Origin: Candidatus Saccharimonadota bacterium
GTDB lineage: Bacteria > Patescibacteriota > Saccharimonadia > Saccharimonadales > UBA10212
DNA: 33,766 bases
NCBI GenBank assembly: GCA_025934715.1
Contig: JAICWR010000006.1
Coordinates: 1-33,766, forward strand
Reading direction: 5' to 3'
Positions 1 to 33,766 of this stretch are shown here, piece by piece. The position numbers and the translations under genes are program-made. The notes below the pieces were generated by a model. That model worked only from the letters and a program-made list of their open reading frames with translations. It did not search any database and was not told the origin of the DNA. Numbering within the stretch: the first letter of the stretch is position 1; each line of letters starts with the position of its first letter.

Positions 1-347
1 CCCCGAGGCCCGCCGCCCTCGCCCTCCCCTCCGGGGGGTTCTTAACCTCCTCTTTCCCACACACCTCGGGTGCGCGGGTCTCGCCGCCCCCCCCACGTCA
101 CCCTTCACTGCTCTGTCCTTAACCGGAAAGCTCAAACATTTTGAACTTTGCGGCTAAGAATTTAAGAACTAAATCTGTCATTGGCTGTCTAGGAGGCAGG
201 TTGCACTGGGGTCGGGTCGTGAGGTCACATTCCCAAAAAGTGGGTCCAGCGTAGTGCAGCCCGAGTCGGCTGACCTGCGGGCGGCAGGCGGCCCGGCGCG
301 TAACGCACACTTTTTGGGAATGTGCCGAGCGGCTTGTGTTTAGCGTC
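1..347. other. GC-rich region without a recognised gene
   Basis: No convincing coding region is visible. The 63-aa minus ORF at 119-310 has no family resemblance and lies in skewed sequence. The first 100 bases are very C-rich on the plus strand, with a short C-rich/G-rich hairpin near 26-40. A perfect 17-bp inverted repeat lies at 226-324. A second potential pairing (segments near 196-208 with 247-277) crosses it, so the stretch may be a structured RNA or a repeat remnant. I tested it by eye for tmRNA, RNase P, SRP and rRNA motifs and found none. Confidence 0.5.
226..324. repeat. 99-bp unit bounded by a perfect 17-bp inverted repeat
   Basis: The arm CACATTCCCAAAAAGTG (226-242) is the exact reverse complement of 308-324, with 65 bases between. 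Neither arm is followed by a T-run, so a simple terminator is unlikely. No target-site duplication is visible. It could be a MITE-like remnant or part of a structured RNA. Confidence 0.7.
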
Positions 348-1979
348 CTACTTCAATAACTCGGCGACTTCGATACGTTCGGATTTGGTGGCTTTTTCGG
401 TGACGATGAATCCGAGGTATTTGCCCAGTGCCAAGCGGGTTTGGGAATAAAGGGCGGCGCCGGCGCTGTAAATCAGAGTGGTTGGGATCAGATAAATCCA
501 CTGGATGACCATCCAGATGTTGCGGCGGCGCTTATAACGCAGCGGCTTGGGCGGCAAGCTGCGCATACTGAGGTAAAAAGACAGCACGATGCCAACCATG
601 GCCACGCGCTGGAGGCCGCTGGCGTACTGCGGTAGTTCGTTGGCCAAAAAGCCGAAGGTCTGGTTGTTGGTATGGAAGAAAAACAGCGGATAAGCCGCCA
701 GCAGCAGCAACAGCGGCGAGGTTGACCAGCTTAAATGCCCTTCCAAAAGCCGCCAGCCCTTGGCGATTTTTTTGTGCAGGGGAATATTGTTTATCTTGAA
801 AAAGGACTGGTTGACGAAATACGGGATATCGCTGACCCCCCACGCCCAGCGCCGCACCTGGACGAACTGCATTTTGAGCGTCCGCCAGTACTTCTCCGTC
901 AGTACAGCGTCCTGGTAAATCGGCACGAAAATCGGGTAAACGTGGTGGTTGCCATCGTAACGGAACCAGGTCCGCCAGTACTGGTGGCCGTCCTCGACGA
1001 TGGTGCGCACAGACCAAAAATCTGTGTCTATCAGCGCTGCCATCGGCTGGGCATGGGCCGAGAAGTTGCGCAGCATATGCGGCCGCGTGGACAGCATAAC
1101 ATTCCAAAAAGAGTTGCCGGTGGCCACCACCCGCATCGGCGCCGGTGCGTCCCAGATGTTGTTAAGATACATCGTCACTGGCTGGTAGCTGGCGTATTTG
1201 GGATCCTCGGTTGAGCAGTAGGTATAGGTCAGCGCCGCGAAGTATTTTTTATCGGGACGGTTGTCGGAATCGAGCGTGGTCACCAATACATGCAGGGGGT
1301 CGATCTTTGCTTCCTCCAGGTATTTTTGCAGGCGGCGGCCGGCATAAGTGACATTGCCGCCTTTACCTATAACCTCACCGGGGATGCCAGCCGGATGCCT
1401 GACGGCTTCGGCGTGGTGGAATTTTTTGCCGTACTTTTTGATAAAGTCGTCGGCCATTTTTTCGACTTCGGCCCCTCCCCGCTCTTCGTATGCCAGCACT
1501 AGGATGATTTTCTTAGAGTTGTAATCAGAATCCAAAACTGATTGGACGGTCGGCTCAACGACGTCGCGGGTTTCGTTATAAAAAGCGATGATCACGGCGT
1601 GGTAAAGCTGGCTGGGTTTGATGCGCTGGTGTTCCGGGATGTATTTGGCCACCCGGGTGATGTTACGGGCGTGCCATTTGGGCGCGCTGGTGTGGCGCGG
1701 CTCGAGGATTTCCAAATCCTGGTTAAGGTTATCCCATGGCAGGGCTTTGTGGGATTTCATCAGCCGCCAGCCTTGGATGGAACGGATATCGATGCCAACT
1801 GCCCGCGCGAACCAGAGCAGCAGATAGGCGACTATGAAATAGGCGGCCCAGGTGGGAAGGTATAGTCCCAGAATCACCGGCAGCAGCAGGATGGTGTAGG
1901 TCAGGACCGCCGGCAGGATTTCAAAGACGCGGTATTTCCAATCGCGATCTTCCGGCTGTGGAATTTCGATAGATCGCAT
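348..1979 (-). CDS. Membrane glycosyltransferase, family 2 (cellulose synthase/hyaluronan synthase-like)
   Basis: Processive-type GT2 enzyme that probably transfers sugars from a nucleotide sugar at the inner face of the membrane to make a surface polysaccharide. Two hydrophobic segments lie at about residues 20-60, followed by the catalytic domain. The domain has the DSD (DxD) metal/UDP motif at 237-239, an ED pair at 329-330 (candidate catalytic base) and a QxxRW-type motif (QVRRW) at 374-378. Further membrane segments lie at about 410-510. The 543-aa length suits a single-domain GT2 with C-terminal membrane helices. It starts 3 nt after the stop of the 118-aa membrane protein gene, so the two are probably co-transcribed. 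The exact product is not predictable. Confidence 0.85.
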   Translation of the reverse strand: MRSIEIPQPEDRDWKYRVFEILPAVLTYTILLLPVILGLYLPTWAAYFIVAYLLLWFARAVGIDIRSIQGWRLMKSHKALPWDNLNQDLEILEPRHTSAPKWHARNITRVAKYIPEHQRIKPSQLYHAVIIAFYNETRDVVEPTVQSVLDSDYNSKKIILVLAYEERGGAEVEKMADDFIKKYGKKFHHAEAVRHPAGIPGEVIGKGGNVTYAGRRLQKYLEEAKIDPLHVLVTTLDSDNRPDKKYFAALTYTYCSTEDPKYASYQPVTMYLNNIWDAPAPMRVVATGNSFWNVMLSTRPHMLRNFSAHAQPMAALIDTDFWSVRTIVEDGHQYWRTWFRYDGNHHVYPIFVPIYQDAVLTEKYWRTLKMQFVQVRRWAWGVSDIPYFVNQSFFKINNIPLHKKIAKGWRLLEGHLSWSTSPLLLLLAAYPLFFFHTNNQTFGFLANELPQYASGLQRVAMVGIVLSFYLSMRSLPPKPLRYKRRRNIWMVIQWIYLIPTTLIYSAGAALYSQTRLALGKYLGFIVTEKATKSERIEVAELLK

Positions 1980-1982
1980 AAA

Positions 1983-2339
1983 TTATTGGATTGATATTAG
2001 TGAGTTGGCGACAATCGTGGCAAGGATGAGCAAAAAAACGGTTGAACCCAGCATGAACAAGGCCGCCAGACGCTTAGCGTTATAGATCCGGGCGCTTATG
2101 GCCACGGCAGCAAAAGAAGTCACAATCATGAACACAGCCAGGCTATAGATGTCGATTGGCTTACCGCTTAAATACTGCGTGCCGGTGATATTTGGCCGGT
2201 ATGCCACGATTGTAGTGGGATTGCGGCTGACATCAAACCGCAGCAACACCACGCTGACGCCAACGACGACCAGCACGACCATGACGGTTATAAGCAGTAA
2301 AACCAGCCGGTCGTGCAGAAATTTTTTGGGAATTTCCAT
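1983..2339 (-). CDS. Small membrane protein of unknown function
   Basis: 118 aa with three predicted membrane helices (about 11-33, 65-85 and 90-115) and an extracytoplasmic loop after the first. I recognise no family. It is the first gene of a two-gene minus-strand unit with the downstream GT2 glycosyltransferase (3-nt gap), so it may assist or anchor that enzyme. This is inference from position only. A TATATT box lies just upstream of the ATG, and no Shine-Dalgarno sequence is evident. Confidence 0.65.
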   Translation of the reverse strand: MEIPKKFLHDRLVLLLITVMVVLVVVGVSVVLLRFDVSRNPTTIVAYRPNITGTQYLSGKPIDIYSLAVFMIVTSFAAVAISARIYNAKRLAALFMLGSTVFLLILATIVANSLISIQ

Positions 2340-2379
2340 TTAAATATAGTTTACAGGTTTTAAACGATAGCGAATAGCA

Positions 2380-2453
2380 TGGTGCGAGTGACGGGAATTG
2401 AACCCGTTTCTCCAGCTTGGGAAGCTGGCATACTACCGGTGTACTACACTCGC
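2380..2453 (-). tRNA. tRNA-Gly(CCC)
   Basis: The minus strand folds as a full cloverleaf. The acceptor stem is GCGAGTG/CACTCGC, the anticodon stem-loop is CCAGC-TTCCCAA-GCTGG (anticodon CCC), and the T arm is ACGGG-TTCAATT-CCCGT. The 3' CCA is encoded. Confidence 0.95.
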
Positions 2454-2469
2454 CTGCGCCTTGGTCTCT

Positions 2470-2515
2470 TAAATTTTGCAAAAACACGCATTGCCGCAGG
2501 TTTTTGCAAAATTTA
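2470..2515. repeat. 16-bp perfect inverted repeat between two tRNA genes
   Basis: Arms TAAATTTTGCAAAAAC (2470-2485) and its exact reverse complement (2500-2515) enclose a 14-nt loop. The pairing continues as ctct/agag past a one-base bulge. It lies between tRNA-Thr and tRNA-Gly on the presumed tRNA transcript. Confidence 0.8.
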
Positions 2516-2520
2516 GAGGA

Positions 2521-2584
2521 ACAAGCGAGCCGAGGCTGAAAGTAAGCGAGTTTACACGCTTACGGAAGCCGTTGCCTCGCTTGT
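2521..2584. repeat. 64-nt compound hairpin between two tRNA genes
   Basis: Three nested stems are visible: ACAAGCGAG (2521-2529) with CTCGCTTGT (2576-2584), GGCT (2534-2537) with AGCC (2567-2570), and GTAAGCG (2542-2548) with CGCTTAC (2557-2563). Together with the hairpin at 2470-2515 this fills almost the whole 135-nt tRNA spacer with structure. Confidence 0.7.
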
Positions 2585-2588
2585 GACG

Positions 2589-2665
2589 TGGAGCCACCTT
2601 GGGGACTCGAACCCCAGACCCCCGCTTTACGAAAGCGGTGCTCTAGCCAGCTGAGCTAAGGTGGC
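2589..2665 (-). tRNA. tRNA-Thr(CGT)
   Basis: Minus-strand cloverleaf with acceptor GCCACCT/AGGTGGC, anticodon stem-loop CCGCT-TTCGTAA-AGCGG (anticodon CGT), the T loop motif GGTTCGAGTCC and an encoded CCA (2589-2591). The 3' neighbour on the same strand is tRNA-Gly. Confidence 0.95.
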
Positions 2666-2698
2666 CTAACAGACACGAGTATAGCAAATAGAAGCTCT

Positions 2699-3385
2699 TT
2701 AAAGTTGGGCGGGATAACCTGGGAAGAAGTCGGTCTTAAGGCGGTCTTCGGGGACGCCCATATCCTGGAGCATCTTTTCAAAAGCTTCGATCATTGGTTC
2801 CGGGCCGGATAGGTAAATTATTTTGGTTTGGTCATCGGCATATGGTTTCAGGTCCTCGGCCTCGATGTGGCGGTCGCCGACGAATTTATGAATCTTAAAA
2901 TTCGGATATTTGGCTTCCAGAGCCGCGAATTCGTCGCCGAACACGAAATTTTCGTCGCGGTTGGCGTACAACAGTTCGATATCGGGCATCTTGCCGTCGT
3001 GGTCGAATTGCAGCAGCATCGAATGGTACGGGGTGATGCCGATACCACCAGACACCAGCACATACTTTTTATCAAAATCATCGATTATGAATTTACCCTT
3101 GGGGCCATCAGCTTGGATGGTGTCGCCGGCTTTCAAGTTCTTTAAGGCTTTTTTGAAACTACTGCCCTTTTCATCCGTAAAACGGGTTGTGATGGTGATG
3201 TTTTTTTCATAAGGCGGCGCCGATATCGTGAACCAGCGTTCTTCGCCGCGGTTGTCTTCGTCTGGGTGCGGAAAAACGTAGTGCATATACTGGCCGGGCT
3301 GCCACTCAATGGGTTCTTCTGGCTCAAACACAAACGTTGTGACGTCTTGGAAAAGCGGCACACTCTTAGTAAGCGTTAACTTCAT
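2699..3385 (-). CDS. Ferredoxin/flavodoxin-NADP+ reductase-like FAD-dependent oxidoreductase
   Basis: Flavin reductase of the FNR superfamily that moves electrons between NAD(P)H and an unidentified carrier. The 228-aa protein is a bare FAD-plus-NAD domain pair without an iron-sulfur domain. The FAD-binding beta-barrel occupies about 1-100, with the R-x-[FY]-[ST]-x-S signature as RWFTIS at 50-55. The nucleotide domain begins with VSGGIGITP at 111-119, the usual G-G-x-G-x-T-P motif, and ends with a GPEPM segment typical of these enzymes. A strong Shine-Dalgarno (AAAGGAGG) precedes the ATG with suitable spacing, unlike several neighbours that appear leaderless, and a TATATT box lies further upstream. 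The electron partner cannot be told from context. Confidence 0.85.
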   Translation of the reverse strand: MKLTLTKSVPLFQDVTTFVFEPEEPIEWQPGQYMHYVFPHPDEDNRGEERWFTISAPPYEKNITITTRFTDEKGSSFKKALKNLKAGDTIQADGPKGKFIIDDFDKKYVLVSGGIGITPYHSMLLQFDHDGKMPDIELLYANRDENFVFGDEFAALEAKYPNFKIHKFVGDRHIEAEDLKPYADDQTKIIYLSGPEPMIEAFEKMLQDMGVPEDRLKTDFFPGYPAQL

Positions 3386-3420
3386 ACCTTCCTCCTTTTG
3401 CTATATAAATATACCAAAGT

Positions 3421-4584
3421 CTAATCTTGGGCGCAGCTGCCTGTACCCACTTGGCCGTGGTTTTTGGCCTGATTGACTAGCGGCTGGACTTGGTTGATAA
3501 GAATAGCGTAGCCGACGTTTCCCTGGCTGACAGATTTGGCGAACACCACTCCAGCCACCTGGCCGTTGGGCGCCAGCAGCGGGCCGCCGGAATCGCCCTC
3601 CTGCACATTGGCCTGGACTTCGTAGATGTTGCGTTCCACTGTGCCCTGGTTATAAATATTCCGGCCGATGGCGGTGACGTGGTCGATGATGGCTGCGTTT
3701 TCGGCCACCAATGACCCGCCGCCCGGGAAGCCCAGGGTGGCCGCCGCGTCCCTGTCGGGCAAGATTTGGCCGTTAAGCTTCAGCGGCGAGTCCGGCAAGT
3801 TATCGACTTTCAGTATGGCAATGTCAAGATTGGGGTCGAACCAGACTGGTTTAGCGAAATAAGCGCCGGAGCTATCAATCACCTGGGGATGGGCTATACC
3901 GGCCACTACATGGGCGTTAGTGACCACCAAGCCCGGCCCGGCCACGAAACCAGAGCCGAAAGCGAGGCCGCCGCAGCCGGCGCCCCGGATTTTGACAACT
4001 GACGCTTCATCAGCAACCACGGCTTTATTATCAACATGGTTGGTTGGTGAGATGGTGGTGTGCTGGGGCTCCAGCCCCAAAAAAACATCCGGGAAGCCGC
4101 CCGGGCTGATGATTTTTTCTAGCTTAGCGAATATATCTGGGGATGCCGGCAATGCGGTGTCCAGTTGCCCGATAATATAAGACTGGTTGATGCTTTGGCC
4201 TATGCCGTAACTGCGGACGTTAGCTAGCAGTGAGGCCGCCAGCCAGATGACAATAACTGTGAATATTAACTCCAGGGCGGAGCCGGCCGAGTCGTTCACG
4301 CCGCCTAGCTTCCAGCGTATAGCGTGCGGTTTTATGCGCCGGGCGATCTGCCGGCCAACTTCGGTCATCGCCAATGCGAAAGCCAACTCGACCAGCGACA
4401 CAGTCACCGCTTTGGTGAGCTGGTTGGAGAAGTGCGGCGCCACCTGGGCCACTAACCATGATCCCAGCACCAACCCGGCGATAAACCCGGCAAAGGTCAG
4501 CGCCAATTCAATCAGCCCGGCATGCCATCCCCTGATGACAGCCGTTATCATCATAAAGATAATAACTGCGTCCACCCAGTTCAC
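3421..4584 (-). CDS. CvpA-type membrane domain fused to a trypsin-like serine protease (MarP-like)
   Basis: 387 aa. Residues 1-125 hold four membrane helices of the CvpA/colicin V production type, and residues 195-380 a chymotrypsin-fold protease facing outward. The catalytic triad is visible: His225 in TNAHVV, Asp254 in NLDIAIL and Ser332 in GDSGGP. Cys214 before the triad and Cys384 at the C-terminus are the only cysteines of this domain. In mycobacterial MarP a disulfide of this placement is known to stabilise the active form, so the same is inferred here. MarP is needed for acid and oxidative stress survival. The start is GTG, with a TATGCT box 6 nt upstream and no Shine-Dalgarno, so it may be leaderless. 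HtrA is less likely because no PDZ domain is present. Confidence 0.85.
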   Translation of the reverse strand: MNWVDAVIIFMMITAVIRGWHAGLIELALTFAGFIAGLVLGSWLVAQVAPHFSNQLTKAVTVSLVELAFALAMTEVGRQIARRIKPHAIRWKLGGVNDSAGSALELIFTVIVIWLAASLLANVRSYGIGQSINQSYIIGQLDTALPASPDIFAKLEKIISPGGFPDVFLGLEPQHTTISPTNHVDNKAVVADEASVVKIRGAGCGGLAFGSGFVAGPGLVVTNAHVVAGIAHPQVIDSSGAYFAKPVWFDPNLDIAILKVDNLPDSPLKLNGQILPDRDAAATLGFPGGGSLVAENAAIIDHVTAIGRNIYNQGTVERNIYEVQANVQEGDSGGPLLAPNGQVAGVVFAKSVSQGNVGYAILINQVQPLVNQAKNHGQVGTGSCAQD

Positions 4585-4598
4585 GCTCTTAGCATAGC

Positions 4599-4619
4599 AA
4601 AAGCCGCCGGTTGGGCGGC
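4599..4619 (-). terminator. Rho-independent terminator after the Crp/Fnr gene
   Basis: On the minus strand the stem GCCGCC-(5 nt)-GGCGGC is followed by TTTT. It sits 8 nt after the stop codon of the regulator and overlaps the upstream region of the protease gene. Confidence 0.7.
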
Positions 4620-4626
4620 GCCGGAT

Positions 4627-5370
4627 TTAAGCAGCCGCTTCCGAATCAGGCACTGCTCTAAGCCTGATCCCGCCACTCAGTTTTTCGGTTATTTTAGAGC
4701 TGCTTTTGTCGGTTTCAACGTCATCTTTTTTAATAAATACTCTGGTGTATCCAGCTTTATTAACCTTGATTTGCTTTTTCCTCTCCATTTTTTGGAGGAG
4801 GTTTGAGACTGTCTCGCGGGTAAGGTTCACCAAATTGCCCAGTTCCTGGTGGGTCAGGCGGAATTTAATCGTGGAGTAGCCGTCGCCTTCTTCGCCGTAA
4901 TGCCTGGCCAAAAACTGGAAGGCCAGCTCTATTTTCTCCGCTGCTGAGTCGCTGGCCAGGACTTCCATTTGTTCCATCATCCGTTCCATCAGCTTGACGC
5001 CGGATTGCCGGGCAACTTCCATGTATTCGCCGTACTCTAAAAATCTCTCCACTATCACTTCGTATGAACCATAAGCCGCCTCGACATCGGTCAAGGCGTC
5101 GTAAAAATAGGCCGCGTGGTCCGACTGGATCAGAGGGATCGATTCCCCGGGCCCCAATATAGCCAGGGTCCGTTCATTGCCCTTTGATGTGATGTTATAC
5201 ATCCTGACGTACCCTGAAATCAGGTAATAAATACGGTCAATCTTATCGCCCTGGTAAACGATCATCTGCCTATGCGAAAAATGCCTATACGGCAGGTCAT
5301 TAAATAGATCGGCGATAGATTTAGCAGGAGGATTCTGGACGATGTCTGTGCCAGGTTGCTGTTTGCCCAT
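4627..5370 (-). CDS. Crp/Fnr-family transcriptional regulator
   Basis: 247-aa regulator. The N-terminal cyclic-nucleotide-binding-like beta-barrel (about 30-130) contains YLISGYVRMY and LGPGES segments typical of the fold, followed by a dimerisation helix (about 130-165). The winged helix-turn-helix (about 185-235) has LTHQELGNLVNLTRETVSNLL, the recognition region of Crp/Fnr proteins. No Fnr-type cysteine cluster is present, so oxygen sensing through Fe-S is unlikely and the ligand is unknown. A Ser/Lys/Glu-rich tail follows the wing. It stands alone between a terminator and tRNA-Asp. A TAGAAT box ends 7 nt before the ATG, which suggests a leaderless mRNA, although no good -35 box is seen. 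Confidence 0.9.
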   Translation of the reverse strand: MGKQQPGTDIVQNPPAKSIADLFNDLPYRHFSHRQMIVYQGDKIDRIYYLISGYVRMYNITSKGNERTLAILGPGESIPLIQSDHAAYFYDALTDVEAAYGSYEVIVERFLEYGEYMEVARQSGVKLMERMMEQMEVLASDSAAEKIELAFQFLARHYGEEGDGYSTIKFRLTHQELGNLVNLTRETVSNLLQKMERKKQIKVNKAGYTRVFIKKDDVETDKSSSKITEKLSGGIRLRAVPDSEAAA

Positions 5371-5443
5371 TGCTTTAATTCTAGTGTCCGTGAATGCTAT
5401 GGTTCTGTAATAAATTCTACACCCGTCACTTTATATAGCATTT

Positions 5444-5520
5444 TGGCGGGCCCGACCGGATTTGAACCGGCGATCTCCTCCGTGACAGGGAGGCGTGTTA
5501 GGCCGCTACACTACGAGCCC
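5444..5520 (-). tRNA. tRNA-Asp(GTC)
   Basis: Minus-strand cloverleaf with acceptor GGGCTCG/CGGGCCC (one G-U pair), anticodon stem-loop CCTCC-CTGTCAC-GGAGG (anticodon GTC), T arm GCCGG-TTCAAAT-CCGGT and an encoded CCA. Confidence 0.95.
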
Positions 5521-5608
5521 TCGAGCCTAAAACAGGGTGTATTGTAACAAGAACAGGGGTAGAAATAAAGATGACCCAGTCGGACCTGCCATCAAGCTTA
5601 TGCTTGCA

Positions 5609-5614
5609 TATAAT
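5609..5614 (+). promoter_or_regulatory. -10 box TATAAT of the 75-aa gene
   Basis: A perfect TATAAT ends 23 nt before the ATG at 5638, which gives a short leader. No clear -35 box is seen at 16-18 nt. Confidence 0.5.
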
Positions 5615-5637
5615 TTAATGTTAACTAGTCTTAATTT

Positions 5638-5865
5638 ATGGAAAATGAGCGAAAGTACACTCCGATAAATTGGCAGAACTTTGGCCGCAGGCTCACCCAA
5701 GAAGAATTCGATGAGATCCGTAGCAGGGTCGCCGGTCTGCACTTTGCCAAAGAGACGTTGGGTGACAACCCGAGGTTAATGCAAGCTTTATATGCCGCAG
5801 AAGCGCTCCAACGCGAAGTTGAAGTGCTTTCTAAAGATAGCCCGTTCCCTGCGGAAGAAGATTGA
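5638..5865 (+). CDS. Small hypothetical protein
   Basis: 75 aa, hydrophilic, mainly helical and acidic at the C-terminus, with no membrane segment or signal peptide. I recognise no family. Support for it being real is the TATAAT box 23 nt upstream, an ORF that fits the gap between divergent genes, and a sensible composition. No Shine-Dalgarno is present. It is the first of three successive plus-strand small genes (5638, 5936, 6470) that each appear to have their own promoter. Confidence 0.55.
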   Translation: MENERKYTPINWQNFGRRLTQEEFDEIRSRVAGLHFAKETLGDNPRLMQALYAAEALQREVEVLSKDSPFPAEED

Positions 5866-5900
5866 CAGGGGTGCCGTAAGCGGCAACCTCGTTCACGATA

Positions 5901-5929
5901 TTGCTTAAATGAATATTTAATGTTATAGT
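5901..5929 (+). promoter_or_regulatory. Leaderless-type promoter of the 151-aa gene
   Basis: -35 TTGCTT (5901-5906), a 17-nt spacer and -10 TATAGT (5924-5929). The ATG follows after 6 nt, so transcription would begin at or next to the start codon. Confidence 0.65.
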
Positions 5930-5935
5930 ATTCAG

Positions 5936-6391
5936 ATGAGCACCTATGGTTTTTCCAGCTCCGAACTCGGCCTTACCCTTCATTCTCGGAAGAGGTACGT
6001 TCATAGTACCTTTGTTCCGGAAACTCTTCATGATGCAGCGCCGGGTGAATCCGAGCTTGAGAAGAAATATGGAATTAACCTGGAGCAACTAAAAAAATAT
6101 GTACGTGAACACCTTCTAAGCGATGTGGAGAAAACGATTATAAAAGGTGGCTTCACTGAGGCTGAAATAGGGCGCATGTACCAATATTGTCAAGAGGAAA
6201 CAGATTTCATCGAAAGCCTAACCGCCGAAACTATCACTGAGGACATCTTGATATGGTTAATTCAAAAGTCCAATAGCTACAGCGAGGAGCTACATGATAT
6301 AGAACATGGAAATGCTTATAGCTCCTCAAAGCCAGACGACCTGGCAGTCATCCAAAGAGTCCGACTATATACCGAGCCTCAAGACAAATAA
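5936..6391 (+). CDS. Hypothetical protein, helical
   Basis: 151 aa, soluble, with predicted helices and a central region rich in Glu and Lys (about 45-120). I recognise no domain. The start is set by a well-spaced promoter (TTGCTT-17-TATAGT) whose -10 box ends 6 nt before the ATG, with no Shine-Dalgarno. Its AT-rich sequence differs from the GC-rich conserved genes further along, which fits an accessory or lineage-specific gene. Confidence 0.6.
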   Translation: MSTYGFSSSELGLTLHSRKRYVHSTFVPETLHDAAPGESELEKKYGINLEQLKKYVREHLLSDVEKTIIKGGFTEAEIGRMYQYCQEETDFIESLTAETITEDILIWLIQKSNSYSEELHDIEHGNAYSSSKPDDLAVIQRVRLYTEPQDK

Positions 6392-6436
6392 AGCAAACTC
6401 CTTCTACTTATTTGGTGAGACATATCTAACAGTCCG

Positions 6437-6465
6437 TTGAGCCCCTGAAGTGGTAGTTTTATATC
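6437..6465 (+). promoter_or_regulatory. Leaderless-type promoter of the 205-aa gene
   Basis: -35 TTGAGC (6437-6442), a 17-nt spacer and -10 TATATC (6460-6465). The ATG at 6470 follows after only 4 nt. Confidence 0.55.
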
Positions 6466-6469
6466 TGTT

Positions 6470-7087
6470 ATGGCCAAGAGAGTTAAGACATTGGACGAGG
6501 TGCCGGTGGATCCGGTGGAAGCCGTCAAACGCGGCCTGATGCGCCGCGGCCTGTTCGCAGTGCCCCGGCAACGAAACAGCCCTGCAAAGAGCCACAAATC
6601 AGAAGAGAAAAAAGATCACGAAAGAGGCAAAGGCCAGGAAGTCAGCCGCAGTACAGATGAACAAGAACCAGGTGAAGTCCATGAAAAGCTGATTGAAATA
6701 ACCGAGAAAGCACATGATATTTTATTCACTGCCGACACGGTTTTCTTATTCACACTCATACCCGACACCATCACATTAGACCGTGAAAAACTGACTGTGA
6801 TCGACCGCTATTTTTATAAGGTGGCCAAGGTTACCACTGTGCCGATATCTTCAATGATTAGCGCTGACGTCAGTGTCGGCCCTTTTTTTGGCGCGGTCCA
6901 TATGACCTCCAAATATTTCATTGATAATTCTCACACCGTGAAGTTCTTGTGGCGGAAAGACGCTGAAGAGATTCACCGCCTACTCCAGGGCTTTATTATT
7001 GCCCAAGAGAAAAAAATTGACGTTAGCGACGTGGAAAAAGAAGATTTGAAAGTCCTTTTGCACGACCTTGGTCATGGCACCGAATAA
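6470..7087 (+). CDS. Hypothetical protein with possible PH-like domain
   Basis: 205 aa. A charged, probably disordered N-terminus (about 1-75, rich in Lys, Glu and Ser) precedes a folded region at 80-185. That region has alternating hydrophobic strands, a polar turn and a closing helix (DAEEIHRLLQGFIIAQEKK), an arrangement seen in bacterial PH-like domains. The PH assignment is inference from pattern, not from a diagnostic motif. There is no membrane segment. The start fits a promoter whose -10 box is 4 nt upstream. It converges with the parvulin gene, with only 4 nt between the two stops. Confidence 0.6.
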   Translation: MAKRVKTLDEVPVDPVEAVKRGLMRRGLFAVPRQRNSPAKSHKSEEKKDHERGKGQEVSRSTDEQEPGEVHEKLIEITEKAHDILFTADTVFLFTLIPDTITLDREKLTVIDRYFYKVAKVTTVPISSMISADVSVGPFFGAVHMTSKYFIDNSHTVKFLWRKDAEEIHRLLQGFIIAQEKKIDVSDVEKEDLKVLLHDLGHGTE

Positions 7088-7091
7088 CTGA

Positions 7092-8234
7092 TCAGAAATG
7101 GACGTAAGTTTTGTAGGGGTGGGTTTTTTCGAGCTGTTTTATGAAGATTGATGGATCCTGGAGCTTGATAGTGATGTGCTGGGCGGTCACGCCGCTGCTT
7201 TTAACACCGGTGAGTTTGACGATTTGCAGAGTGGGCCCTTGCCCCGCCAGGACCGGACTGGCGATAATGACCCCAGCCACTTGCCCGGGCTTCATATTAA
7301 ATAAGGCATCCACAACTTCTGGCGGAACATTCGGGTTAGTCCGGCTGATGATAAAGCCATAGTCCCCGCCGTTGTCCTTGGCAGAAGGGTCGTCTGAATA
7401 TTTTTTAGCCAAATCGGCAAAGCTGGCTTTGGGGTTGTTAGACTGCGCCAGCGCGCTGGCGGCTTTTTGGGTGGCCGCGCTGTCCAGTTTGGCTGCGACC
7501 TTCTCGGCTAAAATCTCCTGCTTGAGGCTGCGTTTAAAGTCATTGACCGACCATCCCCAGTAATCGCGCAGGACGTCTTCGAAAACTTTATTGCTGCCGC
7601 CTAAGCGGTTTTGGTCGCGGACTTCATCCAAGCGGTTTTGGACTTCTTTATCAGATACGCTGACACCATTCTCGCGGGCCAGCTGTTTGATATAAGCGGC
7701 ATTGATGACATCCTGGAGGGCCTGTTTGCGAAATCCTAACAGCTGGTTGCGGTCAGCACCGCCAAAGTTGCGCTGCTGCTGGCTTTCGTAATAATGCACG
7801 TAGTGGCGCAGTTCGAACAAATAATTTTCATAGTCCACATAGTGGCTGCCGGCTTTGGCCACCGGGAACGGTACGACCTGCGTGACCCGATATAAGAACG
7901 AGTTGTACTGGTAATACTTATAAAGCGCCAGGCCGCAATAAACAAACAAGCCGATTAGCGCGCTGACGATGACCGTGACAGTAATATAAACGATGGTACG
8001 CTTGGAATGGCGCAGAGGATAGATGTACTTGCGGGCGCCGCTTAAGACCTGCTCCCGGTGCTCGCCGATGTTTTCGGTGGTGATTTGAGGCACGTTTTCG
8101 AGGCTGGGAGCCTGCGGCGCCTGGGGCAGCGGGCTTAGCTCGGCGGCTTTTTCGGTCACGGCCGGCACGAGTTCGTTCCTGACCTCCTTAGCCCGTTTTT
8201 TAAGCAACCGTGCGCGTTTGGGTTTCTTGGCCAT
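7092..8234 (-). CDS. Membrane-anchored parvulin-type peptidyl-prolyl isomerase (SurA/PrsA-like foldase)
   Basis: 380 aa. The basic cytoplasmic N-terminus is followed by one membrane helix at about 80-105. A SurA-type chaperone region (about 150-250) includes the DVINAAYIKQLARENGVSVS segment, and a rotamase domain lies at about 265-360. The rotamase shows the standard FADLAKKYSDDPSAKDNGGD motif and ends with a hydrophobic strand and VKLTGV. It should help fold exported proteins on the outer face of the membrane. It lies 9 nt downstream of the PH-domain membrane protein gene and is probably co-transcribed with it from the TATAAT box before that gene. Confidence 0.85.
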   Translation of the reverse strand: MAKKPKRARLLKKRAKEVRNELVPAVTEKAAELSPLPQAPQAPSLENVPQITTENIGEHREQVLSGARKYIYPLRHSKRTIVYITVTVIVSALIGLFVYCGLALYKYYQYNSFLYRVTQVVPFPVAKAGSHYVDYENYLFELRHYVHYYESQQQRNFGGADRNQLLGFRKQALQDVINAAYIKQLARENGVSVSDKEVQNRLDEVRDQNRLGGSNKVFEDVLRDYWGWSVNDFKRSLKQEILAEKVAAKLDSAATQKAASALAQSNNPKASFADLAKKYSDDPSAKDNGGDYGFIISRTNPNVPPEVVDALFNMKPGQVAGVIIASPVLAGQGPTLQIVKLTGVKSSGVTAQHITIKLQDPSIFIKQLEKTHPYKTYVHF

Positions 8235-8243
8235 AAATAAGCT

Positions 8244-8822
8244 TTAAGCGGTTTCCTCTCTCTGCGTCGGCCGGGTTGTGTGGTGGATTCCCAAATCCCG
8301 CAAAATATGCACCATCTTGCCCTGTACCCGGTCCGGATGGTGTACTTGTTTTATCACCAAATCGCCAACGTAAGTTTGCACCACTATTGTACCAAACCGC
8401 AGGACGGTTTCCTCGAGGCCGGCGACCTGGTAATTAATCATTTGGATCTGGTCGAGCCCGATGTCGACCACATTAACCTGCAGCAGACTGCGGGTTTGCT
8501 GGATGAAGCGCTTGTTGGTCATGATGTACACGCTGAAGTACCAGCGCACCCACCACGGGAAAATAAGCACGCAAGCCAGGATGAAACTAGCCAGTAGGCT
8601 CAAAAAGAAAAAGGTTAAGCTTGGCGGGTTGTTTTTATCGACAGAAGTCAGGACGAGCGTGTAGAGAGGTCCAACCAGCATGCCGAACGACGCTAATATC
8701 AAACCCTTACGCATGATGATAGGGTGCTTGCGGAAAACCAGCAGGGCTTCTTCGTCTTCGAACTGTTCTTTGAAGTTTTTTTTGCGGGGCTTAGGCTGCT
8801 CCTTCGCCCTCTTTTCGCTCAT
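8244..8822 (-). CDS. PH-domain membrane protein (YdbS-like)
   Basis: 192 aa. The basic N-terminus is followed by two membrane helices (about 45-65 and 70-95) and then a bacterial PH-type domain (about 95-180). The SVYIMTNKRFIQQ stretch after the second helix is the hallmark of YdbS-like proteins (x-x-T-N-x-R). Function in the family is poorly defined. It is the first gene of a two-gene unit with the downstream foldase. The TATAAT box 6 nt before the ATG and the lack of a Shine-Dalgarno suggest a leaderless transcript. Confidence 0.8.
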   Translation of the reverse strand: MSEKRAKEQPKPRKKNFKEQFEDEEALLVFRKHPIIMRKGLILASFGMLVGPLYTLVLTSVDKNNPPSLTFFFLSLLASFILACVLIFPWWVRWYFSVYIMTNKRFIQQTRSLLQVNVVDIGLDQIQMINYQVAGLEETVLRFGTIVVQTYVGDLVIKQVHHPDRVQGKMVHILRDLGIHHTTRPTQREETA

Positions 8823-8828
8823 GCCTAC

Positions 8829-8834
8829 ATTATA
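8829..8834 (-). promoter_or_regulatory. -10 box TATAAT, 6 nt before the PH-protein ATG
   Basis: A perfect TATAAT on the minus strand lies 6 nt before the ATG. No good -35 box is seen at 16-18 nt. Confidence 0.55.
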
Positions 8835-8898
8835 AAGAAGTTATGCGTTCCCCGCGAGCCTTGAGGATAAGGCTAGCGGAAAGGAGTGGCACGCGAGA

Positions 8899-8943
8899 CC
8901 CCGCCTCGGTTTTGGCCACTTGATTGCCAAGATTGAGGCGGGG
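8899..8943. repeat. Hairpin downstream of tRNA-Arg
   Basis: Perfect 9-bp arms CCCCGCCTC and GAGGCGGGG enclose a 27-nt loop that can pair further (TTGG/CCAA). It lies 18 nt after the 3' end of tRNA-Arg on the minus strand and has no U-run, so it is a possible processing or weak termination structure. Confidence 0.55.
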
Positions 8944-8961
8944 TTGAAGTTAGCTAGGACG

Positions 8962-9036
8962 TGGTGCCCCCGAGAGGATTCGAACCTCTAGCTTCTCCTT
9001 AGGACGGAGTTATTTTATCCATTGAACTACAGGGGC
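8962..9036 (-). tRNA. tRNA-Arg(CCT)
   Basis: Minus-strand cloverleaf with acceptor GCCCCTG/CGGGGGC, anticodon loop GTCCTAA (anticodon CCT), T arm AGAGG-TTCGAAT-CCTCT and an encoded CCA. The outermost anticodon-stem pair is A-A mismatched. Confidence 0.93.
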
Positions 9037-9066
9037 CCGTTTAAATATTACCTTAATTAATCTTGA

Positions 9067-9615
9067 TCAGGCGCGCAGTTCGTCTGGGGCGAACCAGAGG
9101 TTGATTTCAAACTCGGCTTCGGTTTTATCACCCGAAGCGTGTACCAGGTTCATAATCGGCCGCTTTTCTTTGTTGGCCAGAGTGGGAGTGTCGTTAGAAT
9201 AATCGCCGCGGATAGTGCCCGGGTAGGCTTTGGCCGGCACGGTGTGGCCGACTAGTTCCCTAACTTTTTTTATAGCATCCTGGCCCTCTAAGACAATAGC
9301 CATGACCGGGCCAGAAGTTATGAAATTGACCATCCACCCCTGTATTTTCAACCCCATTTCATGCGGGTCGTCGGTGCCGAGCTCGGCTTTGGCGTCCAAG
9401 CCGGCTTCGGCATAAGTTTCCAGGCTTTTTTGGCCCATGCCTTCTATGAACTCGCGCCTTTCAGTTGGATAGTGCTTATTGGCCAGATTTTCCGAAGGCG
9501 TGACCATCTTGGCAGCCAGCATCTTTAGCCCGGCTTTTTCAAACCGGCTGATAATCTCTCCAACTAGCCCGCGCTGGACGGCGTCGGGCTTGAGCAGTAC
9601 TAAGGTTTTCTCCAT
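9067..9615 (-). CDS. ndk: Nucleoside diphosphate kinase
   Basis: Transfers the gamma-phosphate of ATP to nucleoside diphosphates through a phosphohistidine. The family opening KTLVLLKPDAVQRGLVGEI is at the N-terminus. The catalytic His is in NLVHASGD, position 161 counted from the upstream ATG. The usual N-x-x-H-G-S-D reads NLVHASGD, so the Gly after His is Ala. At 182 aa it is longer than the usual 140-155. The extra residues form an insert of about 30 aa between the LANKHYP region and the TSGPVMAIVLEG strand, plus a longer C-terminus, as seen in other CPR and archaeal enzymes. I chose the second ATG (MEKTL) because a GGCGG Shine-Dalgarno sits 6 nt before it. The ORF track start is 2 codons upstream. 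Confidence 0.93.
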   Translation of the reverse strand: MEKTLVLLKPDAVQRGLVGEIISRFEKAGLKMLAAKMVTPSENLANKHYPTERREFIEGMGQKSLETYAEAGLDAKAELGTDDPHEMGLKIQGWMVNFITSGPVMAIVLEGQDAIKKVRELVGHTVPAKAYPGTIRGDYSNDTPTLANKEKRPIMNLVHASGDKTEAEFEINLWFAPDELRA

Positions 9616-9625
9616 TTTCATCCGC

Positions 9626-9883
9626 CTAAACTTTTTTAAGTGTATTAGATAACATTTTATTAATGTGGTTTCTGCCCCATCCTGTTTTAAGCCACTTCTC
9701 TCTCAGATACGCATCATACTTATTGGTGAAGGCTTCATAAAATATTAAGTCATATGGACCAGAATCACTAGTCCATTTCACTCTGCGAGAATTATGTTCC
9801 TTAAGCCGTTTTTGCAAATTATTGGTGCATCCAGTATAAAACTTGCCGTCAAGTCTGCTTTTCAATATATAGACATAATACAT
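9626..9883 (-). CDS. GIY-YIG domain nuclease-like protein
   Basis: Single GIY-YIG domain protein of the YhbQ/UvrC-N type. The N-terminus has YYVYILKS (GIY-equivalent) and FYTGCTN (YIG-equivalent), followed by the conserved Arg in LQKRLKEHN and a Glu in AYLREKWLKTGWGR. The start MYYVY is preferred over the ORF-track start 17 codons upstream because the family begins at this point. At 85 aa it has the normal length for stand-alone members. The stop lies just upstream of ndk. It is AT-rich compared with ndk and sits 57 nt from the heptamer array that borders the S23 gene. It may be an accessory or mobile gene, but many such proteins are stable residents of CPR genomes. Confidence 0.85.
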   Translation of the reverse strand: MYYVYILKSRLDGKFYTGCTNNLQKRLKEHNSRRVKWTSDSGPYDLIFYEAFTNKYDAYLREKWLKTGWGRNHINKMLSNTLKKV

Positions 9884-9940
9884 AAAAAAGTTTGGCGGAC
9901 TAAGTATAACAGATGAGAATCTGAGCAACAACACTGCTCA

Positions 9941-9973
9941 AGTAGGCATTAGGGAGTAGGCAACAGGCATTAG
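9941..9973. repeat. Heptamer array A-left (next to S23 gene A)
   Basis: Tandem degenerate 7-mers, on the minus strand AATGCCT, GTTGCCT, ACTCCCT, AATGCCT. The stop codon of the S23 gene lies inside the array edge. It is the inverted counterpart of the array at 10324-10352. Confidence 0.75.
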
Positions 9974-10272
9974 TTTTTGAGCTTACTTATTAACGCGTAG
10001 AGCATTTTCTGAACCTCGCTGAGCAATTCCTCCGCTCTACGTGTTTCTATATGCGGGTACTCTTGCTTAATAATTACCACTTGCGTATCAAGTTCGGCTG
10101 CCGAGCCAAAGGCCATGGATAAGAATCGTATGTAGTCGCCTGTACTTCTTCTGGCGTAGCCCTCTGAAATATTTGAAGGGATGGAAACAGCAGATCTTTG
10201 AGCCTGACTTACAAGCCCGAACTGTTCACTTTTAGGAAGCTTTTTGGACAAGGCATAGGTTTCGCTAACCAA
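9970..10272 (-). CDS. Four-helix-bundle (S23 / 23S rRNA intervening-sequence) protein, start unclear
   Basis: 100 aa as tracked, belonging to the S23 four-helix-bundle family first seen in 23S rRNA intervening sequences. Its biochemical role is unknown. The core signature is present: QAQRSAVSIPSNISEGYARRS and a helical region around AAELDTQV. The reading frame continues 16 codons upstream of the tracked TTG start and encodes YKDLEVWKRSIALVSE, the normal N-terminus of the family. However, there is no ATG, GTG or TTG between an in-frame stop (10330-10332) and that segment. Either an ATA within the heptamer array serves as start, the start has been lost, or the short form is made. It is flanked by inverted heptamer arrays. 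Confidence 0.75.
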   Translation of the reverse strand: MVSETYALSKKLPKSEQFGLVSQAQRSAVSIPSNISEGYARRSTGDYIRFLSMAFGSAAELDTQVVIIKQEYPHIETRRAEELLSEVQKMLYALISKLKN

Positions 10273-10323
10273 AGCAATGCTACGTTTCCATACTTCTAAA
10301 TCCTTATACGAACGCGGCTTAAC

Positions 10324-10352
10324 TATTGCCTATATCCTATTGCCTATTCCCT
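10324..10352. repeat. Heptamer array A-right
   Basis: On the plus strand four tandem 7-mers run as (T)ATTGCCT, ATATCCT, ATTGCCT, ATTCCCT. It is inverted relative to 9941-9973 and covers the expected start region of the S23 gene. A 13-nt stretch TTGCCTATTCCCT recurs exactly inside pilD. Confidence 0.75.
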
Positions 10353-10372
10353 AAAAAGAAAATTGCTAGAGC

Positions 10373-10402
10373 TTGATATTGTACGACGCCTGCCATTACA
10401 CT
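10373..10402 (+). promoter_or_regulatory. Leaderless-type promoter of the Xer recombinase gene
   Basis: -35 TTGATA (10373-10378), an 18-nt spacer and -10 TACACT (10397-10402). The ATG at 10410 follows after 7 nt, with no Shine-Dalgarno. Confidence 0.55.
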
Positions 10403-10409
10403 AGTGCTT

Positions 10410-11324
10410 ATGGATTATGAAGAAGCCGTCGGCCAATTCCTGGAATATTTGGAGCTGGAGCAAAACCGCTCCTTGAAGACCATCCAAAATTACAGCCATT
10501 ACCTGACCCGTTTAAGCGATTACGCCGGCGAGATAAAACTCAAAGATATCGACGCCGAACTGGTCCGCAAATGGCGGATGTGGCTCAACCGCCTGCCCAC
10601 GGCCACCAGCGACGAACTTAGCAAAATCACCCAAAATTACCACTTAATCGCCCTGCGGTCTTTTTTGCGCTTCTGCGCCAAGCGCGATTGGGAAACTATG
10701 CAGCCCGATAAAATCGAGCTGGCCAAGACCAGCCGGCCACAAGTGACTTTTTTGGCGCCGGATGAGCTGGAGCGGCTTACGTCACAACCGGACACCTCCA
10801 AGCAAAACGGCCTGCGCGACCGGGCTATATTGGAGTTGCTTTTTTCCAGTGGGCTGCGCGTCAGCGAACTGGTCGGGCTGGACCGCGACCACATCAACCT
10901 AAAACGGCGTGAATTCACCGTCCGCGGCAAGAGCCAAAAGGACCGGCCGGTGTTCATAAGCGATGAAGCCGCCGCCTGGATTGAACAATACCTGGCCAAG
11001 CGCGCCGATAACACCAAGCCGTTATTCATCCGCTACAGCGGCAGTAAAAAGGTCGATAACAGTGGTAATTTCACCCGCTTAACCGCCCGCAGCGTGCAGC
11101 GGATGGTCGCCCGTTACGCCAAAATGGCCGGCATAACCAAACATGTGTCGCCCCATACTTTGCGCCACAGTTTTGCCACAGACTTGCTGATGAACGGCGC
11201 CGATTTACGCAGCGTGCAGGCCATGCTGGGCCATTCCAACATCGCCACCACCCAAATTTACACCCACGTCACCGACCCGCACCTAAAAGAAATCCACTCC
11301 AAATTCCACGCTAAGAAACAATAG
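10410..11324 (+). CDS. Tyrosine recombinase, XerC/XerD type
   Basis: Site-specific recombinase with a SAM-like core-binding domain (about 5-95) and a catalytic domain (about 115-300). All six active-site residues are visible (numbering from the tracked GTG two codons upstream): Arg152 in SSGLRVSEL, Lys176 in RGKSQK, His251 and Arg254 in HTLRHSFAT, His277 in LGHSN and Tyr286 in IYTH. The length of about 305 aa is that of XerC/XerD, so a housekeeping role in resolving chromosome dimers at dif is likely. A role in moving the adjacent S23/heptamer element cannot be excluded. I prefer the ATG at 10410 because a promoter places the -10 box 7 nt before it. Confidence 0.9.
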   Translation: MDYEEAVGQFLEYLELEQNRSLKTIQNYSHYLTRLSDYAGEIKLKDIDAELVRKWRMWLNRLPTATSDELSKITQNYHLIALRSFLRFCAKRDWETMQPDKIELAKTSRPQVTFLAPDELERLTSQPDTSKQNGLRDRAILELLFSSGLRVSELVGLDRDHINLKRREFTVRGKSQKDRPVFISDEAAAWIEQYLAKRADNTKPLFIRYSGSKKVDNSGNFTRLTARSVQRMVARYAKMAGITKHVSPHTLRHSFATDLLMNGADLRSVQAMLGHSNIATTQIYTHVTDPHLKEIHSKFHAKKQ

Positions 11325-11326
11325 CG

Positions 11327-12526
11327 TTAGTGCGGACCAAAACCGCTAGGTATTCCTGTGGTGGTGGTGCCGCCAGTACTTGGGATCGAATCACACACTC
11401 CGTTTTGATCAATGTTAGCGCTTATGTTCGAATCAGAAGTGGATGGGCCGTAAGTCCCGGGGCTGGTCACGCTGACATCAAAGCCTTTGCAAATGCTTTC
11501 CATCGATTGAACACCGTAGAGAGGTGTCTGGAAATTATTGCCGATGTCAATTCGGGCCCTTATCCGCTGGAGCACATCAGTCCCCTGGCCGGTGACGTCG
11601 ACAATCGCCTGGGCATTAGGAATCTGGGTCAAGCTTTGTCCGCCGTTAGTCGCCGCTTGTACAGTCACGTCAATTGGGTTATAACGGGCTGTAATTCTGA
11701 CGTAAAAATTGGTTGGGCTTAAATTGATGCCAGAAATGAAGCTGTTACACATCTGTGGGTTTGCGCTGGACCCACCGACCTTAAAAGTATTCCCAATCTT
11801 ACAGTTACCTGGCACAAAGCCGCCCTTGCCGATACTACCGCTACCGCAGTTACTGCCGCTATAACTAACACAGCCAGGAGTGCCAGAGCCGCCATTAGGG
11901 TACATATAATAAGTGCGAGATAGACTGCTAAGCGTCGCGTTCGTATCACTTGAACCTGGAAAGCCATTCGGAATTGGGTAAAGGTTAACTTCTAATAATC
12001 CTCCGGTTTGGGAAGTAATGCTGGACTCTTGCGGCAGGCTACCTAGAGACCCGAGTGGTGTAAAGCTCGAGGGTGTCTGGTCATTTTGCCAACTAAAATA
12101 CATACGGCCCATGTTTGGCTTGGATATTTGGAACGTCACCGATTGGTCCTTGCCAAGCTGGTAAACAAGGTTGTCGGGCTGGGTGTCTATGGTCACACAC
12201 GAATACTTGGCGATGCCGCTGCTTCCTGACAGGTCTGAAGTGAAATACTGGCCAAGGCTCGGCGGGCTGTTGCATTTGTCAAAACCGGTCCCGCCGGCGC
12301 CCAGGTACGCCCTGGCGTCGTCCAGCCCGGCCAAAGCCGAATAAAAGGCCTGGGCTGACAGCTCCCGGTCCAATGATTGGCGCAGTTCCCTATCCATCAG
12401 CTTAGAAAAGCCGACCGCGACCAAACCCAGCACGACAGCCAGGATCGCCACCACGATTAAAGATACCAACCCCGACTGGTCCGTTTTTGGCTTTTTGGTC
12501 TTCCTTAGCATAAACATATTTAACAT
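11327..12526 (-). CDS. Type IV pilus minor pseudopilin, PilX/GspK-like
   Basis: About 400 aa. A basic leader is followed by SG|LVSLIVVAILAVVLGLVAV, a prepilin-type helix lacking the usual Glu at +5. This is a known feature of GspK/PilX-type tip pseudopilins. The large extracellular domain is rich in Ser, Gly, Thr and Asn and contains several Cys. The start is taken at the ATG 4 nt after the stop of the upstream gene. The tracked start 11 codons earlier overlaps that gene and gives an over-long leader. It is last of four consecutive pseudopilin genes (14210, 13232, 12531, 11327), which matches the set of minor pseudopilins that prime pilus assembly. It converges with the Xer gene. Confidence 0.75.
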   Translation of the reverse strand: MLNMFMLRKTKKPKTDQSGLVSLIVVAILAVVLGLVAVGFSKLMDRELRQSLDRELSAQAFYSALAGLDDARAYLGAGGTGFDKCNSPPSLGQYFTSDLSGSSGIAKYSCVTIDTQPDNLVYQLGKDQSVTFQISKPNMGRMYFSWQNDQTPSSFTPLGSLGSLPQESSITSQTGGLLEVNLYPIPNGFPGSSDTNATLSSLSRTYYMYPNGGSGTPGCVSYSGSNCGSGSIGKGGFVPGNCKIGNTFKVGGSSANPQMCNSFISGINLSPTNFYVRITARYNPIDVTVQAATNGGQSLTQIPNAQAIVDVTGQGTDVLQRIRARIDIGNNFQTPLYGVQSMESICKGFDVSVTSPGTYGPSTSDSNISANIDQNGVCDSIPSTGGTTTTGIPSGFGPH

Positions 12527-12530
12527 CGCC

Positions 12531-13223
12531 TTAAATCGTTTGTAAAACCGTCCGGTCAAAATCAGCGGTGACGCAGAACTGGGAGCTGGTTAGCGCGCCG
12601 GTGCACTGGGCGTCGGGCGCCTGCCAGGGATTACTCCCAAAACCACCGGTGCCGCTGAAAAACAGGCCGTTAGGGCTGCCGCCGTAAAAAACCACGTACA
12701 GCCTTACCAGGCATACCGTCCCGTTGCCGTTTTGGCAGTCAACTTTTATGTGGTTAAGTTGCATACCGTTGCTTAGGAGCTGCTGGGCCGAGCTTGGTGT
12801 CACGCCTTGTTGAGTCAGCGTCTTACAGCCGGCGGGCATATCTTCGCGGTATACACCCTGAAGGCCGGCGCCTGCCGTGACTTGGGTACCCAAAACATAG
12901 GCATAACGATGGTCGCCGACACAAAAACTGTCCTGGTGGGACGAACCGGTGTTGCCATATGTATCATCTATAAGTTCAGGGTGGTTGGAGCCGAACTGTA
13001 TATCGTCTTGTATATCTTGCACTATGGTCCGGGTGGCGTTTTGGGTGTTAGCCATGTTCACACCTTTATAATAAATGCGGCTAATCTGTACAAATGAGGC
13101 CAAAACCACCACCAGCACCACCGAAAAGACCGCCGAAGCGATTAAAAGCTCAATAATAGTGAAGCCGGAATGTTTTGTCCCGCGCTGGGGTTTTCTTAAC
13201 GGTGTGATTATCGGCGAAGTCAT
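12531..13223 (-). CDS. Type IV pilus minor pseudopilin (PulJ/PilW-like)
   Basis: 230 aa. The prepilin signal is HSG|FTIIELLIASAVFSVVLVVVLASF, with a 20-residue basic leader, Phe at +1 and Glu at +5, so it should be cut by PilD. The ectodomain (about 45-230) has several cysteines, probably in disulfides. It lies 9 nt downstream of the 317-aa pseudopilin gene. The exact subtype (GspJ versus PilW) cannot be fixed from sequence reading alone. Confidence 0.8.
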   Translation of the reverse strand: MTSPIITPLRKPQRGTKHSGFTIIELLIASAVFSVVLVVVLASFVQISRIYYKGVNMANTQNATRTIVQDIQDDIQFGSNHPELIDDTYGNTGSSHQDSFCVGDHRYAYVLGTQVTAGAGLQGVYREDMPAGCKTLTQQGVTPSSAQQLLSNGMQLNHIKVDCQNGNGTVCLVRLYVVFYGGSPNGLFFSGTGGFGSNPWQAPDAQCTGALTSSQFCVTADFDRTVLQTI

Positions 13224-13231
13224 TTTTATCC

Positions 13232-14185
13232 CTAGCAGGGCGGTATATTATTGGCTTTTACTTCACTGCCGGATGGCTTTTGAATCGGACTTGGCGGCGA
13301 CGTCCAGGTGGAGCCATCTGTTAACGTGACTGTCAGGACAACTGTAAATGTCTTTACGCAAGGTGGAGGGATAAATGGATCAGGGGGTACGGAATTTGAG
13401 TATGGCAAATAGACAAAGAGGTGGGAAATTGGATCTTGGTTCTGGCAGGCCGTGTTTGTCGTTTTTGTCCCGTCACCCCAGTTCCAGGTGCAACCGGCTA
13501 CTTCACTCGGCGGGTTTGTAGAGGTGTTAGTAAAACTGCCTCTATAGCTGTAAGTAAGCGGGCCGGGAGATGGTGCTCCATTATCAATATTAAAACCAGC
13601 ATTGCCGTTTAGCGCCAAGCTGTTATTTGGCAAGCCAAGGGTTGCCGAGGGGTCGTAATTGAGCTTATAAAATAGGCTGGCTTTGTTGGTGCCGCCACCT
13701 AGCCTGGCCCAGCGCACCGTGATGGTATAAAGAGTTGGATTGGTGGTAGAGTCTGTTCCGCCACTGGTGGTGATATTAGCTAAATAAACAGCCCCTTCGC
13801 CCGTCCTCTGCTGTTGGCAGCCGGTACTATATGCAGAAGCAGTAGTTCCGTTGCTATTAGTGATCGCCTGGTTTTGGTTAAACCAGCCAGTGGCAGTGGA
13901 TACTTTGGCGCTATCGCTAAGGCAGAAGTTGCTTTTGCCCGCAAAATTAGACGTGAAGTCAGTGTCTTTTTGAAACCGCAGCCTTAAATCAGCTACCTGG
14001 TTTTCTAGTATATTGAGGGCCTCGTTATGCTCGCGGGCGGATATAGCTTGGTCGAGGCTGCGCTCAGCTGTAGCGTAACTGATGCCGACGGCAAAGGCGG
14101 CGATAGCGATGGCGATCAAAACTTCGACGATCGTGTCGCCTTGTTGTTTTAGCTTTGCGCTGGTTTTTTTTACGCGGAGTTCCAT
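13232..14185 (-). CDS. Minor pseudopilin with a PKD-like domain
   Basis: 317 aa. The prepilin signal is QQG|DTIVEVLIAIAIAAFAVGISYA. Glu at +5 is present, but the +1 residue is Asp instead of Phe or Met, which is unusual. The pilin-like helix and ectodomain reach to about 195. The C-terminal part (about 205-310) contains CTWNWGDG and later TFTVVLTVTLTDGS, the W-x-W-G-D-G and V-x-L-x-V-x-x pattern of PKD (Ig-like) domains. PKD domains bind surfaces or sugars in many secreted proteins, so this subunit could display an adhesive module at the pilus tip; that function is inference. It lies in the four-gene pseudopilin cluster. Confidence 0.75.
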   Translation of the reverse strand: MELRVKKTSAKLKQQGDTIVEVLIAIAIAAFAVGISYATAERSLDQAISAREHNEALNILENQVADLRLRFQKDTDFTSNFAGKSNFCLSDSAKVSTATGWFNQNQAITNSNGTTASAYSTGCQQQRTGEGAVYLANITTSGGTDSTTNPTLYTITVRWARLGGGTNKASLFYKLNYDPSATLGLPNNSLALNGNAGFNIDNGAPSPGPLTYSYRGSFTNTSTNPPSEVAGCTWNWGDGTKTTNTACQNQDPISHLFVYLPYSNSVPPDPFIPPPCVKTFTVVLTVTLTDGSTWTSPPSPIQKPSGSEVKANNIPPC

Positions 14186-14209
14186 AGCCTCTAGCTTTTC
14201 ACTTATACT

Positions 14210-15034
14210 TTAGCAGTTTACATACTGTAAGTTAACACTTGCGCCCAGGCCCAGGCTGCTATCGATAGTTATCTGGGCGAAGCTCTTACCATCCGTTAGG
14301 CAGATTTTCATCTGTTTAAGTTTAGTCGGGAGGCAGCTGCCGGTCATCTCCACACAGGGGACCACAGCATTGCCGGATTGGTCGGCGGCAAACGGCGGGG
14401 AGCCGTTAAAGTTATCGTACTGGTAGGCGTTCACGTCGCTCTCACCGTTAGACGCTGTTGAGCCCTCGGTGTTGATACTGGTGAAAAAACCGGCCAGATG
14501 GCTGGCGGTGTAGGATGAGCCAACCCCAGAACTCGTGACACTTTTCACATAAAGCGGCAGCAAGCTGAATGACTGGGTCAAATCAACGCCCGCCTGACCG
14601 ACGGCCGGCTCTGGATTGGAAGCCTGCAGAGTGGTGGGAAGGATACCGTTGTTATCACGCACCCCAAAAACCGGATAGGCATAGATTGTGCTCCCCTGGG
14701 TGTTATCCGGCGGAAACTGGAAGACTTTACCCAGGAACACGCAAGCCGGCGTATAACCGGGCCCAGGCAAGTTTGGTTGCAATACAGGACGCTGAACGCC
14801 GCTTATAAGCTGTGTTGAACAGCTATCCTTGTTAGGGTCGGCGCCAGTGAAGCCGGCTGAAACCTCGTTAATCCAAGCCTGGAGCTGCGACTGGGTGTCC
14901 CTTACACTTTGGTTAAAATCGGTTTGGGTTTGCCGGTTATCTATCAATTTAAAGGCCGAGACCATTATCAAGGCGGAAACCGCCAAAAAAATCATAACCT
15001 CTATAATGGTGTATCCAGCCGACACACGCCGCAT
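14210..15034 (-). CDS. Type IV pilus minor pseudopilin
   Basis: 274 aa from the chosen start. The prepilin signal is MRRVSAG|YTIIEVMIFLAVSALIMVSAF, with Tyr at +1 and Glu at +5. The ectodomain contains at least four cysteines. The start is taken at MRRVSAG, 10 codons inside the tracked ORF, because a TATACT -10 box ends 7 nt before that ATG. This gives a normal 7-residue leader. It is the first gene of the four-gene pseudopilin unit (14210, 13232, 12531, 11327; gaps of 24, 8 and 4 nt), separated from pilD by the S23 element B. Confidence 0.8.
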   Translation of the reverse strand: MRRVSAGYTIIEVMIFLAVSALIMVSAFKLIDNRQTQTDFNQSVRDTQSQLQAWINEVSAGFTGADPNKDSCSTQLISGVQRPVLQPNLPGPGYTPACVFLGKVFQFPPDNTQGSTIYAYPVFGVRDNNGILPTTLQASNPEPAVGQAGVDLTQSFSLLPLYVKSVTSSGVGSSYTASHLAGFFTSINTEGSTASNGESDVNAYQYDNFNGSPPFAADQSGNAVVPCVEMTGSCLPTKLKQMKICLTDGKSFAQITIDSSLGLGASVNLQYVNC

Positions 15035-15041
15035 AGCCAAC

Positions 15042-15072
15042 AGTATAGCATAAGGGGAAACCAAGGGGTCAA
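15042..15072 (-). promoter_or_regulatory. Promoter of the minor pseudopilin operon
   Basis: Minus strand -35 TTGACC (15067-15072), a 19-nt spacer and -10 TATACT (15042-15047). The ATG at 15034 follows after 7 nt. The spacer is longer than ideal. Confidence 0.5.
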
Positions 15073-15083
15073 AACGCTAGCAA

Positions 15084-15145
15084 TTTACCGTTGACAGTTT
15101 ACCGTTTACAATGCGTTTACTATGAACCGTGAACCGTTTACTATG
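15084..15145. repeat. Heptamer array B-left
   Basis: Tandem 7-mers on the plus strand: TTTACCG, TTGACAG, TTTACCG, TTTACAA, then TGCG, then TTTACTA, TGAACCG, TGAACCG, TTTACTA. The 4-nt TGCG interruption after four units recurs in the inverted right array. The start region of the S23 gene lies inside it. Confidence 0.8.
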
Positions 15146-15499
15146 GGCAACCGGACCATTAGCTTTAGCGCCAATATTATTAACTTCTGTAAAAATGAAA
15201 AAATGACTCCAATAACTAAGCCTTTGATTGAACACTTAGTAAGGTCGGCTACATCTATCGGGGCCAACTATGCAGAAGCCAACAATGCGGCTTCAAAAGC
15301 TGATTTTCGAAGTAAAATTTATATTGCAAAGAAAGAAGCCGCTGAAACCAAGTACTGGCTAGCCCTGATGCTTAATTTAGCGGCGGATAGGAAGACATGC
15401 ACAGAGCTTCTGAATGAGAGCCATTATCTGTTAATGACCTTCCAAAAGATTATTAGTACCTTGAAGAATGGTAAACAGAAAGCAGTTAACGCAAGGTAA
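15143..15499 (+). CDS. Four-helix-bundle (S23 family) protein
   Basis: 118 aa from the chosen start MGNRTISF; the tracked start is 7 codons upstream in the heptamer array. Family features are clear: FSANIINFCKN, LVRSATSIGANYAEANNAASKADF and KKEAAETKYWLALM, which give four amphipathic helices. The function of S23 proteins is unknown. The last codons (about NGKQKAVNAR) and the stop are read from the right heptamer array, so the coding region is embedded between, and partly made of, the repeats. It is on the strand opposite to the pilus genes on both sides, which fits insertion as a unit. It is only distantly similar to the S23 protein at 9970 and carries a different heptamer. Confidence 0.85.
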   Translation: MGNRTISFSANIINFCKNEKMTPITKPLIEHLVRSATSIGANYAEANNAASKADFRSKIYIAKKEAAETKYWLALMLNLAADRKTCTELLNESHYLLMTFQKIISTLKNGKQKAVNAR

Positions 15500-15523
15500 A
15501 CAGTGAATGGTAAACTGTAAACG
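15470..15523. repeat. Heptamer array B-right
   Basis: On the minus strand: TTTACAG, TTTACCA, TTCACTG, TTTACCT, then TGCG, then TTAACTG, CTTTCTG, TTTACCA. It is the inverted counterpart of 15084-15145, with the same TGCG break after four units. It ends 4 nt before the pilD stop codon. Confidence 0.8.
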
Positions 15524-15526
15524 TTT

Positions 15527-16384
15527 TTAGAGGCCGAATAGGTTTTTATACCAAGTTATTAGGCTGTCGCCAAAGACTACGAAAATGCCGGTGGCGGCTA
15601 TTAAAAACGGGCCGTAGGGTGTTTTGCTGGCCATGGTCTTTTTGTTAGTTATAAGATGCGGCAGCACAAAAAGCGTCCCAAGCAGCGAGGAAACAAATAT
15701 CATCCCTAAGCTTTTATAGGGGTCGGACAGCAGGGTCCCGGTGACCAAACCAAGCCGGACGTCGCCAAAACCTATCCACTTGCCCTGCGAAAATGTATAC
15801 AAGATATAGAAAATGCCGCTGGCAATGGCCACGGATAAGGCCCATAGCCAGACCGCATGGCCGGGGCGCCCCTGGAATACGCCTATATAAACCGCGCGTC
15901 CGGCGGCCGCCACCGCTAAGGTGGGATAAATGATTTTATTCGGCAATATCATCCAGCGGATGTCATATACAGCCAATCCCATAAGGCCCACAGACGCCGT
16001 CAGCCAGGTGGCCAGCAGCAGCCACTGGCCGTTAAAGTGCGGCGCTGCTGGCCAAAATATGTAGCTTAGCGCGAAAATAAAGCCCATGGCCAGTTCTACA
16101 GCTGGATATTGCTTAGAAATCGTCTTGCCGCAGTGACGGCAGTGGCCTTTTAGCAAAATCCAGCTTATGACCGGCACTAAATCCAGGGCGGACAGCTGGT
16201 GGCGGCAGTTGGGGCACATGCTACGGCCTTTTAGTATGGAAAGGTCGCCATGATTTAGATTTCTTTTGCCTGTTGCCTGTTGCCTTTTGCCTATTCCCTG
16301 TTCATGCAGGCGCCAAACAAGGGCGTTAACAAAGCTGCCCAGCCCAAGGCCCAGAATGAATAGGATGATAGAAATTAGAAGCAT
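15527..16384 (-). CDS. pilD: Type IV prepilin peptidase / methyltransferase, with a repeat-derived insert
   Basis: Membrane aspartyl protease that cuts prepilins after the leader Gly and may N-methylate the new N-terminus. The N-terminal LGLGLGSFVNALVWRL, the paired CPNC and CRHC zinc-binding cysteines with the ISWILLKGHC segment, and the two catalytic Asp motifs (VYDIRWMILPN and GFGDVRLG) are all present. There are several membrane helices over 285 aa. Between VWRLHEQ and DLSILKGRSMC lies a basic, low-complexity insert (GIGKRQQATGKRNLNHG). It is encoded by a tandem heptamer array, absent from typical PilD, and kept in frame. The gene is downstream of pilA after a terminator and next to S23 element B. 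Confidence 0.9.
   Translation of the reverse strand: MLLISIILFILGLGLGSFVNALVWRLHEQGIGKRQQATGKRNLNHGDLSILKGRSMCPNCRHQLSALDLVPVISWILLKGHCRHCGKTISKQYPAVELAMGFIFALSYIFWPAAPHFNGQWLLLATWLTASVGLMGLAVYDIRWMILPNKIIYPTLAVAAAGRAVYIGVFQGRPGHAVWLWALSVAIASGIFYILYTFSQGKWIGFGDVRLGLVTGTLLSDPYKSLGMIFVSSLLGTLFVLPHLITNKKTMASKTPYGPFLIAATGIFVVFGDSLITWYKNLFGL
16263..16299. repeat. Solo heptamer array inside pilD
   Basis: On the plus strand tandem 7-mers TTTGCCT, GTTGCCT, GTTGCCT, TTTGCCT, ATTCCCT. The last part (TTGCCTATTCCCT, 16287-16299) is identical to 10340-10352 of array A. It lies in the cytoplasmic loop region of pilD without breaking the frame. Confidence 0.75.
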
Positions 16385-16403
16385 TAGGATAATCGTAGCA
16401 TAA

Positions 16404-16431
16404 AAAAAGCGGCCTTTTCAGGCCGCTTTTT
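16404..16431. terminator. Bidirectional Rho-independent terminator between pilA and pilD
   Basis: The stem AAAAAGCGGCC/GGCCGCTTTTT with a 6-nt loop (16415-16420) has T-runs in both directions. On the minus strand it follows the pilA stop by about 18 nt. Confidence 0.85.
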
Positions 16432-16448
16432 GTTTTAAACTTATGACC

Positions 16449-16943
16449 TTAACTTGATAGGCATTGCTTAACGTTAGCTCCACCGCTCTCGACTACAAAA
16501 TACACAGCGACAGAACGAGTGTTGGCTGTAAACGGTGGTACGTTTGCCCCGTTACAATCGAAGCCAACATCAACTGCAATGGCATTTAAGCCCGGAGTTG
16601 CTGGGGTTGCCGCAGAAACACTCGAGCAAGTTGTTGATGGTTGAACCGATACACTATTGGCTTGTGCGTTTGCAGCGGTATTACTGATAGTAGCGGATCC
16701 ATTTGCGACACCACATCCACCGGAGGTTGCCGGCAACTGACCGTTATTGTTTGATTCAAATGTCTGCACAGCCGACAGTATATCCGCGGCATCGTGTTTA
16801 ATGGCGTTGTTACGTGAGTTGCGGTTCAAAGCCGGTACGGCCAAGAACACAATTAGAAAGATTAAAGCGGCGATGGCCAACACGATTAGAACTTCGATTA
16901 TCGTGAATCCCTGTTCCCGCTTTTGTTTATATACGTTTTTCAT
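16449..16943 (-). CDS. pilA: Major type IV pilin (prepilin)
   Basis: About 164 aa. From the chosen ATG the leader is MKNVYKQKREQG, followed by |FTIIEVLIVLAIAALIFLIVF, with ideal Phe +1 and Glu +5. The ectodomain is small, with conserved AIKHDAADILSAVQTFESNNNGQLP, which resembles Gram-positive-like pilins, and has four Cys. A TTG start 4 codons upstream with a nearby AAGGGGG is an alternative. It has its own promoter (TTGCTT-17-TATCAT) and is followed by a strong terminator, as expected for the abundantly expressed subunit. Confidence 0.85.
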   Translation of the reverse strand: MKNVYKQKREQGFTIIEVLIVLAIAALIFLIVFLAVPALNRNSRNNAIKHDAADILSAVQTFESNNNGQLPATSGGCGVANGSATISNTAANAQANSVSVQPSTTCSSVSAATPATPGLNAIAVDVGFDCNGANVPPFTANTRSVAVYFVVESGGANVKQCLSS

Positions 16944-16999
16944 GGTTTTAAGCAAATGCCCCCTTTGCTTGAGCGTTTAGTGTTTATGCTTATAAGGAG

Positions 17000-17028
17000 A
17001 TGATAATCTGTTGCCAGTAAAAAAGCAA
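17000..17028 (-). promoter_or_regulatory. Promoter of pilA
   Basis: Minus strand -35 TTGCTT (17023-17028), a 17-nt spacer and -10 TATCAT (17000-17005). The leader of about 50 nt carries AAAGGGGG, unlike the leaderless genes nearby. Confidence 0.55.
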
Positions 17029-17045
17029 TAGCTATTAACGGACAT

Positions 17046-18260
17046 TTAAGTGGCTGTTATTTTGTTAGCTAAGCCGTAGATTGGCAACAATATGGCGGCC
17101 ACGATTATCAAAGCCATCACGCCCAGCAGAATCATCAGCACCGGCTCAATGATGGTCGATATCGCGGCAATTTCGTTATCGACCTCTTTTTCATAATAAT
17201 CGGCGGTCTTACCCAGCATAGTTTCCAGCGAGCCGGATTGTTCGCCGATTTTAATCATATCTGGGACTAATTCTAAGAAGTTAGGGTCGCCTTCGAGCGC
17301 TTCGGACAAGGCTTTGCCGCCTTTGACTTTTTCGGCGGCTTTATGGACCGAATCCGCTATATGCACATTATTGACTGCGTCGGCCACGATGTTCATGACC
17401 TGCAGCAGCGGCACGCCGCTGGCCACCAAGGTTTGCCCGGTGCGGCTAAATCTAGCCATGTACATTTTCATGAATAAATGCCCAATCGGCCACATCCGCA
17501 TCTTGGCCTTATCCACAATCTCCTTGCCGGGGCCGGAGCGGGCCCAGCGGGTGGTGAAAAAGGCGGCCACGCCCAGCAGGATGATTATCAGCCACCAAAA
17601 ATGGCTTATTAGCCGTGACAGGCCTAATAGGGCGCGGGTCACAAACGGCAACGTGGCGCCGGGTATGGTGGTGTAGACTTCCTGGACATGGGGCAGCACC
17701 ACCACGACCATGAACGTCACCACGGCAATCATCACAACTATGACAATGAGTGGGTAAATTAAGGCGCCGCGGACTTTGGAGATGATTTCAGCGTCTTTTT
17801 CCTGCTGGTTGGCCAGGCGCTCCAGCGCTTTATCCAGTGTTCCGGAGGCCTCGCCGGCCTCGACCAAACTGACATAAACATTGTTAAAAACCCCGGGGTA
17901 GCGGGCCAGGGCTTCGTGGAATGAGGAGCCGGCTTCGATGTCGGCCAGGACTTTTTCAATGATAAGCTTTAGGGGTTTGCTGGCAGTCTGCCCTTCCACG
18001 TTCCGTAGAGCCTGGGCCAGCGGCAAGCCGGCATTTATAAGCGTGGCGAGCTGGCGCGAAAAAATGACTTTGTCTTTGGTCTTAATCCGGTTGCGGAATC
18101 CGGTCAGGCTTTTTTCGCTGTTTGCAAGGTTAATTTCCAGGGGCGAGTAGCCCTGGCCTTTAATCGCCTTGGCGGCCGCTTTTTCATTTTCGGCCTGGAC
18201 TTCGGACTCAATCCGTTTGCCGGAGGCCGGGTCGCGCGCGACGAATGTGTATGTCAGCAT
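17046..18260 (-). CDS. pilC: Type IV pilus inner-membrane platform protein
   Basis: 404-aa PilC/GspF protein. It carries two repeated T2SSF domains (about 62-190 and 265-390), each starting with a F-x-R-x-x-A-x-L-x-x-x-G-x-P-L type motif (FSRQLATLINAGLPL and FSRTGQTLVASGVPL). Membrane helices lie at about 165-190, 215-240 and 370-395. It is the rotor or platform on which PilB and PilT act. The N-terminal about 55 residues form the small YTFVARDPASGKRI domain seen in many PilC proteins. It lies 3 nt after the pilT stop and is clearly co-transcribed. Confidence 0.95.
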   Translation of the reverse strand: MLTYTFVARDPASGKRIESEVQAENEKAAAKAIKGQGYSPLEINLANSEKSLTGFRNRIKTKDKVIFSRQLATLINAGLPLAQALRNVEGQTASKPLKLIIEKVLADIEAGSSFHEALARYPGVFNNVYVSLVEAGEASGTLDKALERLANQQEKDAEIISKVRGALIYPLIVIVVMIAVVTFMVVVVLPHVQEVYTTIPGATLPFVTRALLGLSRLISHFWWLIIILLGVAAFFTTRWARSGPGKEIVDKAKMRMWPIGHLFMKMYMARFSRTGQTLVASGVPLLQVMNIVADAVNNVHIADSVHKAAEKVKGGKALSEALEGDPNFLELVPDMIKIGEQSGSLETMLGKTADYYEKEVDNEIAAISTIIEPVLMILLGVMALIIVAAILLPIYGLANKITAT

Positions 18261-18263
18261 CAG

Positions 18264-19406
18264 CTAGCCTCTCATCAGGCGGTCTAGTTCTTCGAGGTCC
18301 ACCGCGTAGTTGCGAGCTTCATCGTAGCTGATAACACCGGTATGGATTAAGTTGACAAGCGTGCGGTCCATGCTTTGCATGCCGAATTCAGCGCCGGTTT
18401 GGATGACGGCTTCTAGCTGGTAGCTCTTGCCTTCGCGGACGATATTGCGTACGGCTGGCGTGGCGACCAGGATTTCAGCCGCCGCCACCCGGCCGCCGCC
18501 TAGTTTAGGAATCAGCCGCTGCGAGGCGATCGCCATCAGGATGTTGCCCAGCTGGGCGCGGACCTGGGGTTGCTGGTGGGGCGGAAAGACGTCAATCATA
18601 CGGTCGACGCTCTGGCTGGCGCTGTTGGTGTGCAAGGTCGCCAGCACCAGGTGGCCGGTCTCGGCGATGGTGATGGCCGCGGCGATGGTTTCTAAGTCGC
18701 GCATCTCGCCAATCAGCACCACGTCCGGGTCCTCGCGCAGGGCTGAGCGCAGGGCCGCCGAGAAACTAAAGGTGTCATAGTGCACTTCCCTCTGGACCAG
18801 CAGGGATTTTTGGGATTTATGGGTGTATTCGATAGGATCTTCAATCGTGATGATGTGGCGGGCCTGTTCACGGTTGATTTTATCGACCATCGCCGCCAAC
18901 GTGGTGGATTTGCCGGAACCGGTCGGACCGGTCACCAGCACTAGGCCGCGCGGGTATTCAGTGAATTTATTGACCACCTGGGGCAAGCCCAAATCCTCCA
19001 CGGTACGAATCACATTGGGAATCAAGCGCATGGCCGCCGCCACATTACCGCGCTCGTGGAAAGCGTTTACACGGAAGCGCCCCAAGTCGCCAAAGGCAAA
19101 GCTGAAGTCGAACTCCTTGTCCCGCAACAGGATTTGCTTTTGGTCCGGGTCCATCAGGCTGAAGACCAGTTCCTCCAGCGTTTTATCATCCAATAACGCG
19201 GCTCCGTGCACCGGTGTTAAAGCGCCGTCTATGCGCAGCATAGGCGGCATGCCCACCTGCAGGTGCAGGTCGGAAGCGTCTTTTTTGACCACTTCTTCTA
19301 ATAAAATTTCAATTTTGAGGTTACTTCCGGCCGGCGCTGGCGCCGGAGCCGTAGCAACTGGTGGCATTTGTGGTTTTGGTGGTGTTTGTGGTGTTTGCTG
19401 TTGCAC
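18264..19406 (-). CDS. pilT: Type IV pilus retraction ATPase
   Basis: 380-aa hexameric ATPase powering pilus retraction and twitching. A Pro/Gln/Ala-rich N-terminal tail (about 1-28) precedes the N2-type domain. Walker A is GPTGSGKST at 160-168, the Asp box is ITIEDPIEY, and Walker B is VVLIGEMRDLET at 229-240. The His box is HLVLATLHTNSA, typical of PilT. The C-terminus lacks the conserved AIRNLIRE motif in exact form; ATPAVRNIVREGK is its counterpart. The start is GTG with an AAGGGG Shine-Dalgarno 7 nt upstream. It sits between pilB and pilC in the operon. Confidence 0.93.
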   Translation of the reverse strand: MQQQTPQTPPKPQMPPVATAPAPAPAGSNLKIEILLEEVVKKDASDLHLQVGMPPMLRIDGALTPVHGAALLDDKTLEELVFSLMDPDQKQILLRDKEFDFSFAFGDLGRFRVNAFHERGNVAAAMRLIPNVIRTVEDLGLPQVVNKFTEYPRGLVLVTGPTGSGKSTTLAAMVDKINREQARHIITIEDPIEYTHKSQKSLLVQREVHYDTFSFSAALRSALREDPDVVLIGEMRDLETIAAAITIAETGHLVLATLHTNSASQSVDRMIDVFPPHQQPQVRAQLGNILMAIASQRLIPKLGGGRVAAAEILVATPAVRNIVREGKSYQLEAVIQTGAEFGMQSMDRTLVNLIHTGVISYDEARNYAVDLEELDRLMRG

Positions 19407-19432
19407 TGTTTTCCCCTTAATCGGTGCCCTTT

Positions 19433-21247
19433 TTAAGCCTCGCTGGCGGCTACCCGGTCAACCTCTAATAAGCTCGTCAATCCGGCTAGAGCCTTAAGGT
19501 ACCCGTCCTGGCGCATTATGACCATGCCTTCGTCCTGGGCGGCCTTTTGGATGGCGGAACTGGTGGAATGCTTGAGGATATGGTCCTGGATTTTTTCAGT
19601 TACCTCAAAAACTTCGTACAGCCCCATGCGCCCGGAGTAGCCGGTCGGGTTGTCGGGGGTTATTTTACCCTTGACCAAAGTATAAGCGTTTTGGGTGGCC
19701 AGAGGCAAGCTCTTATAGCCCAGGTCGCTGGCGACCTTGGCCATCTCTTCATTATTCTTGGGCAAAAGGCTGCCGACCACGCTGTGTATCCCCTCGGTTT
19801 CGGCCGGGCTGGATTTATACGATTCGCCGCCGGCCACGCTGCGGCGCACCAGGCGCTGGCCGATGACGGTATGGACTGTGCTAGCGATAAGGAAAGGCTC
19901 CAGCCCCATGTCCAAAAGCCGCGGCAGGATGCCAGCGGCGCTATTGGTGTGCAGCGTGGAAAACACCAAGTGGCCGGTCAGGGCCGCCTGGATGGCCAGG
20001 TTAGCGGTTTCTTTATCGCGTATCTCGCCGACCATAACCACATCGGGGTCCTGGCGCAAAACGCTGCGCAGGCCCGTGGCGAAAGTCAGGCCCACGTCGG
20101 CGTTGATTTGAATCTGATTGACGCCATCTATCTTGTACTCAACGGGGTCTTCCAGCGTGACTATATTAATAGTGTCGTTCTTGATCTCCTGCAGCATGGC
20201 GTACATGCTGGTGCTTTTACCCGAGCCGGTCGGACCGGACGTCAAAATCATGCCGTGGGGCTGTTTTAGGCCCTTACGGATGGTCCGTAGCGCCCGGCCG
20301 GTGTAGCCCATGTCTTCAAGCTTAAGGCTGGTGCCGGATTTATCCAGCAGGCGGATGACCACTTGCTCGCCCCAAACCACCGGGCTGATGGCTATACGCA
20401 GGTCGATTTCCAAATCTTCCACTTTGATGGTGAACTGGCCGTCCTGGGGCACTCGGTGCTCGTCAATTTTCAGGTTTGAGAGGATTTTGACCCGGCTGAC
20501 AATCGCCGGCTCGGTGCTCTTGGGCAGCCTCATGACCTCGCGCAACACTCCGTCTATGCGGCAACGGATTTTGAGCTCGTTTTCCATCGGTTCTATGTGG
20601 ATGTCACTGGCACGGTTCCTGGCGGCATATTCCATGATGGCGTTCAGGGCCTTGCTGATAGGCGAGTCTTCAACTATGACCTTCACTTTGGCTTTAGCGT
20701 TGGGCTTGACTTCTCCTTTGGGCTGGTCTTCGGCGGGCTGTTCGGCATTTTCGGCCTCTTCCACCCCGGCCAACATCGTGCTTATGCCCTTTTGGATATT
20801 CTTTTCGTACTGCTTGAGCATACGGCGGATGCCGGATTCGCTGGCGGCATAAACTTTTAGAGGCTTGCCGATCTTGTTGCTTAGAAAGTCCACTGCCTGG
20901 ACATTGTTAGCGTCTAACATAGCCACCACCAGCCGGTCGCCCATCGTGCCCAGCGGCACGGCCATGTAGAAGTTGGCCGTGTCCTTGCTCAGCAAGTCGA
21001 GGACTTTTTGGGGTATCGGCGGCGATTCGGACAAGTTGACGTAGGGGATGTTATTGACCTTGGCGGTCGCCTGGGTCAGGTCCTCGTCTTTCACCACACC
21101 TTCTTTTATAAGCAAGCTGAACAGCGGCTGGTGGCTTTTTTCGGATTTGGCTTTGTAGAGTTCGAGTTCTTCTTTAGATAAGATACCGCTGTTTACAAGC
21201 TCGTCCTCAATCTGGTGCTGGGTTGATTCGGATAACAATACACTCAT
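19433..21247 (-). CDS. pilB: Type IV pilus extension ATPase
   Basis: 604-aa assembly ATPase of the GspE/PilB family. The N-terminal MshEN-like domain (about 1-150) contains SGILSKEELELY and VPLGTMGDRLVVAM. A Glu/Ala/Lys-rich linker (about 160-190) follows, then the ATPase core with RASDIHIEP, Walker A GPTGSGKST (338-346), the LEDPVEY Asp box and Walker B VVMVGEIRDKETA. The zinc-binding tetracysteine of classical GspE/PilB is not present in the region between the core and GYSGRMGLYEV, so the zinc site appears lost. An AAGGGG Shine-Dalgarno precedes the ATG. It is followed by pilT. Confidence 0.93.
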   Translation of the reverse strand: MSVLLSESTQHQIEDELVNSGILSKEELELYKAKSEKSHQPLFSLLIKEGVVKDEDLTQATAKVNNIPYVNLSESPPIPQKVLDLLSKDTANFYMAVPLGTMGDRLVVAMLDANNVQAVDFLSNKIGKPLKVYAASESGIRRMLKQYEKNIQKGISTMLAGVEEAENAEQPAEDQPKGEVKPNAKAKVKVIVEDSPISKALNAIMEYAARNRASDIHIEPMENELKIRCRIDGVLREVMRLPKSTEPAIVSRVKILSNLKIDEHRVPQDGQFTIKVEDLEIDLRIAISPVVWGEQVVIRLLDKSGTSLKLEDMGYTGRALRTIRKGLKQPHGMILTSGPTGSGKSTSMYAMLQEIKNDTINIVTLEDPVEYKIDGVNQIQINADVGLTFATGLRSVLRQDPDVVMVGEIRDKETANLAIQAALTGHLVFSTLHTNSAAGILPRLLDMGLEPFLIASTVHTVIGQRLVRRSVAGGESYKSSPAETEGIHSVVGSLLPKNNEEMAKVASDLGYKSLPLATQNAYTLVKGKITPDNPTGYSGRMGLYEVFEVTEKIQDHILKHSTSSAIQKAAQDEGMVIMRQDGYLKALAGLTSLLEVDRVAASEA

Positions 21248-21255
21248 TTATCCCC

Positions 21256-21534
21256 TTAGAACGAAGTGCCGCCCCCCTGGAATGGAGACTGGTTATTGCT
21301 GTTGCCGATCTGGATAAGCTGGGTCGGGTCAAGCGCGTTGGTGTTTAAGAAACTGGTATAAGTGCTGTCGTGCTGCACGTCCGGGAAAGTCGGGCTGATT
21401 TTATCGACCACTGGTACTTTGATCGGCCGGCTTTGGGGCGTACCGAAAATCGCCCCCGACACCACTATCGAAATCATGGCGGCTATCAGCGCCACAAAGA
21501 TTATCACGATCATATTTTGTCTTTTTTTCGTCAT
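21256..21534 (-). CDS. Small single-span membrane protein of the pilus operon
   Basis: 92 aa with a short basic N-terminus, one membrane helix (about 9-31) and an extracytoplasmic tail of 60 residues. No family is recognised. It overlaps the end of pilO by 4 nt (ATGA type) and precedes pilB by 8 nt, the position of PilP in proteobacterial loci. It is too short to be PilP and lacks a lipobox, so a PilP-like function is only a positional guess. Confidence 0.7.
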   Translation of the reverse strand: MTKKRQNMIVIIFVALIAAMISIVVSGAIFGTPQSRPIKVPVVDKISPTFPDVQHDSTYTSFLNTNALDPTQLIQIGNSNNQSPFQGGGTSF

Positions 21535-22214
21535 TTCACCACCTGTGTCGCTGTTAAATCTAAGCTCTTGGCCGGCTGGAAGTAGGTTGTCATATTGATG
21601 GTCAGTTTCATTGATTTGTCAGTGCCGTCGATTTCCAAAGTGTTCAAATCGAACGGCCGGATGGAGCGCTCAAAATCCTGCAAAAGCTGCTGGGCGGATT
21701 TGTAGTTGGCGCTGGCTTCAAACGAAAACGGAATTGCTTTTGACTGCGGCTGGGCTTGCGGCTGGTCGCTGTTGCCGGTCGGGTCGTCGGTTATATTTAG
21801 GTTGTTGAATGTCACACTGCGCCCGGCCAGGACTTTTTCAATGCTGCTGGCCAGCGCCGGCACGTCATATTTACTGGGCAGCGCGTCTAAGACGATGCGC
21901 GGGTTATCGCCGTCGCTGGGCCCGTTGGCTTTGGGGTCGGCGTTGCCGCCTATGGCATTGGGGTTCTGCTGGGCAAAGACATTGTACTGGGTCAGTAGCG
22001 TCTGGGCATTGTTGTAGTTATCTTTTAAGGTTGCGGCCACGTTCCGCTCGGCGTGCAGGGCCCGCCGCTGGTAAAGGCCTTTGGAGACCAAAGCTTTGGT
22101 GGCGAATAGGCCGAACACGCAGAAAGCCACGGCCACTGCCACCACCACCAGTATGGTCGACTGGCTTTTATCTATCTGTACGTGCTTGACGGACGTTTTC
22201 TTAGCTTCAGCCAT
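21531..22214 (-). CDS. pilO: Pilus alignment protein, PilO-like
   Basis: 227 aa. One membrane helix (about 18-42) is followed by a coiled-coil stretch (about 45-85) and a ferredoxin-like periplasmic-type domain (about 130-225) rich in beta-strands, ending MKLTINMTTYFQPAKSLDL. This is the PilO plan. Sequence identity within the family is low, so the name rests mainly on domain order and on the position directly after pilN. It overlaps pilN by 1 nt and the next gene by 4 nt. Confidence 0.8.
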   Translation of the reverse strand: MAEAKKTSVKHVQIDKSQSTILVVVAVAVAFCVFGLFATKALVSKGLYQRRALHAERNVAATLKDNYNNAQTLLTQYNVFAQQNPNAIGGNADPKANGPSDGDNPRIVLDALPSKYDVPALASSIEKVLAGRSVTFNNLNITDDPTGNSDQPQAQPQSKAIPFSFEASANYKSAQQLLQDFERSIRPFDLNTLEIDGTDKSMKLTINMTTYFQPAKSLDLTATQVVK

Positions 22215-22924
22215 TATTGTCCCCCTTGCTGGGCCGGTTTCTTACCAGTGTCGCCATTGAATATCGGGTTGACCGAAGCCGGCGCATTCAGCACTGAGCG
22301 CGTGGTCGTCTCCTGCGGAACCTTCAATGACACCGACTGGGTGGCATTGAACAGCGCCGGGTCGAAGCTCGTGTCGATCGTATAAGTGGCTTCTTTATCA
22401 TTGCGGTCGATGCTGGTTAGCACCACGTTGCTGAACGCCTGGGTGCTATTGCTGTTTGTCGAGGTCGTGAAGGTAGTGAACTTAATGGTGTCGACGAATT
22501 TATTGACAGTTTCCACGCTATCGGCCGTGCCTACGAATTCCATGGTGTTGGCAGAAGTGTCCAAAGTCAGCTTGCCCAAATTGATTTTAGACGGGGTGAG
22601 TTCGGGCAAGTAATTGAACAGTCGTGAAACGATATGCTTGTTTTGGTGCAGGCTTGGCAAAGCCCCCAGTTGGTTCTGGATAGTCAATATTTTTTCGATA
22701 TTAGGGATGCTCTTAAGTTTTTGGCTGTAATTGTTTATTTGGTTGTTGGCGTCATTAAGCAGTTTTTTCTGGAGCACATCAACCGACAGAAAACTGATTA
22801 TGAATATCACTAGCACCACTAAGCAGGCCAGTGCCGACAGTCCGTAGACCACCCGTTTTTGGCGTTGGGCGCGGTTAAACTCCAGTTTCACATCCGGCAG
22901 CAGGTTAAACTGTACGACGCTCAT
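22214..22924 (-). CDS. pilN: Pilus alignment protein, PilN-like
   Basis: 236 aa. The N-terminus VVQFNLLPDVKLEF matches the conserved I-N-L-L-P motif by which PilN docks into a groove of PilM. A membrane helix (about 28-50), a coiled coil (about 52-90) and a ferredoxin-like domain (about 100-180) follow. The C-terminal about 50 residues are low-complexity and extend beyond most PilN proteins. It overlaps pilM by 4 nt and pilO by 1 nt, so translation is coupled. Confidence 0.88.
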   Translation of the reverse strand: MSVVQFNLLPDVKLEFNRAQRQKRVVYGLSALACLVVLVIFIISFLSVDVLQKKLLNDANNQINNYSQKLKSIPNIEKILTIQNQLGALPSLHQNKHIVSRLFNYLPELTPSKINLGKLTLDTSANTMEFVGTADSVETVNKFVDTIKFTTFTTSTNSNSTQAFSNVVLTSIDRNDKEATYTIDTSFDPALFNATQSVSLKVPQETTTRSVLNAPASVNPIFNGDTGKKPAQQGGQ

Positions 22925-23961
22925 GACCGCCTCTCAGCCAACCCGCAGGCCACACCTAAATGATTAGAAGCCGCCAGCAGTTCGTTCTGCCGGCTGGCCG
23001 GGAAAGAAACATTCCGCCAGGCGTTGCCGATTTCCACATTGACTCCGAACTTATTAGCCAGGTACAGCGGAAATTCCGGCAACGTGGAGGCGCCGCCGGT
23101 CACGATAATCCGCTCCAGTTTAGCCGTGGGGTACCGGTCCTGGAAGAATTTGATGGATTTTTCGATTTCTGAAACCAAGCCGTCCACCACGCCCACGATC
23201 GCTGAATACACCCTGCCCTCGAGCTTATCTTTATTCATACCGAACTTATAAACGAACTGTGTGGCCTGGGCAGTGTCCACGCCCAAACCTGTCACGGCCG
23301 AGCGGATTATGCCTTCGGTGCCTACGGGCATCGAGCGCGTCAGCCGCGGCGCGCCGTTAACGGCTATGACCAAGTCGGTCGTGCGGTCGCCTATATCTAA
23401 AACCATCTGCGGCTGGGTGGCATCGGGAGCCACCATGGCCCGCATCACCGCGAAGGTGTCAGGCTCAAATGCGATCACGTTAAAGCCTACGGCCTCCAGC
23501 ATATCCAGCCGGCTCTCAACGTACGAATTCGGCACGCTGGAAAGCAGCACTTCGGATTTAGTTGGTTCTTTGGGCGAATCTCCCAGCAGGACCCAGTCAA
23601 TCTTGGATTCGGCCAGCGGCGTTGGGATGAAAGAATCTGCCTGGTAGCGGATAGTTTTGGCCAGCTCGTCCTCGGACAGTTTTTCCATGTCCACCACTGT
23701 CGTGAAAACCCGGCTGGCCGGTACACCGACCGCCACGTTGCGGGTGGTGATGCCCATTTGTTTAATCAGCTCGGCAATGACACGCCCCAGCTTCTGCTGG
23801 TCGGCTTTGGAGTCACTGACGGCCAGGTTGCCGTCCACCGGCCCAGAACCATAGCGGTCGAGCGTTTTAATGGGGCCGGCGCCGCGCAGCTGCACAGCCC
23901 TGATGGACGATGTACCGATATCTAGTCCGAAAAAGTCCGATACCCCACTCAGTATGTCCAT
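22921..23961 (-). CDS. pilM: Pilus assembly ATPase-fold protein, actin-like
   Basis: 346-aa FtsA/actin-fold protein on the cytoplasmic face that binds PilN and connects to PilB. The phosphate-1 motif FGLDIGTSSIRAV lies at about 12-24, the phosphate-2 motif MVLDIGDRTTDLVI at about 190-203 and the adenosine motif IIVTGGASTLPEF at about 290-302. A TATAAT box 38 nt upstream and the 72-nt gap after the preceding gene suggest that transcription of the pilM-to-pilC operon begins here, although read-through from the upstream secreted protein gene is possible. Confidence 0.93.
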   Translation of the reverse strand: MDILSGVSDFFGLDIGTSSIRAVQLRGAGPIKTLDRYGSGPVDGNLAVSDSKADQQKLGRVIAELIKQMGITTRNVAVGVPASRVFTTVVDMEKLSEDELAKTIRYQADSFIPTPLAESKIDWVLLGDSPKEPTKSEVLLSSVPNSYVESRLDMLEAVGFNVIAFEPDTFAVMRAMVAPDATQPQMVLDIGDRTTDLVIAVNGAPRLTRSMPVGTEGIIRSAVTGLGVDTAQATQFVYKFGMNKDKLEGRVYSAIVGVVDGLVSEIEKSIKFFQDRYPTAKLERIIVTGGASTLPEFPLYLANKFGVNVEIGNAWRNVSFPASRQNELLAASNHLGVACGLAERRS

Positions 23962-23999
23962 ATTAATATTTGATTCTTATTTATTTATTACTTGCCTTG

Positions 24000-24005
24000 A
24001 TTATA
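24000..24005 (-). promoter_or_regulatory. -10 box of the pilM operon
   Basis: TATAAT on the minus strand, giving a leader of about 32 nt before the pilM ATG. The -35 region is poor. Confidence 0.45.
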
Positions 24006-24034
24006 GCATAAGCTCTTAGGTGCAAAACACTTTG

Positions 24035-26809
24035 TCAAAAGACCGGCGCCAGGCTGAACGTTCCCCGGTTGGCGCCGAATTGGGACGGCAGTGCCGGAGC
24101 GCCAATCACCATAGAGGGGACAAAGTTGAAGATCTCCGCCGGATTGCCGGTTATACCGCCGGGGTCACTGGATGGCGCGTCCAGCGTCCCGTGCGACCTT
24201 AACAGCACCAACCTCTGGGCGACCACAGCGCCGTTCACTACAAGCTGGTTATTGCAATGGCTCCCCACTACGCAAGTATAGAAGTTGCCGCCGCTGGTGT
24301 AGTTTGGCGGCTGGGGTTGCGCCACATACAGCCCGTCCAGCTCAGATACACCACTGCTCAAAGTAATATTGCCGCGGGCAATTATCGCCAAATAGGGGAT
24401 GTTGTTTTGGCTCGAGGGGTCAAAGTCCTTTCGGTAAAGAATGTCGGCGTTTATTGTCACATCGCCGTCAACAAACAAGGTGACTTGTTTGCCTTGTGGC
24501 ACCTGTACAGTACTATTGATTATTACACTGGAGCCGGATTTAAATTGGCATCTGTCAGGACAGACAGTGTTTATCTCGCTGTTTAGGTCTGTGGTATAAG
24601 GCTGCACTTTGTCGGGGCCTTGTGTAATTTGGGTATCGGTGAAGTAATCCTTGACACATTGGTTGGGAGGGCCGCCGTTAAGGTGGCCACCCATGTTGGT
24701 AGATCCATAACCGGCGATGTTGTTGGCAAAGACTGGGCGCTTCCCGCTGGAGACATCGCCACTAAAGAAACCAAGCGGACCCGTAGGCTGGCCAGGAATC
24801 GTGCCCATGGCTATGGCGCCAAAGTCTGTCCGTGAACCTCTATTGCTTGACTGCTTGCCAAATCCCACGATACTGCCGCCATAGCCGCTGGCGCCGGCGC
24901 TGACATAGGGCGGGTCGCCGGAATTACCGCAGCTGAGCGGGGTGTTGGTAAACGGATTATTGTTAGGGCTGGCAAAACCGCCGCCGGCACTGGCATCCCC
25001 GTTCCACACCTGGAAGTAAGGCAACGCATTTGCTGTAAAAGGTGCTGAGCAGGAAATCACATGGGCGTTATAAGTTGCGGTAGCTGTCAGGGTACCGTTG
25101 GAATTTATAATAGCTGTAATAAATACCGGCTGAGTACGCGTACTCCCTGCAGCCACTACGCTGCTGCCCGGATTCGGCGCACTAACACTACTGAGGCTCC
25201 CTGCAGGAACGCCTTGGTCCGAGCTATAAGTGACCGTTGCGCTAGTTGGGGTCGTATTTACAGTTGTAAAGGTAAATATAAATTTGCCTGTCTGTCCAAC
25301 TTCCGCAAGGCTGGGAGCAGCAGCAGAACAGGTTATCTTTACAGAGCCGCTAGTGCTACATTTGCCGTTTCCAAAGGGCACGGCTATGGCATCATTATTA
25401 ATACTGTCATAGAGCGTGTACGTCTCCGTTGCGTCGGCTGGTCTGGTGAACGAATGGGTAGCCGAGCCGTTTACAACGAAGTCACTTGTGAAGCCACCGG
25501 TAGCATCTGTCGGCCAGGCTTCACGGTCTGGGGTTTGCCTTACCTGGAAACCCTTTCCAAATGGGTATGGACCCTTATTAGTAATAGTAACAAGCACTTT
25601 AGTATCGGTTGCGTCCATGGGGTCCGGCGTGGCAGTGCAGGTAAACGTAGCGCAGTTAAATGGTGTTAGATTATATTTGCCGCTAATTTGTGAGATGCCT
25701 CCGTCCATAGCAATGAATATGGTATTTCTTTTACCGACAGCTTGTATCAGCAACCGGTAGCGGTAGTGGTTGTCAAAGGGTTGGGTCGGGAATTGCCCGT
25801 TTTCATTTGCCTGCAGTTCACCGGTTGTGAATATATCATTATTACCACTACCGTCTTTCGCGGTTTGCCAATTTGATACGTTATTTCGAGCGTCCACCCA
25901 GGTCTCCCGCTGTATTATCATCCGGATATTGGGATTCCAGGCGCTATTATTTGCATCCATATCCCTGTACTCTATCGTTCCGGACCTTGTTTGCCGGTAG
26001 TTAGTACATGATTCGTCGACTCCAAAGACTATTTGCTGGGTGAAAATCTGGCCGTTAGATAAATTCCCGGTCCTGTAGCCATAGCCGGTTTGATCGGCGC
26101 CAGACCCAATCTCTGAGTCTTGCGAGGTATTGGAAATCTGCACACGGAAAGAATTTTCACCTTGAATTGTGCCATTTTGGTTGACGGACACCCTTAGATA
26201 AACAACTTTGATATAACCCGATCCGGACACGCCGTTGGAGTCTACACTCTGGCCCCCGACTGACAAAGAGTCTCCTCTCCACCAGTGAATTCCGGAAAAA
26301 GTAACGGTAGTCGAACAGGCGGCCTGCGAGCCAACTGTTTGCGGCCCCTGGAAAACTCCAAAAGTAGTACTCCACATACTAAAGGTAGACGCCGGGCCGG
26401 AATTTGTACTGTTTTGGCTATAATCGGGATATTTTAAGCCTGTGTTAGGGTCTGTAGTTTGACAGTCCGGGCTGGCATTGGTAACTGTTATGGTAATGAT
26501 GTCCTGATTCCGAAGATAAATCGGGATATTGGCAGTTGGATGCTGGTATTGAGTATCATTACCTACGTCAAAAAATGGTTGGTGAGTGCCGGTGAAGGCT
26601 CCGCTGTTAGGCCATGTATTTGAGGGTGGGTTCTCGGCCACGCTGTTTGGCGCCGGCGCCTTCGAGCTTACAGTAGACCCGCTTGTCACGGGGGTAACGC
26701 AGCCGGCATCACCTGGTATACAAGCTGCGGATGCTTTTTTATACGGTATTGCTAAGGCTAAAAAGCATGCAAAAACAGTCAGCCCACTAAATAAAAGCCT
26801 TTTCTTCAC
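24035..26809 (-). CDS. Large secreted protein of the pilus locus, candidate adhesin or tip protein
   Basis: 924 aa. The signal peptide (about 1-28) has a basic start, a hydrophobic core and ASA before the mature protein. The body is rich in Thr, Ser, Asn and Gly, with several Ig-like beta segments (about 390-600) and more than ten cysteines, as expected for an exported adhesin. The C-terminal third (about 740-900) has VDGDVTINADI and IIARGNITLSSGVSELDGLYVA, a repeating beta pattern also seen in PilX-like surface proteins. No LPXTG or membrane anchor is visible. Its GTG start overlaps the stop of the upstream TPR-like gene by 1 nt, so translation is coupled. It precedes pilM. I do not recognise a named family. 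Confidence 0.75.
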   Translation of the reverse strand: MKKRLLFSGLTVFACFLALAIPYKKASAACIPGDAGCVTPVTSGSTVSSKAPAPNSVAENPPSNTWPNSGAFTGTHQPFFDVGNDTQYQHPTANIPIYLRNQDIITITVTNASPDCQTTDPNTGLKYPDYSQNSTNSGPASTFSMWSTTFGVFQGPQTVGSQAACSTTVTFSGIHWWRGDSLSVGGQSVDSNGVSGSGYIKVVYLRVSVNQNGTIQGENSFRVQISNTSQDSEIGSGADQTGYGYRTGNLSNGQIFTQQIVFGVDESCTNYRQTRSGTIEYRDMDANNSAWNPNIRMIIQRETWVDARNNVSNWQTAKDGSGNNDIFTTGELQANENGQFPTQPFDNHYRYRLLIQAVGKRNTIFIAMDGGISQISGKYNLTPFNCATFTCTATPDPMDATDTKVLVTITNKGPYPFGKGFQVRQTPDREAWPTDATGGFTSDFVVNGSATHSFTRPADATETYTLYDSINNDAIAVPFGNGKCSTSGSVKITCSAAAPSLAEVGQTGKFIFTFTTVNTTPTSATVTYSSDQGVPAGSLSSVSAPNPGSSVVAAGSTRTQPVFITAIINSNGTLTATATYNAHVISCSAPFTANALPYFQVWNGDASAGGGFASPNNNPFTNTPLSCGNSGDPPYVSAGASGYGGSIVGFGKQSSNRGSRTDFGAIAMGTIPGQPTGPLGFFSGDVSSGKRPVFANNIAGYGSTNMGGHLNGGPPNQCVKDYFTDTQITQGPDKVQPYTTDLNSEINTVCPDRCQFKSGSSVIINSTVQVPQGKQVTLFVDGDVTINADILYRKDFDPSSQNNIPYLAIIARGNITLSSGVSELDGLYVAQPQPPNYTSGGNFYTCVVGSHCNNQLVVNGAVVAQRLVLLRSHGTLDAPSSDPGGITGNPAEIFNFVPSMVIGAPALPSQFGANRGTFSLAPVF

Positions 26810-27318
26810 TAGCCTGCCCCGAGCTGTTTAAGCATTTTCTTATAGACATCCACGATTCCAGACGGGGCTCCGCTATTGGGCTGCTGGGCCTTAATAATCG
26901 CTTTTTTTAAGCTGCTGATTTCCAGGCTTTTGTCGCCTTTGGCTTTTGCCACACCTACCAGGTCATCCCACAATTCCCACGGCACATTGTTGTCAGGAAT
27001 CTTACTGGTTGCTTCTTTTAAAAGTGACTCTGCTTGGTTAAGGTTGCCGGCGGCTTCAGCCGCATTAACTGCTTCTATGTAATAATTAACAGCCGCCTTG
27101 TAGTTTTGAGAGCCAATGGCTTTCTGGGCGTTGCTGCTGTCGGTTGATGCAACCATGGCATTGCTTGGCCCCTTCGTGGAAAAGGAAGTAGGCTGTGAAG
27201 CTTTATGTTTGTTGTGTTCGGATAATCCGACTACTACAGCAATAACAATAATCGCTAGTATAGCTACGTATAAAATTCTTTTTTGGTTTAAGCGCCCGCC
27301 CATACTGAGCCTTCGCAT
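26809..27318 (-). CDS. Membrane protein with TPR-like domain
   Basis: 169 aa from the chosen start. A short basic N-terminus, one membrane helix (about 16-34), a Ser/Thr-rich linker and a helical region (about 65-165) follow. The helical region has tetratricopeptide-like pairs, such as YKAAVNYYIEAVNAAEAAGNLNQAESLL. It could be a scaffold for pilus assembly or export of the next gene's product; that is inference. I chose MRRLSMGG, 12 codons inside the tracked ORF, because a promoter (TTGCAG-17-TATAAT) ends 7 nt before it. Its stop overlaps the GTG of the 924-aa gene, so the two form a coupled unit at the head of the pilus locus. Confidence 0.7.
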   Translation of the reverse strand: MRRLSMGGRLNQKRILYVAILAIIVIAVVVGLSEHNKHKASQPTSFSTKGPSNAMVASTDSSNAQKAIGSQNYKAAVNYYIEAVNAAEAAGNLNQAESLLKEATSKIPDNNVPWELWDDLVGVAKAKGDKSLEISSLKKAIIKAQQPNSGAPSGIVDVYKKMLKQLGAG

Positions 27319-27325
27319 AGTAAGC

Positions 27326-27354
27326 ATTATAGGTATGAAAGCTAAAGCCTGCAA
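27326..27354 (-). promoter_or_regulatory. Leaderless-type promoter at the head of the pilus locus
   Basis: Minus strand -35 TTGCAG (27349-27354), a 17-nt spacer and a perfect -10 TATAAT (27326-27331). The ATG at 27318 follows after 7 nt. Confidence 0.7.
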
Positions 27355-27381
27355 TAAGTAAGAGAGAGTTTATATTTGTTT

Positions 27382-27409
27382 AGGCCCCGCGGTGTTAGCC
27401 GCGGGGCCT
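27382..27409. terminator. GC-rich terminator-like hairpin
   Basis: Perfect 11-bp stem AGGCCCCGCGG/CCGCGGGGCCT with a 6-nt loop, 17 nt after the stop of the secreted protein gene at 27427 (minus strand). The T-run is weak on both strands, so termination is probable but not certain. Confidence 0.6.
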
Positions 27410-27426
27410 TGTTGCCGAACCGTTCT

Positions 27427-28128
27427 TCAGCCAGTCGTGGTAGTTGTGGGCGGTGTTCCCGGAAGGCACGCCTGAGCGGTTTGGACTGGCGCATGAGCGA
27501 TCCTGACCCACCGCTTCTTGTGCCGGTACCTTCCCTGGGCCGTAACCTTGAAGCATTGACCAGGTTGTCCGCTGATCCAAAAGACTGCCCTGGGCAGGTT
27601 CCCCTCGCTGACGTTGACATTCTTCCACATTGGCACACCCTTAACGAAATGCCATTGCAGGTTCGTCTTGGGGATGCGCTTGTGATAGGTGCTCCGGTAG
27701 AAGGCGTCCGTGAAATGGGTCTTGTGGTCGCTGTCCTTCAGCAGTGTGACACCGCCCGACAAAAGCAGCTGCGACCACATAGCCGGAATGATGTCCTTCT
27801 TTCCTAGAACGTGATAGACCACCGATTCCCCGCCCCCGTAGTGAAAACCGATGACGTACTCGGCTTTGATTCCAGTTGAGGTAACTTCCTTCTTGATGGG
27901 ACCGAATATGCCCCAGTTCTCCATCAGCTCTGGGTAATCCTTGGCCCAGTGCGTCTGGGCCAGCGTCCTAGTGCTAGCGGCGTTGGCGTTCATGGTTGCC
28001 GATGCTGTCGTGGCCGCGATGAACGCGGCGCAGATAGCGACAACGGTATGCATGCGGCGGGGAGGCCAAGTGTCCGCAATCGCCCCCCTGGCCAGCCTTA
28101 CAGCCAGCCGTGTCATCTTGCGGCGCAT
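27427..28128 (-). CDS. Secreted protein of unknown function
   Basis: 233 aa from the chosen ATG. A basic N-terminus and hydrophobic segment (about 28-45, with ATTASA/NANAAS before a likely signal peptidase site) indicate secretion. The mature part holds an aromatic-rich domain (about 60-210) with two cysteines, QGRYRHKKRWVRIAHA near the end, and a Thr-rich tail. No family is recognised. The ATG three codons inside the tracked ORF is preferred because AAAGGGGG lies 7-8 nt before it. Base composition is GC-rich and Arg/Ala-rich at the start, unlike the S23 or 5936 genes. It stands alone between two hairpin-rich regions. Confidence 0.65.
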   Translation of the reverse strand: MRRKMTRLAVRLARGAIADTWPPRRMHTVVAICAAFIAATTASATMNANAASTRTLAQTHWAKDYPELMENWGIFGPIKKEVTSTGIKAEYVIGFHYGGGESVVYHVLGKKDIIPAMWSQLLLSGGVTLLKDSDHKTHFTDAFYRSTYHKRIPKTNLQWHFVKGVPMWKNVNVSEGNLPRAVFWISGQPGQCFKVTAQGRYRHKKRWVRIAHAPVQTAQACLPGTPPTTTTTG

Positions 28129-28323
28129 TCGCGCCACCCCCTTTCAAGGGCCAGTTAGAGTAGGTTCGGTTGAAAAAGTGCTCCAAAGGCTCGGGGAGCC
28201 ATGGATAATCTCAGTCTCAACCCAAACCCCTTGGTACTTATGTAATACCATCAACAGGGGTAGGAAATCAATTGCTTATGTTTTAAAAACATTCCCTGCC
28301 ACTCTTCTTTATCCAGCAGGGAA

Positions 28324-28345
28324 AATACTTAACTTGTTAAGTATT
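28324..28345. promoter_or_regulatory. 10-bp palindrome, possible operator
   Basis: AATACTTAAC and GTTAAGTATT separated by TT form an operator-like dyad 12 nt upstream of the -35 box of the putative structured RNA promoter. Confidence 0.4.
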
Positions 28346-28356
28346 CATTAGCGAAA

Positions 28357-28385
28357 TTGCATTAGCCTGCCGGCAGTGCTATAAC
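28357..28385 (+). promoter_or_regulatory. Promoter for the putative structured RNA
   Basis: Plus strand -35 TTGCAT (28357-28362), a 17-nt spacer and -10 TATAAC (28380-28385), giving a start near 28392. No credible ORF follows. Confidence 0.55.
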
Positions 28386-28391
28386 TTGAAC

Positions 28392-29055
28392 CAGTATTTG
28401 GAGTGTGGTCCAAAAACAAGTTCTTCGACAAGTTGTCCAAAAGAAATACAGGCTAGTTAGATTAGCGCCCGTTCGATGGCTGCTTGATAGCAAGTTATCG
28501 GACTAGAAGCGCTCCAGGCAGCCCGGGAAAACTACAGCCAGGCGGCAGCCGCCCTTCCCCTTCGCGGTTGTCGCTAAAACTCCGCAGGTGGACGGCCAAC
28601 GACCCCGGGCAGCGGCGGCGGTCACTTGTGCTTTATCGGCAAGTGGCCGCCACCGCAGTTAGCACTTTCTTCGCCCCGCCAGAAGAGACGCTTCGGGCGT
28701 CTCTCCTCCTCTCAGGGGCCCCCAGGGAGCGGCCGCACAGCACGGTCCCGAATCGCAAACGCGGCCGCTCCCCTTCCCAGTCCAAGTCGGCCTCCTCCGG
28801 CCACGGCAGAGGCTGCTTGCTGGCTGCCTGCTGTACAGTAGCCTCTGCCCCTTAAGCTTGCCTGCGACGATGTTGCGGTAGGTGGGAGACACCAACCGTT
28901 TTTGGCGCGGGCAGTGGCGACGGCGTTTTAATGCCCTCACGCTGTTGCCAGCGGCAGCCGGCGAATCGCGGCGCCGGCTGCCGCAAACTTCTTTTCGGAC
29001 AACCAAACCACTACACGGCTTCGCCCCTCAGCCAAATGAGGGGCTTTTTATTTTT
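28392..29055 (+). ncRNA. Putative long structured RNA, class unknown
   Basis: The segment of about 660 nt lacks a credible gene, has a plus-strand promoter at its left and ends in a strong plus-strand terminator. It contains many long stems. These are GGCGGTCACTTG (28617-28628) with 28640-28651, AGAGACGC (28684-28691) with 28697-28704, a 12-bp stem GGGAGCGGCCGC (28725-28736) with 28761-28772, GGCAGAGGCT (28805-28814) with 28840-28849, and a 13-bp stem GCGGCAGCCGGCG (28951-28963) with 28972-28984. The first stem has a U-G pair that forms only if the plus strand is transcribed. I found no RNase P (GAGGAAAGUCC), tmRNA or SRP signatures. The end points are inferred from the promoter and terminator. 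Plus ORFs here (28484, 28882) are low-complexity or overlap a better minus gene. Confidence 0.55.
29023..29055 (+). terminator. Strong Rho-independent terminator, plus strand
   Basis: GCCCCTCA (29023-29030) and TGAGGGGC (29037-29044) with a 6-nt loop are followed by TTTTTATTTTT. On the minus strand no U-run follows the stem, so this ends a plus-strand transcript. Confidence 0.85.
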
Positions 29056-29056
29056 A

Positions 29057-29650
29057 TTATTCCTCGGCCGCTGATTCTGTCTCAATTTCAGGCTGATTTA
29101 ATTCAGATTCAATGCCATCAAGCCACACTAGGTAGGCATGTTGCCTTACGCTATGCAGGGATTTCACATGCTCGATTAATAGCCCCAGCGGTATCCCTTC
29201 TTCTTTTGACACGCGCTCAAGTATCTCCAGCCGGCAGTCGTGTGGATAGCCAGCCATGACCTTATTAAAAACATTTACAGCCATCCTGTCAGCTATGTCA
29301 TGTCTCCGTTTTTCCTGGACTTCACGAATAATTTCAGATTCAGCTTCCAGATCAATATCAATTTCTCTAGCTCTTTTTAATACAGCCGGCCGGAGATCGC
29401 ACACCCGGCCGCCCTCCGCAAGGTAGATCCTTTCGGCAAATCGGACGATTGCCGATTTTCCAATTATGTAAGATGTACGCCGGCCACGGGTCAAGTCAGT
29501 GTCGTCTAACAACATTTCAGTTTGCTGGGTGTCAACTTCTTCGGACGTATAGGCGACTGAGTTTATCATCGATATCCGCAGAGATTCTTCTATCGGCTTA
29601 CCTCCGTAAAAGTCGGCGGGCCTGACTACTTTCACTAGGGGGGGCGTCAA
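29057..29650 (-). CDS. Hypothetical protein, C-terminal part of a probable frameshifted gene
   Basis: 197 aa as tracked, with no recognised domain. It is mostly helical and charged: KSAIVRFAERIYLAEGG (about 65-81), AREIDIDLEAESEIIREVQEKRR (about 92-114) and a C-terminal helix pair that ends in acidic residues. The start is a TTG inside the 151-aa ORF, with no Shine-Dalgarno, so independent initiation is doubtful. Both ORFs share the strand and cross within a 53-nt overlap that contains a run of seven C. Removing one C joins them into one protein of about 330 aa (reading RELDAPLVKVVRPADFYGG). I treat the pair as one broken or frameshifted gene, or as a case of ribosomal slippage. Confidence 0.55.
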   Translation of the reverse strand: MTPPLVKVVRPADFYGGKPIEESLRISMINSVAYTSEEVDTQQTEMLLDDTDLTRGRRTSYIIGKSAIVRFAERIYLAEGGRVCDLRPAVLKRAREIDIDLEAESEIIREVQEKRRHDIADRMAVNVFNKVMAGYPHDCRLEILERVSKEEGIPLGLLIEHVKSLHSVRQHAYLVWLDGIESELNQPEIETESAAEE

Positions 29651-30053
29651 GCTCCCTCCCCTCGAAACTTAACCCACCTCCAGCCGTAAGATAGCTATCG
29701 ATGGCAACACTGTAGAGTTTTTCGTATTCAAGAACCGGCAAGCCTGCTTGATCGAATGACTCATGTAGGCTTTGTAGCATATCAGTTAGTTGATTCGCGG
29801 CCAGTTCAATTTCTGCCGGGTTATTTATCATTTTTCGAATTATTGCCTCAAGCCAGGCGGCTTTTTGGATATTACTTAGCTTCGGGTGTTCGATAACAGA
29901 TTTCTCAAGATCTTTGAGTCTCTGCTCGGCTTCTTGTCTTAAGCTTTCGATATGCTCAGCATACCTATCAGCCGTAGATTCAGATTCCGTTACCTTACCG
30001 CGCGCAATATACAAAGCTTCTAAAGTAGGATACCTGGGGTCGTTTACATCCAT
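29598..30053 (-). CDS. Hypothetical coiled-coil protein, N-terminal part of a probable frameshifted gene
   Basis: 151 aa with an ATG start. It is helical throughout, with a coiled-coil-like stretch around residues 28-55 (ADRYAEHIESLRQEAEQRLKD) and further helices to 125. There is no membrane segment and no recognised family. After GRELDAPP the sequence changes to the Arg-rich SESSQARRLLRR tail and stops, while the other frame continues as an ordinary-looking protein. This is what a single-base indel at the C7 run (29638-29644) would produce. It probably forms one gene with 29057-29650. Confidence 0.6.
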   Translation of the reverse strand: MDVNDPRYPTLEALYIARGKVTESESTADRYAEHIESLRQEAEQRLKDLEKSVIEHPKLSNIQKAAWLEAIIRKMINNPAEIELAANQLTDMLQSLHESFDQAGLPVLEYEKLYSVAIDSYLTAGGGLSFEGRELDAPPSESSQARRLLRR

Positions 30054-30154
30054 TTGACTCCTTTGCAGATTAGTATCCCACCGCTATTGGCACCATTGCA
30101 AGCAATAGCAATTTACAGATTACAAAACCTAGTTGGGTTTAGTTGGCCCTGGCT

Positions 30155-30877
30155 TTAAGATGCGATGGATTCCGAGGGCTCTGGCGGGACTTGGCTTTCT
30201 AGTACTAAACTTGGCTCTGGTTGGTCTTGGTTCTCTAACACTGGCGAGTGGTCGTAAATCAGTTTTAGCGCTGTACTGCCCAAAATCTTAAAATCATATG
30301 TCATCGAGGCGTTTTCAAAATATTTCAAGTCCCGCTTCATCACTTCTTTCCAAACTTCTTTATTGAGATTTATGTATCGGCGGCGATATAACTGGCCGGG
30401 AGAAGTTAAGCCGTGCCTAAATTCTTGGTAACTTTCATACCATTCTTTGAATAACTCGGGCGAGGATTTGGACATATCATCAAGGGTCTCTTGTAGCATC
30501 GGCCTTAGGCCAACTAAGGACAGGTCGCCTTTGGCGACTTGCAAAAGCTGCGGCCATTCATCAATGCCAGATTGCCGTATAACCTGGCCAATAATACTGG
30601 CCCGTGGATCATGCGTGCCATAAGTTTCTAGGTCTGGGCCTTTGGCCCGTTCCCGAATAGTCCGGAACTTTCTCACTTTTAAAGAATCTTCGTCTGGGCC
30701 TATCCTATCCTGAGTGAAGATAGGGTTCCAGGACCGGTGATCTATATCAGAAGCCAATGCCGCAGATCCCGCCAATGGCAATAAGGCAGCTCCAATAATG
30801 AAACCACCCCAGGCATCCAGGCGCCTTTTGTCCTCGCTATGCAAATACTCTGCACCCCGCAGCTGCCTCACAATCAT
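30155..30877 (-). CDS. Bacterial sugar transferase (undecaprenyl-phosphate sugar phosphotransferase type)
   Basis: 240 aa, matching the catalytic domain of the WcaJ/PglC family. This family transfers a sugar-1-phosphate to a lipid carrier to start a surface polysaccharide or glycan. Family motifs are FTQDRIGPDEDSLKVRKFRT (about 53-72) with the Lys/Arg-Phe-Arg-Thr core, IRQSGIDEWPQLLQV (about 103-117) and GDLSLVGLRPM. The usual final Gly-Pro-Arg-Pro reads Gly-Leu-Arg-Pro. Only one N-terminal hydrophobic segment (about 25-45) is present, as in the short PglC-like forms. The DE pair expected to be catalytic is in GIDEWPQ. A leaderless promoter (TTGACA-17-GATACT, 7 nt to ATG) lies upstream. Confidence 0.8.
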   Translation of the reverse strand: MIVRQLRGAEYLHSEDKRRLDAWGGFIIGAALLPLAGSAALASDIDHRSWNPIFTQDRIGPDEDSLKVRKFRTIRERAKGPDLETYGTHDPRASIIGQVIRQSGIDEWPQLLQVAKGDLSLVGLRPMLQETLDDMSKSSPELFKEWYESYQEFRHGLTSPGQLYRRRYINLNKEVWKEVMKRDLKYFENASMTYDFKILGSTALKLIYDHSPVLENQDQPEPSLVLESQVPPEPSESIAS

Positions 30878-30884
30878 TACGAAT

Positions 30885-30913
30885 AGTATCTCATATTATT
30901 TATAATATGTCAA
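30885..30913 (-). promoter_or_regulatory. Leaderless-type promoter of the sugar transferase
   Basis: Minus strand -35 TTGACA (30908-30913, perfect), a 17-nt spacer and -10 GATACT (30885-30890). The ATG at 30877 follows after 7 nt. Confidence 0.75.
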
Positions 30914-30922
30914 TATAAATAA

Positions 30923-30956
30923 GGAGTAGGGAGGAATTTATATCCCTCCCTACTCC
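30923..30956 (-). terminator. Terminator-like hairpin after the 115-aa gene
   Basis: Perfect 12-bp stem GGAGTAGGGAGG/CCTCCCTACTCC with a 10-nt loop, 4 nt beyond the stop of the gene at 30961. A T-rich stretch follows on the minus strand. Confidence 0.6.
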
Positions 30957-30960
30957 GTAC

Positions 30961-31308
30961 CTAGCTTTTATCTGATGTTTTTTTATTGGTTTTTAAGCCA
31001 GCATAGAACTCTTTTTGGGCCGCTGCGATATCCCAGCCAGCTGAGTTAGACAACTCGCCTTCGACATAGTGCTTAATCTGCGCCCACTGCACCGGGCTGA
31101 ACAGCCGCAGCTTTTGGCTGTAGGTTTCGTTTTCGGTGTTGGGCTTTGGCCCGAATTTGGAAAATTCGATGTATTCTCTGCCCTCGCCGGTCTTACCGTG
31201 ACGGGCGTAAAATTTATTGGCTGAATTTTTGTGCAGCGGGATTTCCAAGTAAACTTCCTCGCCCCACGGCAAAACTTTTACTGCTTGGGTTAGTGTTGAT
31301 TGAGACAT
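30961..31308 (-). CDS. Hypothetical small soluble protein
   Basis: 115 aa, no signal peptide or membrane helix, and no recognised family. The N-terminal half contains EEVYLEIPLHKNSANKFYARHGK with a GREYIEFSKFGPKP beta-rich region. The C-terminal half has helices and ends in a Lys/Ser-rich tail. A strong Shine-Dalgarno (GGAAGGAG) lies 6 nt before the ATG, directly after a compact GC hairpin at 31325-31339 in the leader. The combination of a structured leader and a strong Shine-Dalgarno contrasts with the leaderless genes nearby and suggests translational regulation (inference). It stands alone between terminators. Confidence 0.65.
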   Translation of the reverse strand: MSQSTLTQAVKVLPWGEEVYLEIPLHKNSANKFYARHGKTGEGREYIEFSKFGPKPNTENETYSQKLRLFSPVQWAQIKHYVEGELSNSAGWDIAAAQKEFYAGLKTNKKTSDKS

Positions 31309-31324
31309 ATTGAACTCCTTCCGC

Positions 31325-31339
31325 GCGCCCTGCGGGCGC
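31325..31339 (-). promoter_or_regulatory. Leader hairpin before the Shine-Dalgarno of the 115-aa gene
   Basis: GCGCCC-TGC-GGGCGC forms a 6-bp GC stem with a 3-nt loop, immediately upstream of GGAAGGAG. It is a possible RNA-based control or stability element. Confidence 0.4.
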
Positions 31340-31371
31340 CGGTTCTTTAAATTATATTGCTAAACAAAAAA

Positions 31372-31396
31372 CCATCCTTCGACTGGCTCAGGATGG
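31372..31396. repeat. REP-like hairpin
   Basis: CCATCCT and AGGATGG enclose tcgactggctc. The CCTTCGACTGGCTCAGG core resembles widely scattered intergenic repeats in many bacteria (recalled, not searched). Confidence 0.45.
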
Positions 31397-31562
31397 CCTA
31401 AATCACTTTTGCTCTCATCGTCCTCCTTCTCACGGCTCATTTAGGTGGCAGTCGTACCGTGACTTAAATTATGAGCTTATTTTATGCCCGCCTGAAAGCC
31501 AGCGCAACTCCCTAAAACCTTTATGCTTTTTTGACCGCTGTGGCGCATTGTAAATTCCACCA

Positions 31563-31850
31563 TTAAAATTGCCAATAAGAAAATGAGTAAGTTAAAAAAA
31601 TCAGAGCTGTTAATCCTAGGTTAGCTATAAAAGCCAGGATTATAAAAATTGCACTGAAACTCACACGACGTCGCATATCGAGCAATGAAAAAATAATACC
31701 CGCTATAGGAAATATTATTGGAGCCAGTATCAGCCAGTGGTTATTATCTATGTTTTTTACATATTCATTGACTACATCCATAGCAATGAAGCCTAAGGTA
31801 AAAAAAGCAACAGAAAAATACAATTTTTTTATAGGTCTTTTAGTGGGCAT
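31563..31850 (-). CDS. Hypothetical small membrane protein
   Basis: 95 aa with three predicted membrane helices (about 8-28, 38-57 and 65-90) and a basic loop (MRRRVSF), giving a likely N-in orientation. No family is recognised. AT-rich. Downstream (31309-31562) lies a region with a REP-like hairpin. A TATCAT box 7 nt before the ATG is compatible with a leaderless start, but no -35 box is seen. It is divergent from the SGNH hydrolase gene, sharing an 87-nt intergenic region. Confidence 0.6.
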   Translation of the reverse strand: MPTKRPIKKLYFSVAFFTLGFIAMDVVNEYVKNIDNNHWLILAPIIFPIAGIIFSLLDMRRRVSFSAIFIILAFIANLGLTALIFLTYSFSYWQF

Positions 31851-31878
31851 CCATTAAATGATAATCAACAAATCAACC

Positions 31879-31908
31879 TTGCGCATCTATTTTATTAGTT
31901 GATATAAT
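31879..31908 (+). promoter_or_regulatory. Promoter of the SGNH hydrolase gene
   Basis: -35 TTGCGC (31879-31884), an 18-nt spacer and -10 TATAAT (31903-31908). The leader is about 23 nt before the ATG at 31938. Confidence 0.5.
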
Positions 31909-31937
31909 TTGACTAATTGTCAATTTGGGTATTTTAC

Positions 31938-33766
31938 ATGCTTAAGTTTAAGAGTGGGCGAGTAGCCCTATGTTTATTTTCACTAACCTGTTTCGCGCTG
32001 GCCGGAGGATTAGTCCGTCTTGCGGCAGCTAATGATAGTTCCCCATGGTTGTCCTCCAACCTGTCCTTAAACAAGCTTGGAGTCGTGTCCGCTACAGATA
32101 TCCCGTCAACACTTTTTGGCGGTGGCAATGTTAATTGTACTGTTGTCTACGACGGTAAGTGCTCAATAGACTCGCCTTACGGCGCAATCTGGAGTAGCTC
32201 GGTTTGGCTTGACGGTAAATGGCGGACAATCAAGGACTATGGCGGCAACAGCTCTAATTTTTTTGCAATCCCCAATTCTGACACCGCTATCACAACCTCG
32301 TCGCCGCCGGGTTTTGGTTCTTATTTATATTTTACCGATGATACATCTCTAGGTTTGACACCGAACTACGTTGTCGGTTCGCCCGATTTAGGCGCCGGCT
32401 TAAGCTACTTTCAGCTTAACCGGCCATACAACAGGAAATTGGCAGATAAAACAGGTAGCCGTTTGGCTGCTGATTTAAACTCTATGGCTTTTTCTGGCGA
32501 CAGCCAGTGGATGGTTGTCACAAGTCCAAACGTCGCAAACCTACGGGTCAATATAATCACTGGAGAAGTTTTACCTTTCGGGAAGACATTAACTTATGGC
32601 TTTGGCCAAAATCCAGTGCCTAAAAACACCATCACTAGTGACGGCCGCTACGCATTGGAGGCCACCCGCGATGCTTCCACCTTTGCAATCTATGACTTAT
32701 CCACCTGCGCGGCGGCGCCTGATTCAATTTCCCGCCCAGTTAGCTGCCAAAGCCGTGAACTACTAAATAGCGGCTATCTGGCCAGCCATATACCAGGCTA
32801 CAGTGGCACAGCATATGCCCGTTTCATTTCCGATAGCACGTTGATGTTCTATGCCAGCTACACTGATGGATCCACTACAAAATATGGGCAATATATTTTA
32901 AGCACAGAGCCTGACAGTACCAGCCAGCAGCAGTACCTAGCCTTGGGAGATTCTTATATTTCAGGCGAGGGTACTTTTGATTATTTAAGCGGAACCGATA
33001 CTGGTGCGAATAAATGCCATCTTTCGCCCTCATCTTATCCATTCCTAATCGGTCGTGATCTGAGTTATGACACTTATAATTCAGTGGCGTGCTCCGGAGC
33101 TACGACAGACGACATCATAAATTCAAGCGACAATTATGATGGCCAAACCAGCTACGGCCTTACCAGGGAAGAATTACAAAACACAGTCCAATTCGATAAT
33201 TTTTTAAACTCTTTTTCGCCCGGTTGGATTAACCAGCTCGAGTTTGTTAAAAAGTATCAGCCCCAAGCAATAACAATCTCTATCGGCGGCAATGATATGG
33301 GATTTTCTAATATTCTTGAACAATGTGTAGCGTTTTGGAAAGCCAACACGTGCTACAGCACGTACGAAGACCGGCTCGAACTAGTGGGCTTAATCAATAA
33401 CACGGTGTTCCCAAATCTGGTAAAGACCTACTCGCTGCTAAAACAGACTGGGCCGGCAAACATGCGCATCTATGCTATCGGCTATCCCCAAATTGCCCTG
33501 CCGGGCGGGGATTGTGCTGTTAATGTCCAGTTAAATAATGACGAGCTAGTCTTCTCGCAGCAGCTTATCAGCTATCTGGATAGCGTAGTTAAGGCAGCGG
33601 CTGACAGGGTTGGAGTCAGGTATGTTGAAGCACAGGATGCTTTGGAAGGACACCGTCTTTGTGAAGCCGGACCAGATTCAATCGCGATGAACGGTATAAC
33701 TGCCGGCAATGACCGTCCCTCAATACTGGGCGGGCCACTTGGCGATGAAAGCTACCATCCGAATAA
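31938..33766 (+). CDS. Secreted SGNH/GDSL hydrolase-like protein, 3' end outside window
   Basis: Not in the ORF track because no stop occurs before the window end; the frame is open for 609 codons. The signal peptide (about 1-32) has MLKFKSGR, a hydrophobic core and LAAAN. Residues 35-325 form a beta-rich region with WSSSVWLDGKW and repeated W and G turns, probably a propeller-like or sugar-binding N-terminal domain. The SGNH catalytic region begins at 334: block I LALGDSYISGEG (nucleophile Ser339), block III ISIGGNDMGF (about 447-456), and near the window end DESYHPN (His607), the block V His with a preceding acidic residue. This indicates an extracellular esterase or lipase of the actinobacterial SGNH type. 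The substrate is unknown. Confidence 0.85.
   Translation, partial: MLKFKSGRVALCLFSLTCFALAGGLVRLAAANDSSPWLSSNLSLNKLGVVSATDIPSTLFGGGNVNCTVVYDGKCSIDSPYGAIWSSSVWLDGKWRTIKDYGGNSSNFFAIPNSDTAITTSSPPGFGSYLYFTDDTSLGLTPNYVVGSPDLGAGLSYFQLNRPYNRKLADKTGSRLAADLNSMAFSGDSQWMVVTSPNVANLRVNIITGEVLPFGKTLTYGFGQNPVPKNTITSDGRYALEATRDASTFAIYDLSTCAAAPDSISRPVSCQSRELLNSGYLASHIPGYSGTAYARFISDSTLMFYASYTDGSTTKYGQYILSTEPDSTSQQQYLALGDSYISGEGTFDYLSGTDTGANKCHLSPSSYPFLIGRDLSYDTYNSVACSGATTDDIINSSDNYDGQTSYGLTREELQNTVQFDNFLNSFSPGWINQLEFVKKYQPQAITISIGGNDMGFSNILEQCVAFWKANTCYSTYEDRLELVGLINNTVFPNLVKTYSLLKQTGPANMRIYAIGYPQIALPGGDCAVNVQLNNDELVFSQQLISYLDSVVKAAADRVGVRYVEAQDALEGHRLCEAGPDSIAMNGITAGNDRPSILGGPLGDESYHPN

Follow-up and report, generated by a model that had tools for sequence, protein, structure and literature searches.

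Results

Two S23 genes lie between inverted heptamer arrays

The window, that is, the whole stretch of 33,766 nucleotides of contig JAICWR010000006.1 from a Candidatus Saccharimonadota bacterium that was analysed, carries two genes of the S23 or "four helix bundle protein" family, which occurs in many phyla and is mis-named as a ribosomal protein. Each gene is found between two arrays of tandem 7-mers, and we refer to these units as elements A and B. The features are as follows.

9941..10355, minus strand: element A, an insertion between ndk/GIY-YIG and xerD that comprises an S23 gene and its two inverted heptamer arrays
9943..9973, no strand assigned: downstream array of element A, TAGGCAT TAGGGAG TAGGCAA CAGGCAT TAG as read on the plus strand, with the S23 stop codon inside
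9970..10305, minus strand: S23 (four-helix-bundle) gene A, full-length frame without a canonical start
10323..10353, no strand assigned: upstream array of element A, TAGGGAA TAGGCAA TAGGATA TAGGCAA TAG in gene direction
15084..15137, no strand assigned: upstream array of element B, units TTTACCG/TTTACAA/TGAACCG, with candidate start codons inside
15122..15499, plus strand: S23 gene B, of a second S23 lineage, starting at ATG 15122 or 15143, antisense within the pil operon
15495..15524, no strand assigned: downstream array of element B, the inverse of GTTTACAGTTTACCATTCACTGTTTACC, ending right at the pilD stop codon
16263..16302, no strand assigned: S23-less array with the unit of element A, within the coding sequence of pilD, at a linker that bears arrays or is absent in relatives

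In element A, which measures about 415 bp, the downstream array is the inverse of the upstream array, and the unit is (T)AGGCAA (the right array reads CTATTGCCTATATCCTATTGCCTATTCCC on the plus strand, 10323-10353). A sequence-only reading of this DNA had placed the gene between facing 7-mer arrays, and this was borne out: the inverted match between the arrays scored 14.0 compared to 6.0 for the direct control, and 0 of 1,000 dinucleotide shuffles of the flanks reached 14.0. Periodicity at lag 7 was significant against dinucleotide shuffles on both sides (p = 0.001 upstream and 0.005 downstream). The product of gene A matches PF05635 (E = 5e-26) and TIGR02436 (E = 2e-28). The stop codon lies in the downstream array, as that reading had stated. 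The frame is open to about 10329 but contains no ATG, GTG, or TTG ahead of helix 1. The first canonical start is a TTG at 10272, and its use would remove part of helix 1. As there is no canonical start for the full-length product, copy A must either be in decay or rely on a non-canonical start. A small GIY-YIG nuclease open reading frame (9626-9934 of the window) adjoins element A, and the corresponding interval in genomes G001, G002, and G010 has no room for it.

The second S23 gene (15143), expected to have a similar organization with a different 7-mer, indeed does: the inverted arrays of element B, of the TTTACCG/TGAACCG type, scored 15.5, a value reached by 0 of 1,000 shuffles, and the element spans about 440 bp. 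A third S23 gene of the same genome (contig C6, L002) has a third unit, CATTNNN, and its arrays are also inverted. All three S23 genes of the genome are thus located between inverted arrays of about four to five tandem 7-mers, and the 7-mer differs from gene to gene. Elements A and B both have terminal inverted repeats, and both are situated between protein genes and not inside an rRNA gene. S23 is the only gene between their arrays, and no recognizable transposase was found there. The unit of element A occurs elsewhere in the genome in S23-less inverted pairs with short loops, on contigs C22, C24, and C17. The linker after the first helix of pilD (L202-L215) carries in-frame heptamer arrays that differ from genome to genome, and none are present in G009, G012, and G013.

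Arrays are a common property of S23 loci

We analyzed 167 S23 loci, 25 from the family of the window, 62 from its class, and 80 from many phyla; the last are the best matches to a hand-written consensus protein and not a random sample. Matching at lags 7 and 14, and also at lag 8, mainly in Bacteroidota, was far above that at other lags and at control positions of the same loci (120 bp on each side). A strict test, which requires both arrays at one period, was passed by 79/167 loci (59 at period 7, 20 at period 8, and none at 5, 6, 9, or 10) compared to 7/638 control pairs, and a looser test found a shared inverted unit in 98/167. For the 80 phylum-wide loci, the upstream flank matched the reverse-complemented downstream flank with a mean score of 17.4, compared to 8.2 for the direct comparison and 7.5 for swapped partners. 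Chance or low complexity as the source of the arrays is ruled out by the lag, strict-detection, and shuffle tests. These data agree with the prediction that S23 homologues are commonly flanked by arrays. The observation proved general, with the correction that some lineages use 8-mers.

The elements have a median length of 445 bp (10 to 90% range, 418 to 491), with median array copy numbers of 4.3 to 4.6 upstream and 3.3 to 4.3 downstream, and "AG" is the step most often fixed within the unit. Cyanobacterial S23 elements end in arrays with units such as GGGAGTA, GGGAACA, and GTCAGGA. One viral contig shows the matching combination of S23 and arrays. S23 elements are also found between cas genes on cyanobacterial plasmids (cas6/cas4 and cas10/cmr3; L273, L275, and L278). 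Many S23 loci are kept at orthologous sites, such as an octamer-flanked locus across Flavobacterium (L126, L138, L185, L194, and others), which indicates that movement is rare and that some copies have long been inherited.

The array unit covaries with the S23 lineage

Outside the AG step, units grow more alike as S23 identity rises, and S23 pairs that are more than 70% identical always share the period. As related loci could share both gene and arrays simply by common ancestry, the relevant comparison is that of same-period pairs with non-homologous flanks. Here the unit similarity was 0.49 at S23 identities of at least 60% and 0.29 at identities below 50% (p = 7e-30). This p value is only nominal, because locus pairs are not independent. 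The trend persists at non-homologous flanks, and this rules out shared locus ancestry as the sole cause; the proposed covariation of heptamer and S23 relatedness therefore holds at such sites too. Different phyla can hold related S23 genes with similar units; one example is AGTCGTT or AGTCGAT, shared by Atribacterota, Omnitrophota, and Planctomycetota.

Empty sites and target duplication

Empty sites were found both in the family of the window and on cyanobacterial plasmids. Genomes G001, G002, G010, and G005 have no arrays in the xerD-ndk interval, which contains element A in the window, and the xerD site of G011 has an S23-less heptamer hairpin with units other than those of element A. The site directly behind pilD, occupied by element B in the window, is empty in G001 and carries S23-less heptamer hairpins in G014, G011, and G007. 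Target duplication could not be read for elements A and B, as the flanks of filled and empty sites have diverged too far.

On the cyanobacterial plasmids, filled and empty sites are closely related (about 97% identity). The insert at the TrbI site is 428 bp in Trichormus and 414 bp in Scytonema, with a 5-bp duplication, GTAAT. At a Nostoc site TTCTA is repeated with one base lost, so that a target duplication is probable, and at a further site ATG is repeated. The insertions are located between adjacent genes, and one of them sits where a stop and a start codon overlap as TAATG. A decayed copy occupies the TrbI site of Nostoc C052, and the TraM site of Nostoc ATCC 53789 carries an S23-less derivative.

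S23-less arrays and the question of a separate transposase

Arrays were counted in 295 genomes of the class with the single pattern (TAGN4)3TAG, which detects only TAG-type units and misses others. At least three such arrays were present in 21/38 S23-high genomes and 12/257 other genomes (odds ratio, 25; p = 7e-14); these genome-level tests were not corrected for phylogeny. Most arrays in these genomes have no S23 gene and form hairpins resembling miniature inverted-repeat transposable elements (MITEs), concentrated in the S23-bearing genomes. The sequence-only reading had named arrays equally common away from S23 genes and without covariation as a reason to reject the linkage. More arrays indeed lie away from S23 genes than beside them, but their unit tends to match that of the resident S23: S23-less arrays resemble the ends of the S23 element in their own genome more than those of other genomes (15.7 versus 7.9; 13 genomes, p = 0.0017). 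As S23-less inverted pairs abound and their unit tends to match the resident S23, the class takes in non-autonomous derivatives. In several genomes that are rich in arrays but have no intact S23 gene, a remnant or pseudogene of it is present, yet for G222, with 69 TAG-type array matches, no S23, Y1, or reverse transcriptase gene was detected. S23-less inverted heptamer hairpins also occur in the V1 region of the 16S rRNA of the Saccharibacteria G044, G025, and G053 (L233, L234, and L236, about 1490-1600), and the pattern count turned up the same array sequences in G041 and G055.

It is conceivable that a separate enzyme, chiefly a RAYT-like Y1 transposase, moves both hairpins and S23 elements in trans, with S23 as a mere passenger. 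Arrays do go together with Y1 (PF01797) (odds ratio, 9.7), and the association extends to genomes that lack S23 (7/40 versus 5/217; p = 6e-4). We nevertheless consider this explanation quite unlikely. No Y1 gene was found in the genome of the window or in G120, G064, G260, G022, G027, and G227, all of which have S23 and arrays, and within Y1-negative genomes S23 still predicts arrays (p = 2e-6). Moreover, the Y1 genes that we inspected are flanked by short palindromes of their own (e.g., GCAAGGAGCCTCCTTGC) and not by heptamer arrays. With such different ends, Y1/RAYT was rejected as the enzyme of the element itself, and the statistical association remains. The RAYT-like Y1 genes of Saccharibacteria (L296-L315) encode about 205 amino acids, and many have such palindromes beside them.

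The S23 fold and the Avd-like relatives

The product of gene A is predicted to form four helices (pLDDT, 97.6). The closest folds are those of S23 proteins (2GSC and 2RLD, five chains each), followed by Avd, the accessory protein of diversity-generating retroelements (DGRs), both by itself and as part of the DGR ribonucleoprotein (4DWL and 8UBE). We know of no catalytic activity of S23, and to our knowledge no function has been assigned to it since it was first found in rRNA intervening sequences.

The likeness to Avd raises the possibility that S23 acts as Avd does and that the element retrotransposes with a reverse transcriptase of the host. Besides the fold, the hairpins in rRNA and the predominance of sense orientation discussed below would fit such a route. 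However, reverse transcriptase (PF00078) is present in 8/38 S23-high genomes versus 84/257 others and tends away from arrays, and none was found in the genome of the window. By their coordinates, about 16 low-scoring PF05635 matches have a reverse transcriptase no more than about 1.5 kb away (G005, G066, G084, G088, and others), and it is this low-scoring, array-less kind that is its neighbor; the low-scoring PF05635 proteins of Saccharibacteria show no clear arrays (L106-L121). These proteins look Avd-like within the same Pfam family. A reverse transcriptase or DGR partner was rejected as a requirement, and we regard the retrotransposition route as highly improbable.

Discussion

Elements A and B probably belong to a class of small mobile elements that is widespread, with a length of about 415 to 500 bp, a single open reading frame (S23), and inverted ends of about four to five tandem 7-mers (8-mers in some lineages), and this judgment takes in the mechanism outlined below. 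The observations are shared inverted ends, a linkage between unit and S23, empty sites, and a 5-bp duplication at one clean site and probably at a second. To these are added S23-less derivatives, decayed copies, and insertion between genes and, without S23, in 16S rRNA. The earlier proposal of an element type made of S23 and its own heptamer ends, with no recognizable transposase, is supported by the generality of the arrays, the covariation, and the empty sites.

S23 probably binds the arrays. This is inferred from its fold, which is like that of pentameric Avd, and there are no binding data. An S23 pentamer may recognize the array, perhaps with one subunit per repeat over about five repeats, although the array copy number near five is only a loose fit to a pentamer. 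It could then pair both ends of the element, after which a host enzyme would make a staggered cut and join the ends; S23-less hairpins that retain the arrays may have been moved in trans. Which enzyme cuts and joins remains open, because S23 has no known catalysis and no recombinase travels along. In a transcript, the paired arrays would form a stem that could be cleaved by RNase III, as in rRNA intervening sequences, and such cleavage would render insertion in operons and rRNA harmless.

Among the S23 copies located within gene runs, 73/92 have the sense orientation, with A and B as exceptions. Pure DNA transposition does not require this bias, and it counts against the mobile-element view. 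It suggests a role for transcription across the element, be it in S23 expression or in an RNA cut that spares the host. Alternatively, the arrays could be RNase III processing or regulatory stems of the S23 mRNA, with S23 binding its own stem and the locus spreading by horizontal transfer and recombination. The sense bias fits this explanation, as do the long persistence at orthologous sites and the excision by RNase III of the Coxiella intervening sequence (PMC4990558). The arms are complementary by construction, and the folding of element B RNA is more favorable than that of shuffles (z = -2.96); for element A it is little more so (z = -1.47), and element B lies antisense in its operon. The variant units follow a mirrored order in the two arms only weakly. 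As proof of an RNA stem, mirror-ordered arms were rejected: the effect is too small (16.66 versus 16.29; p = 0.003), and whole-element folds are modestly above shuffles. Precise insertions of 414 to 428 bp with target duplication, together with the many sites that hold S23-less copies, demand DNA insertion. A purely RNA-based origin of the arrays is therefore unlikely to us, but a role as an mRNA stem and mobility can hold together.

Through its linkage to the arrays, S23 gains a testable function, the recognition of a lineage-specific array, and three puzzles are joined: rRNA intervening sequences, the heptamer repeats of cyanobacteria and other bacteria, and S23 itself. The linkage is also a pointer to mobile elements without a recognized recombinase. 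Mobility can be tested directly, since closely related filled and empty plasmid sites have been identified. On a more far-reaching proposal we are evenly divided, namely, that these elements are a separate class of transposable elements in which pentameric S23, by itself or with host enzymes, moves the DNA between its own heptamer arrays, with heptamer codes for each lineage; copies or remnants of this class would then include the rRNA intervening sequences and many of the heptamer repeats.

Several known systems resemble these elements in part. Insertion sequences and MITEs share terminal inverted repeats, target duplication, and non-autonomous copies; the S23 elements differ from insertion sequences in having no transposase open reading frame. 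REP/REPIN sequences with their RAYT (Y1) are likewise short hairpins dispersed between genes by a single-gene partner, but the S23 elements end in tandem heptamers, their partner is S23, and the genome of the window has no Y1. Avd of the DGRs has its fold in common with S23, and the genome of the window is without a reverse transcriptase. The cyanobacterial short tandemly repeated repetitive (STRR) sequences are tandem degenerate heptamers between genes, a likeness of organization that does not rest on a comparison with the STRR consensus. The TAACTGA repeats of Beggiatoaceae are also tandem 7-mers between genes and were seen as possibly regulatory; the terms S23 and helix bundle are absent from that paper (PMC4679880). 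We found no literature in which S23 and heptamer arrays are generally linked, but most subscription journals were outside our search, and an earlier partial notice, for example with the cyanobacterial repeats, is not excluded.

The closest relatives are the S23-encoding 23S rRNA intervening sequences of Leptospira and Coxiella, which share the S23 open reading frame, the complementary termini, and a size of about 430 nt, and in Coxiella also tandem heptamers. The Coxiella sequence has 428 nt, with an S23 open reading frame, a 28-bp terminal inverted repeat, and two or three tandem GACAGAT heptamers ahead of the open reading frame, and is excised by RNase III; its authors recorded a mobile-element hypothesis and gave the heptamers merely as a strain difference (PMC4990558). 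In the papers on intervening sequences that we found, there is no mention of ends regularly built of arrays, units specific to a lineage, copies without S23, empty sites, or target duplication. Whereas the known S23-encoding intervening sequences are in rRNA, the elements described here are between protein genes, and we conclude that this widespread class of small mobile elements includes the rRNA intervening sequences as a subset.

Follow-up and report, generated by a model that had tools for sequence, protein, structure and literature searches.

A heptamer array read in frame in the prepilin peptidase gene of a Saccharibacteria genome is a probable solo copy of S23-arm-type DNA

The gene for the prepilin peptidase PilD in a Candidatus Saccharimonadota genome contains a short tandem array of heptamers that is translated as part of the protein. 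This raises the question of whether the insert is a normal piece of PilD that happens to be periodic, or repeat DNA that entered the gene and was tolerated there. We addressed this in the window, the whole stretch of 33,766 nucleotides analysed here, which is contig C25 of a 714-kb genome (G000). The features concerned are collected in Table 1.

Table 1 Features of the window that bear on the origin of the pilD array (positions count from the first letter of the window).
Feature	Position	Strand	Remarks
S23-A downstream arm	9941-9973	-	AATGCCT/GTTGCCT/ACTCCCT, inverted relative to the other arm
S23-A	9970-10272	-	23S_rRNA_IVP / four-helix-bundle, S23 subfamily 1; arms share the pilD unit
S23-A upstream arm (array A)	10319-10356	+	ATTGCCT TATATCC TATTGCC TATTCCC; holds the 13-nt pilD match
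S23-B upstream arm	15079-15114	+	TTTACCG/TTGACAG heptamers
S23-B	15122-15499	+	23S_rRNA_IVP, second S23 subfamily; adjoins pilD; different heptamer
S23-B downstream arm	15495-15523	-	inverted GTTTACC-type heptamers
pilD	15527-16384	-	prepilin peptidase (A24), 285 aa; PF06750 (A24_N_bact) and PF01478 (Peptidase_A24)
Five-unit heptamer array	16265-16299	+	NTTGCCT/ATTCCCT; in frame within pilD

On the forward strand the units of the array are, in order, TTTGCCT, GTTGCCT, GTTGCCT, TTTGCCT and ATTCCCT, and the pilD coding strand reads AGGGAAT, AGGCAAA, AGGCAAC, AGGCAAC and AGGCAAA. They lie between VWRLHEQ and the first CxxC of PilD with the reading frame kept, in what we take, from established PilD topology, to be the first cytoplasmic loop, with TM1 on one side and the CxxC pairs on the other. 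A sequence-only reading had placed five in-frame heptamers here, as the sequence confirms; its span of 16263-16299 ends correctly and starts two bases too early. The array itself encodes approximately (Q)GIGKRQQATGKR, which agrees with part of the extra peptide that this reading proposed, and the NLNHG that it also included is non-repeat. The best lag-7 score of the array is 19 of 21 comparisons. Codon shuffling never exceeded 17 in 20,000 trials, and synonymous recoding, which kept the same protein, never exceeded 18 in 20,000. As neither procedure ever matched the score, the periodicity resides in the DNA.

To compare the loop across relatives, PilD was identified in 58 of 60 genomes and supplemented by 80 named loci from an alignment query, which gave about 130 Saccharibacteria loci, some genomes overlapping. 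The homologues found by name are nearly all from Candidatus Saccharibacteria or Patescibacteria MAGs, the closest mostly from groundwater. The flanks (VWR... and GRSxCPxC) align throughout, and the segment between them ranges from almost nothing (G004, G005, G009 and G013) to about 65 residues in G036, with short loops in the sister species G002 and several others. The array is absent or different in these relatives, as the sequence-only reading had predicted, and both the sequence and the length of the insert vary, so the conservation that would have marked it as an ordinary part of the protein was not seen. The Pfam A24_N_bact match uses 100 residues of PilD (residues 10-109) for 82 of its 84 profile positions; the loop is therefore extra. 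In the AlphaFold2 model of PilD (mean pLDDT 93.9), the first helix is extended, and the array segment spans its end and the beginning of the loop, within the least confident stretch (pLDDT 79-84). The idea that the loop is a variable, insertion-tolerant segment is supported by these comparisons of sequence. It is very improbable that the insert is instead a normal, selected part of PilD, that is, a basic loop with its own function in which the repeat form is incidental. The loop is K/R/Q-rich in most relatives, and the model suggests that it extends helix 1 and is not fully disordered, but neither sequence nor length is conserved, four genomes manage almost without it, and synonymous recoding fails to reproduce the repeat. 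The loop of about 65 residues in G036 (L059) has palindromic DNA segments and represents another kind of in-frame insert in the same place.

Periodicity above synonymous recoding was found in the PilD loops of four relatives (G008, G011, G015 and G035; p 0.005 or less); G006 was borderline (p 0.06), and the remaining loops did not exceed it (for example G001, p 0.10). The units were GCTCAAA four times in G011, AGTCACT four times plus an inverted GACT array in G008, AAACAAA and GAACAAT in G015, AGGGNNN in G035, and AGCAATA in G006. Among the 80 named loops, only four of these five genomes and one A-rich case passed a lag-7 threshold. The AGCTTTA repeats in the PilD of G011 and G015 were rejected as insertions and not counted, as they encode a conserved gap-free segment.

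Such arrays were also detected in the RuvX and TrmD loops of 7-8 family members each, and ruvX, trmD and the other array-carrying genes stay open through them. Before DEHAxAAAIIL in RuvX, eight family genomes have period-7 stretches with differing units and the others have none. Against synonymous recoding, four of these reached p 0.005 or less and G001 0.016, with G000, G008 and G013 borderline; the G000 array in ruvX was found at a slightly looser threshold than that of the census described below. The clearest case is TrmD, which has in most genomes a fixed-length loop around DPDA or an equivalent; in one clade this loop is replaced by arrays of ACAAAAA (four times, G008), AGTCACT/AGTCGTC (G013) or GCAAAAA (four times, G006), decayed in G003 and G011. 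Array-free relatives exist for the replaced loops of both proteins. Further in-frame arrays were found in a methyltransferase and, as single cases, in ArgS, RF2, PrmC and UvrC. Similar arrays with different units, in the same loop and in others, point to repeat DNA repeatedly colonising coding genes.

Seven bases do not make a whole number of codons, so the units of an array with at least three of them fall into all frames in turn. Arrays in coding sequence therefore lend themselves to testing how insertion driven by the DNA is filtered at the level of the protein. The mean number of stops per unit was 0.26 in coding arrays and 0.55 in noncoding arrays. We rejected separate selection for avoiding stops, since the better strand of the noncoding arrays has 0.31 (p 0.24); the coding arrays have fewer stops because of the choice of orientation.

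The unit of the pilD array leads to the S23 genes. An exact match of 13 nt, TTGCCTATTCCCT, links it to array A at 10340-10352, as had been noted from the sequence. It is not the longest match; the array has 15 nt in common with the S23 locus of G015 and 14 nt with that of G012. The G015 pilD array, in turn, shares 19 exact bases with the S23 arm of its own genome. S23-B, the nearest S23 gene, has arms of the GTTTACC type, and the earlier statement that its heptamer differs was correct; no S23 gene with the pilD unit was found at the pilD array, and no trace of a second, inverted arm was found beside it.

Across 45 S23 loci (130 kb), there were 64 lag-7 arrays compared with 0-3 at other lags, placed just outside the S23 ORF. 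The upstream arm scored on average 26.3 against its own reverse-complemented downstream arm and 16.3 against those of other elements, a difference reached by 0 of 10,000 permutations. The two S23 subfamilies separate in the S23 tree, and their upstream arms, on the S23 sense strand, are purine-rich in subfamily 1 (purine fraction 0.66) and pyrimidine-rich in subfamily 2 (0.39). The sequence of the arms is conserved only where the S23 proteins are close. At the S23 loci sampled phylum-wide, 47 arrays had lag 7 and 14 had lag 8, with 0-3 at the other lags except for the double period 14. Inverted heptamer arrays flank S23 genes across Patescibacteria and also on cyanobacterial plasmids, where all 8 of the 8 S23 genes examined had arrays (in one case clear on just one side); the Gemmatirosa S23 has octamers. 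Arms of period 8 in place of 7 were seen at the S23 genes L377, L380, L386, L393, L401 and L291, which are scattered in the S23 tree. In the open-access literature, with most subscription papers outside this scope, no description of S23 genes with heptamer arms was found. To our knowledge, S23 has no nuclease or transposase activity and the family has no established function outside the rRNA IVS. Directly beside S23-A, an ORF at 9626-9934 (minus strand) looks by eye like a GIY-YIG nuclease domain.

To profile dispersed arrays, we combined pattern searches with sampled stretches (356 kb in G000), and densities were computed with runs of N masked. G000 has 18 lag-7 arrays in these 356 kb, and lags 5, 8, 10, 11 and 13 gave 0-2. 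Array density was 10.6 per 100 kb in S23-bearing genomes and 1.2 in S23-free ones, about nine times lower. Within the family, the correlation between S23 count and array density is weak (rho 0.48, p 0.058) and only suggestive, with G048 (six S23 genes, no array in 31 kb) and G013 (arrays, no S23 hit) as exceptions. S23 is the only gene consistently linked to the arrays. The pilD unit family is the commonest in G000, occurring in the S23-A arms, in inverted pairs on contigs C22 and C24, at the ends of contigs C9 and C17, and elsewhere. Further solo arrays of this heptamer, for which the sequence-only reading had suggested a search, are present in the genome. Arrays within one base of the pilD unit make up 26% in G000 and 2% in other genomes. 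For units in general, pairs within one base are 7.6% within a genome, 5.4% between genomes and 3.6% for shuffled units. The idea that pilD arrays match their own genome only was rejected, as units are also common to other species. Contigs C9 (end, 17542-17572) and C17 (start, 1-75) terminate inside pilD-type arrays, and the assembly therefore probably broke at these repeats.

These data bear on whether the repeat arose in place, unconnected with S23 elements, by polymerase slippage in a lysine-rich, unconstrained loop. In many bacteria, repeats of seven nucleotides outnumber the other longer repeats, and a slippage origin has been put forward for them (PMC4679880); the basic composition of the PilD loop in most relatives and the modest overall sharing of units inside genomes would also agree with it. 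On the other hand, period 7, not being a multiple of 3, is disfavoured in coding DNA, yet no arrays of period 6 or 9 were seen in these loops. Arrays are rare in S23-free relatives, the pilD unit belongs to the commonest family of its own genome and is common to S23-A and the S23-less inverted pairs, and the TrmD loops went from a conserved DPDA loop to arrays. We consider slippage in place improbable.

The inverted pairs raise a different alternative, in which a complete, MITE-like pair entered pilD and then lost one arm, the "solo" array being its remnant. The PilD loops of G008 and G011 have a short core with an array on each side, the two inverted relative to each other, and appear to hold both arms, so a solo arm may be a remnant of a pair. 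G000 itself has S23-less inverted pairs of the ATTGCCT/ATTCCCT unit at C22:7457-7546 (L142) and C24:27040-27070 (L122); their arms are only about 8-15 bp apart, and they resemble miniature elements. However, the window has no trace of a second arm beside the array, and solo arrays predominate among the dispersed ones (36 of 42 in G006, 32 of 38 in G008 and 11 of 18 in G000). We consider loss of an arm from a complete pair rather unlikely. Other S23-less elements in G000, of the GTTTACC type, are found at L131:12400-12513, L135:3646-3737, L138:8024-8120 and L141:12813-12960, and resemble the S23-B arms (window 15079-15523).

The history of the arrays was followed on a tree built from PilD, RuvX and TrmD with the loops masked. 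The trmD arrays fall in one clade (support 63). The ruvX arrays occur in this clade and in G000 and G001, with none in G002 and others, which would mean at least two gains unless one gain with several losses is allowed. The pilD arrays are scattered over the tree. Sister species G008 and G013 have unrelated units at the same TrmD site, and G000 and G001 have a RuvX array in common in which the units have diverged. The pilD unit recurs at other loci of its genome, and units also change at fixed sites. As the sisters differ at one TrmD site, the turnover of units where an array has been inherited matters as much as new insertion; arrays therefore persist while the unit gets rewritten. Given this fast turnover, an insertion that was later rewritten is a better fit than a single recent jump. 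The rewriting may have come about by re-insertion into existing arrays, by exchange among arrays, or by slippage combined with substitution. A single ancestral insertion per gene, with later replacement of the units by conversion or re-insertion and no separate jump into pilD in this species, is possible but unlikely. The single trmD clade with its unrelated sister units and the common RuvX array of G000 and G001 speak for it; the scatter of pilD arrays, the short loops of G002 and several others, and the G001 pilD loop, with no significant periodicity, speak against it. Among the relatives compared, which are separate species, we saw neither a transposition event nor a target-site duplication, nor an empty site at the level of strains.

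We conclude that the array in pilD is real and driven by the DNA, and that it is one among many dispersed arrays of S23-arm-type heptamers. From what was directly observed (the DNA repeat, its in-frame site, the variability of the loop, the recurrence in PilD, RuvX and TrmD, the inverted arms of S23 and the enrichment), we think it probable that the array is a solo copy of S23-arm-type DNA that spread by copying into a tolerant loop. Arrays of this type are dispersed through the S23-bearing genomes of this Saccharibacteria family; one landing in coding sequence would survive only in a tolerant, variable, hydrophilic loop, with the frame kept and few stops on the strand that is read. The PilD loop after TM1 would be such a place, and after landing, units may be gained, lost and rewritten. 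The sequence-only reading had already suggested solo spread, and the variable tolerant loop, the absence of or difference in the array among relatives and the solo majority agree with it; as for the movement itself, we infer that arrays would spread as copies of other arrays, a step that S23 or some partner may promote, and that the pilD copy may have arrived as one arm alone. The probabilities given here to the preferred reading and its rivals do not sum to one, as the rivals on the solo origin and on ancestral insertion overlap with it.

Among known systems, REPIN/RAYT and MITE systems comprise an autonomous gene, gene-less inverted pairs and solo copies. The S23 arrays may be likened to this three-part set-up by way of a working analogy; they differ in that no RAYT or other transposase was identified here and in that the units are tandem heptamers, not palindromes. 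We know of no S23 association of the Borg repeats, which belong to archaeal extrachromosomal elements. Their published description has in-frame tandem repeats within genes adding low-complexity protein segments (PMC9879509), and to that extent they resemble the arrays. Rickettsia palindromic elements are found in frame within unrelated protein-coding genes, where they are translated as an extra peptide (PMC10969869), just as short repeated DNA is in pilD, ruvX, trmD and others. Those elements are about 150 bp long with a conserved peptide, whereas the pilD array is a 35-bp tandem of 7-bp units, shows no palindromic unit of that size, and is of a type with many units whose encoded peptides vary between species; it works like the Rickettsia elements and is not one of them. 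Its unit is common to the arms of S23 genes (13, 15 and 14 nt), and it lacks the inverted arrays beside an S23 gene that such arms have. The S23p protein (PF05635) of 23S rRNA intervening sequences is of the same family, and the Coxiella intervening sequence is described as a selfish element (PMC4990558); the S23 genes here lie between protein genes with heptamer arms, outside 23S rRNA, and the pilD array has no S23 gene. Cyanobacterial STRR or TAACTGA arrays are likewise dispersed heptamers, with several copies per genome like the arrays of G000, and cyanobacterial plasmid S23 genes are flanked by such arrays. TAACTGA arrays are described as mainly intergenic with a possible regulatory role (PMC4679880), and the open-access literature searched gave no link of STRR to S23 genes or to in-frame spread. 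We tentatively suggest, at rather less than even confidence, that S23 genes and their inverted arms of heptamers, or in some cases octamers, constitute a widespread mobile-element family of Patescibacteria and Cyanobacteria, that solo arms time and again insert in frame into loops of core proteins and remodel them, and that the long-known STRR heptamers are the same thing.

This would unite the unexplained heptamer arrays of bacterial genomes with orphan S23 (four-helix-bundle) genes and with the variable, lineage-specific loops that core proteins of tiny-genome bacteria carry. If true, S23 arms spreading as solo arrays give these loops fast-changing repeat sequence, and S23 gains a testable partner in its own arm sequence. 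Two further observations concern arrays in coding genes. The PrmC genes of G006 (array at L162:8699-8737) and G012 (L240:886-919), from two genera, have near-identical C-terminal halves, and the array is part of this match, pointing to either horizontal transfer or contamination. Hairpin-like repeats of 20-30 bp (GCCCGCYTTCGCYAAGGCTACGGYGGRCAGGC; CATTCGACARGCTCAGG) lie inside or beside heptamer arrays at L255 and L032 (trmD and pilD of G006), L256 (trmD of G015) and L258 (trmD of G012).
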